A model generated the notes under the pieces. The model worked only from the letters and a program-made list of their open reading frames with translations, was not told the DNA's origin and made no database searches. This document shows positions 1-36,284 of a stretch of 36,284 bases of DNA, in pieces; the stretch's first letter is position 1; every line of letters begins with the position of its first letter. The position numbers and the translations under genes are program-made. This DNA comes from a virus. The DNA lies in the IMG/VR virus record IMGVR_UViG_3300021075_000001, positions 1 to 36,284 of that record; one strand, written 5' to 3'.

Positions 1-127
1 TCCTTGGCGGCCGCCGACTTCATGCCCGTCCACGTGCAGGTGTAGGTGTCGAGAGCGGCGAGCACGGCGTGGTCGGCCACGTAGGTGATGCCGCTCGCCT
101 TGCCCGTGGCCGGCGTCGCGGCGAGGA
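1..127. repeat. Terminal direct repeat, left copy (assembly overlap)
   Basis: Bases 1-127 are identical to 36158-36284. A perfect repeat of exactly 127 bases inside one continuous reading frame is typical of a circular contig assembled with k = 127, not of a biological terminal repeat. Joining the copies restores an uninterrupted adaptor gene. The genome in vivo is therefore circular, or circularly permuted by headful packaging. Confidence 0.95.
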
Positions 128-257
128 CGGACGCGGCGGCGCCGTTCTTGACGGCAACCGTCCAGGGAGTCGTCGAGGTGAACAGGGCGCCCGCCTCGTC
201 GGGGGTCGCCACCTCGAGGGCGTAGGTGCCACTGGTGACGAGACGCAGGCGCTCCAC
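1..257 (-). CDS. Head-to-tail adaptor, N-terminal part (continues at 36284)
   Basis: This is the 5' part of a gene that runs off base 1 and continues at the far end of the circular genome (35557-36284). The frame is open from a GTG at 255-257, ten bases below the stop of the small gene at 267-485. A weak GAGG lies upstream. The first ~60 residues look like a small beta-rich N-terminal domain with Thr- and Val-rich strands and a TWTG segment. Together the two parts give a 285-residue protein. Confidence 0.8.
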   Translation of the reverse strand, partial: MERLRLVTSGTYALEVATPDEAGALFTSTTPWTVAVKNGAAASVLAATPATGKASGITYVADHAVLAALDTYTCTWTGMKSAAAK

Positions 258-266
258 GTCAGTGCC

Positions 267-485
267 TCACTTCTGTCGCTTCGCCGGCCGCGGCGCCGGC
301 GGCGTCTCCGCCGTCGGCTTGTGGACCGCGGCGAGGAGCTCGACGTGACCGTCGGCGAGCCACATGACCGCCACATCGTCGGGCAGTTCTGCAACCTCGC
401 CGGGTTCGCCGGAGAAGGTCTCCACGTCGCCCGGCGTGGAGGCCCTCTGCACTGCGCTGCGCATGATGTAGCGGACGCGCTTCAT
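267..485 (-). CDS. Small head-region protein, unknown
   Basis: A 72-residue protein starting at ATG 483-485, two bases after the upstream stop. It has the form of small proteins often found between capsid and adaptor genes in siphophages: a PGDVETFSGEPGEVAELPDD stretch followed by a short beta segment and a basic, Pro/Ala-rich tail. No catalytic motif is visible. Its position suggests a head-completion or connector accessory role, but that is inference from location. Confidence 0.7.
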   Translation of the reverse strand: MKRVRYIMRSAVQRASTPGDVETFSGEPGEVAELPDDVAVMWLADGHVELLAAVHKPTAETPPAPRPAKRQK

Positions 486-487
486 GG

Positions 488-937
488 TCAGGCCGTGCCC
501 TCAGCGGGGCTCTGCAGGCGCTTGAACGTGACGAGGTTGGCGACGGCCAACGTGGTCGGGCGGTTGATGGCGCCGTACTGGTAGTACACCGCCGACTCGG
601 CGCAGGCGTAGGCCCCGTCCTTCGTGATGACGAGCCGCAGGAAACGTTCAGTCGGCTCCCAGATCTCCAGACCCATGAGCTGGTTATCGTCGTTGTCGGC
701 CGGCACCTGGTTACTGCCCAGGAGGTCGGCGGCGCCGGTGAAGCCGACGACGGTGTCTTGCTGCGCCTTGAAGCCCACCACGGCGCTGCCGGCGATGGCA
801 GCGAGATGAACCACCATGATGATGCCGCGGTAGCCGAGCATGTCGATGATCGCGCCCTCGCGGGTGGCGGTGCCACTGGCGTAGTCGAGCGCGGACGTGA
901 TCTTGATGTGCTGTGCGAGGGAGGTGATGACGCCCAT
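488..937 (-). CDS. Putative capsid accessory/decoration protein
   Basis: A 149-residue protein. The start is ATG 935-937, preceded by AAGGAG at good spacing, so a longer frame reaching to 1207 is not used. The sequence begins MGVITSLAQHIKITSALDYA and is rich in beta strands and Ala/Gly. It has a conserved-looking AESAVYYQYGAINRPTT segment and ends SPAEGTA. Similar small proteins directly follow the major capsid gene in other siphophages and are probably virion components. A strong hairpin separates this gene from the capsid gene. A decoration role is inferred from position. Confidence 0.65.
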   Translation of the reverse strand: MGVITSLAQHIKITSALDYASGTATREGAIIDMLGYRGIIMVVHLAAIAGSAVVGFKAQQDTVVGFTGAADLLGSNQVPADNDDNQLMGLEIWEPTERFLRLVITKDGAYACAESAVYYQYGAINRPTTLAVANLVTFKRLQSPAEGTA

Positions 938-1009
938 GCTTGGCTCCTTGCTCGAATGGTCGGGCTTGATCAAGTCTGCCGAGGGCGTCACCCGACGAGA
1001 CGGACAACG

Positions 1010-1039
1010 CCAGAGGGCGGCCCGTCGGCCGCCCTCTGG
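1010..1039 (-). terminator. Strong hairpin downstream of the major capsid gene
   Basis: CCAGAGGGCGGC (1010-1021) pairs perfectly with GCCGCCCTCTGG (1028-1039) around a 6-base loop. It lies in the 124-base gap between the capsid stop (1062) and the next start (937). No T-run follows on the minus strand. It may act as a partial terminator, or as an RNA-stabilising or processing hairpin that raises capsid mRNA relative to downstream genes. Confidence 0.65.
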
Positions 1040-1061
1040 ACGTGCTTCTGACTCGCCTGAC

Positions 1062-2219
1062 TCAGCTCGAGTTGGACTTGAGGAGCCTGCACGCCTGGTA
1101 GTCCCAGGCGCAGCCGCCGAGCCTCGCCAGAGAGTAGAACCTGATGGCAGGCTGCGACGTGTACGGATCACGCAGGATCGTAGTGCTCCTATGGATGCCG
1201 ACCGCATACGCCGCGGCGATGTCCGCCAGTGCGATGGGGTAAGCGGAGGCGCCGATGGCCGGTGCCGAGTCGGACTCCAGAACGGGCTTGCCGTAGATGC
1301 TCCACACGCCGTTGCCGTCCACCGTGCACAGCGGCACGTTGGCGTTGCTCGGCAGGGCGAAGGCGGTCGCGACGGCGAGGGTGCCCGGAGCCATGATCCA
1401 CTTCGCGCGGCTGCGGTACTTGACCGGCAGCGCGAAGTACAGCGCGATGAAGTTGGAGTTGAGGATAGCGCCCGCGCTGGTGCTCAGGTGCGTCGTGTAG
1501 GCGCTGGTCTCGGCGAACAGGCCCTTGATCTTGGTGGAGCCGTTGCCGGCCACGGCGTCGGCGCCGGCCTGCTCCATGATGTCTTCGTACATCCACGCCA
1601 TTAGCTGCTGCTCGGCGCCGGGCACGCTGTCGAGGTACTTCTGGTAGGCGCGCTGGTCCGAGTAGTAGTCGTAGCAGACGAGGCTCGGGCTGGTGAACGT
1701 CGGCGCGTTCTGCTCCGAGCGGGCGCCGGTCTCCGTCGCGTTGGCGACCACGCCGTGCGCGCTCTTGTAGGGCAGGAGCAGGGTCGTGTCGCCGGTCAGG
1801 TTGAACACCGTGGCGTTGCCGAAGATCGGGTCACGCTTGCGGATCAGCTCGATCAGGGCGGCGTGCTCGGGCTCGGGCACGATGAAGCCACCGTTGGCGT
1901 CCGTGGTGGAGAGCGATGCGTCCCGGATCGTACCGGTGCGCAGGTAGTCGTAGAAGGCCTGACGGGCGGCGTCCCTCGGGTCGACGACGGGATCGCCGAC
2001 GATGGGCGCCGCGCCCCGCGCGATGGAGGCGCGCAGCTCGACCAGTTCGGCCTCCCGAATCTTGGCCGCGGCGCCTTCGAGCGCGTGAATCTGGCCCATG
2101 AGGCTCATGATCTCGTCGCGTTCGTCGGCGGTGCGGTCTTCCTTGGCCGTCAGGTCCGTGACCCGCGCCTGAAGACGCTCGGCGTCGGCCTCGAACTGCC
2201 GGTAATCGAAGTAGCCCAT
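1062..2219 (-). CDS. Major capsid protein, HK97 fold
   Basis: A 385-residue major capsid protein of the HK97-type Phage_capsid family. Residues ~1-70 form a charged coiled coil (MGYFDYRQFEADAERLQARV onward), the scaffold-like delta domain that the head protease normally removes. The mature part starts near ~100, with ATDANGGFIVPEPEHAALIE-type N-arm features. A-domain strands follow (FALPVKYRSRAKWIMAPGTL), and the C-terminus has AAYAVGIHRSTTILRDPYT and FYSLARLGGCAWDYQACRLL. The gene begins 5 bases below the protease stop and is followed by a strong hairpin. It is the most abundant virion protein by family expectation. Confidence 0.95.
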   Translation of the reverse strand: MGYFDYRQFEADAERLQARVTDLTAKEDRTADERDEIMSLMGQIHALEGAAAKIREAELVELRASIARGAAPIVGDPVVDPRDAARQAFYDYLRTGTIRDASLSTTDANGGFIVPEPEHAALIELIRKRDPIFGNATVFNLTGDTTLLLPYKSAHGVVANATETGARSEQNAPTFTSPSLVCYDYYSDQRAYQKYLDSVPGAEQQLMAWMYEDIMEQAGADAVAGNGSTKIKGLFAETSAYTTHLSTSAGAILNSNFIALYFALPVKYRSRAKWIMAPGTLAVATAFALPSNANVPLCTVDGNGVWSIYGKPVLESDSAPAIGASAYPIALADIAAAYAVGIHRSTTILRDPYTSQPAIRFYSLARLGGCAWDYQACRLLKSNSS

Positions 2220-2223
2220 GGGG

Positions 2224-2973
2224 CTACCTCCCTTCCTTGCGTAGGCTTCTGAAGTATCCGGGCGTGTGCACCAGATCCCGGGCCTGCGGGTCCTTTACGT
2301 ACTGCGCGCCTTCGGGTCCGTAACCCACCTCGGCGGTGCCTTCTGTGGTGACGCGGGCGAGGGCATCCGGCACGTGCCGGTAGCCCAGACTCTTGAAGTC
2401 GAAGCGCGAGAGCGCCGCGGCCTTGACCGGCGCGGCCACGCTGTCTGCGTAGCCCGCGGCCTCCGCCTCGGCGGCCGTGTACCAGGTCTCGGCGGCCATG
2501 GCCTCGAGGATCGCCTCGGGGGCCAGGCCGGTCTTGCGCTCGTAGACGCCGACGATGGTGTGCTTGACCTTGTCGAGCACCTCGGCCATCTGCCGCATAT
2601 CGGCGCTCGTGCCCATGGCCATGCCGTACGGGTCGTGGATCATGAAGAGCGCGTTGGCCGCCATCTCCACGGTGTCTCCGGCGAGGGCGACCACGCTGGC
2701 GATGGAGGCGGCGAGGCCCTCGACGTGACTGGTCACGCTGGCGGGATGCCGCTGCAGCGCGTTGAAGATCGCCTGGCCGTCGAAGACGCTGCCGCCGGGC
2801 GAGTTGATATGCAGCGCGATGTGGTCGACCTCGAGCGCGGCCAGGTCCTCGACGAACTTCTTCGCCGTGAGCCCCTCGCCCCAGAAGTCGGTGCCGATCT
2901 CCTCATAGATCCAGAGGTCGGCGCGGGCGCCGGTCTGCGCCTCGATCTGGTACCACTTGCGTTCAGCCTTCAT
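2224..2973 (-). CDS. Prohead maturation protease, ClpP/S14-like
   Basis: A 249-residue serine protease of the ClpP-like phage head maturation type. HINSPGGSVFDGQAIFNAL (about residues 55-73) is the conserved oxyanion region. S90 in EGLAASIASVVALAG is the probable nucleophile and H113 in LFMIHDPYG the probable histidine; the third catalytic residue is less clear. The C-terminal ~60 residues are an extension beyond the protease fold. The start is preceded by AGGAGGAGC. Its place just before the capsid gene fits cleavage of the capsid delta domain and self-processing. Confidence 0.92.
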   Translation of the reverse strand: MKAERKWYQIEAQTGARADLWIYEEIGTDFWGEGLTAKKFVEDLAALEVDHIALHINSPGGSVFDGQAIFNALQRHPASVTSHVEGLAASIASVVALAGDTVEMAANALFMIHDPYGMAMGTSADMRQMAEVLDKVKHTIVGVYERKTGLAPEAILEAMAAETWYTAAEAEAAGYADSVAAPVKAAALSRFDFKSLGYRHVPDALARVTTEGTAEVGYGPEGAQYVKDPQARDLVHTPGYFRSLRKEGR

Positions 2974-3036
2974 GACCGCTCCTCCTGTCTGGGGTGGTCA
3001 CGGTCAATCATGTGGAGGCTGTCACCCGTCACCCGC

Positions 3037-3711
3037 TCACTTCGTCAGCTCCGTGCGGCTGCCGAGCGTGTCGCATTCGATGTGCGCGTCGATGAAGAGC
3101 AGGCCGCACTTGTTCTGACCGGCGTTGTAGGTGTCGGCGGCGTTGCTGGAGTTGCGGAAGAGGCGACCCATGAGGATGGAGCTGAGCCCGTCGGCCCCGG
3201 CGCCCGGCGTGATGTGCGCGAACTCGGAGAGGTAGTGCTGCCAGGCGACGACGTTGGCCTCGGCAGGGAGCTTTTCGACCGTGTAGATGGTCGTGGTGTC
3301 CGGGTAGACGACGCCGATCTTGGCCCATGCGTACTCAAGGCCCCAGCGCGGCGCGGCGTCGGTGTCGTTGACGGTGCCGACCCAATGCACGTGCATCTCG
3401 ATGTCGGTGCCGAGATGCCAGGCGTGCGGCATCTGCATGGCAAAGAAGACTTCTTTCTCGTTCTCTGCGGCCACGTCATCGAACGAGTAGGCATAGATGC
3501 CGCGACTCGTGCCGGCGAGGTCGTCCATGTATTTCTCGAAGGCCGGGGCGTTGTTGCCTTGCGTGCGTGCGTTCGGCGCCACGCGTAGGTCTTCCCAGTA
3601 GGTGGCGGCGCCGTGCAGGACGAGCGTGCCGTCGGCCTCGAACTCGGCGTAGTCGGTGCCGCCGGCGATGGGATGGTGGTGGTCACGCAGGCCGGGGACG
3701 ATGAGGCTCAT
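3037..3711 (-). CDS. Putative virion structural protein, unknown family
   Basis: A 224-residue protein between the portal-side gene at 3713 and the protease. It starts two bases after the upstream stop. The sequence is aromatic and beta-rich, with KEVFFAMQMPHAWHLGTDIE followed by MHVHWVG, and WGLEYAWAKIG. This His/Trp-rich pattern recurs in uncharacterised phage structural proteins. No enzyme motif can be assigned. The position between portal and protease is usually empty in HK97-type modules, so this is an added head or surface component. Confidence 0.7.
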   Translation of the reverse strand: MSLIVPGLRDHHHPIAGGTDYAEFEADGTLVLHGAATYWEDLRVAPNARTQGNNAPAFEKYMDDLAGTSRGIYAYSFDDVAAENEKEVFFAMQMPHAWHLGTDIEMHVHWVGTVNDTDAAPRWGLEYAWAKIGVVYPDTTTIYTVEKLPAEANVVAWQHYLSEFAHITPGAGADGLSSILMGRLFRNSSNAADTYNAGQNKCGLLFIDAHIECDTLGSRTELTK

Positions 3712-3712
3712 C

Positions 3713-4510
3713 TCAGCTCCCCTTCATCTGCGACGCGGACACAACGGCCGAGGTGCCGCCCGTACGGATGAACTTCGCGGCGACGGCCATGGCCTTGCTC
3801 CACACGCCGGAGTCGCCGATGTTCACGAGATGCCCGTTGGTCGTGGTCGGCGCCGAGTTGTCGAAGGTCACGCGGCAGGGCGCCGTCTCGTTCGTCCAGA
3901 AGACGTGCGTGGTGTCGGCGTGGAGGGCGCCGAACTTGACGCCGCCGCTGGTCGCATCCACGGTGAGCGCCTGGTCCGCCTCGGTCGCGTTCGGCACGAG
4001 GTTGTGAGGCTCGCGACCGAGCAGCGTGACCAGCATGTCGAGGACCGCGTTGTCGGTCGACGACAGTTCCGCCGTCACCACGTCGGCGTTCGTGAGAGCG
4101 CGGACGGCGGGGCCGGCGAGCACCTTCACGTCGAGGCCGTTGCGATCCGCGTCGATGGCGGAGACGGTCGGCTGCGCCGTGACCGTCGTGCCCTTGGCCG
4201 CGCCCGCGATGGCGGTGACGCTCGTGGGGTCCGTGATCGTGTGGCCGATCATCGCCGTGCCGGCGCCGAGCTTGCCGATCTCGGCGGTGCCGGCGCCGAG
4301 CTTGCCGATCTCGGCGGTGCCCGCTGCCAGCTTGCCGATCTCGGCGGTGCCGGCCGCAAGGGTCACGGTCTCGGCGACCTCGATCGTCGCTCCAGTGATG
4401 GTCGCACCCTCGACGTACACGCTAGGTGACCAGGTGCCATCGCCGTTGTCGTGCACATTCCCGGGGACGACTCCCTCGGGGGTTGAGATTGGGGTGGTTC
4501 TGTCTGCCAT
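3713..4510 (-). CDS. Repeat-containing structural protein (AGTAEIGKL repeats)
   Basis: A 265-residue protein of unknown function between the portal gene and the 3037-3711 gene. After a VPGNVHDNGDGTWSPSVYVE start it has about four tandem 10-residue units of the form L(A/G)AGTAEIGK. The first three come from near-identical 30-bp DNA repeats. Such short hydrophobic repeats suggest a beta-solenoid or fibre shaft. A beta-rich C-terminal half follows (HVFWTNETAPCRVTFDNS, AAKFIRTGGTSAVVSASQ). A head fibre or decoration role is inferred from position and repeats. The stop is one base short of the next gene. Confidence 0.65.
   Translation of the reverse strand: MADRTTPISTPEGVVPGNVHDNGDGTWSPSVYVEGATITGATIEVAETVTLAAGTAEIGKLAAGTAEIGKLGAGTAEIGKLGAGTAMIGHTITDPTSVTAIAGAAKGTTVTAQPTVSAIDADRNGLDVKVLAGPAVRALTNADVVTAELSSTDNAVLDMLVTLLGREPHNLVPNATEADQALTVDATSGGVKFGALHADTTHVFWTNETAPCRVTFDNSAPTTTNGHLVNIGDSGVWSKAMAVAAKFIRTGGTSAVVSASQMKGS
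4261..4350 (-). repeat. 30-bp tandem repeats inside a structural gene
   Basis: 4261-4290 and 4291-4320 are identical 30-base units. 4321-4350 is a third unit differing only in its first ten bases. They encode the AGTAEIGKL repeat. Exact DNA identity implies recent duplication or ongoing slippage, which would change the length of the encoded fibre segment. Confidence 0.85.
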
Positions 4511-4511
4511 G

Positions 4512-6314
4512 TCAGCCCTCCTCGAGGGTATCGCTCAGGGTTTCTCGGATGAAGCCGGCCACGTCGAAGGGCTCGCCGGCCAGGGCGTAGGCGTCGATCA
4601 CGGGCGCCAGCAGGTCGCGGGCGAAGCGTTCCGTTCCCTTGGAGTTGCGTCCGCGTTCCGCGTCGTCGGCCGCCTTGGCGCGGATGCGCTCGGCGGCGTC
4701 CGCGAGGAAGGGCGCGAGAATCGCAGATGTCGGTAGCCGCTCGGGGGGCGCGTCGCCGCCCGCCCCGACAGAGAACGATCCACCCGAGGACGACATCCCC
4801 GAAGACGACCTCCCGGACGCTGTCGGCGCCGAGGACAGCTCCGCGGGCGGCTGAGCCGGCGGCGCTGCCGCGGGGTGATCCTCTGCGAGGGGCGCCACAA
4901 TCACGGGGCGCACGGGCAGGTACTCGAGGTCGGGCAGGTCGAGGAAGTCCAGTGACTCGACCGGGTCGTAACCGCTGCGCACCAGCATGCCGAGCGCGTT
5001 GACTTTCTCCATGAGCATGGCGTCGTCGTTGGGGCCATCCGGCGGGGCGTCCGCGGGAGCACCGCCGTCCGCAGTGGCCGCGGGCGCCGACCCGGTGATC
5101 ACGCCGTCCTCCCCGACGGTGCCGAGGTTGAGCTCGGCGAGCGGCACATCGAGGCCGGGGACTGGATTCATGTCCTCCTGCGACCTAGCCTCGTTGCGGA
5201 GCATGACGCCGGCTCGTACCAGCGCCGCCTCTCCCTCGGTGCGGGTCTTGTAGTCGCCGCGCAGCAGGCCGTCGAGGTTGAACTTCACGTAGTACCCCGG
5301 ATCACCGGAGAACAGCTTGTGGCGCACGACGCGCTCGGTGTTCGTGCAGATGGGGGCGATGCAGTGCTTCCCCAGGGCGAGGTCCTGCTGCTCTGAGTTC
5401 GAGTACGTGCCGTTCGTGAGGTCCTGCACCATGGCCATGGGCACGCGGAACACGGAGCAAATCTGCTGGAGCTGCCAGCGGAGCTGCTCGACGAGCTGCG
5501 CATCCTTCATCGTCAGCGGGTTCTGCTTGTACTTGAGGCCGCGGTCGAAGACCCTGAGCTCGCCCGCCTTGAAGATGCCGGCGAAGCCCTTCATCTGCTC
5601 GCTGATCGCCTCAAAGTCGGGGTCGGAGAGCGTGTTCTCGGTCTCCAGGTAGCCGGGGAAGTGGTTGCCGTTGCCGAGCAGGCGGGCAAAGAACTGCTCG
5701 CTGCCAATGGCCACGCCGATGCTTTCACTGATCAGGTCAATGAGGGACTTCGCCTGCAGCGGCGAGCGCAGCACCGGGCCCTTGAAGTGGAGCACGTCCC
5801 GCATTTGGTACATGCCCGCCGGGGTGAGGTCGTCGCCGCCGTACTCGTACCAGGCTCCGTGCGTGTCGCGGTCCACTCGAAGCAGCGGGTTCACACCGTA
5901 CAGCGGCCATATCTCGGTGGGCCGTTTGCCCTGCCACACGATGCGGGCGTAGGCGTTGCCGGTGATGTCCTCGGTGAGCTGCTTCCAGCGCCAGAACTCG
6001 CCGGCCGTCATGAGGTCGTTCGGGCCGATCGCCAGCAAGCGGTACGCCGCATGCTGTTCGTCGGGCACCCGGTCACGTCCACTTCGGGAGAAGACGCCGA
6101 GCGGCAGACTCGAAAAGCTTTCAGAGCGCACGATCAGGCAGGAAAGCACAGCGGTGGCGCGCAGCGAGCTCTCCTGCGTCACGCGGATGCCGCTCGATGA
6201 GACGGCGGCGAGCGCCCCGTAGAAAGCGCGGAGCACGTTGTCGTCGCCGATGCCCCACTCCTCTTCGGCCTGGTCCTTCGTCGCGGTGAACCAGCGCAGC
6301 GGATTCAAGCTCAA
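4512..6314 (-). CDS. Portal protein, HK97 type, with long C-terminal extension
   Basis: A 600-residue portal of the Phage_portal family. Diagnostic segments are the N-terminal helix region with ATAVLSCLIVRSESFSSLPL, FWRWKQLTEDITGNAYARIV, DVLHFKGP, the core GYLETENTLSDPDFEAISEQ, and VFRVPMAMVQDLTNGTYSN followed by EQQDLA. The portal core ends near residue 400. The rest is an unusual extension: a low-complexity Ala/Pro/Ser/Gly segment (~405-530), then a helical tail with ERFARDLLAPVIDAYALAGE. The start appears to be TTG at 6312-6314, with GAGGG upstream. It forms the dodecameric DNA entry channel. Confidence 0.93.
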   Translation of the reverse strand: MSLNPLRWFTATKDQAEEEWGIGDDNVLRAFYGALAAVSSSGIRVTQESSLRATAVLSCLIVRSESFSSLPLGVFSRSGRDRVPDEQHAAYRLLAIGPNDLMTAGEFWRWKQLTEDITGNAYARIVWQGKRPTEIWPLYGVNPLLRVDRDTHGAWYEYGGDDLTPAGMYQMRDVLHFKGPVLRSPLQAKSLIDLISESIGVAIGSEQFFARLLGNGNHFPGYLETENTLSDPDFEAISEQMKGFAGIFKAGELRVFDRGLKYKQNPLTMKDAQLVEQLRWQLQQICSVFRVPMAMVQDLTNGTYSNSEQQDLALGKHCIAPICTNTERVVRHKLFSGDPGYYVKFNLDGLLRGDYKTRTEGEAALVRAGVMLRNEARSQEDMNPVPGLDVPLAELNLGTVGEDGVITGSAPAATADGGAPADAPPDGPNDDAMLMEKVNALGMLVRSGYDPVESLDFLDLPDLEYLPVRPVIVAPLAEDHPAAAPPAQPPAELSSAPTASGRSSSGMSSSGGSFSVGAGGDAPPERLPTSAILAPFLADAAERIRAKAADDAERGRNSKGTERFARDLLAPVIDAYALAGEPFDVAGFIRETLSDTLEEG

Positions 6315-6369
6315 ACTGTCGCCCTCTCAGGCCGCTCTACGGGATGCGGCTTCTACTCTGCGGGGGCTG

Positions 6370-7860
6370 TCACCCGAGGGAGATGGTGCGCACGCCACCG
6401 GTCGCGGCGAAGCTCGGGCCGGCGTCCGCCTGCGCCTCGGCAAGGAAGGTCGCCATGGCCAGCGCCACAGCGCCGTCGATCTTCTCGGCCTTGCTTGCTT
6501 TGCCGAGCCTCCAGCCCATCGGCTCGCGGGGCATCTCGATGGCGTTGAGGATGTGCTGCTTGATGGACGTGCCGCGGCCGGCGCGCAGACGCCCGGTGCG
6601 CACGAGCTCGCGGAGCGTCGCAGAGGCCGGGCACATGCGCGTGTTCGTCTGCCCGAACTCTTCGACGGGGATGCCGTGGTGGCGCTCCAGGCGCTGCATG
6701 AGAAGGAGCAGGCGGTTGGGGTCGAAGGCGATGCGCGCCACATTGCGCGTGCGGCAGAGTCCGGCGATGAACTCCTCGATCTCGTCGAGGTCGTAGTAGC
6801 CGGTGTCCTGCGGAGGTTCGTCGTAGATGTAGGGCTCGACGTGGTGCGTGCCGCCCGGATCACGGCGGTCGACGACGATGGCGAAGCAGTCTCCCTTGTT
6901 GGCGCCGTCCACGGCTATCACGCAGGGTTCATCGGGCTCGACCACGGGCGGCTTCTGGCATTGCTTCCACTCGCCCCAGCGGAAGGCGCGGCTGGCGTCA
7001 CTCGTCAACGGAAAGCGGTTCAGGTGGTACTGCTCGAACTGGGCGAGCGTGAGGCGCCTGTACTCGTCACGCAGGTACTCCCCAGTGATCCACGGCGCGA
7101 TGTTGACGGATCGCCATACCTTGGGATCGCCGGCGGCCTGATTGTCGCGGGCGCCCTGCCAGTAGAGGTAACCGCGGGGATCCTTCTTGATCGCCGCGAG
7201 CCACTCCCACAGCGGCCCCATGCGGGTCGGCCCGGCGGTCGTGATGCCGATGGTGAGCGGCTCCTCACGGCCGCCCATGCCGCTTCGCAGAGCGTTGACC
7301 ACGTCCATGTTCGGGTACGTGTGCGGCTCGTCGCAGATGGCGATGCGCGGGTGGATCGCCTGACCTGCGGCCGTCTTGTGGGGGATCACGTAGAACTTGG
7401 CGTCGATCTCGGGGATGTGGATCACGTTCTTGTAGACCTTCGCCAACTCCTTGAGAAGCGGGTTCTGCTCGACCATGGAGCTGGCGAAGCCGAGGATGAG
7501 GCGCGCCTGGTCTTCGTCGAAGGCGAGCGCCACGACCTCCTGCCCAACGACGGGCTCCATGAAGAGGAAGTACAGCGCGAGGCCGGCGGTGATCGTCGTC
7601 TTGGCGTGCTTCCTCGGCAGGCCGATAAGGGCCTCCGTGTACTTGCGCCGGCCGTACCTGTCGAGCGTCCCAAAGATGGGCTCAACGATGTGCTCGCTGG
7701 CGTAGTCGGGGAGGATGAACGGCTGCCCCGCCCAGCGGTCGTCTACGAGGCGGAGCTGCGTGCGGAAGAAGGCGTCGACCAGGAGCGGCCCTAGCTCCGC
7801 CCTCGTGACGCGGCCGCCGACCGCCTCAAGGATCGTCTCTCGGAGGTCGCTGGCTCTCAC
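6370..7860 (-). CDS. terL: Terminase large subunit
   Basis: A 496-residue packaging motor ATPase/nuclease of the Terminase_1 type. GLPRKHAKTT at residues ~80-89 is the Walker A region, with the atypical P-loop usual in this family. IAICDEPH at ~173-180 is Walker B with its catalytic Glu. ITTAG (~206-210) is the coupling motif. The nuclease domain has D318 in VIAVDGANKGD, a second Asp in IAFDPN, and KIDGAVALAMA near the C-terminus. The start is GTG 7858-7860 and overlaps the small subunit stop by 4 nt. A 55-base gap precedes the portal gene. Confidence 0.95.
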   Translation of the reverse strand: MRASDLRETILEAVGGRVTRAELGPLLVDAFFRTQLRLVDDRWAGQPFILPDYASEHIVEPIFGTLDRYGRRKYTEALIGLPRKHAKTTITAGLALYFLFMEPVVGQEVVALAFDEDQARLILGFASSMVEQNPLLKELAKVYKNVIHIPEIDAKFYVIPHKTAAGQAIHPRIAICDEPHTYPNMDVVNALRSGMGGREEPLTIGITTAGPTRMGPLWEWLAAIKKDPRGYLYWQGARDNQAAGDPKVWRSVNIAPWITGEYLRDEYRRLTLAQFEQYHLNRFPLTSDASRAFRWGEWKQCQKPPVVEPDEPCVIAVDGANKGDCFAIVVDRRDPGGTHHVEPYIYDEPPQDTGYYDLDEIEEFIAGLCRTRNVARIAFDPNRLLLLMQRLERHHGIPVEEFGQTNTRMCPASATLRELVRTGRLRAGRGTSIKQHILNAIEMPREPMGWRLGKASKAEKIDGAVALAMATFLAEAQADAGPSFAATGGVRTISLG

Positions 7861-8360
7861 TTTCCCGAAGCGATCTGCGCCACGATCGCCTCAGCGATGC
7901 CGGAGTGGAGGTCCTTCATGAGGCTCTGGCCGGCGAGCCGCAGGAGCCCGGCGCGCAGACGAGCGACGAAGGTAAGCGCGTACTGGTCGGCGATTCGCAG
8001 GTAGAACGTGCCCTCGTCGCGTGCCACCTTGAGCATGGGATTCACCTTGGGTCCGAACGGCGTCTCAACCACCATGCCGTCCCGCTCGATGTACTCCTGC
8101 GCCTGCTGGTGCCGGTACAGTGACCAAGCCATCATGCGCAGCGCCTCAAGGTCCGTGTCGTTCAGGCGCCCGGCGAGCTCGCCGACGGCGCGCGTGAAGA
8201 TGTCGCGGGGCAGGCCCTGAGGCAGCTCCCCGGCGATGACCTCGGCAAGGCCGGGCTCGACGACCTGCGGCACGACCTTCGTGGTCTTCTGGCCCTGCTG
8301 CGGGGCGTGCCCGGTGCCGCGCCGAGCGCGGCTGGGGTCCGGTTTGCGACCGCGCGTCAT
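7857..8360 (-). CDS. terS: Terminase small subunit, P27 family
   Basis: A 167-residue small terminase resembling the P27 family. It has a basic N-terminus with MTRGRKPDPSRARRGTGHAP, the helix LEALRMMAWSLYRHQQAQEY, then GPKVNPMLKVARDEGTFYLR and a helical C-terminus. Small terminase recognises the packaging site and recruits the large subunit. The ATG is coupled by a 4-nt overlap to the zinc-finger gene above and by another to terL below. Confidence 0.88.
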   Translation of the reverse strand: MTRGRKPDPSRARRGTGHAPQQGQKTTKVVPQVVEPGLAEVIAGELPQGLPRDIFTRAVGELAGRLNDTDLEALRMMAWSLYRHQQAQEYIERDGMVVETPFGPKVNPMLKVARDEGTFYLRIADQYALTFVARLRAGLLRLAGQSLMKDLHSGIAEAIVAQIASGK

Positions 8361-8737
8361 GGCGAGACGTCGCGGAAGTAGCGTTGCAGGGCGGCCTCGA
8401 TCGCGTCGGCCATGCCCGCGCAGCGCCAGGCGAACTGGCGGCGAGCCTCGACGCCGAGGCGGCGGTAGGAAACGACCAGGAGAAGGGTCTCGTGCACGGC
8501 GGAGAGCACCTGGTCGTCGGGTTCAGCGGATCGGCCCACGAGGAAAGCCTCGACGACCGCGGCGTCAGGAGCCTCCGGCGAGTTGGCCGAGTCGGCGCCG
8601 AAGACTGCACGTTTGGCGCGGCCCGCGGCGATCCTGCAGCTATCGCGGCAGTAGCGGCGCCGTCGGCCGGTCACCGCTGCAGCCGGAAGATCACCCCCGC
8701 AGAACTGACAAATGCTGATCTCGAGTTTTGGCGCCAC
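8357..8737 (-). CDS. Small zinc-finger protein, first gene of the late operon
   Basis: A 126-residue protein with an N-terminal treble-clef-like zinc site: ICQFCGG near residue 10, then RRRYCRDSCRIAAGRAKR near residue 30. A helical remainder follows, with VEAFLVGRSAEPDDQVLSAV. The start is GTG 8735-8737, since no in-frame ATG lies upstream. It overlaps terS by 4 nt. A role in packaging-site recognition or late gene regulation is possible but is inferred only from position. No homologue is recognised by name. Confidence 0.7.
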   Translation of the reverse strand: MAPKLEISICQFCGGDLPAAAVTGRRRRYCRDSCRIAAGRAKRAVFGADSANSPEAPDAAVVEAFLVGRSAEPDDQVLSAVHETLLLVVSYRRLGVEARRQFAWRCAGMADAIEAALQRYFRDVSP

Positions 8738-8748
8738 TCGCCCATGGT

Positions 8749-8779
8749 GCGTTTCGTGTCACCGGGGGGGGCGTTTCGT
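8749..8779. promoter_or_regulatory. Direct repeats GCGTTTCGT upstream of the terminase operon
   Basis: GCGTTTCGT occurs at 8749-8757 and 8771-8779 in the same orientation, 22 bp apart (two helical turns). A run of eight G residues (8764-8771) lies between them. The pair sits just upstream of the first late gene. It could be an operator, an activator site, or a terminase-binding (pac/cos) site. The function is not determined. Confidence 0.45.
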
Positions 8780-8794
8780 AACAGCGTGGCTAGA

Positions 8795-8816
8795 CCCCGA
8801 CTCCCCAGAATCGGGG
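8795..8816 (-). terminator. Alternative hairpins between integrase and late genes
   Basis: CCCCGA (8795-8800) can pair with TCGGGG (8811-8816), and CCCC (8803-8806) can instead pair with GGGG (8813-8816). These mutually exclusive stems resemble an attenuator or weak terminator for transcripts arriving from int. There is no T-run on the minus strand. Confidence 0.35.
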
Positions 8817-8895
8817 GAATACATGCGGAGGGGTAGGCAGGGTCGGCGTTGCGCGACTGCCGTGATGCTAGGGGGTACCCGGTGCCGTCACTCAG

Positions 8896-8915
8896 TTGGA
8901 CGCGAGTTGGACGCG
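8896..8915. promoter_or_regulatory. Candidate integrase arm sites, P arm (2 x TTGGACGCG)
   Basis: TTGGACGCG occurs at 8896-8904 and 8907-8915, spaced exactly 11 bp. The same 9-mer recurs as an 11-bp-spaced pair on the other side of the tRNA-like core (9151-9159, 9162-9170). Paired direct repeats flanking a core are the usual layout of arm-type sites bound by the N-terminal domain of tyrosine integrases. Confidence 0.65.
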
Positions 8916-8994
8916 AGTTTGCTTGGATTCACTGGACTCTGCTCGCTCGAGGAGCCCATCCTGCCCGCAGCCAAGGCGCGGAAAGACGGCCGTC

Positions 8995-9026
8995 TCAGGC
9001 ACGAATCAGGCACGAATCAGGCAGAA
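8995..9026. promoter_or_regulatory. Triple 11-bp direct repeat (candidate excisionase sites)
   Basis: TCAGGCACGAA is present at 8995-9005 and 9006-9016, followed by TCAGGCAGAA at 9017-9026. The array lies between the left arm pair and the core. Head-to-tail sites in phase with the DNA helix are how small excisionases assemble cooperative filaments, so this is a candidate Xis-binding array. Confidence 0.55.
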
Positions 9027-9053
9027 TAGGGTGGGAGCGGGTGGAGTGCGTGG

Positions 9054-9079
9054 TGGTGGGCGACGTTGGAATTGAACCA
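9054..9079 (-). other. Candidate attP core: 3' end of a tRNA gene
   Basis: Read on the minus strand, this is a tRNA 3' end. It has GG, then the T-loop TTCAATT (fits TTCRANY), the T-stem half CCAAC, acceptor half GTCGCCC, discriminator A and CCA. The 5' T-stem half does not pair fully and no matching GGGCGAC acceptor lies upstream, so it is not a whole tRNA. It starts 26 bases past the int stop. Such tRNA 3'-end identity restores the host tRNA on integration. The host gene would have acceptor 5' GGGCGAC; its amino-acid identity is not determined. Confidence 0.72.
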
Positions 9080-9104
9080 TGATGGCTACTTCCCAAGAAC
9101 ATGC

Positions 9105-10301
9105 TCATTTGCAGGCACGACGCTCTGCCAGTTCGTCTAGCGGCTCGCTCTTGGACGCGCCTTGGACGCGAGTTTGGCTCGCTGCCTCGCTCCAGACCAC
9201 GTCAAGACGCTCCGCCGCGGCCTTGCGATCGCCGTCCGTGACGTGCCCGTAGACGCCCAGCGTGGTCGCGACGTGAGCATGCCCAAGGTGCGCCGCGACC
9301 ACGTCCATGCGCTCCCCGGCGCGCAGCAACTCAGTGGCCACCATGTGCCGCAGCGCGTGGAAGTGCAGCGGCGCGAGTCCGCGGCGACGGATGCGCTTGC
9401 CGAGCTCGTGGGTGAAGCCGTCAGGGATGATGGGCTGTCCGCGCCTGCCGCAGCAGATGAGCGCCTCCGGCGACCACATGCCGAGAGCCTTGCGCTCTGC
9501 CTGCAGCGTCGTGAGCATGGCGATGCAGGCTGCAGGTAGGGGCACCGCGCGGCGACCGGCGCGCGACTTCGGTGGTCGGACCTCAAGCGTCGCCCTGTTG
9601 TGGCCAGTGAGGCCCCTGGAGATGTTCACCGTGCCGCCTGCCATGTCCACGTCCATCCAGCGCAGCGCCAGCACCTCGCCGCGCCGCATGCCTGTCGTGG
9701 CGCCAATCATGAGCGCCGGCCAGAGGCGCGTCTGCGACAGGGATGCGATGTACTGCTGAGCCGTGGCCACAGATGGCGCCTCCGTGCGGCGCTCGGGCAG
9801 CCGAGGAGCACGCACTGCGGACACAGGGTTCACGCTCACCAGGCCAAGCTCGAGCGCCCAGGCGTAAGCGGCGTGCAGCGTGCCGCGGTAGTTGCGCACG
9901 CTCTTGGGAGCGCAGCCGGCTGCTAGCTGCGCGGCCTGCCACGCGGCGATCTCGGCGGGCGTGAGGTCTGCGGCAGGCACGTCGCCGAGCGTAGGCGCGA
10001 TGTGCGTGACGGCGTGCTCGTGGCTGCGAACTGTGTTGGCCGCCTTGTCAGGGCGGGCGGCGTCGCGGAGGAAGCGCTCGAGCAGCTCGGCGACCGTCTC
10101 GTCTGTGGCGCATGCCTCCTCCTCTCCGCGTAGCCTCTTGAGAAGAGCCTCAAGGGCAGGCTCGGCCTCGGCCTTGAGACGCCGGTAGGTGCCTCCGTTC
10201 ACCCAGCCGCTGCCGCCCTCGCGCTTGCCGACGAAGACGCGGACGCGGTAGGTGACCTTGCCGTTGATGGGCGACACGCGCCGCTGGATTGAGCCGGTCA
10301 T
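9105..10301 (-). CDS. int: Tyrosine integrase
   Basis: A 398-residue tyrosine recombinase. The N-terminal ~60 residues form the arm-binding domain (SPINGKVTYRVRVFVGKREG). The core-binding SAM-like domain is ~65-165. The catalytic domain carries R206 (ATTGMRRGE), K245 (RPPKS), H315 and R318 (HFHALRH), H341 (HLGH) and the nucleophile Y351 (GVYGHVT). All catalytic residues are present. The ATG overlaps the upstream stop by 4 nt, so int is the last gene of the early operon. The stop lies beside the tRNA-derived core, and the last codons carry two repeats that look like arm sites. It drives integration and, with an excisionase, excision. Confidence 0.95.
   Translation of the reverse strand: MTGSIQRRVSPINGKVTYRVRVFVGKREGGSGWVNGGTYRRLKAEAEPALEALLKRLRGEEEACATDETVAELLERFLRDAARPDKAANTVRSHEHAVTHIAPTLGDVPAADLTPAEIAAWQAAQLAAGCAPKSVRNYRGTLHAAYAWALELGLVSVNPVSAVRAPRLPERRTEAPSVATAQQYIASLSQTRLWPALMIGATTGMRRGEVLALRWMDVDMAGGTVNISRGLTGHNRATLEVRPPKSRAGRRAVPLPAACIAMLTTLQAERKALGMWSPEALICCGRRGQPIIPDGFTHELGKRIRRRGLAPLHFHALRHMVATELLRAGERMDVVAAHLGHAHVATTLGVYGHVTDGDRKAAAERLDVVWSEAASQTRVQGASKSEPLDELAERRACK
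9151..9170. promoter_or_regulatory. Candidate integrase arm sites, P' arm (2 x TTGGACGCG)
   Basis: TTGGACGCG occurs at 9151-9159 and 9162-9170, spaced 11 bp, in the same orientation as the pair at 8896-8915. This pair lies inside the last codons of int, about 72 bp from the core. The left pair is about 139 bp away. Confidence 0.65.
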
Positions 10302-10510
10302 GGACGACTGTCGCGAACCCTGGCGAGGGCCTCGACCAATCGCTGACGTTCGTAGGCCAACAGCATCGGTTCGAGCTCTTCAGCGAGGGACAGGAAAGCC
10401 GGTGAGACAGAATGAGCCCATTCCCTAGAAGCGGCCGCCAGTTGCGTGAATACACGATTCACAGCGCACATGTTCTCGGCAAAGCTGCGGACGGCTCTCT
10501 GGTCAAGCAT
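10298..10510 (-). CDS. Small helical protein upstream of int, unknown
   Basis: A 70-residue protein taken from ATG 10508-10510, which overlaps the upstream stop by 8 nt. A GTG at 10549 would add 13 residues but has no Shine-Dalgarno. The sequence is helical and Ala/Leu/Arg-rich, with RSFAENMCAVNRVFTQLAAA and a C-terminal YERQRLVEALARVRD. It overlaps int by 4 nt. An accessory role to recombination is possible from position only. Confidence 0.6.
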   Translation of the reverse strand: MLDQRAVRSFAENMCAVNRVFTQLAAASREWAHSVSPAFLSLAEELEPMLLAYERQRLVEALARVRDSRP

Positions 10511-10829
10511 CGCTATCTTTCGTGTGGTCGGGCGGCCCGACTCCTCCACGCCCGCCGGACTGGTCGCAGAACGCCCCGCCGCCGCCGCCGCCCCTCACGA
10601 TGGTCACGTTCATCGACCTGGTGCCCGGCAGATACGAGACGGTCACCGCAGGGAGGCTTCCACTCATGATGCCCTCGAGTTCATCGACCTGCGCCTCAAG
10701 CTCCAAGATGCGCTTGTGCAGGGCGACGACGTCGTTGCCGATCCCGTCCAGCCCCATGCGGTCGAGCATGTAGGGGATGCCGTGCTTCCGGGCGTCTTCC
10801 TCGTACTCTCTCAGCTCGTCTTCGTCCAT
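10503..10829 (-). CDS. Acidic coiled-coil protein with glycine-rich tail
   Basis: The start is ATG 10827-10829, preceded by GGAGGAGAC, giving 108 residues. The acidic N-terminus (MDEDELREYEEDARKHGIPY) is followed by a heptad-like coil (DVVALHKRILELEAQVDELE). It ends in a glycine run and a Gly/Pro tail encoded by GCC-type triplet repeats (10567-10590). No family is recognised. It may be a small oligomeric accessory protein. Confidence 0.6.
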   Translation of the reverse strand: MDEDELREYEEDARKHGIPYMLDRMGLDGIGNDVVALHKRILELEAQVDELEGIMSGSLPAVTVSYLPGTRSMNVTIVRGGGGGGAFCDQSGGRGGVGPPDHTKDSDA

Positions 10830-10849
10830 CGTCTCCTCCGTCTCTGCCC

Positions 10850-11116
10850 TCACTCTACAGCGCCACATTCAGCGAGCGTCAACTCGTCAGCTTCACGTCT
10901 TTGGAGCTTCCTCAACTCTCGAACCGCCTGCCGAATGTGCACGCCACACAGCCCGGAAGACCTGGCTGGCCAGGCGCAGCGATGCCATCCGTCGTAGCCG
11001 GGACCCCACATCGCGACCTGACACCTCCCAGCGTCGGGTGGCTTGTTCCGCGTATGCAGCGAAGGCCGCGGGAACACCCGCAACTCGACAGGGATATCGT
11101 CCCAGAAGACGATCAT
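10850..11116 (-). CDS. Small Cys/His protein, unknown
   Basis: An 88-residue protein from ATG 11114-11116, overlapping the rusA stop by 4 nt. It begins MIVFWDDIPVELRVFPRP. C32, C47, C57 and H59 (in SSGLCGVHIRQ) form a plausible zinc site. The pattern 'C...W..C......G-x-C-x-x-H' is common in small uncharacterised phage proteins. Function is unknown. Confidence 0.65.
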   Translation of the reverse strand: MIVFWDDIPVELRVFPRPSLHTRNKPPDAGRCQVAMWGPGYDGWHRCAWPARSSGLCGVHIRQAVRELRKLQRREADELTLAECGAVE

Positions 11117-11472
11117 CTTCCAGCCCGCCTCACGACGACCACGGTCCGCGGCGTCTCGCGGTCGAGCCACTTGGCTGCGCGGGCTATGACCACCTGAGAA
11201 TCGTCTTCGTAGAGCACGCTCTGCATGCCGTCGAGCACTGACTTCAGCACGTTGTCCACGTCCCTGCGGCGCTCGTCGGGGAAGTAGCAGACCACCTCGA
11301 CGACGAACCTGCCCGTGAGCGCCCAGCCCCTCGGACGCACGCCCAGGGCCGCCCAGGCGATCATGCGCTCGAAGCGCTTCGTGGCCTTCGGCGTGTAGAC
11401 TCTCCCGCCCTTGCCCAGGCGTGGGCGCTGCTTGCCTTGCGGCTTCCCGCTGACAGTAAACTGCACCTTCAC
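11113..11472 (-). CDS. rusA: RusA-like Holliday junction resolvase
   Basis: A 119-residue RusA-family endodeoxyribonuclease, matching the usual ~120-residue length. The N-terminus TVSGKPQGKQRPRLGKGGRV carries the conserved basic loop. D71 and D73 lie in RRDVDNVLKSVLDG, and the acidic pair D90/D91 in LYEDDSQV corresponds to the known active-site aspartates. It cleaves branched DNA from recombination-dependent replication before packaging. The start is GTG in a 4-nt GTGA overlap with the upstream gene. Confidence 0.93.
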   Translation of the reverse strand: MKVQFTVSGKPQGKQRPRLGKGGRVYTPKATKRFERMIAWAALGVRPRGWALTGRFVVEVVCYFPDERRRDVDNVLKSVLDGMQSVLYEDDSQVVIARAAKWLDRETPRTVVVVRRAGR

Positions 11473-11672
11473 GAGTGCCCCGCCGCTGCCAAGCGGTCAC
11501 AGAGGACGTTGAGGCGGGCGACCTCAGCATCGGCCTTCGCGGCAGCGTCGATGCGGCGGGCGACGTCGGCCTCCAGCTCCGCGATGCGGGCTTCTAGAGT
11601 CTCGATGAGGCTGGCTCGCTGCTTCGCGTGGGCCAGGCCGCGATTGATCCCGGCGCTGCTCTGCCTGCTCAT
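11469..11672 (-). CDS. Small coiled-coil protein
   Basis: A 67-residue protein coupled by 4-nt overlaps on both sides. From residue ~20 on it is a continuous coiled coil (SLIETLEARIAELEADVARR onward) with regular Leu/Ile/Ala heptads. No other domain is visible. It probably dimerises or partners a neighbouring early protein. Confidence 0.65.
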   Translation of the reverse strand: MSRQSSAGINRGLAHAKQRASLIETLEARIAELEADVARRIDAAAKADAEVARLNVLCDRLAAAGHS

Positions 11673-12022
11673 GGCCGCGCCTCCCAGTGAATACAGCAGA
11701 ACGAAGGATGGTGGTACTGAATCATCGTCTGGCAGAAGCGGGTGTCAGTTTCATAGCGTCGGCACGACTTGCAACGTCTCGCTTTCAGCGCCTCCAGCTC
11801 GTCCTCAAGCTCGGCAACGGCCTCCCGTAACGTGTCATTGAGCATGTGCATATTGGCCTTGTCGTGCTCCAGCTCGCGGATGTGGCTGTGCAGGTTCGCA
11901 TTGGTGGTCTCCAGGATGGTGATGCGCTCCCGGCTGCGCCTGTGCCGCGCTCTGGCCTCCTTGGCCCACGTCACGGCCTCCGGGTAGTCCTGCGGGTCGC
12001 AGTCGACGATGTCGTCACTCAT
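11669..12022 (-). CDS. Coiled-coil protein with C-terminal Cys/His site
   Basis: A 117-residue protein. ATG 12020-12022, which overlaps the upstream stop by 4 nt, is preferred to a GTG eight codons earlier. A long coil occupies ~30-85 (NANLHSHIRELEHDKANMHM). The C-terminus RRCKSCRRYETDTRFCQTMI, followed by HHPSFCCIHW, holds enough Cys and His for one or two zinc ions. Function is unknown. Confidence 0.65.
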   Translation of the reverse strand: MSDDIVDCDPQDYPEAVTWAKEARARHRRSRERITILETTNANLHSHIRELEHDKANMHMLNDTLREAVAELEDELEALKARRCKSCRRYETDTRFCQTMIQYHHPSFCCIHWEARP

Positions 12023-12228
12023 GATGGTGCCGTCCATCTGCTGCACACGCTGACTGGCACCGTCTCGCCCTTGAGTATCTCGACCTCACGCACGCACCTT
12101 GCGGAGCACTCACACGTCGGACAGGCCGAGACAGGCAGATCATCAATGATGCGGCGGACCATCGCCGCTGTGGTCACTCTGTCGCTCTCCATGCGCTCGC
12201 GGAGAGCATCTGCGTCGATCATCCGCAT
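12019..12228 (-). CDS. MIDADAL-type small zinc protein
   Basis: A 69-residue protein beginning MRMIDADALRERMESDRV. This resembles the 'M-x-IDADAL' family found in early operons of many phages of Gram-positive hosts, whose function is unknown. It has a C-x2-C-x-C-x3-C cluster (ACPTCECSARCVRE) that should bind zinc. It overlaps the upstream gene by 10 nt and the downstream gene by 4 nt. Confidence 0.7.
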   Translation of the reverse strand: MRMIDADALRERMESDRVTTAAMVRRIIDDLPVSACPTCECSARCVREVEILKGETVPVSVCSRWTAPS

Positions 12229-12491
12229 GATGCTGTCTCCTCCTCATAGCCGCACTCGTGGCAGTCGTCGCTCTGGCAGGGGCACGGCGGTTTTGCTTCC
12301 TCGGCCTGCTGCTCGGCCTTTTCGACCATCGCCCACAGCGCGAGAATAGTCAGATCCTGCCTGTCGATGATGGCCTGCAGCACGCGGCCGTGAGCACGGG
12401 AGCACGTCAGGTCCTCGGCGAGCTGCCAGAGGTCGCGATGTGCGCTGGCGAGGTCGCCGCGTAGGCGCTCGATGGTGGCGCGGCGCCTCAT
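12219..12491 (-). CDS. Small helical protein with Cys-rich C-terminus
   Basis: Start chosen at ATG 12489-12491, which overlaps the upstream stop by 4 nt; a longer frame to 12593 would run deep into the upstream gene. Of 90 residues, ~60 are helical (RATIERLRGDLASAHRDLWQ). The end CPCQSDDCHECGYEEE is a compact metal-binding cluster. Function is unknown. Confidence 0.62.
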   Translation of the reverse strand: MRRRATIERLRGDLASAHRDLWQLAEDLTCSRAHGRVLQAIIDRQDLTILALWAMVEKAEQQAEEAKPPCPCQSDDCHECGYEEETASCG

Positions 12492-12739
12492 GGCCGCCGT
12501 CCCGGCCGGTAGCACGTCAAACCGCCTTCGCCCTCGGTATCGCAGTCGCCACGGCTCGGACATTCCGGGTGCTCGGCGCAGACGCAGATCCACGCAGGCT
12601 CACAGTCGATGCTCGGATCGCCGCAAGGCATAAGGTCCCAAGTGCTGCCGTCGTAGCCGCAGCCGCAGGTGCCCTGCCAGCAGAGGCCGTCGTAACCGTC
12701 GATGGACAGGTGCATGGTGAGGTACTCGGCAAGGTTCAC
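12488..12739 (-). CDS. Cysteine-rich small protein
   Basis: An 83-residue protein starting at GTG 12737-12739 in a 4-nt overlap. It contains about ten cysteines in pairs (LCWQGTCGCGYDGSTW, WICVCAEHPECPSRGDCD), suggesting two zinc sites or a zinc ribbon. It is one of a run of small Cys-rich proteins in this operon. Function is unknown. Confidence 0.62.
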   Translation of the reverse strand: MNLAEYLTMHLSIDGYDGLCWQGTCGCGYDGSTWDLMPCGDPSIDCEPAWICVCAEHPECPSRGDCDTEGEGGLTCYRPGRRP

Positions 12740-13719
12740 GGCAGAGCCTCCGCCACCGGCGCCTCAACGCTGAACAGCAGTCCGTGGTCGGACGCCGTGA
12801 TGACGGCGTGCGGGTCGCGCTCGCTGTCGGCGTCAACGTCGACGATGCGGTAGTCGGTGAAGTCGTCGGCGCGGCGCGGATCGTCGCCGGGCAGCGAGCT
12901 GAGGAAGTCGGCCGCCAGCTCTCCGAATCGGGTCAGTGGCCCCACCTCGACGGTCTGCATGTCGTGGACTCCGGGCCAGGCGACGAGGACGAAGGGCGTG
13001 ACTTTGGCGACAAGAATCTTGCCGGTCCCATCGCACTCGCGGCAGCGGTGGTGCCCGCCGCCGGTCTTGTCCGGCAGGCGGCCGTCGCCGGCGCACTCGG
13101 GGCAGGTGCGCTCGACGGTGGTGGCGATGGTCTGCGGCGCGACCTCGATGACCTCGGGACCGCCCATCATCTCACCGTGGAGCCAAGTCTTGCCCCCGCA
13201 GCCCATCGTGGGGCTGCCGGCCATTTGCTTGAGGTTGCAGCTCGTGGCCGTGCAGTTGTCGCAGGACGGACCTTGGTGACCGGTGCCGTCGCAGGCCCTG
13301 CAGTCGGGGCCGTGGCCGGTCTCGTCGAGCAAGCGGCCGGATCCGCGACAGACCAGGCATGTCCAGTAATCCACCGGAGTCTGCGTGACCTCGCCGGTGT
13401 CCATGTCGACGGTGAGGGACGCGCCGGGCTCGCAGACCACGACCTCCTCACTGCCAGAGGCGAAGGTCACGCCGAAGCCGTTCGCCTGGGCGGCTGCCTT
13501 CAGGGCTTCGGCGGCGTTGGCGATCGGGCCGCTCGGCACGTGGTCCTGTGCGCGCCGCAGCTCCGCCTCGGCCATGTCGCGGAGCTTCTGCGCGTCGAGC
13601 AGCTTGTCGTTGGCTGAGATGACGGCCTTGAGGCGCTTCTCGACCTCCTCCTCGAAGTGGTTGAGGAAGGCTTGGGCGATGTCGAGCTGGGTCATCGGGA
13701 AGAGTTCGGTCTGGGTCAT
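12736..13719 (-). CDS. Protein with DnaJ-type CxxCxGxG zinc motifs
   Basis: A 327-residue protein from ATG 13717-13719 (4-nt overlap). It has an N-terminal helical region (EEEVEKRLKAVISANDKLLD) and then two clusters resembling the DnaJ Cys-rich domain. The first is CLVCRGSGRLLD with CRACDGTGHQGPSCDNC. The second is CPECAGDGRLPDKTGGG with CRECDGTGK. There is no J domain (no HPD), so it is not a co-chaperone of the usual kind. The C-terminus is a mixed alpha/beta region. It may bind DNA or partner proteins in the replisome, by position only. Confidence 0.7.
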   Translation of the reverse strand: MTQTELFPMTQLDIAQAFLNHFEEEVEKRLKAVISANDKLLDAQKLRDMAEAELRRAQDHVPSGPIANAAEALKAAAQANGFGVTFASGSEEVVVCEPGASLTVDMDTGEVTQTPVDYWTCLVCRGSGRLLDETGHGPDCRACDGTGHQGPSCDNCTATSCNLKQMAGSPTMGCGGKTWLHGEMMGGPEVIEVAPQTIATTVERTCPECAGDGRLPDKTGGGHHRCRECDGTGKILVAKVTPFVLVAWPGVHDMQTVEVGPLTRFGELAADFLSSLPGDDPRRADDFTDYRIVDVDADSERDPHAVITASDHGLLFSVEAPVAEALP

Positions 13720-14375
13720 GGGGTGCACTCCTGCCAATTGCAGTGTGGACAGTGCGAGAGGTTCTTGCCGTCGCCGTTGTAGCTCACCTGCGTACCGCAC
13801 TTAGGGCAAAGCAGCATGGTGCCGTCCTTGATCGGTGCGCGGGCGGGCGTTGGTTCTGGCAACGCCTCGCGCCCGCCCGCGCTATGAGCTGAGAGGAGAG
13901 GAGAGGAGCTTAAGAGGAGAGGAGGTTGGCCGTATCGCTTGGGTAATGATTCGGCCAATGATTCGGCCAATGATTGACAGTAGGAGAGCGCGGAGTTCAT
14001 GAAGTGCTCGTCTAGAGTCGTTTCCGGCACCGTTTGCACGCGCCGTATCGCGGCCTTGACCATGTTCGGGTTGCGCGGCGGCTGGTAGTGAAGGGCCTTG
14101 ACGATGAAGCAGACTTCGTCCTCTTCGTCGTACTCAAAGAAGCCGTCTGCCAAGAGATCAGCGAATGGTTCGGCCAATCGTTCAGGTAACCATTTCATGT
14201 CGCCGCAGATGTAGGGCAGGGGCAGCACGAACAGGCCCTCAGCGGTCCGATGCGGGCAGGTGAGGAGGTACAACGCCAGGAGGCGCATGTCCTCAGTCCA
14301 CTTCCTCTGCCGCCAGATGGCCGGCGAGACGCGGTAGTAGATCGGCGTGAGTCCAGAGGTCGGTTCTGTGCTCAC
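13716..14375 (-). CDS. Putative replication initiator, winged-helix plus zinc ribbon
   Basis: A 219-residue protein. The first ~110 residues match the winged-helix type of phage replication proteins (YYRVSPAIWRQRKWTEDMRL, then ALYLLTCPHRTAEGLFVLPL, VKALHYQPPRNPNMVKAAIR). A Ser/Leu-rich linker includes LAESLAESLPKRYG, encoded by 12-bp DNA repeats. The C-terminal zinc ribbon is CPKCGTQVSYNGDGKNLSHC followed by PHC. By analogy with lambda O, the repeats inside the gene may be the origin. The start is GTG with a 4-nt overlap. Confidence 0.75.
   Translation of the reverse strand: MSTEPTSGLTPIYYRVSPAIWRQRKWTEDMRLLALYLLTCPHRTAEGLFVLPLPYICGDMKWLPERLAEPFADLLADGFFEYDEEDEVCFIVKALHYQPPRNPNMVKAAIRRVQTVPETTLDEHFMNSALSYCQSLAESLAESLPKRYGQPPLLLSSSPLLSAHSAGGREALPEPTPARAPIKDGTMLLCPKCGTQVSYNGDGKNLSHCPHCNWQECTP
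13898..13924 (+). repeat. Polypurine mirror/direct repeat in the replication gene
   Basis: GAGGAGAGGAG occurs at 13898-13908 and 13914-13924, separated by CTTAA. Each copy is its own mirror image, and purines dominate the plus strand from 13889 to 13925. Mirror-symmetric polypurine tracts can form triplex DNA or unwind easily. The tract lies beside the iteron-like repeats. Confidence 0.6.
13945..13975. repeat. Iteron-like 12-bp repeats, candidate origin
   Basis: AATGATTCGGCC occurs at 13945-13956 and 13957-13968, followed by a partial AATGATT at 13969-13975. A diverged pair lies at 14164-14187 (AATGGTTCGGCC, AATCGTTCAGGT). These are iteron-like arrays inside the replication initiator gene, the arrangement seen in lambdoid origins. 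Confidence 0.5.
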
Positions 14376-14569
14376 GTCCCCACCCCCCGCAGCGCCAGCA
14401 CCATCTCAGCGTCCATGGCGTCCTCCTCGTCGGAGTCCAGGATGTCGAAGAGGCGCCCCAGCGGGCAGTCCGCCGTCCATACTGCGTAAGGCGTGAGGCG
14501 ATGCTGACCGCGGTGCCCCTTGGTCCGCCATGGCACCAGAATGTGCTCGCGCGGCGGCGGGGCGCTCAT
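14372..14569 (-). CDS. Small protein, unknown
   Basis: A 65-residue protein starting at ATG 14567-14569, overlapping the upstream stop by 4 nt and the replication gene start by 4 nt. It begins MSAPPPREHILVPWRTKGHR and has an acidic C-terminal stretch (DILDSDEEDAMDAEMVLALR). No family is recognised. Confidence 0.6.
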   Translation of the reverse strand: MSAPPPREHILVPWRTKGHRGQHRLTPYAVWTADCPLGRLFDILDSDEEDAMDAEMVLALRGVGT

Positions 14570-14826
14570 TGCTCCACCCGCACCAGGAACACTCGCCTCT
14601 GCCGCCGGTAGCAATGCACATGCGACTGGAGCCCCGCAGCCGCGATCGCCTTCGTGAGACAAGAGGTGGCCGAGCTTACGCACGACACGTCGGTTATCTC
14701 GACCGCCCGCGCCCCGCTGCGCATGAACTCGCCCAGGGTGACGGCGTACCGACTGACGCGGCCGCCGGTGAGCTTCTCCGGGATGTCCTCCGGGTCGATC
14801 ACCTTGAAGTCGTGGCCGCGCATCAT
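14566..14826 (-). CDS. Small alpha/beta protein, unknown
   Basis: An 86-residue protein with 4-nt overlaps on both sides. It has two adjacent ATGs (14826 and 14823); the first makes the ATGA overlap. LGEFMRSGARAVEITDVSC, KAIAAAGLQSHVHCYRRQRR and VFLVRVEQ suggest a small alpha/beta fold. This resembles small proteins found in actinophage early operons. Function is unknown. Confidence 0.62.
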   Translation of the reverse strand: MMRGHDFKVIDPEDIPEKLTGGRVSRYAVTLGEFMRSGARAVEITDVSCVSSATSCLTKAIAAAGLQSHVHCYRRQRRVFLVRVEQ

Positions 14827-15104
14827 GGCCGTTTGTCCATTCTGTCCAAGTCGGCCTCTTTTGAGCCTGAGAGGCCGTCTGCCATTTTGTACAACTCCGC
14901 CGGAAACGGCGCCAGCACCGCGCCCTCACGTTCGCAGAGGTCGTACCACTCCCACGCCTCGGCGCGGCTGTGCGGGATGGCCATCTCGCGGCGGGTCACG
15001 CCGTCGACCGCGTCGGTGTAGGTGCTGCGCGTCGTGAAGACGCCGGCCTCGTGGTGCAGGGTGACGCGGCCTGCGTTGCTCTGGTAGGAGCCGAGGACGG
15101 TCAT
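14823..15104 (-). CDS. Small protein, unknown
   Basis: A 93-residue protein from ATG 15102-15104 (4-nt overlap with the HTH gene). The N-terminus MTVLGSYQSNAGRVTLHHEA looks beta-rich, followed by helical AEAWEWYDLCEREGAVLAPF. No recognisable motif. The coupled context implies co-expression with replication and recombination genes. Confidence 0.6.
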   Translation of the reverse strand: MTVLGSYQSNAGRVTLHHEAGVFTTRSTYTDAVDGVTRREMAIPHSRAEAWEWYDLCEREGAVLAPFPAELYKMADGLSGSKEADLDRMDKRP

Positions 15105-15463
15105 GGCATGCCGACAGCGGGATACACCATCGCGACCAGGTAGCGCGTGTCGCAGCGGATGACGCCCGACTTCGTGTTCGCGACCTCGACCCACTCGCCC
15201 AGCACCATGCGCGGCACGAGCTCCTGGGCGTCGTAGGGACGCGGCCTGCCCTTGGCGTCGAACATGACGCTCTGCACGCGCCGGCGGTACCTCTGCGCCC
15301 GCGCGTGCGCCGTGTTCTTGCAGACTCCGAGGAAGCGCGCCGCCTCGGCCAGCGAGCAGTGCCCGCGTTGCAGCAGGGCCGCGGCCTCTGCCGGCAGCAG
15401 GACGGTCTGGCGGCTCACGGCGATCTCGACCGCCGGGGCTGTGGGGATGGCGACGGCGGTCAT
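15101..15463 (-). CDS. HTH DNA-binding protein
   Basis: A 120-residue protein from ATG 15461-15463, which overlaps the bet stop by 4 nt. A helix-turn-helix is visible at ~40-65 (SLAEAARFLGVCKNTAHARA followed by QRYRRR), resembling transposase or excisionase-type HTH folds. A small beta domain follows (LGEWVEVANTKSGVIRCDTR). It may be a regulator or origin-binding protein, but there is no CI/Cro-like signature. Confidence 0.65.
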   Translation of the reverse strand: MTAVAIPTAPAVEIAVSRQTVLLPAEAAALLQRGHCSLAEAARFLGVCKNTAHARAQRYRRRVQSVMFDAKGRPRPYDAQELVPRMVLGEWVEVANTKSGVIRCDTRYLVAMVYPAVGMP

Positions 15464-16641
15464 TGCTTCGCCTCCTTCACAGCCCACTCGCGGAAAGCCA
15501 CCGCGTCGCCGTGGCTCAGCTCGCTGTTCGTGCGTCCCCCGAAGCGCTGCCGGTACTCCTTCGTCGCCTCGGTCGGCACGTGCGCGAGCGCCTCGGAGAG
15601 CAGGCGCTTGTCCGTGCCTGAGGCCGGGCGGTTCGGGTCGTCGACCGCGAAGAGTGGGCCGCGACCGGGCACGCCCTCGTCGTCGCCCTCCGGGGCGCCC
15701 ACGTGGGGCGCCCCTTCCCCGGGCCAGAATGCGGCCGGATCGGCGTCGTTGGGGGCCTCGACGGCGGTGGACACCACTTCGGGCGCCGCAGCGTCAGCAG
15801 GGGCCTCGGGCGTCGCTGTGGTGGGCTCATTGCTAGGAGGCGTCGGGGGGTTCTTCGTCGGCATCGCCGCAAGGCCCGCCATGAGTGACTCCCACACCTT
15901 GAGCGGCATGTCGGTCAGCTCGCCCTGGTAGCCGGCCTTGGCGGCCACGTTCTTGGCGACCGACGACAGTGAGATGCCCACCCGGGCCACCTCGGAGAGC
16001 ATGGCCGTGTACTCGGCCTCGCCGATGACCTCGCCGGCCACTTCTTCGACCGCGACCACGTCGTACACGTCTCCCGCGGGGACGATGCGCTTGCCCTCGC
16101 GGGCCAGCACGTCATTGGCTTCGTCTTGGTCGAAGATGCCGTGCAGGCCCATGGTCACGCGAGCCGCTTCCTTGATGGCCTTGTGGCGCAACATGCGGCG
16201 CGTCATCGTGTTCCACGGCTCCGTGCCGCGGTAGCACTCGTCGAGGTACTCGCGAATCGGCGTGGACGTTCCCGGACGGTCGTGGCGGTGAATCGTGACC
16301 TCGATGTACTCAGGACAGGGCCGCGAGCCCTTCACCTCGACGATCGTCTCGGCATAGACGATGTCCATGCCGGCGAACTGCGGATGGTCGTTGATGATGC
16401 GCAGCCAGCCGTCGACGGAGACGACCGGCACGATGCCGTTCTTGCTGGGGAACGCGAAAAGCTCGCGCGTGAACGGGTTCAGCCCGTACTCATTGGCGAC
16501 CACGAGCAGGGCCGTCATCTGCGCGGGGTTTGCTCCCTTGAACACGGTCTGCGTGAGCGTCTCCTGAAGCTCGCTCTCTGTGACCTGTAGGCGTCCTGCC
16601 AGCAGGGCCAGGGCTGTGCCCGGATTGCCGTTGGGGGTCAT
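15460..16641 (-). CDS. bet: Phage recombination protein Bet (RecT/Redbeta-like)
   Basis: A 393-residue single-strand annealing protein. The Bet core covers ~15-200: QMTALLVVANEYGLNPFTRE, LFAFPSKNGIVPVVSVDGWL, and TMTRRMLRHKAIKEAARVTM. The C-terminal ~150 residues are an added Pro/Ala-rich linker (PPTPPSNEPTTATPEAPADA) with a terminal helix (REWAVKEAKQ), which may contact partner proteins such as SSB. The gene lies with the exonuclease at 17287, the usual two-component recombination pair. The ATG overlaps the upstream stop by 4 nt. Confidence 0.92.
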   Translation of the reverse strand: MTPNGNPGTALALLAGRLQVTESELQETLTQTVFKGANPAQMTALLVVANEYGLNPFTRELFAFPSKNGIVPVVSVDGWLRIINDHPQFAGMDIVYAETIVEVKGSRPCPEYIEVTIHRHDRPGTSTPIREYLDECYRGTEPWNTMTRRMLRHKAIKEAARVTMGLHGIFDQDEANDVLAREGKRIVPAGDVYDVVAVEEVAGEVIGEAEYTAMLSEVARVGISLSSVAKNVAAKAGYQGELTDMPLKVWESLMAGLAAMPTKNPPTPPSNEPTTATPEAPADAAAPEVVSTAVEAPNDADPAAFWPGEGAPHVGAPEGDDEGVPGRGPLFAVDDPNRPASGTDKRLLSEALAHVPTEATKEYRQRFGGRTNSELSHGDAVAFREWAVKEAKQ

Positions 16642-17285
16642 ACGACCATCTCCTCGTAGATCCTCACGCCAGCGATCTCGCGCACGCCGGCCCTGACGAC
16701 CTTGCCGAGCTTCACGGCGTCGGCGATCTTGTACTCGTCGGGAAGGGCCGCCATGTCGACGACCTCGAACTTCCAGGCGCTGCGGATCGTCACCGAGCCG
16801 GCCTCGGTGCGCACCGTCTTCGGGGGTGCCTGCACGGTCGGCATCGGGATCATGACCGGCGGCGCCTCAAGGCCCTTCTCTTCGGCCCGCGCCGCCTGCC
16901 GTGCCTGCTTGGCCTCGGCGAGCTTGCGCAGCCGCTCCTGCTCCTTGCGTGCTTTCTCCTGCGCCATGCGCACGTAGGCGATGTGCTTGTCGCCGACGAT
17001 CTTCTGCGCCTGCGCGAGCGGCGCGTCGTCGGCCTGGAACTTGGCGATGATGCGCTTCTTCTGCGTCTCCAGCGGGTCGGTGAACCAGTGCCGCAGCTCG
17101 TCCCAACGCTTGCGCGCCGTCTTCACCTGCGCCAGGAACTCCGCTGCCAGGACGTCGCTCTCCTGGTCGACGATCTCGATGCTCTGCGCGCGCTCCAGGA
17201 GCTCAAGCGAGATGCCCGACAGCTCCTGCGCGCGCTCGTCGCGCTCGATGACTTCAAGGTCCATGTGCTCAGCCGTGGTGGCCAT
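16638..17285 (-). CDS. Coiled-coil protein of the recombination module
   Basis: A 215-residue protein from ATG 17283-17285, one base after the exonuclease stop. The core is charged helix and coiled coil (QVKTARKRWDELRHWFTDPL, then QEKARKEQERLRKLAEAKQA). The C-terminal domain is TIRSAWKFEVVDMAALPDEY and GVREIAGVRIYEEMVV. Proteins of this type, with a 'PGI-R-I/V-YEE' ending, sit between exonuclease and Bet genes in many phages. Function is unproven; it may modulate nuclease or annealing activity. Confidence 0.75.
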   Translation of the reverse strand: MATTAEHMDLEVIERDERAQELSGISLELLERAQSIEIVDQESDVLAAEFLAQVKTARKRWDELRHWFTDPLETQKKRIIAKFQADDAPLAQAQKIVGDKHIAYVRMAQEKARKEQERLRKLAEAKQARQAARAEEKGLEAPPVMIPMPTVQAPPKTVRTEAGSVTIRSAWKFEVVDMAALPDEYKIADAVKLGKVVRAGVREIAGVRIYEEMVV

Positions 17286-17286
17286 G

Positions 17287-17934
17287 TCAGACTCCCCTGA
17301 GGTAGCGGTACAGGTGCAGGCAGGCCAGGAACGCGCCGTAGTCCTGCGTGTGATTCGTGTGCTCGTGAAAGCGCGCCGGGCCGTCTGCGTCCATCGGGAC
17401 GTGGAGGATGCCGCGGCGGCACGCCTTCTTGGTGAACCCGTAGTCGCCAAGCAGCGGCAGGGTGGCCTCTCTGTAAGCGGATGTCTGAAGGTTCATCTCG
17501 CGGTAGAGGCCCTTGCCGCTTTTCACATCAACCACGGTCGGCTCCTTGTCGCCCTTGAAGCGCAGCAGAAAGTCGAGCGCGCCGGCGTACTGGGCCGGGT
17601 AGTTCGCCACCATCAACTCGACCGCGTACACCTCGGCCACGTACTGCTCGTACCAGTCCGTGAAGGCGTCGAGCTGTGCCTGCGCCGGGGCGTCTTCGTC
17701 GCCCATGGGGATGGACGGCACGCCCTCGACGACCAGAGCGGCCAGTGCGTGCACCAGGGTGCCCCTGGTAGCCGCCTTGGTGCGCACGCGCTCGGCCTCG
17801 GCGTTGCCCAGCTCGCCGATCCACTTCTCGAGGCCGGGCTTGCGGATGACGCTGCCGATCACCGTGGTGACCGACACAAAGTTGGCGCCGTTCACTGAGT
17901 AACGGTGCTCGGCGTCCCGCTGGATGTCGATCAT
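17287..17934 (-). CDS. PD-(D/E)XK exonuclease of the recombination module
   Basis: A 215-residue nuclease from ATG 17932-17934 (4-nt overlap). The active site is the PD-(D/E)XK type of RecB/Cas4-like phage exonucleases: H62 in RGTLVHALAAL, E106, D121 in YAGALDFLL, then VVDVKSGKG (D136, K138). Q150 and Y154 form the QxxxY motif (NLQTSAYREA). It probably degrades one strand from double-strand ends to feed Bet, by analogy with lambda Exo and Redbeta. Confidence 0.88.
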   Translation of the reverse strand: MIDIQRDAEHRYSVNGANFVSVTTVIGSVIRKPGLEKWIGELGNAEAERVRTKAATRGTLVHALAALVVEGVPSIPMGDEDAPAQAQLDAFTDWYEQYVAEVYAVELMVANYPAQYAGALDFLLRFKGDKEPTVVDVKSGKGLYREMNLQTSAYREATLPLLGDYGFTKKACRRGILHVPMDADGPARFHEHTNHTQDYGAFLACLHLYRYLRGV

Positions 17935-18431
17935 GGTCGCACCTGCTCTGAGAAGTTGAGCAGTGCGAACTCTCCCCAACGCTCAGCAGCGGCTGCGTCA
18001 TACGCCTCGGCAGCATCCAGCTCGCTGGCGAATCTTCCGAGGAACGCCCCCGGAGTCCCGTGGCGGCCAATCTGTGCCGCCCATGCCTGCCTGCTCCGGT
18101 CCCAATAGACGCCCTTGAACGCGGAGCTGCCCCGGGTCTTGCGTTGGTTCGCGAGGTTCTCCGTCTGCGTGCAGAGGCGGAGATTGGACCGCCTGTTGTC
18201 CAGAGGGTCGTGGTTGATGTGGTCGACCAGCATCCCCTCCGGGGCGTCAAGCAGCGCCCTGTGCATGAGGATCATCGAGTGCTGGCCGCGCTCCCACACG
18301 TTGCGAATCGCCACGAGCTCGCCGTTGCGCCCGCGCGTTGTCGCGCACCACTTCCACTGGCTCAACCACTCGTGGTCAGCTTCGTCAACGATGGCGACGC
18401 GGCCTTGGGTGAGCGTGATGGTGGCGCTCAC
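17931..18431 (-). CDS. HNH endonuclease with AP2 DNA-binding domain (copy 1)
   Basis: A 166-residue homing-type endonuclease. The HNH part has QHSMILMHRALLDAPEGMLV, then DHINHDPLDNRRSNLRLCT. The C-terminal AP2-like domain is KGVYWDRSRQAWAAQIGRHG, then LGRFASELDAAEAYDAAAAE and FALLNF. It is paralogous to the gene at 20751-21257. It starts at GTG 18429-18431 in a 4-nt GTGA overlap and ends in another with the exonuclease, so it is fully built into the operon. Confidence 0.92.
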   Translation of the reverse strand: MSATITLTQGRVAIVDEADHEWLSQWKWCATTRGRNGELVAIRNVWERGQHSMILMHRALLDAPEGMLVDHINHDPLDNRRSNLRLCTQTENLANQRKTRGSSAFKGVYWDRSRQAWAAQIGRHGTPGAFLGRFASELDAAEAYDAAAAERWGEFALLNFSEQVRP

Positions 18432-18625
18432 GAGTTCAGCTCCCCATGAAGCCGCACGTTCTCCGCCAGCGCCTCTTCGAGCCCGTCGCGCAGGTTGAGG
18501 AGCTGCCGGTTGAGGCGAGTGATCTCCTGCGAGCGCTCCTGAGCTTTCCGCTTGTAAAACTCCAGTTCGGATTCGCCCATCGGCGCGTCGAGGTAGACAA
18601 GTCTGGCGAGGGGCTGGGCGGTCAT
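18428..18625 (-). CDS. Small coiled-coil protein, unknown
   Basis: A 65-residue protein from ATG 18623-18625, overlapping the small membrane protein stop by 4 nt. After MTAQPLARLVYLDAPMGE it is a single coil (LEFYKRKAQERSQEITRLNR, then QLLNLRDGLEEALAENVRLH). It overlaps the HNH gene by 4 nt. Function is unknown. Confidence 0.6.
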   Translation of the reverse strand: MTAQPLARLVYLDAPMGESELEFYKRKAQERSQEITRLNRQLLNLRDGLEEALAENVRLHGELNS

Positions 18626-18759
18626 GACGGGGCCGCCAGCGTCAGCAGCATGCACATGCCGATGAGGAAGCCGGCCACGAGGCCTGTGACGACGATCCAC
18701 ACCACGATCTCGGAGGCGGTGATGAAGGGGCGGCGGCGCCAGTGGCGAGGGGTGCTCAT
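18622..18759 (-). CDS. Small single-span membrane protein, 45 aa
   Basis: A 45-residue ORF from ATG 18757-18759. The basic N-terminus MSTPRHWRRRPFITASEIVV leads into one hydrophobic span covering about residues 18-42, so an N-in orientation is likely. It is coupled by 4-nt overlaps to the HTH gene above and the coiled-coil gene below, which supports it as a real gene despite its size. Function is unknown; possibilities include early membrane-acting roles such as exclusion. Confidence 0.65.
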   Translation of the reverse strand: MSTPRHWRRRPFITASEIVVWIVVTGLVAGFLIGMCMLLTLAAPS

Positions 18760-18965
18760 GACGCCCTCTCCGGCAGATGCGACGCGGAGCGCAGCATGCG
18801 GATGAGTTCAGCCCCGAAGAAGTGTCGGCGCGTGGTGAAGTCGAGCGAGTGGACGCGGCCTTCGGCGATGAGCTGCTTGAGCTTCGACTCGCTGATCCGC
18901 AGAACGCTGCAGGTCTGTTCGGTGTCGTAGACGGCCGTCGCTATGATGCCGACGGGATCACTCAC
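18756..18965 (-). CDS. Small HTH protein, excisionase/BldC-like
   Basis: A 69-residue protein from GTG 18963-18965. It contains an excisionase/MerR-type winged HTH: EQTCSVLRISESKLKQLIAE, then GRVHSLDFTTRRHFFGAELI. Such domains bind DNA as an excisionase (RDF) or as a regulator. It follows a 31-codon leader ORF with a GTGA overlap, and four 11-bp repeats lie within that leader. It is a candidate Xis or lysis-lysogeny regulator. Confidence 0.7.
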   Translation of the reverse strand: MSDPVGIIATAVYDTEQTCSVLRISESKLKQLIAEGRVHSLDFTTRRHFFGAELIRMLRSASHLPERAS

Positions 18966-19057
18966 GACACACGCAACAGGTGGCGCGCGGTACTCGCACG
19001 GTACTCGCTCGGTGCGCGCACGGTTGCATATGCCGTTGCGCGGGGTACACTTCGCAC
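18962..19057 (-). CDS. Leader ORF, 31 codons, coupled to the HTH gene
   Basis: It starts at GTG 19055-19057, preceded by AAGGAGG five bases upstream, the best Shine-Dalgarno in this region. It ends in a TGA overlapping the next GTG (GTGA at 18962-18965). The encoded peptide begins VRSVPRATAYATVRAPSEYR and has no known motif. The downstream HTH gene lacks its own good site, so this ORF probably drives its translation by coupling. The 11-bp repeats lie inside it, so the peptide sequence may be incidental. Confidence 0.55.
   Translation of the reverse strand: MRSVPRATAYATVRAPSEYRASTARHLLRVS
18988..19031. promoter_or_regulatory. Four phased 11-bp repeats in the early leader (operator candidate)
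   Basis: Four successive 11-bp units start with CGGT: CGGTACTCGCA (18988), CGGTACTCGCT (18999), CGGTGCGCGCA (19010) and CGGTTGCATAT (19021). The first two are nearly identical and the last two diverge. Head-to-tail repeats in phase with the helix suit cooperative binding by excisionase/BldC-like proteins, two of which are encoded on either side. Confidence 0.55.
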
Positions 19058-19099
19058 TGGGTCCTCCTTGGTGGCTGTCCGGTTGCCTGGGGTATCCTT

Positions 19100-19129
19100 G
19101 GGGCTGCGCCTTACCAGAGGTGCAGCCCC
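19100..19129. terminator. Hairpin between the two small HTH genes
   Basis: GGGGCTGC (19100-19107) pairs with GCAGCCCC (19122-19129) around 14 bases. On the plus strand it is followed by TCTCTTCTTC, as in an intrinsic terminator; on the minus strand there is no T-run. It could end plus-strand transcripts or attenuate the early operon before the leader ORF. Confidence 0.5.
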
Positions 19130-19156
19130 TCTCTTCTTCAACTCACGGTGACTCTC

Positions 19157-19360
19157 TCAGGCGATCGCCTCCTGATTCTGAGAGTTCAGCAGGCGCTCAA
19201 CCTCTGTGGCCGGCACCCTCCACTGTCCGCCGGGCGTGCGCCAGCCGGCGACCTTGCTTTCCTGTAGCCAGCGCACGACGGTCGACTTGTCGACGCCCAG
19301 CCTGCGCGCAGCCTCACGAGCCGAAATGTCGGCGCGCGGAGTCTCCTGTTCTACGGCGAT
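19157..19360 (-). CDS. Excisionase/BldC-like HTH protein with ATC start
   Basis: A 67-residue protein with a clear winged HTH of the HTH_17/BldC/excisionase type: ISAREAARRLGVDKSTVVRW, then WRTPGGQWRVPATEVERLL, closely matching the 'R-TPGG-x-WR' family pattern. The frame has no ATG, GTG or TTG near its start. Position 19358-19360 reads ATC four bases below a perfect AAAGGAGG, so initiation at ATC, or a mutated ATG, is inferred. It is the first gene of the minus-strand early operon, opposite the lipoprotein gene. It may be the phage's excisionase or its main regulator. Confidence 0.68.
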   Translation of the reverse strand: MAVEQETPRADISAREAARRLGVDKSTVVRWLQESKVAGWRTPGGQWRVPATEVERLLNSQNQEAIA

Positions 19361-19393
19361 GGCTCCTCCTTTCGTCGACGCTTTACGACGGCT

Positions 19394-19421
19394 ACGTTAC
19401 CACACAATCCGCCGTTTGCAA
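19394..19421 (-). promoter_or_regulatory. Candidate early promoter (minus strand)
   Basis: TTGCAA (19416-19421) and TAACGT (19394-19399), 16 bases apart, resemble weak sigma-70 -35 and -10 boxes for the early operon, with the HTH start about 34 bases downstream. The same 113-base interval must also hold the promoter of the divergent lipoprotein gene (possible -10 CAATAT at 19419-19424). The match is weak. Confidence 0.3.
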
Positions 19422-19473
19422 TATGCCCATCAGGGGCAGAACAGACGTGCCCACGCCAGACACTGGAGGGATC

Positions 19474-19887
19474 GTGAACAGCACCCACCGCACGAGCGTC
19501 ATCGTCGCCGTCGCCTTGCTGCTTCTGGCCGGCGTGGCGTCGTCATGCGGCTCTCTCGACGTGTCGAGCGCCGCCGTGCTCGAGGAGATGCGCGCGTACT
19601 TCGGCGCCGACGTGACCGGAGCCGAGGTGAAGGGCAGTCCTGGGGACGTGCGCATCGACGTGTACACGGCCTACTATCCGGACTCCGACATGGCCGCCCC
19701 TGCGAGGAACATGGCTGCCATCGCGGCTCAGCTCGGCGCCGTGACCAACAAGTACCCCTCGACGACGATCACGGCCTACGTGTGGCCCAAGGGCAAGGAG
19801 TTCTACGTCTCCCGTGCCACCGCCACCTATGAGGACGGTCGCATGACCGCCCCCATGGACATCTACGTGAACAGCGGTTTGGAGTAG
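19474..19887 (+). CDS. Lipoprotein, the only plus-strand gene
   Basis: A 137-residue secreted lipoprotein starting at GTG 19474-19476, with GGAGG just upstream. The N-terminus has basic residues, then a hydrophobic stretch (TSVIVAVALLLLAGVASSC). The ASSC lipobox would be cut before the Cys and anchored in the membrane. The ~110-residue mature part is mixed alpha/beta (VLEEMRAYFGADVTGAEVKG, STTITAYVWPKGKEFYVSRA) and matches no family I recognise. It is transcribed against all other genes and ends facing the lysis genes across a hairpin. A prophage-expressed conversion or superinfection-exclusion role is likely but unproven. Confidence 0.75.
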   Translation: MNSTHRTSVIVAVALLLLAGVASSCGSLDVSSAAVLEEMRAYFGADVTGAEVKGSPGDVRIDVYTAYYPDSDMAAPARNMAAIAAQLGAVTNKYPSTTITAYVWPKGKEFYVSRATATYEDGRMTAPMDIYVNSGLE

Positions 19888-19913
19888 CGCCCTCGTGATC
19901 AGAACGAGAAGAG

Positions 19914-19948
19914 GCCCCGCCGCCCAGGAGGATAGTGGACGACGGGGC
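19914..19948. terminator. Hairpin between convergent lipoprotein and holin genes
   Basis: GCCCCG (19914-19919) pairs with CGGGGC (19943-19948), with an extra CG/CG step inside after one mismatch. It lies in the 120-base gap between the plus-strand lipoprotein stop (19887) and the minus-strand holin stop (20008), where a bidirectional terminator is expected. No strong T-run is present. Confidence 0.5.
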
Positions 19949-20007
19949 TGCCGCGCGGAGCCACCCAGACGCGGCGATGCCGGTGTGCGAAGCCGGCAGA
20001 GGTCAGT

Positions 20008-20223
20008 TCACTGCGGCGGGTCGTGCGGCCCGGGGCTCACGTTGAAGTATGCCATCAGGGAGCTGAGCCCGCCGAGCACCATGATAATGGCCCCGAGGGT
20101 CCCGGACAGGTCGTCCGCGCCGATCACGTCGAAGGCGATGAGCGCCGCTATCGCCGCGGCCACCACGCCATAGATGGCCTTACGCTTGGCCGGCGTCAGG
20201 AACTTGTTGATCTTGGTGAGCAT
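20008..20223 (-). CDS. Holin, two membrane spans
   Basis: A 71-residue protein from ATG 20221-20223, with AAGGAG upstream. It begins MLTKINKFLTPAKRKAIYGV and has two hydrophobic segments (GVVAAAIAALIAFDVIGADD and LGAIIMVLGGLSSLMAYFNV) joined by a short polar turn, typical of small actinophage holins. It would form the membrane lesion that releases or activates the muralytic enzymes. It is the last minus-strand gene of the lysis region. Confidence 0.82.
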   Translation of the reverse strand: MLTKINKFLTPAKRKAIYGVVAAAIAALIAFDVIGADDLSGTLGAIIMVLGGLSSLMAYFNVSPGPHDPPQ

Positions 20224-20246
20224 GGTCGTCTCCTTCGTGTCGGGTT

Positions 20247-20432
20247 TCACCATGCGCCCGCCCGCGCCACCAGCGTGCCGTCCTCGTCGACCACGATGCA
20301 GTGACAGCGCGGGCAGTCGTACAGGGTGACCACCTCGTCTCCGGGCCCGAGGATCGTCGCCGGGCCGAAGAGGCGGCCGACTCCGCAGTGCGGGCAGGTG
20401 AGCGGAACGGTGGCGGCGGAGACGGTGGTCAC
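20247..20432 (-). CDS. Zinc-ribbon protein, 61 aa
   Basis: Starts at GTG 20430-20432 in a 4-nt overlap. Two Cys pairs (LTCPHCGVGRLFG and LYDCPRCHCIVVDEDGTL) make a classic zinc ribbon. The rest is short beta strands. Function is unknown; it lies just above the holin. Confidence 0.62.
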   Translation of the reverse strand: MTTVSAATVPLTCPHCGVGRLFGPATILGPGDEVVTLYDCPRCHCIVVDEDGTLVARAGAW

Positions 20433-20662
20433 GTCTCCTTCTCCATCACACGCGCGCACGCCGCGCACAGCGGCCACGGCGGCGTGTCCGTCGTCTCGCT
20501 GAGGAAGCCGCCGTCGTGGATGACGCGCCCGCAGAGCGTGACGTTCTCAGGGACACGGCCGGGCGTCATGCGGAGGCCGCCGCGGGGGCATCGCCTGCTC
20601 GGATAGAGCATGAGTCCGATCTCCACGGCGTCGGGCTCGTAGAGTGCGTCGAGCTTGCTCAC
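20429..20662 (-). CDS. Small Cys-containing protein, 77 aa
   Basis: Starts at GTG 20660-20662, overlapping the small membrane protein stop by 4 nt. VTLCGRVIHDGGFLSET and WPLCAACARVMEKE provide a possible zinc site. No family is recognised. It is coupled on both sides to the neighbouring small genes. Confidence 0.58.
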   Translation of the reverse strand: MSKLDALYEPDAVEIGLMLYPSRRCPRGGLRMTPGRVPENVTLCGRVIHDGGFLSETTDTPPWPLCAACARVMEKET

Positions 20663-20751
20663 GAGTGCATCCCTGCCCAGAAGAAGACGAAGGCAACGCA
20701 GAGACCGAGCCACGCGAGGGTGACGACGGCTGTCCAGTCCCAGAACCCCAT
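20659..20751 (-). CDS. Very small membrane protein, 30 aa
   Basis: ATG 20749-20751 overlaps the HNH gene stop by one base (TGATG). The 30-residue product MGFWDWTAVVTLAWLGLCVA plus FVFFWAGMHS is one hydrophobic span. It is coupled to the next gene by GTGA. It may be a second small lysis component such as a pinholin or antiholin, but that is inference from location. Confidence 0.55.
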   Translation of the reverse strand: MGFWDWTAVVTLAWLGLCVAFVFFWAGMHS

Positions 20752-21257
20752 CACTCCACCGCCTCCACCGCCGGGTCGCCCGGGAAGTTGGTCAAGGCGA
20801 ACTCTCCGAACGTGGTCCGTGCCGCGTCGTCGTACGCACGGGCTGCGTCTTCTTCTCTGGCGTACTCTCCGAGGTAGACTCTCTGTCCCTTCACTCCGAT
20901 GTGAGCCACCCACATTTGGTGCCGATTGTTTCGATACACGCCCTTGTACTGCGACACCCCACGAGCCTTTCGTTGGTTGCCGTTGTTCTGCGTGCGAGTG
21001 CACAGGCGCAGGTTCGCGCGCCGGTTGTCGAGGCCGTCGCCGTTGATGTGGTCGACCTCTTGCCCAGGACCGGGCAGCATGATTGTGCGGTGCATGCGTT
21101 GAGATGAGCGAGTACCCTTCACGTGGGTCGTCCGTGCGGGATATCGCCCCGCATCAGAGTGCCAGTTCCAATGCGACAGCATCTCGAAGTCGGCAGCGTC
21201 GACCACGGCAACGCGGCCTTGCGTCAGGGGGATAGTGCGGGTAGTAGAATCGCGCAT
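20751..21257 (-). CDS. HNH endonuclease with AP2 DNA-binding domain (copy 2)
   Basis: A 168-residue homing-type endonuclease from ATG 21255-21257, with GAGG upstream. Domain order is as in copy 1: QRMHRTIMLPGPGQEVDHIN, then DNRRANLRLCTRTQNNGNQR, and the AP2 part KGVYRNNRHQMWVAHIGVKG with LGEYAREEDAARAYDDAART and FALTNF. The motif order, the TLTQGRVA/PLTQGRVA N-terminus and the NF ending match copy 1 closely. A strong hairpin lies just upstream of its start. Confidence 0.92.
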   Translation of the reverse strand: MRDSTTRTIPLTQGRVAVVDAADFEMLSHWNWHSDAGRYPARTTHVKGTRSSQRMHRTIMLPGPGQEVDHINGDGLDNRRANLRLCTRTQNNGNQRKARGVSQYKGVYRNNRHQMWVAHIGVKGQRVYLGEYAREEDAARAYDDAARTTFGEFALTNFPGDPAVEAVE

Positions 21258-21286
21258 GTCACGACCTCTCATCAGGTGGTGGCCAC

Positions 21287-21315
21287 GCCCCCGGCAGTTT
21301 CCGCTGCGCGGGGGC
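21287..21315 (-). terminator. Strong hairpin between transglycosylase and HNH genes
   Basis: GCCCCCGGCAG (21287-21297) pairs with CTGCGCGGGGGC (21304-21315) with one bulged base and a 6-base loop. It lies in the 83-base gap between the transglycosylase stop (21341) and the HNH start (21257). It may limit read-through from the lysis genes into the HNH gene. No T-run follows. Confidence 0.5.
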
Positions 21316-21340
21316 ACTCTGTACCCCACCATTCTATCAG

Positions 21341-21991
21341 CTACAGCGCCCAAGGACTCCACCCAGCAACACGGTACAGCCGCAGTCCTTCACGCAGGTT
21401 GTACTCAGGATCGAAGAGCCGCCATGGCTGCGAGACGTTCGACGGGAGGATCTGGAGTAATCCAGCGCACCCCGACGACGGGTTGAGCGCCCGCGCCCTG
21501 CCCGAGCTTTCGCGGTTCACGATGTAGCAGAGATTCGGCAGGGTCGACTCGCTCCACCCCACGTACCTCATCAAGGGTTTCCATCGGATGCCACTCGACG
21601 AGCCGCCCGGGTGGCGCATGCGCTCAAGAAGTCGGCGGGACTTGAGCTTGTAGTCTCGAAGCTGACGATGCCAACGCTGGCCAGCGTGCAGCCAGACGCA
21701 TTCGCTGCATGAACGTAATGGACGTCGCCCGATCCTGCTGTGAACAGTTCGCAGGAAACAGGCTGCGGCGTGCCGGTACGAGCGTAGTGCCCCGACGGCG
21801 CGGTGACGGGACTTGAGTGCCCGGAGCACGACGCCGTCCGAGGCGGGGACTGTCGCTGTGGTCTCGCCCGAGGCGAAGGCGTCCGGCTGGGGCGGCGGTT
21901 CAGAGCGCGCAGCCCCAGGATGAGTGCCCACCAGGAGCAGAAGCCCCAGAGATACCAGAGTGATCGTGAGTGCGATAGGTCCACGCCACAT
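21341..21991 (-). CDS. Secreted lytic transglycosylase (SLT-like)
   Basis: A 216-residue protein from ATG 21989-21991, with GGGGAG upstream. The N-terminus MWRGPIALTITLVSLGLLLL followed by VGTHPG is a signal peptide or anchor. The C-terminal ~75 residues match the goose-type/SLT transglycosylase fold: MRYVGWSESTLPNLCYIVNR, the catalytic Glu in NRESSGRARALNPSSGCAG, and LLQILPSN. The middle is basic, with Cys pairs. Located beside the amidase and holin, it probably cleaves glycan strands during lysis. A signal-anchor-release mechanism is possible. Confidence 0.78.
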   Translation of the reverse strand: MWRGPIALTITLVSLGLLLLVGTHPGAARSEPPPQPDAFASGETTATVPASDGVVLRALKSRHRAVGALRSYRHAAACFLRTVHSRIGRRPLRSCSECVWLHAGQRWHRQLRDYKLKSRRLLERMRHPGGSSSGIRWKPLMRYVGWSESTLPNLCYIVNRESSGRARALNPSSGCAGLLQILPSNVSQPWRLFDPEYNLREGLRLYRVAGWSPWAL

Positions 21992-22103
21992 ACGCTCCCC
22001 GTTCGTTGCCTGCAGGCTGTGCGGGGGGGCACGCCCTGCGGGCAGCAGCCTCGTTGACCGAGGAAAGCGCGCCCGCCCCGCAAGGGTGACTCTGCAGGAC
22101 CGG

Positions 22104-22277
22104 TCACCCGTTGGGCGCAAAGATGCCCGCCGGAAGCTCAGCGCCGCCCGCCTCCGTCATCTCGACGCAGACGCCGAGATAGTGCGCCACGACCTGCACG
22201 GACTCCTCTGAGACGCCGGGAAGCTGGCGCATGAAGTGCGCGATGATCGTGAGGTTGATGCGGTCTTGGAGGGTCAT
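22104..22277 (-). CDS. Small protein after amidase, 57 aa
   Basis: ATG 22275-22277 overlaps the amidase stop by 4 nt. The 57-residue product is mostly helical (MTLQDRINLTIIAHFMRQLP, then VQVVAHYLGVCVEMTEAGGA) with no membrane span or motif. Function is unknown; its place suggests a lysis accessory role. Confidence 0.58.
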   Translation of the reverse strand: MTLQDRINLTIIAHFMRQLPGVSEESVQVVAHYLGVCVEMTEAGGAELPAGIFAPNG

Positions 22278-22828
22278 TTCCAAGGCGGGTTCTTGACGTA
22301 CTTCTTGAGCGTGACCCAAGGGAAATCGGGCGTCAGGTCCGAGCGCTCGCCGGTGCGCAGCACCAGGTGATGTTCGGTCACGTCGCTCATGTCGAGGTCA
22401 TGCCGCTCGAAGAGCACGCGCAACAGGTAGGCGAGCGCCTGTATTTGCCTGTCTGGCCACGAGTCCGCAGCGCGCCCGTCGCCGTCGTCGACGATCTCGA
22501 TGCCGATGGAGAAGCCGTTGACGCTTGAGCGCCCGTGCCACGAGGACGGCGAACCGGCGTGCCACGCCTCCATGTCGTCGGGCACGCACTCGACGATGAC
22601 GCAGCGGGGGCTCTCCTTGCCGAGCACGTAGTGAGAGCTGACGCGGTTCGCGCGCAGGCTGTTGAAGTAGTCGCGGATGGGCATCGCCGCGACGTTGCTC
22701 CCGGAGCACGTCTGGTGGAGCACGATGCACTTGATGTCGTCGGGGCCACCCGGACGGGCCCGATAGGCGCCGTTTGTGAGCAGTGCGCGCTTCCAGACGA
22801 TGGGTGCTTTGACTTTGGCGACGGCCAT
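22274..22828 (-). CDS. Endolysin: N-acetylmuramoyl-L-alanine amidase (Amidase_2)
   Basis: A 184-residue amidase. Zinc ligands are H38 in IKCIVLHQTCSGS and the later EHHLVLRTGERSDLTPDFPW region. MEAWHAGSPSSWHGRSSVNG and FSIGIEIVDDGDG are typical Amidase_2 segments. It cuts the amide bond between muramic acid and the stem peptide. No signal peptide is present, so it would need the holin. The whole protein is the catalytic domain, with no cell-wall-binding domain. Confidence 0.88.
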   Translation of the reverse strand: MAVAKVKAPIVWKRALLTNGAYRARPGGPDDIKCIVLHQTCSGSNVAAMPIRDYFNSLRANRVSSHYVLGKESPRCVIVECVPDDMEAWHAGSPSSWHGRSSVNGFSIGIEIVDDGDGRAADSWPDRQIQALAYLLRVLFERHDLDMSDVTEHHLVLRTGERSDLTPDFPWVTLKKYVKNPPWK

Positions 22829-22838
22829 GACGCTCCTC

Positions 22839-23273
22839 CTACTTCGTGATGCGCTCGACGAGCGCGCCGATCAGGTTGCTGGCGAGCACCGCCACCAAGA
22901 AAAGGATGACGGCGGTGACGATCTGCTCCTTCGTGAAGCGTCGCTCCGCGACGACGATGTTGCGCTCGCTTGTATGGTCGGCGTCGTCCGGATCGTCCCT
23001 GCGGCGCGTCTGCTCCTTGAGAATCTCCTCGATCACTTCGCGCTTGGCCTCCTTGATCTCCGACTCGAGGTGACTGGCGATGTGCGCAAGGGCGTCGCGG
23101 TCTTCCTCAACGTGCGTCTCGAACTGCGCCGAGCGTGCGTCCTCGCGGTCGAGCGTGTCGTCGTTGAGCGCGCGCATGGCCTCCAGCACGTCCTGCACGT
23201 CCGGGCCGCCATTGCCCGACTTCGCGACCGCGATATCGCCGAGCTTGCGTGCGAATCGCGACTCACCGGGCAC
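22839..23273 (-). CDS. Coiled-coil protein with C-terminal membrane span
   Basis: A 144-residue protein, apparently from GTG 23271-23273, overlapping the HNH stop by 11 nt. Residues ~30-90 are charged helix (DVLEAMRALNDDTLDREDAR, then IASHLESEIKEAKREVIEEI). The C-terminus has one span (EQIVTAVILFLVAVLASNLI) and a basic tail. The layout recalls XhlA-like lysis proteins or a tail-anchored regulator of the holin. Identity is not certain. Confidence 0.62.
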   Translation of the reverse strand: MPGESRFARKLGDIAVAKSGNGGPDVQDVLEAMRALNDDTLDREDARSAQFETHVEEDRDALAHIASHLESEIKEAKREVIEEILKEQTRRRDDPDDADHTSERNIVVAERRFTKEQIVTAVILFLVAVLASNLIGALVERITK

Positions 23274-23628
23274 GAGAGGGCGCTTCTCTCGCCCTGCGGT
23301 CCATCCTGGTCTTGATCTTGCTGCAGGGACGGCAGAGGGTCTGCAAGTTGTCGAGGTCGCTGGTGCCGCCGTCGGAGAGCGCGAGCACGTGGTCGCAGAT
23401 GTAGGCGCGCGGCGCGACCTCGAAACCGCAGCGCCGGCAGCGCCCCTCGTCGCGCTTGTAGGCGAGTGGCCGGTTGCGGGCGAAGTCCCGGTCGTAGTAG
23501 CCGGCCCGCCAGGGCTGCGCGGCGAGGCGCTCGGCCTGCGTCACCGTGGGAGCCGGGTGGAGGGCGCAGCGGTTGGTCCCGGGGAGGGAGCGGCGGCCGC
23601 AGTGGCAGACCTTGGTGAAACTGCTCAT
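23263..23628 (-). CDS. HNH endonuclease (no AP2 domain)
   Basis: A 121-residue HNH nuclease from ATG 23626-23628 (4-nt overlap). An N-terminal zinc knuckle (VCHCGRRSLPGTNRCALH) is followed by the HNH core: EGRCRRCGFEVAPRAYICDH, then ALSDGGTSDLDNLQTLCRPC and SKIKTR. It lies in the lysis region and not beside terS, so it may be a mobile-type HNH or a packaging-associated nuclease. It is not closely related to the two HNH-AP2 proteins. Confidence 0.88.
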   Translation of the reverse strand: MSSFTKVCHCGRRSLPGTNRCALHPAPTVTQAERLAAQPWRAGYYDRDFARNRPLAYKRDEGRCRRCGFEVAPRAYICDHVLALSDGGTSDLDNLQTLCRPCSKIKTRMDRRAREAPSRAR

Positions 23629-24137
23629 GCCTCTGCCACCTTGCGCGCCCGGCATAGTGCCTGCCGCGAGCTCCAGAGTGCCCTCTGCGCGTCGAGCTTC
23701 TCCAGCTCAGCGAGGTGAGCCTCTGAGAGGAGGCGCTTGTGACAACACACGCAGTATCCGCTCGATGCTACCTCGGCCGGACGGCGGGCGCAGACCGGGC
23801 AGAGCGCGGCGTCCCGCATGAGGGTCATGCGCTCGGCGATCGCCTCGGCGCTGACGCGGCCGCTCACGATGTCCCCGCGGATCGCCGGGAGGACCGCCTC
23901 ACCGCGGGGCTGGCCCAGGACGCTCCCGCGGTGCTCACCGGCGGTGCGTAGGGAGATGCGCTGGCGCGCGGCCATGTGCTGCACGCTGACCACTGAGCGC
24001 CTGAGCAGGAGAGCAACCTCAGAGGCGCCGAGGTGGGAGTGCTCGCGCAAATCGCGCAGCTCGAGCGAGGTCCAATCTTTGTTGCCATGCTTTGTTACCA
24101 CGTTTTCCAAGACTCTCACAGCGCCCGGACGGCTCAC
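23625..24137 (-). CDS. HTH and zinc-finger DNA-binding protein
   Basis: A 170-residue protein taken from GTG 24135-24137, which overlaps the fibre gene stop by 4 nt; the same frame stays open far upstream only as a shadow of the fibre gene. DWTSLELRDLREHSHLGASE, then VALLLRRSVVSVQHMAARQR, is a helix-turn-helix of the type seen in phage regulators. A C-terminal zinc site is ALCPVCARRPAEVASSGYCV plus CCHKR. It may regulate late genes or bind DNA with the HNH protein encoded next. Confidence 0.65.
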   Translation of the reverse strand: MSRPGAVRVLENVVTKHGNKDWTSLELRDLREHSHLGASEVALLLRRSVVSVQHMAARQRISLRTAGEHRGSVLGQPRGEAVLPAIRGDIVSGRVSAEAIAERMTLMRDAALCPVCARRPAEVASSGYCVCCHKRLLSEAHLAELEKLDAQRALWSSRQALCRARKVAEA

Positions 24138-26383
24138 GACGGCCACCTGGTCATCACGAGGTCGAAGATGGCCACGTGCTGGATGAAGAAGCGGTTGTTC
24201 TCGGGGATCGACGGCTCGGGTCCGGGAGCGATCGCGTAGGTGCGCTCCGTGGCGCCGTCGGACTCCTGGAAGACGAACGAACCCCCGGCGAGGCACGCGG
24301 CGTTGATGTCCGCGATCCATGCGGAGAGGCTGGCGGCGCTCGAGCACTTCACGGCCAGCGGGATGGTGATCGTCGAGAGAGCGCCGCGCACGCCATGGAT
24401 GAGGAGTGAGCCGTCGTGGTGGAGGATCGTGTCGTACTCCGGCCCGTTGCCGCCCACGTCGGTGCCGTCGGCGAGCACGTTCGTGGTCGTGCCGTTGTTG
24501 AGGTTGATGCCGTTGAAGGATGCATGCAGGGTCACGTCGTCCACCACCTCGATCGGGGGGTCGGAGCCGGGAATGATGACGGTGCGCCGCGGCACCTTGT
24601 GCCGGCTCGTGAGCGCGAGGCGGGCCGCGAAGCCGACCACGTGCTGCGAGGTCAGGGTGAGCGTCGCCGGGTCCACGTCGCGCACGAGGTGGCCAGACGT
24701 GAGCGCGAAGCGCACGAGGCCGGAGACCTGGTGCCGGCTCGTGAGCGCCAGCCGCGCGAGGCCCTGGACGCCGTTCACGATGTGCCGGCTGCGCAGCGCG
24801 AGGCGCACCGGCGGCGGCGTGTAGACGTAGCCGACGAGGTGCCGACTGGTGACGGTCTTGCGGGTGAAGAGAAGTGCGCGGACCCTGTGCCGGCTGGTGA
24901 TGGTCTTGGCGGCGAGGTTCCACACCCTGTGGCTGCTGGTGATGGTCAGTTGGACGGCCGGTGAGGCAGGCGTCAGGTAGCGCACGATGACGACGCCGAA
25001 GCCGCCCGATCCTGCTGCCGGCGCGTCGTCGCCACGCATCCCGCCACCGCCACCGCCGCGGTTGGCGGTGCCACTCGTGGGAGTACCGTAAGCTGCGGCA
25101 CCGTTGCCGCCGCCATCCGTGCCGGTCCCCGTCCACGCATCGCCGCCGCCGCCGCCGCCGCCGCCGTAGTGGACGTGACTACCGGTGATGTCGGAGCCGT
25201 AGCCGGGGCCACCGTTCTTCGGGTCGGACGGCGAACCGCCAGCACCGCCACCGCCACCGCCCTCGTAGTTGTGGGGCAGTCCGGCGATCTGACCGCCCTC
25301 GTTGGACTGCGGGGCACCAGAGGGACCGCCCTCACCCTTGTTCGGGTTGGTCGCGTAACCGCCGATGCCGCCGTATGCCGTGTGGCCGGCGAATGAGGAG
25401 TCGCCGCCGTTGTCCCCCGGCGTCGCGCCGGTGGCGCGGCCTGTGCCGCCCGCGCCGACGACCACGCTCATCTCTCCGCTCACATCCTCGGCGGTCAGCG
25501 GGACAACACCGCCGCCGCCGCCGCCGCCGCCGTAGCAAAGTCCAGACTGTCCCTTACCGCCGGCGCCACCGCCGCCGACGAGAAGTGCATCCGCCTCGGT
25601 CACGCCCTCCGGCGTGACGAACTGGCCGGACTTCAAGAAGCTGACCACTGTGTAGTCGCCGTCTGTGGTCGGAGTCTCGCCGCGGTAGGGAACACAGTGG
25701 CGGCTGGTGATGGCGAGCCCGGCGATGCCCGTCTCCGGCCCGGCCGCGTAGTTGTCCGAGATGTCTGTCGCGCTCAGGCAGGTGTTGTACACGAGCGCCG
25801 CACGCACGTTTCCGCAGACACCTGTACTCTGCGCCGAGCCGAGGCCGCAGATGGCGAAGTCCTTGGCGTTGTCGGTGTTGTAGGTGTGAGCTGCGGATGT
25901 GCCCACGAGGCTGCCGTCGTAGTACAGCTTCAGGTAGGAGCCGTCGTAGGTCAGCGCCACCATGTGCCAGGACGAGTCGGGCGCCGTCGAGCGAGTGACC
26001 GTAAGGATGGTGCTGCCTGCGTTCTGGATGATGTGCGCTTCGACGTAGCCGCTGCCGTTCCAGACGAGGCCCCACCCCGGGTAGGGGCTGGATCCGCTCA
26101 TCTTTCCGGCGATGCCCCGGTTATCGGCCACGCTCCCTGCTGGGTACTTGGTCCACACGCAGAGCGAGCGCGCCCCGCTGCCCAGTTGGAAGGCCGCATC
26201 CGAGCTTGTGGCTTTGGTGCCGTCGCCCTGGTCAGAGCGCAGGTAGGGGATGCCGCCGTCGCTCTGCCAGTCGGCATTCGCGACGGCGAGGTCGTGACCG
26301 TTGCCGGACTGGTCAGGCCACGTCGAGCCGCTCTGAACGCTGGCGGTCCACCAGCCTATGAGGCCGTCAGTGACCAGGGCCAT
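24134..26383 (-). CDS. Tail fibre/tip protein: LamG, Gly-rich and TSRH-repeat domains
   Basis: A 749-residue virion protein with several modules. Residues ~1-215 form a LamG/concanavalin-like domain (GLIGWWTASVQSGSTWPDQS, SWHMVALTYDGSYLKLYYDG), probably carbohydrate-binding. Residues ~240-470 are a glycine-rich fibre domain (ADALLVGGGGAGGKGQSG through GGFGVVIVRYLTP). Residues ~475-605 hold eight LTSRHxV repeats. The last ~140 residues are a separate beta domain (DDVTLHASFNGINLNNGTTT). It is the final tail gene and a likely receptor-binding protein. Confidence 0.78.
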   Translation of the reverse strand: MALVTDGLIGWWTASVQSGSTWPDQSGNGHDLAVANADWQSDGGIPYLRSDQGDGTKATSSDAAFQLGSGARSLCVWTKYPAGSVADNRGIAGKMSGSSPYPGWGLVWNGSGYVEAHIIQNAGSTILTVTRSTAPDSSWHMVALTYDGSYLKLYYDGSLVGTSAAHTYNTDNAKDFAICGLGSAQSTGVCGNVRAALVYNTCLSATDISDNYAAGPETGIAGLAITSRHCVPYRGETPTTDGDYTVVSFLKSGQFVTPEGVTEADALLVGGGGAGGKGQSGLCYGGGGGGGGVVPLTAEDVSGEMSVVVGAGGTGRATGATPGDNGGDSSFAGHTAYGGIGGYATNPNKGEGGPSGAPQSNEGGQIAGLPHNYEGGGGGGAGGSPSDPKNGGPGYGSDITGSHVHYGGGGGGGGDAWTGTGTDGGGNGAAAYGTPTSGTANRGGGGGGMRGDDAPAAGSGGFGVVIVRYLTPASPAVQLTITSSHRVWNLAAKTITSRHRVRALLFTRKTVTSRHLVGYVYTPPPVRLALRSRHIVNGVQGLARLALTSRHQVSGLVRFALTSGHLVRDVDPATLTLTSQHVVGFAARLALTSRHKVPRRTVIIPGSDPPIEVVDDVTLHASFNGINLNNGTTTNVLADGTDVGGNGPEYDTILHHDGSLLIHGVRGALSTITIPLAVKCSSAASLSAWIADINAACLAGGSFVFQESDGATERTYAIAPGPEPSIPENNRFFIQHVAIFDLVMTRWPS
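24596..24952 (-). repeat. TSRH repeat array in the tail fibre gene
   Basis: Eight copies of a 7-residue motif of the form (L/I/V)TSRHxV occur here at 14-19 residue spacing, encoded by related but diverged DNA. One more copy (ITSRHCV) lies at the end of the LamG domain, near 25690-25710. The repeats probably form a regular beta-strand stack. Confidence 0.75.
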
Positions 26384-26400
26384 GTGTCAGCCGCCTCGGC

Positions 26401-26928
26401 TCACGGATTCTCGATGCAGAGCTGGTACTCGGAGCCGTCGTTCTGCGCCTGCGAGCTCGGCGTCACCATGCGCAGGTAGACGGCCACGTAGTCGTCCTCG
26501 ACGTAGTCGGGGTCGGGCAGGGCCACGCCGGCGCCCTTGCTGGCGGCCGTCGAGAAGGTCGGCCCGCTCGGCGCCGTGTTCTCGTTTGCGAGCGCGGCCA
26601 CGGCGGTGTTCTTGTCCGCGGCGAAGGCGAAGGCGTAGGTCTCGCCGTCCGCCGTGTACGGCGAGTTGGGGTCACGCGGCTGGTAGCCGATCCAGCCGAC
26701 GGGCTCCGGCCAGCCGGCCACGTCGGCGCTCGTGTTCTGCACGTAGATCACGCGGTAGCGCGTCACGCCCGCGGCCGCCTCGGTTCCGGTCACGTCATCG
26801 AATAAGTTGTTGAGGGCGGTCGCCGAGACTTCGACGGACGACTTCGCGCCGCCGATCGAGAGGCGCGGGTCGGCGTTGCTCGCGCCGCCCGAGAGAAACG
26901 CTTTGAGGTCGGATGAGAGGACAGTCAT
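26401..26928 (-). CDS. Tail structural protein, unknown family
   Basis: A 175-residue protein starting TVLSSDLKAFLSGGASNADP, then LSIGGAKSSVEVSATALNNL. Its sequence LFDDVTGTEAAAGVTRYRVI and YVQNTSADVAGWPEP resembles a widespread but uncharacterised phage structural family. It is compact and beta-rich with no low complexity. It sits between the tail hub and the fibre, so a baseplate or tail-tip role is inferred. Confidence 0.72.
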   Translation of the reverse strand: MTVLSSDLKAFLSGGASNADPRLSIGGAKSSVEVSATALNNLFDDVTGTEAAAGVTRYRVIYVQNTSADVAGWPEPVGWIGYQPRDPNSPYTADGETYAFAFAADKNTAVAALANENTAPSGPTFSTAASKGAGVALPDPDYVEDDYVAVYLRMVTPSSQAQNDGSEYQLCIENP

Positions 26929-26940
26929 CTGGTCTCCCTT

Positions 26941-28899
26941 TCAGCCGGCGCTGCGCCGGAGGTCGAGTGATGTGGCGGATTTGTTGGGGTTCGTCGGCGT
27001 CGTCGAGAGCGGCACGCCCGGGGCGTTGGCGGGGAAGCGGCCGACGTAGCCGGAGTGCCCGAGGTCGAGCGTCACGGTGTCGGAGCCAACGTCCACGGAT
27101 ACGCCCGTGATGACGGTGTCGGCCGCCACTCCGGGGCCGGAGAGCGCACGCCCGGGGCGCACGAGGCTGGCACCGGCGATTGCCTTGAGGGTCACGGATC
27201 CGCAGCCCTGGTCCGGTCGCTGCTCGATGGCCACAGACTGACCCATGCGCGCCGCCGCGAGGATGCCGCTGGCGCCCGTGCCGTCGATGGACACCACGCG
27301 ATCTGTGGCGCCCGGCGTCCACGACTCATCGACCAGCTCATAGGCTCCTTCCTTGTCCACGATCAGGAAGGACGGCGCCGCCACCGCGAGCTTGCCCTTG
27401 GCCGGCGTCGCGGCGGGCGCCATGTAGCTGACGAGCACGAGGTCGACGGCGCCCTCGCTGGAGGTCCCGGCGCCGGTCGTGTCGACGCCGGGCACATCGA
27501 ACACCGCATAGGCGCCGTCGGGCAGCTCGCGGATGCGCAGCACGTCGTCGTCCCACCAGCCGTAGGAAACGTCGACGGGGTACATGGCGAGCAGGTCGGC
27601 CACGGCCGCCGGCAGCGTCGTCGCGTTGCGCAGCGCGATGGTCGTGCCGGGGCTGCCGTCGAGCGGGTGCGGCAGAATCATCGGCTTCACGTCGCAGCCA
27701 GGCGCGAGGATGCGGAAGGCTCGCGCGAGGTCGTCGTCGCCGCCGGGCGTGAGCGGCTTGTAGCCCTGAGCGCAGACCTCCATGCCGTAGATGAAGGCCC
27801 ACTGGCCGCGCTGCGCCATGAGGCGGGTGCGGGCGCACCATGCGCGACGCACGAGGTGGGCGGCGTCGAGGCTGTACCAGGCGAGCTGACTCTCAGGGCA
27901 GCGGATGGGCTTGTACGCGGCGTAGAAGACCACGTACTTCGCGTCCACATCGAGAGTCACGCGCGACGCCGATTCGTAGAGGCAGTGGGCGAACTTGTAG
28001 ACGAGGTGCGAGTCCCTCTCCATGGCCTCGGGGCTCTCGGTCGGCAGGTCCGCGAGGTCGTCGCAGGCATAGACGCCGAGGAAGCCGTTCTCGGGCGCCG
28101 TCGCCCCGTACAGGCCGCTCCACAGGGGCATGTCCGGGTAGGTGGCGAAGTGGTTCTTTTCGACCTCGGTCGTGCCGTAGAAGTCGGCGTCCTCGCCGGT
28201 CGGGACCACCGGCGGAATCGGGGCGTTGTAGTCGGGCGTCGTGAGCGAGTCGATGGCGGTCTGCGTGAAGTCGGCCACGGGAACGAAGGACACGCTCGAG
28301 ATGCGCTTGCTCGTGGCGCCGCCGCCGATCTGGTAGTAGGCGGCGCTCCACAGGGTCTTGCCGGCGGGGAAGTCGGTGACGTGGAAGGGCGGCGCGACGT
28401 TGCCGGCATAGCTGCCGTACCCGGTCTTCGGCTCGCTGGTGTCGACGAGCACGAGGTCAGTGCCACTGTCCGGCTCGATCGTCGGCCAGAAGAAGGCGAG
28501 CTTGTCGGTGATCTCGACGTTGATCTGCCCATCTGGCCAGTCCTCCCATCCGGAGTCCATCGCCCGCCACTGCGCGAGGTCGCGGTCGATGAACACGCCC
28601 TCGATCGCCCCGTTGGCCTTGAGCTCGTCGGCGCGCCCCGCGCACGAGACGTGGTAGAGAATGCGCTCGCCAACGCCGCCGCTGACGGTCTTCACCTTGC
28701 CGACGAAGGCCACGCCCCCCTCGAGAGTTATCGTGGCTTCGTCGCCCTCGGCGGGCGGCGCCTCATACTGGTCCCAATCGGCGGTGCCGAAGCCGTAGGC
28801 CTCGAGGTTCTTGAGCGAGAGGTTGATGGCGCCGGGCGCGATGCTCACGCTGGCGCCGGGGATGAGGCGATGGGGAATGACGGCGTGGGTGCCGGACAT
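26941..28899 (-). CDS. Tail hub / minor tail protein
   Basis: A 652-residue protein that overlaps the stop of the FN3 fibre gene by one base (TGATG). The N-terminus (HAVIPHRLIPGASVSIAPGA, then AYGFGTADWDQYEA, and VAFVGKVKTVSGGVGERILY) looks like the first domains of siphophage hub or late-control-D-type proteins. The large middle part is aromatic and beta-rich, and the end is Thr/Ser/Gly-rich. By size and place after the tape measure it is probably the baseplate hub, but no catalytic motif is visible. Confidence 0.68.
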   Translation of the reverse strand: MSGTHAVIPHRLIPGASVSIAPGAINLSLKNLEAYGFGTADWDQYEAPPAEGDEATITLEGGVAFVGKVKTVSGGVGERILYHVSCAGRADELKANGAIEGVFIDRDLAQWRAMDSGWEDWPDGQINVEITDKLAFFWPTIEPDSGTDLVLVDTSEPKTGYGSYAGNVAPPFHVTDFPAGKTLWSAAYYQIGGGATSKRISSVSFVPVADFTQTAIDSLTTPDYNAPIPPVVPTGEDADFYGTTEVEKNHFATYPDMPLWSGLYGATAPENGFLGVYACDDLADLPTESPEAMERDSHLVYKFAHCLYESASRVTLDVDAKYVVFYAAYKPIRCPESQLAWYSLDAAHLVRRAWCARTRLMAQRGQWAFIYGMEVCAQGYKPLTPGGDDDLARAFRILAPGCDVKPMILPHPLDGSPGTTIALRNATTLPAAVADLLAMYPVDVSYGWWDDDVLRIRELPDGAYAVFDVPGVDTTGAGTSSEGAVDLVLVSYMAPAATPAKGKLAVAAPSFLIVDKEGAYELVDESWTPGATDRVVSIDGTGASGILAAARMGQSVAIEQRPDQGCGSVTLKAIAGASLVRPGRALSGPGVAADTVITGVSVDVGSDTVTLDLGHSGYVGRFPANAPGVPLSTTPTNPNKSATSLDLRRSAG

Positions 28900-30875
28900 C
28901 AGTGCCTGTCCTCGTAGGTGCTGGGACCTTGCTCATCGCCGGGGGCATCGTCGTGGGTCATGTAGCCAGGCAGGCGCCGAATGCGCACGTGCGGGTCATC
29001 GCAGAGGCAGACAGGCAGCCCGAACTCGTTGTGTTCCGGGTCCGGGTCGGTCCCGGTGATCATCGGGTACGTGACGAGGTCCTCGTCGGCAGTACGGATA
29101 CGAATGACGACAATGCCACGAGCGCCGGGAGGCCCGTCGGCCCCCACGGGTGCGTTGACCCACGTCCGCGGCACCTCGGGGTCCATCCACCACTCGTCAG
29201 GCCCCGTATACGGTGGATAGACCCACGCGCCGCCGTTCTTGCCGGCGCCGCCGCCGCCCTGGCCGGTGTTCATCGCCCCCGGCGACCCCGGCGTGCCGCC
29301 TTCCCCGCTACTCACCAGGCCATGCCAAAGGACCGCGTATCCAGGCGCCCCCCCTGGGCGGGGCCACCCCATGTTGCGCCACAACCCCTGCCCGCCGCCG
29401 GCGAACCAGTCCGAGAAGAGGACGGTCTTGAACGACTCCTCGTACCCGTGCCAGCCTCGGATATTGCAGGCCACGCCGTGCCCCCCGCACACCGGGTTCC
29501 AGCTCGAGACCTCGTCATACTGGTTGTACCAGTAGTAAGGCTGGTGCCCGCCGTCCGCGAACGCGCCCCCGCCGCCGCCGCCGCAGAAGGAGTTGTCGCC
29601 CACTGCCCCTGGCCCGCCGTCATGTCCGCCTTGCTTCGTGACGCACCAGTAGGTCAGGCCGGTCTCCATGTCTTCCCATTGACCAACGGCCCCCTCGGGC
29701 GGATGCTCCGGGTCGTAGGGGATGTAAGTGTCGAAGCTGTAGTCGGGGTCGATCGCCTGGCCCGGCCGCCCGGGAGTCTGCCATGCGGGATCGGGCTGAT
29801 AGGGCGGGTATTCGTCCTCCGGGTCCCAGGGGCCGCCGCCGCCGCCGGAGCCACCATCGCCGGCGTTGTAGTACCAGGGCTGGTACCCGGGCTGGTAGTC
29901 GCCCTCGGTCAGCCACTCGTGCGACGCACTTCGCTCCCCCTCAGAGCCCCCGTAGCCGCCGCCCTTGGCCGTCCATGGGCCGAACGAGCTGTCCTCACCG
30001 GGGTTCCCACGCAGGTTCGCCTGGGCGTCAATGGTGTCGACCCAACCGCCGCCCTCGCCCACGATCACGTCGCCGTCCTCGCCGGCGACGATGGTCTGGC
30101 CGTGCAGGTCGAGCATACGGCCGCCGCCGCCGCCGCCGCCCTCGATGCCGCCGCCGCCGGAGCCGCCGCCGCCCACCACGAGAACGTCCGCGTCGAGTGT
30201 CTCCTTGACCACGATCTCGAAGCGGGATGAATCGAGGAACGTGTACACGGTCCAGCCCTCGGCGCTCTTGCCGGCCACCGGGCCTGTCGGGCACAGGTTC
30301 AGCGCGCAGTCGATGGCGCGCAGCCGGTAGCGTTTCTTCTTGTTCGTCGTGCGGTCAAGGAAGCGGCGCACCGCGTGTGACGTCGCCTGCGCGGGGTCGA
30401 TCGCCCACACCACGCTGTCGGGCTGGTCCTGGTCGGCGTCGTAGACCATGTACGCAAGCAGGCCCGACTCAGCGTCGCAGGAGGCCTGCCAGGTCAGCAG
30501 CTTGCCCGTGCGTCTCAGGCGCGCCTTGAAGTGGTCTGGAGGCGAAGGCGGCGTAGTGTCGTCGCTGGCGAACGCCCTCGTCGGGATGGTGACCGGCACG
30601 CGCGCGCCGACCGGGATCGTGCCGCCGTCCTTGGTTCGCCCGACGATCCGGTACCAGACCATGAGGCCCTCGGGGGCGTCGGTGTCGCAGAAGGCCTCGG
30701 CGCGCGTCGTGCCGATGAGGATGCCCGTGAGGTCGGTGGGGTCGGCTGTGCGGTACACGTCGAAGGAGGCGAACGCCTTGCGCTTCAGGTCGGCGCCGCC
30801 GGGGCCCCGGGCGAAGTGCGGACCCTGCCCGGAGTCCCAAGCAATGAGAGCGCGGCCGGGGGCGGTCCAGTGCAC
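28899..30875 (-). CDS. Tail fibre/tip protein with FN3 and Gly-rich domains
   Basis: A 658-residue virion protein directly after the tape measure gene. Residues ~1-105 and ~108-210 look like two fibronectin type III domains (SFDVYRTADPTDLTGILIGT, TPPSPPDHFKARLRRTGKLL). Residues ~225-590 are glycine-rich with Tyr/Pro/Trp-rich loops (LDADVLVVGGGGSGGGGIEG, HQPYYWYNQYDEVSSW). RGIVVIRIRTADEDLVTYPM closes that domain, as in the other fibre. The start is GTG. Its Gly-rich module is homologous in form to that of the 24134-26383 protein. Confidence 0.75.
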   Translation of the reverse strand: MHWTAPGRALIAWDSGQGPHFARGPGGADLKRKAFASFDVYRTADPTDLTGILIGTTRAEAFCDTDAPEGLMVWYRIVGRTKDGGTIPVGARVPVTIPTRAFASDDTTPPSPPDHFKARLRRTGKLLTWQASCDAESGLLAYMVYDADQDQPDSVVWAIDPAQATSHAVRRFLDRTTNKKKRYRLRAIDCALNLCPTGPVAGKSAEGWTVYTFLDSSRFEIVVKETLDADVLVVGGGGSGGGGIEGGGGGGGRMLDLHGQTIVAGEDGDVIVGEGGGWVDTIDAQANLRGNPGEDSSFGPWTAKGGGYGGSEGERSASHEWLTEGDYQPGYQPWYYNAGDGGSGGGGGPWDPEDEYPPYQPDPAWQTPGRPGQAIDPDYSFDTYIPYDPEHPPEGAVGQWEDMETGLTYWCVTKQGGHDGGPGAVGDNSFCGGGGGGAFADGGHQPYYWYNQYDEVSSWNPVCGGHGVACNIRGWHGYEESFKTVLFSDWFAGGGQGLWRNMGWPRPGGAPGYAVLWHGLVSSGEGGTPGSPGAMNTGQGGGGAGKNGGAWVYPPYTGPDEWWMDPEVPRTWVNAPVGADGPPGARGIVVIRIRTADEDLVTYPMITGTDPDPEHNEFGLPVCLCDDPHVRIRRLPGYMTHDDAPGDEQGPSTYEDRH

Positions 30876-30878
30876 TGC

Positions 30879-32666
30879 CTAGAAGCCCGTGCCGGCGACG
30901 CGGTTGCCCATGCCGTCGAGCTCCGGCTTGAGCCACGCGGCGAGACGCTGCTTCTCACGCTGCGAGGGCTCGCCGGTGAGGGTCTGCCAGGTAAGCGTGA
31001 CGCGCCTCTCGATGACGGTCGTGTGCGTCGGTGCGGCCGGTGCGGCGCCGCCTCCGAGGGCCGCCTGGGCGAAGCGGCCGACCTTGCTCTCGGGGACCAC
31101 GTACTCGCCCTCGCCGCCCTCGGCGAGCACCGCCGCGAGGCCTCCGGGGGTCGCGGGGACGTAGCCGCCGGAGGCCAGCCCTACCCAGCCTGCGATCTGC
31201 GCTGTGCCGCCCGCGACAATTCCGAGGATGGTCTTTGCGGGGCCGCTGAGCCAATCAAGGCTCTTCGCCCAGCCATCAAGCCACCCGGCGAGTCCCGTCA
31301 GCTCGCTCTCGTAACTGGCAGTCAGGTCGGCGTTCGCCTCTTTGACCTTCCGGACCATCGTCCGGTACTGGTCGCTGTTCTCGCCGTACTTCTTGCGCAC
31401 GCGCTCGAGCTGCGCCTCCTCGTTGCTCTGCGCTTCGGCGCGCTGCTTATTGAGGAAGTCCTCGGCCCGCTGCCATTCGTTGAAGGCCTTCACCGTGAGG
31501 TACACGGCCGCGGCTACAGCGGCGATGGCGACGACCCACAGGCCCATGGCGAGGATGCTGGCGTTGATCTTGCCGGGCAGCCCCGCCAGCATCCTCGCCA
31601 TGCTGCGCAGCTTGCCGCCAAGCGTGCCCGCCGCGCCGCTGAATGCGGACGCGGCGACGCGCGAGTCGCGGAATCCGCCCGCCACCCTGCCAAGGACGCC
31701 GGGCACCGTGGTCAGCACGCTGCGCGCGATGTCGGCGCCACGACGCACGTTGTCGAGGCCCTTGGCCATGCTGCCGAGGCCCCACAGCACAGGTCCCGTG
31801 GCGGCCACGATGCCGAGGATGCCGACCGTGATGTAGCGCAGCGGCGCCGGCATCTTCACGAGCACGTTGGCGACTCCGGTGAGGATGCCGACCACTGGCT
31901 TGATCATGGGGATCAGCACGGTACCGAACTGCGCCGCCATGTCGATCACGGAGGCGCGCAGAATGCGGAGCTGGTTGGCGAGGCTCCCGGAGGTGCGCTC
32001 AAAGTCTCCCTGCTGGACCTTCGTGTCCTTGAGGATGAGGTTGTAGCGCGCCTGCACCTTCTGCGCTTCTGTGAGCACGGAGCCGCGAGCGGCGATGCCC
32101 GAGGCGTAGGCCTCTTCCTGCACGCGCGCCTCGGAGAGCAGGACGCCCACGGTGCGCAGCGGCTCCGCCTCGCCGACGAGGCCGGAGCGCAGCTTCTCCA
32201 AGGCCTGCGCGACGGGGATGTTGTTGAACGAGGCCATGTCGTTCGCCAGCTTGACGAAGTTCATGCTCATGTCGGCCGAGGCCTTGTCTGTGAGGCCCGT
32301 GGTCTTGAAGAGGTTGCCGAAGGCGCCCGCCGCGGCGAGTGCCTCCTGCTGCGCCATGCCCAGCGACTTGGCGCCCGTCTCGGAGAAGTCGACAACGGCG
32401 TCCGAGGACTGGCCGAAGACCACCTTGACCTTGTTCATCTCCTCTTCGAGGTTGCTCGCCGCCATGACGGCGGCGCCCATGCCGATGACGATCGGCACGG
32501 AGGCGAAGAGGGTCATGGACTTGCCTGCGCCGGCGATCTCGCTGCCGAACTTCTTCCACACCGAGCCTCCCGAGGAGGCCTCCTTTTTCAGCGAGGCGAG
32601 CTGCTTCTCGGCGCGCTTGATCTGCTTGAAGTCTGCCTTGCCGTAGACGGATACGACGACTGCCAT
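30879..32666 (-). CDS. Tape measure protein
   Basis: A 595-residue tail tape measure protein. The N-terminus is coiled (KADFKQIKRAEKQLASLKKE). A conserved phage tail-tape core follows: AASNLEEEMNKVKVVFGQSS, then KSLGMAQQEALAAAGAFGNL, and EALEKLRSGLVGEAEPLRTV-type helices. Hydrophobic stretches lie near 50-70, 260-300 and 375-395. The C-terminus carries GLASGGYVPATPGGLAAVLA and AEGGEGEYVVPESK, typical of these proteins. At about 1.5 angstrom per residue the tail would be roughly 90 nm long. Confidence 0.93.
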   Translation of the reverse strand: MAVVVSVYGKADFKQIKRAEKQLASLKKEASSGGSVWKKFGSEIAGAGKSMTLFASVPIVIGMGAAVMAASNLEEEMNKVKVVFGQSSDAVVDFSETGAKSLGMAQQEALAAAGAFGNLFKTTGLTDKASADMSMNFVKLANDMASFNNIPVAQALEKLRSGLVGEAEPLRTVGVLLSEARVQEEAYASGIAARGSVLTEAQKVQARYNLILKDTKVQQGDFERTSGSLANQLRILRASVIDMAAQFGTVLIPMIKPVVGILTGVANVLVKMPAPLRYITVGILGIVAATGPVLWGLGSMAKGLDNVRRGADIARSVLTTVPGVLGRVAGGFRDSRVAASAFSGAAGTLGGKLRSMARMLAGLPGKINASILAMGLWVVAIAAVAAAVYLTVKAFNEWQRAEDFLNKQRAEAQSNEEAQLERVRKKYGENSDQYRTMVRKVKEANADLTASYESELTGLAGWLDGWAKSLDWLSGPAKTILGIVAGGTAQIAGWVGLASGGYVPATPGGLAAVLAEGGEGEYVVPESKVGRFAQAALGGGAAPAAPTHTTVIERRVTLTWQTLTGEPSQREKQRLAAWLKPELDGMGNRVAGTGF

Positions 32667-33172
32667 TAGTACCCCTCACCGATACTGTCGAGGTGCCGCT
32701 GCAGCTCGTGCTCGGCGTCTCCGATAGCACTCTTGAGGTCGCGCTCGAAGGCGTCCTTATGCTGATCCCAGGCATGCCACATGAATCGGCCCGGCTTGCC
32801 GAAGCCGTCGAGCCAGCGCACCATCGCGGCACCCTGCGGGGTGATCGGTCCACGGCTGCGCGAGCGGCCCTTACTCCCGGCGAACTCGAAGATCGAGGTT
32901 TCCTTGTCCGCAGCCATGAGGCGCATGCCGACGCGCTTGCCTCGACTGGAGGCGCGGATGCGGTAGCTCATGCGGTGTCCGGGCGGACCGCTCGCGGAGG
33001 CGGCGTTCTTGACCTTGGTCAGGGACGCGCGAATCGTCTTGTTCATGCGCTTCAGCGCCTCGGGCTCCAGGGCGCGCAGCGCGGCGATGGTCTGCTCCAG
33101 GCCCTCAACGCGAACCTCCGCGGAGAAGCCCTGTCCGCTCGCCCCTGTCACCTTGCCGCTGTACGAAGTCAC
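32666..33172 (-). CDS. HK97 gp10-like tail/neck protein
   Basis: A 168-residue protein from GTG 33170-33172, overlapping the frameshifted chaperone stop by 4 nt. VRVEGLEQTIAALRALEPEA, then LKRMNKTIRASLTKVKNAAS, and a basic middle with a C-terminal MWHAWDQHKDAFERDLKSAI resemble gp10-like tail completion proteins. These usually lie between adaptor and tail terminator. Here the gene is between the chaperones and the tape measure. The frame also stays open upstream to 33358, but that part belongs to other frames. Confidence 0.6.
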   Translation of the reverse strand: MTSYSGKVTGASGQGFSAEVRVEGLEQTIAALRALEPEALKRMNKTIRASLTKVKNAASASGPPGHRMSYRIRASSRGKRVGMRLMAADKETSIFEFAGSKGRSRSRGPITPQGAAMVRWLDGFGKPGRFMWHAWDQHKDAFERDLKSAIGDAEHELQRHLDSIGEGY

Positions 33173-33683
33173 CGCAGCCGCTCCCTTGCCTTTGCCATCA
33201 ACTGCTCCCTCTTCGCGGCCTTCTCTCGCTGTTCCAGCCGGGCCATGACGGCGGCGAGCACCTCGGCGTCGCAGCGTTCGAGGTTGAGGCCGAAGCCGCA
33301 GGCCAGCGCCACGTCTGCGATCAGGAAGGCTGCGGAACTGATTCCCCCAGGCCTTCACCCTGCGGGTCGAGTTGACTTCGCAGATACTCAGCCTGCTTCT
33401 CCTCTATCAGCCCGGACATGAGCGCCGCGGCGATGCCCTTCTCGGTTGGCACCGGCTCGACCTCGGAGACGGTATCGAGCCAGGCGTCGAAGCTCAGCCC
33501 CTTCGCGATCAGCTCAGAGCGCTGCGCCGCCAGCCAACAGTGGTAGTAGAGGCGGTACTCGGTATCGACATACTGTTTGCCGGAGAGCTCTCGCTTGGCG
33601 CGCATCTCGTCGGCGGGGTGAACGGCTACGAGTTGCTCCTCTGGCGGAGGATCGCCGAGGTAGCGGACGTGTGCCTTGAACAT
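33169..33683 (-). CDS. Tail assembly chaperone GT, -1 frameshift product
   Basis: A 171-residue fusion made when ribosomes slip back one base at GGGGGAA (33342-33348). After slippage the frame reads ISSAAFLIADVALACGFGLN, LERCDAEVLAAVMARLEQRE, KAAKREQLMAKARERLR, and ends in a TGA overlapping the next start (GTGA at 33169-33172). The extension stays open until exactly that coupling point and looks protein-like. This matches the conserved G/GT arrangement of siphophage tail assembly, in which the minor fusion links the tape measure to the tail tube. Confidence 0.85.
33321..33683 (-). CDS. Tail assembly chaperone G, zero-frame product
   Basis: A 120-residue protein between the major tail protein and the tape measure, with an AAGGGG site upstream. 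MFKAHVRYLGDPPPEEQLVA and LSGKQYVDTEYRLYYHCWLA are followed by KGIAAALMSGLIEEKQAEYL. It ends soon after the slippery site. Most ribosomes terminate here; a fraction shift to make GT. It coats the tape measure before tail tube polymerisation. Confidence 0.85.
   Translation of the reverse strand: MFKAHVRYLGDPPPEEQLVAVHPADEMRAKRELSGKQYVDTEYRLYYHCWLAAQRSELIAKGLSFDAWLDTVSEVEPVPTEKGIAAALMSGLIEEKQAEYLRSQLDPQGEGLGESVPQPS
33342..33348 (-). other. Slippery site for programmed -1 frameshift
   Basis: On the minus strand the codons CTG GGG GAA contain the heptamer GGGGGAA. A -1 shift joins the 120-residue chaperone to a downstream frame that ends at the start of the next gene. The G run is compatible with re-pairing of the P-site tRNA. 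Confidence 0.78.
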
Positions 33684-33705
33684 GCGTGCTGCCCCTTTTC
33701 TTTGC

Positions 33706-35031
33706 TCAGTAGGACGCTTGCGCGTTGACGAGGGTCACGGTGATCGGCGTGTCGGTGGTGCGGTAGGCGATGCCGGCGAGCTCGACCTCAGCGGCTCCGC
33801 CCTCGGGGTCGGCTTCGGGCATGGCGCAGATGAAGGCCGTCTTTGCGCCCACGATCGTCAGCGACTCCGAGCCGCGCACCATCTCGATCTCGAAGGAGCC
33901 GTACACGGGGTCGACGCCGACCGCCGTGCCGTCGGACGCGCCGGTCACGACCTCGCGCCATAGGTCCATGTCATCGGGCAGCACGGTGAGCGCGACCTCA
34001 ACCTCGCAGAAGCCCTCGTACACGTCGCCGGCGTCGATGCTGCCGGAGAAGAACTTGGCCTCGACATTGCGCTTGATCACGATCTTGCCGGCGATGATCG
34101 TGGCGGTCGTCGGCGTGTCGCCGCTGATATCGAACTTGAAGTCACCGCCGACCGGCGTGAAGTACTCGTAGGTATCGGACTCGTCGACAGTCGGGACGAA
34201 CGTGGCGGGGAAGGAGAGCAGGCCGCCGATCAGGGTGACGCCAACCTCCAGGGGCATGTTCTCTTTCCACGAGAGCTCCAGCTCGTCGAACTTGCAGTCC
34301 CGCACCGCCACGATCGTGTCGTCGCCCTTCTTCTCGAAGGCCGTGAAGTAGTCGAGGTCGTCGCCGAGCTTGATGACGTGCGTGTAGGCGCCGCCGCCGC
34401 CGGCCGCAGCGCCGCCGGCGAGGTTCGCGGCGGACAGCGCGGTGACGACGCCGGTGCCGGAGTTGCCGGGCGCGAGGGATGCCGTGACGAGAGCCTTGGC
34501 CTCGGCGTCCAGGTTGACCGCGTTGCGGACCTCAGTGGCAGTGGAGGTGATGGCCTTGCCGGGGCCGGTCGCGAGGTTGACGGTGATGGCGCTGCTCGCC
34601 ACGTCGACGCTGAGCACCTCGTTGGCGGCGTCGGCGGCGGCGAGCGCGACGGTGATGGAGTTGCCCGCGGTCCCGGCCGTCTTGGCGAGGAAGGTCAGGT
34701 CGTTATTCGCGCCGGCCAGCGCGGTAGTCAGAACCGCGGCCACTGCCGGCGCGCCGCCGCTCGGGGTGGAAGAGCCGAGGGCGCCGAGCAGGAGCAGGCC
34801 GATGGACTTCTCGAAGGCGCGCGTCGTGAACTTGGCGCCGTTCGCGATCTTGCTGCGGTATGCGCCCGCCGCGGCGATGTAGGCGCTGGTGAGCTTGTCC
34901 GGTTCCTGCGTGATGTCGACAGTGAGGGCGCCGCCGGCGAGGCCGAAGGCGAAGTACGGGTTGGCGGCAATCGCGCCCTTCCCGCTCTGCTTGGCGATGC
35001 CGAAGACATCCTTGCCGATCTGCAGTCCCAT
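33706..35031 (-). CDS. Major tail tube protein with inserted domain
   Basis: A 441-residue tail tube protein with AGGAGG upstream. The tube fold is split. Residues ~1-95 (MGLQIGKDVFGIAKQSGKGA, NPYFAFGLAGGALTVDITQE) and ~215-441 (FDELELSWKENMPLEVGVTL, EGFCEVEVALTVLPDDMDLW) form the core. Residues ~95-208 are an inserted beta domain of a type common in phage structural proteins (NNDLTFLAKTAGTAGNSITV, then AITVNLATGPGKAITSTATE, VVTALSAANLAGG). That insert would decorate the tail surface. A 7-bp hairpin lies upstream of the gene. Confidence 0.85.
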   Translation of the reverse strand: MGLQIGKDVFGIAKQSGKGAIAANPYFAFGLAGGALTVDITQEPDKLTSAYIAAAGAYRSKIANGAKFTTRAFEKSIGLLLLGALGSSTPSGGAPAVAAVLTTALAGANNDLTFLAKTAGTAGNSITVALAAADAANEVLSVDVASSAITVNLATGPGKAITSTATEVRNAVNLDAEAKALVTASLAPGNSGTGVVTALSAANLAGGAAAGGGGAYTHVIKLGDDLDYFTAFEKKGDDTIVAVRDCKFDELELSWKENMPLEVGVTLIGGLLSFPATFVPTVDESDTYEYFTPVGGDFKFDISGDTPTTATIIAGKIVIKRNVEAKFFSGSIDAGDVYEGFCEVEVALTVLPDDMDLWREVVTGASDGTAVGVDPVYGSFEIEMVRGSESLTIVGAKTAFICAMPEADPEGGAAEVELAGIAYRTTDTPITVTLVNAQASY

Positions 35032-35066
35032 GGCCCAGGCCTCCTGATTGGTCGCTACCCGTCCAT

Positions 35067-35091
35067 CCTCGCGACGCCGTCACCCGCGAGG
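35067..35091 (-). terminator. Hairpin before the major tail protein gene
   Basis: CCTCGCG (35067-35073) pairs with CGCGAGG (35085-35091) around 11 bases. It lies in the 64-base gap between the tail terminator stop (35096) and the tail tube start. It may stabilise or insulate the highly expressed tail tube mRNA. Confidence 0.4.
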
Positions 35092-35095
35092 GCGG

Positions 35096-35560
35096 TCAGG
35101 AGAGAACGGCGGTGGTCTGGTATGCGACCTTGAGCACGAGGCCATACTGGCGGCTGTGTTCGTCGGGGGCCGCCTCGGCTCCCGAGACGGCCGACACGTG
35201 CGCCTCCTGCACGGCTCCGCCGAGCGTCGCGTCGACGCTCACAGCGTTCTCGACGATCTTCGCGATCGCCAAGGCGCGGTCTCGGACGGTGACCATGTCC
35301 GCGGCGCTCCACACGACGCTGACGCGCACCTCCACCTCGCCGAGCTCGTCGCGCTGCAGGCCTCCCGAGACGACGCGCGGCATGGCCACGTCGAACTCGC
35401 CGCTGATCCAGATGTGTTCGGAGAGGAGGCCTCCGGCGGGGTAGCCCACAGAGAACGGCGTCGACTCGCCGGAGGCCGCGAGCTGCGTCGCGATCGCCGT
35501 GGCCAGCGCGTCCTGGACGGCGGCCGCCTTGACCGTGAAGCCCTTGCGAGTGTTCGTCAT
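35096..35560 (-). CDS. Tail terminator protein
   Basis: A 154-residue protein coupled by a 4-nt overlap to the adaptor. VQDALATAIATQLAASGEST, then VRVSVVWSAADMVTVRDRAL, AIAKIVENAVSVDATLGGAV, and a closing LVLKVAYQTTAVLS match the tail terminator (lambda U-like) pattern. It caps the tail tube and joins it to the head connector. Its place directly before the tail tube gene fits. Confidence 0.75.
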   Translation of the reverse strand: MTNTRKGFTVKAAAVQDALATAIATQLAASGESTPFSVGYPAGGLLSEHIWISGEFDVAMPRVVSGGLQRDELGEVEVRVSVVWSAADMVTVRDRALAIAKIVENAVSVDATLGGAVQEAHVSAVSGAEAAPDEHSRQYGLVLKVAYQTTAVLS

Positions 35561-36284
35561 GCGACCCGCGGGCGGCGGCGCCCGAAGTCGGTGATCACGG
35601 CGTCGACCTCGGGGATGCCGGTGGGCCTGTCGGGGCCGGCCACGCTGACGCGAAAGAAGCCCACGTCTGTAGCCTCGACGGTGGCGCGAGAGGAGAGCGC
35701 GCTGCGCACGAGGTACTCACGGGCGAGGAGCATGGCAGCCTGCACGACCGGCGCGTCCGGGTAGTCGAGGCCGTGCTCGTAGAAGACTTCGACGACGGCG
35801 CCGCTCTCAAAGTCGTAGGCGTCGCCGCGCGTCACGCGGCCCCACTCGCGCACGTCGAGGGCTGCGAGCTCGTCGGCAGTGAATGCCGTGCCGTCCACCG
35901 TGAGGCTGGTCACGCCGCGCACGGCGTTGTCGGGCAGGCACAGGGTGTCTGAGTCGTTGCCGGCCAGCACCACGCGGCGGGCGCGCGGCACGAAGGCCAC
36001 GCGGCAGGCCTTCTCCAGGCGTTGTTCGGCGGCCGTGCGCGCCGCGCGCATCTTGGCGTCGGGGTAGGTGGTGGCGCTGGCGAAGGCGGCGTCGAAGGCG
36101 CGCATCTCGGCGACCTCGAAAAGGTAGCCTCCGCAGACCTCGACGATGGACTGCCATTCCTTGGCGGCCGCCGACTTCATGCCCGTCCACGTGCAGGTGT
36201 AGGTGTCGAGAGCGGCGAGCACGGCGTGGTCGGCCACGTAGGTGATGCCGCTCGCCTTGCCCGTGGCCGGCGTCGCGGCGAGGA
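35557..36284 (-). CDS. Head-to-tail adaptor (gp6-like), main part
   Basis: This is the main part of the 285-residue connector; its start is at base 257 across the contig junction. Key segments are GGYLFEVAEMRAFDAAF, the region around RVAFVPRARRVVLAGN, LPDNAVRGVTSLTVDG, and a C-terminal helix with LLAREYLVRSAL. This pattern matches the actinophage head-tail adaptor (gp6/gp15-like) family, which forms the ring below the portal. The gene sits between the capsid genes and the tail terminator, as expected. Its stop overlaps the next start by 4 nt (ATGA at 35557-35560). If read only from an internal GTG at 36237 it would lose its N-terminal domain. Confidence 0.8.
   Translation of the reverse strand, partial: LAATPATGKASGITYVADHAVLAALDTYTCTWTGMKSAAAKEWQSIVEVCGGYLFEVAEMRAFDAAFASATTYPDAKMRAARTAAEQRLEKACRVAFVPRARRVVLAGNDSDTLCLPDNAVRGVTSLTVDGTAFTADELAALDVREWGRVTRGDAYDFESGAVVEVFYEHGLDYPDAPVVQAAMLLAREYLVRSALSSRATVEATDVGFFRVSVAGPDRPTGIPEVDAVITDFGRRRPRVA
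36158..36284. repeat. Terminal direct repeat, right copy (assembly overlap)
   Basis: This is the second copy of the 127-base repeat at 1-127. It lies within the coding sequence of the head-tail adaptor and marks the point where the contig closes on itself. Confidence 0.95.

Follow-up and report, generated by a model that had tools for sequence, protein, structure and literature searches.

Phage Ms6 has an attP with a 26-base core drawn from the 3' end of a tRNA-Ala. Full identity across this core is important, as is the 7-bp T-loop that it contains (PMC1762012). In the published scheme such T-loop sites form class II. Mycobacteriophage L5 represents class I, whose cores begin at the anticodon loop (PMC1762012). 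Sites of the L5 type also carry the tRNA 3' end and rebuild the gene. A rarer 5'-distal, or reversed, type of tRNA attachment site is noted in a passage of PMC6563490 that cites Zhao and Williams 2002.

We analysed a stretch of viral DNA of 36,284 nucleotides, hereafter called the window. At positions 9054 to 9079, on the minus strand, the window contains TGGTTCAATTCCAACGTCGCCCACCA, an exact match to the 3' end of tRNA-Val(GAC) genes in one order of Thermoleophilia. We consider it very probable that this is the attP common core of a temperate tailed phage, which uses a tyrosine integrase to target the 3' end of tRNA-Val(GAC) in that uncultured order. On the minus strand the core consists of TGG (the final three bases on the 5' side of the T-stem), the T-loop TTCAATT (9070 to 9076), CCAAC from the T-stem, the acceptor strand GTCGCCC, a discriminator A and CCA. 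The first-pass annotation had read these bases as the T-loop, T-stem half, acceptor half and encoded CCA of a tRNA with acceptor GGGCGAC. Both the minus-strand letters and ten host genes bear this out. In hosts reading ACCAC, one further base (9053) extends the identity to 27 nt at 100%. The phage copy at 9048 to 9057 (minus strand) is ACCACCACGC, and in hosts ACCA is followed by other bases. Hence, a second encoded CCA would follow the rebuilt tRNA.

The block of identity starts at the junction of T-stem and T-loop, not at the anticodon loop. The host T-stem is GTTGG and the phage has CATGG, so that the first mismatch falls at T-stem position 50. Judged by where identity starts, the window attP is a class II site. 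Like Ms6, it combines a 26-base core from a tRNA 3' end, a 7-bp T-loop inside that core, an integrase and an actinobacterial host. Unlike Ms6, it matches tRNA-Val(GAC) rather than tRNA-Ala, its host is placed in Thermoleophilia rather than mycobacteria, its core ends with CCA and its integration is predicted. The L5 type is similar in that the phage brings along a tRNA 3' end with which the gene is rebuilt, but the window block begins at the end of the T-stem.

Potential hosts were sought among genomes of 84,980 species of bacteria and archaea. In this collection a 21-nt inner part of the core, GGTTCAATTCCAACGTCGCCC, matched only 11 contigs, labelled as Thermoleophilia, Actinobacteria, Actinomycetes or Actinomycetota MAGs. 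Ten of these contain an intact tRNA-Val(GAC) gene, GGGCGACTAGCTCAGTTGGGAGAGCGC...GTTGGTTCAATTCCAACGTCGCCCACCA, with the acceptor start GGGCGAC. The eleventh (L008) begins inside a tRNA-Val gene, at the contig end. Two contigs (L012 and L014) come from the same MAG; hence, the 11 contigs represent ten genomes. All ten fall in one uncultured Thermoleophilia order, which includes MAGs UBA2241 and UBA6103 and for which 15 genomes were searched. The other five genomes of the order have versions of the core with 1–3 mismatches and no exact core. Across 399 sampled Thermoleophilia genomes, the exact core occurs in 10, all in this order. Thus, the search for host tRNA genes with this 3' end, which the first-pass annotation had proposed, succeeded: it returned ten tRNA-Val(GAC) genes from one order, a narrow host set. 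A 26-nt match that adjoins an integrase and is restricted to a single host order is, on these sequence grounds, no chance event. We conclude that the most likely host, as predicted from the match, is the order holding MAG UBA2241. According to a review of host prediction, very short exact matches give little signal by themselves, but deserve more confidence when an integrase lies nearby and the target is a tRNA (PMC5831537). Both features are present here.

The next best target in these hosts is tRNA-Val(CAC), with 2–3 mismatches, some of them within the T-loop. Mismatches in the T-loop strongly lower integration in Ms6 (PMC1762012), and tRNA-Val(CAC) is unlikely to be a second target.

Genomes of the order also contain prophage genes that resemble those of the phage. 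In one region of about 36 kb (G005:C26) we found homologues of the phage RecT (41%), tape measure protein, a tail gene, two recT neighbours and the integrase. Elsewhere, a homologue of a replication-region gene (45%) adjoins an integrase (G001:C34). These resemblances give the host assignment independent support. Homologues of the large terminase subunit (TerL) at E<=1e-30 were absent from the 15 genomes of the order. The collection covers about half of GTDB species, and the phage might use the same attP in a host from an unsampled group that shares the tRNA end. We regard this as improbable: among the 84,980 species the exact end is present only in this order, the order's prophage genes resemble the phage, and the phage GC content of 67.6% compares with 69–73% for the host contigs.

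MAG G006 has two contigs (L012 and L014) that come together at the tRNA. Positions 1-141 of each form an exact overlap of 141 bp, and both contigs break just after the tRNA-Val gene. Such an overlap is typical of an assembly graph with a branch point immediately behind the gene. It suggests that the population includes an alternative form of the site, which may be occupied; one cause could be an element that only some members carry there.

The integrase encoded beside the core (398 amino acids; 9105 to 10301, minus strand) is a tyrosine recombinase by its matches to PF00589 (E 1.7e-22) and to the PHROG integrase family (2.8e-63). It also matches solved chains of integrases and Xer recombinases. 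The catalytic set is complete, comprising R206, K245, H315, R318 (HxxR), H341 and Y351. The core lies 25 bp beyond the stop codon (9105 to 9107).

Tandem repeats flank the core. The 9-mer TTGGACGCG has exactly four copies in the genome, at 8896, 8907, 9151 and 9162. These form two pairs on the plus strand, with 11 bp between starts, one on either side of the core. The pair at 8896 to 8915 is on the side opposite the integrase gene and is conserved in a relative (L018/L066); the pair at 9151 to 9170 is inside the 3' end of int. Four copies of a 9-mer within 380 bp arose in 2 of 20,000 simulations with sequence of the same composition, although repeat-rich tail-gene coding regions elsewhere in the window also have 9-mers four times within 380 bp. 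From the repeats, we predict that the TTGGACGCG pairs are arm-type integrase sites flanking the core. AGGCACGAATC occurs twice in tandem, again with 11-bp spacing (8997 and 9008; 8997 to 9018, plus strand), and these copies could be further arm sites or excisionase sites.

The genome ends in an exact terminal repeat of 127 bp, and a relative contig from another metagenome (G012) aligns contiguously across the end junction. Hence, this is a circular genome with an unrecombined attP. The first-pass annotation had held that integrated relatives at another location would speak against its reading. The only close integrase relative, 95% identical, has the same unrecombined attP.

We found no integrated copy of the phage, with attL and attR, and no read across either junction; the searched genomes cover each species by a single genome and the order by few members, so that a prophage could have been missed. 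Likewise, none of the 11 genome matches was an attR copy, and the tRNA-bearing contigs had no integrase match. This lack of an integrated copy in any searched genome would be expected if the core were a disused relic, left by a past integration or by captured host DNA, in a phage that integrates elsewhere or not at all. That explanation is hard to reconcile with the core itself. The 26–27 nt are unchanged though phage and hosts differ elsewhere, the same core is unchanged in a relative (L002/L018), the integrase is intact and paired repeats surround the core. We think a relic very improbable. Returning to a functional attP, we infer that the phage does integrate and establish lysogeny.

ARAGORN detects no tRNA gene in the window; hence, the core copy is a 3' fragment only. 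Searching Rfam at the core gave no tRNA or other RNA family above chance. tRNA genes are common in phages, and the fragment has an entire 3' end with CCA. Even so, we can virtually dismiss the idea that it is part of a tRNA or tRNA-like element encoded by the phage and not of an attP: neither ARAGORN nor Rfam finds a tRNA, the upstream bases CATCAT are unable to form a T-stem, and the upstream int end is no more similar to a tRNA 5' half than shuffled sequences can be. Near the 3' end of int, CTGGCAGAGC (minus strand, about 9120 to 9135) was considered as the decayed 5' half of a tRNA and rejected; 186 of 5000 shuffles reach its alignment score, and other places in the window match better.

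With the core as a working attP, integration would proceed as follows. The integrase would bind the predicted arm sites, the TTGGACGCG pairs, on both sides, together with the core. Strand exchange would most likely take place in the 7-bp T-loop TTCAATT, given its position in the tRNA and the suggestive precedent of Ms6 (PMC1762012). The host gene would lose its 3' part and gain the identical one borne by the phage. A working tRNA, reading toward the terminase genes, would then stay at one end of the prophage. The other end, adjoining the 3' end of int, would be marked by the displaced 3' part.

We built these junctions in silico using a host contig (L009) and the phage flanks. In the joined sequences, attL contains a complete tRNA-Val(GAC), whereas attR has no tRNA. 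Behind the rebuilt tRNA, all in the same direction on the minus strand, are a 316-bp stretch with no assigned gene (8738 to 9053), a small gene of unassigned function (8357 to 8737), the small terminase subunit TerS (7857 to 8360; PF05119) and TerL (6370 to 7860; PF03354 and PF20441). The small gene has a homologue with 50% identity in the predicted host order (G002:C315). No terminator was found on the minus strand between the core and the terminase genes, the 316-bp stretch included. The earlier expectation that transcription of the rebuilt tRNA would run toward the terminase genes holds geometrically, since the in silico junction leads along the minus strand from 9053 to 8357 and on to TerS and TerL. 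In this layout int is at the far end of the prophage, adjoining the displaced tRNA tail. The integrase relatives found in the host order are arranged differently. Six adjoin a tRNA and point toward it; a seventh follows a tRNA in the same direction. The window differs in having int at the displaced end, in a comparison where the sample shows only tRNA-proximal cases.

Other phages also carry parts of tRNA genes. Five viral contigs (L001 and L003–L006) have the same tRNA-Val 3' end in a longer block of identity, of about 47–53 nt, that starts in the anticodon arm. The integrase beside this block is only 26–28% identical to that of the window. Hence, with a distant integrase at the same tRNA end on five contigs, the tRNA-Val(GAC) gene is a repeated target. 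Assigned from the extent of their blocks, these sites are class I (anticodon loop) in the published scheme. They represent a separate phage group, with repeated TGACACA motifs around the core. L001 and L003 match one host variant of the anticodon stem and L004–L006 match another.

Two terminase relatives, L072 and L073 (TerL 87% and 79% identical, respectively), have a 45-nt block from the 5' half of tRNA-Thr(TGT) of the same order, which lends the host assignment further independent support. These blocks, at 1180-1224 in L072 and 3454-3499 in L073 (minus strand), begin where a different integrase, in inverted orientation, has its stop codon. The two phages are like the window in their related terminase genes and in a tRNA-matching block that adjoins a tyrosine integrase. 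They are unlike it in having the different, inverted integrase and a 5'-distal site with a tRNA 5' half. This tRNA-Thr(TGT) half is less order-specific, because other viral contigs have it as part of full tRNA genes.

Away from the attachment site, two window proteins of 166 and 203 amino acids (17931 to 18431 and 20751 to 21362, minus strand) match the same stretch of an otherwise different phage (L044; 46% and 40%, respectively). Since they match the same stretch, both probably belong to one family present in two copies. They may perhaps be mobile homing-type genes.

The prophage layout and the relatives together permit a speculative reading, which we put forward as rather unlikely. The late genes, terminase first, would lie directly behind the rebuilt tRNA-Val with no recognisable terminator. 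The host tRNA promoter might then feed low-level late transcription, or the phage would have to block it by an unrecognised signal. Within the phage group, the integration module would have been swapped between 3'-half tRNA-Val sites and reversed 5'-half tRNA-Thr sites while the host order stayed the same.

The mechanism proposed here is ordinary and well known; the host assignment and the target are new. A limited literature search found no papers centred on prophages of Thermoleophilia. The results also show two distant integrase lineages using one tRNA gene of this order, each at its own sub-site. For the phage itself, an uncultured virus gains an order-level host from sequence alone, together with an exact target gene that can be tested.
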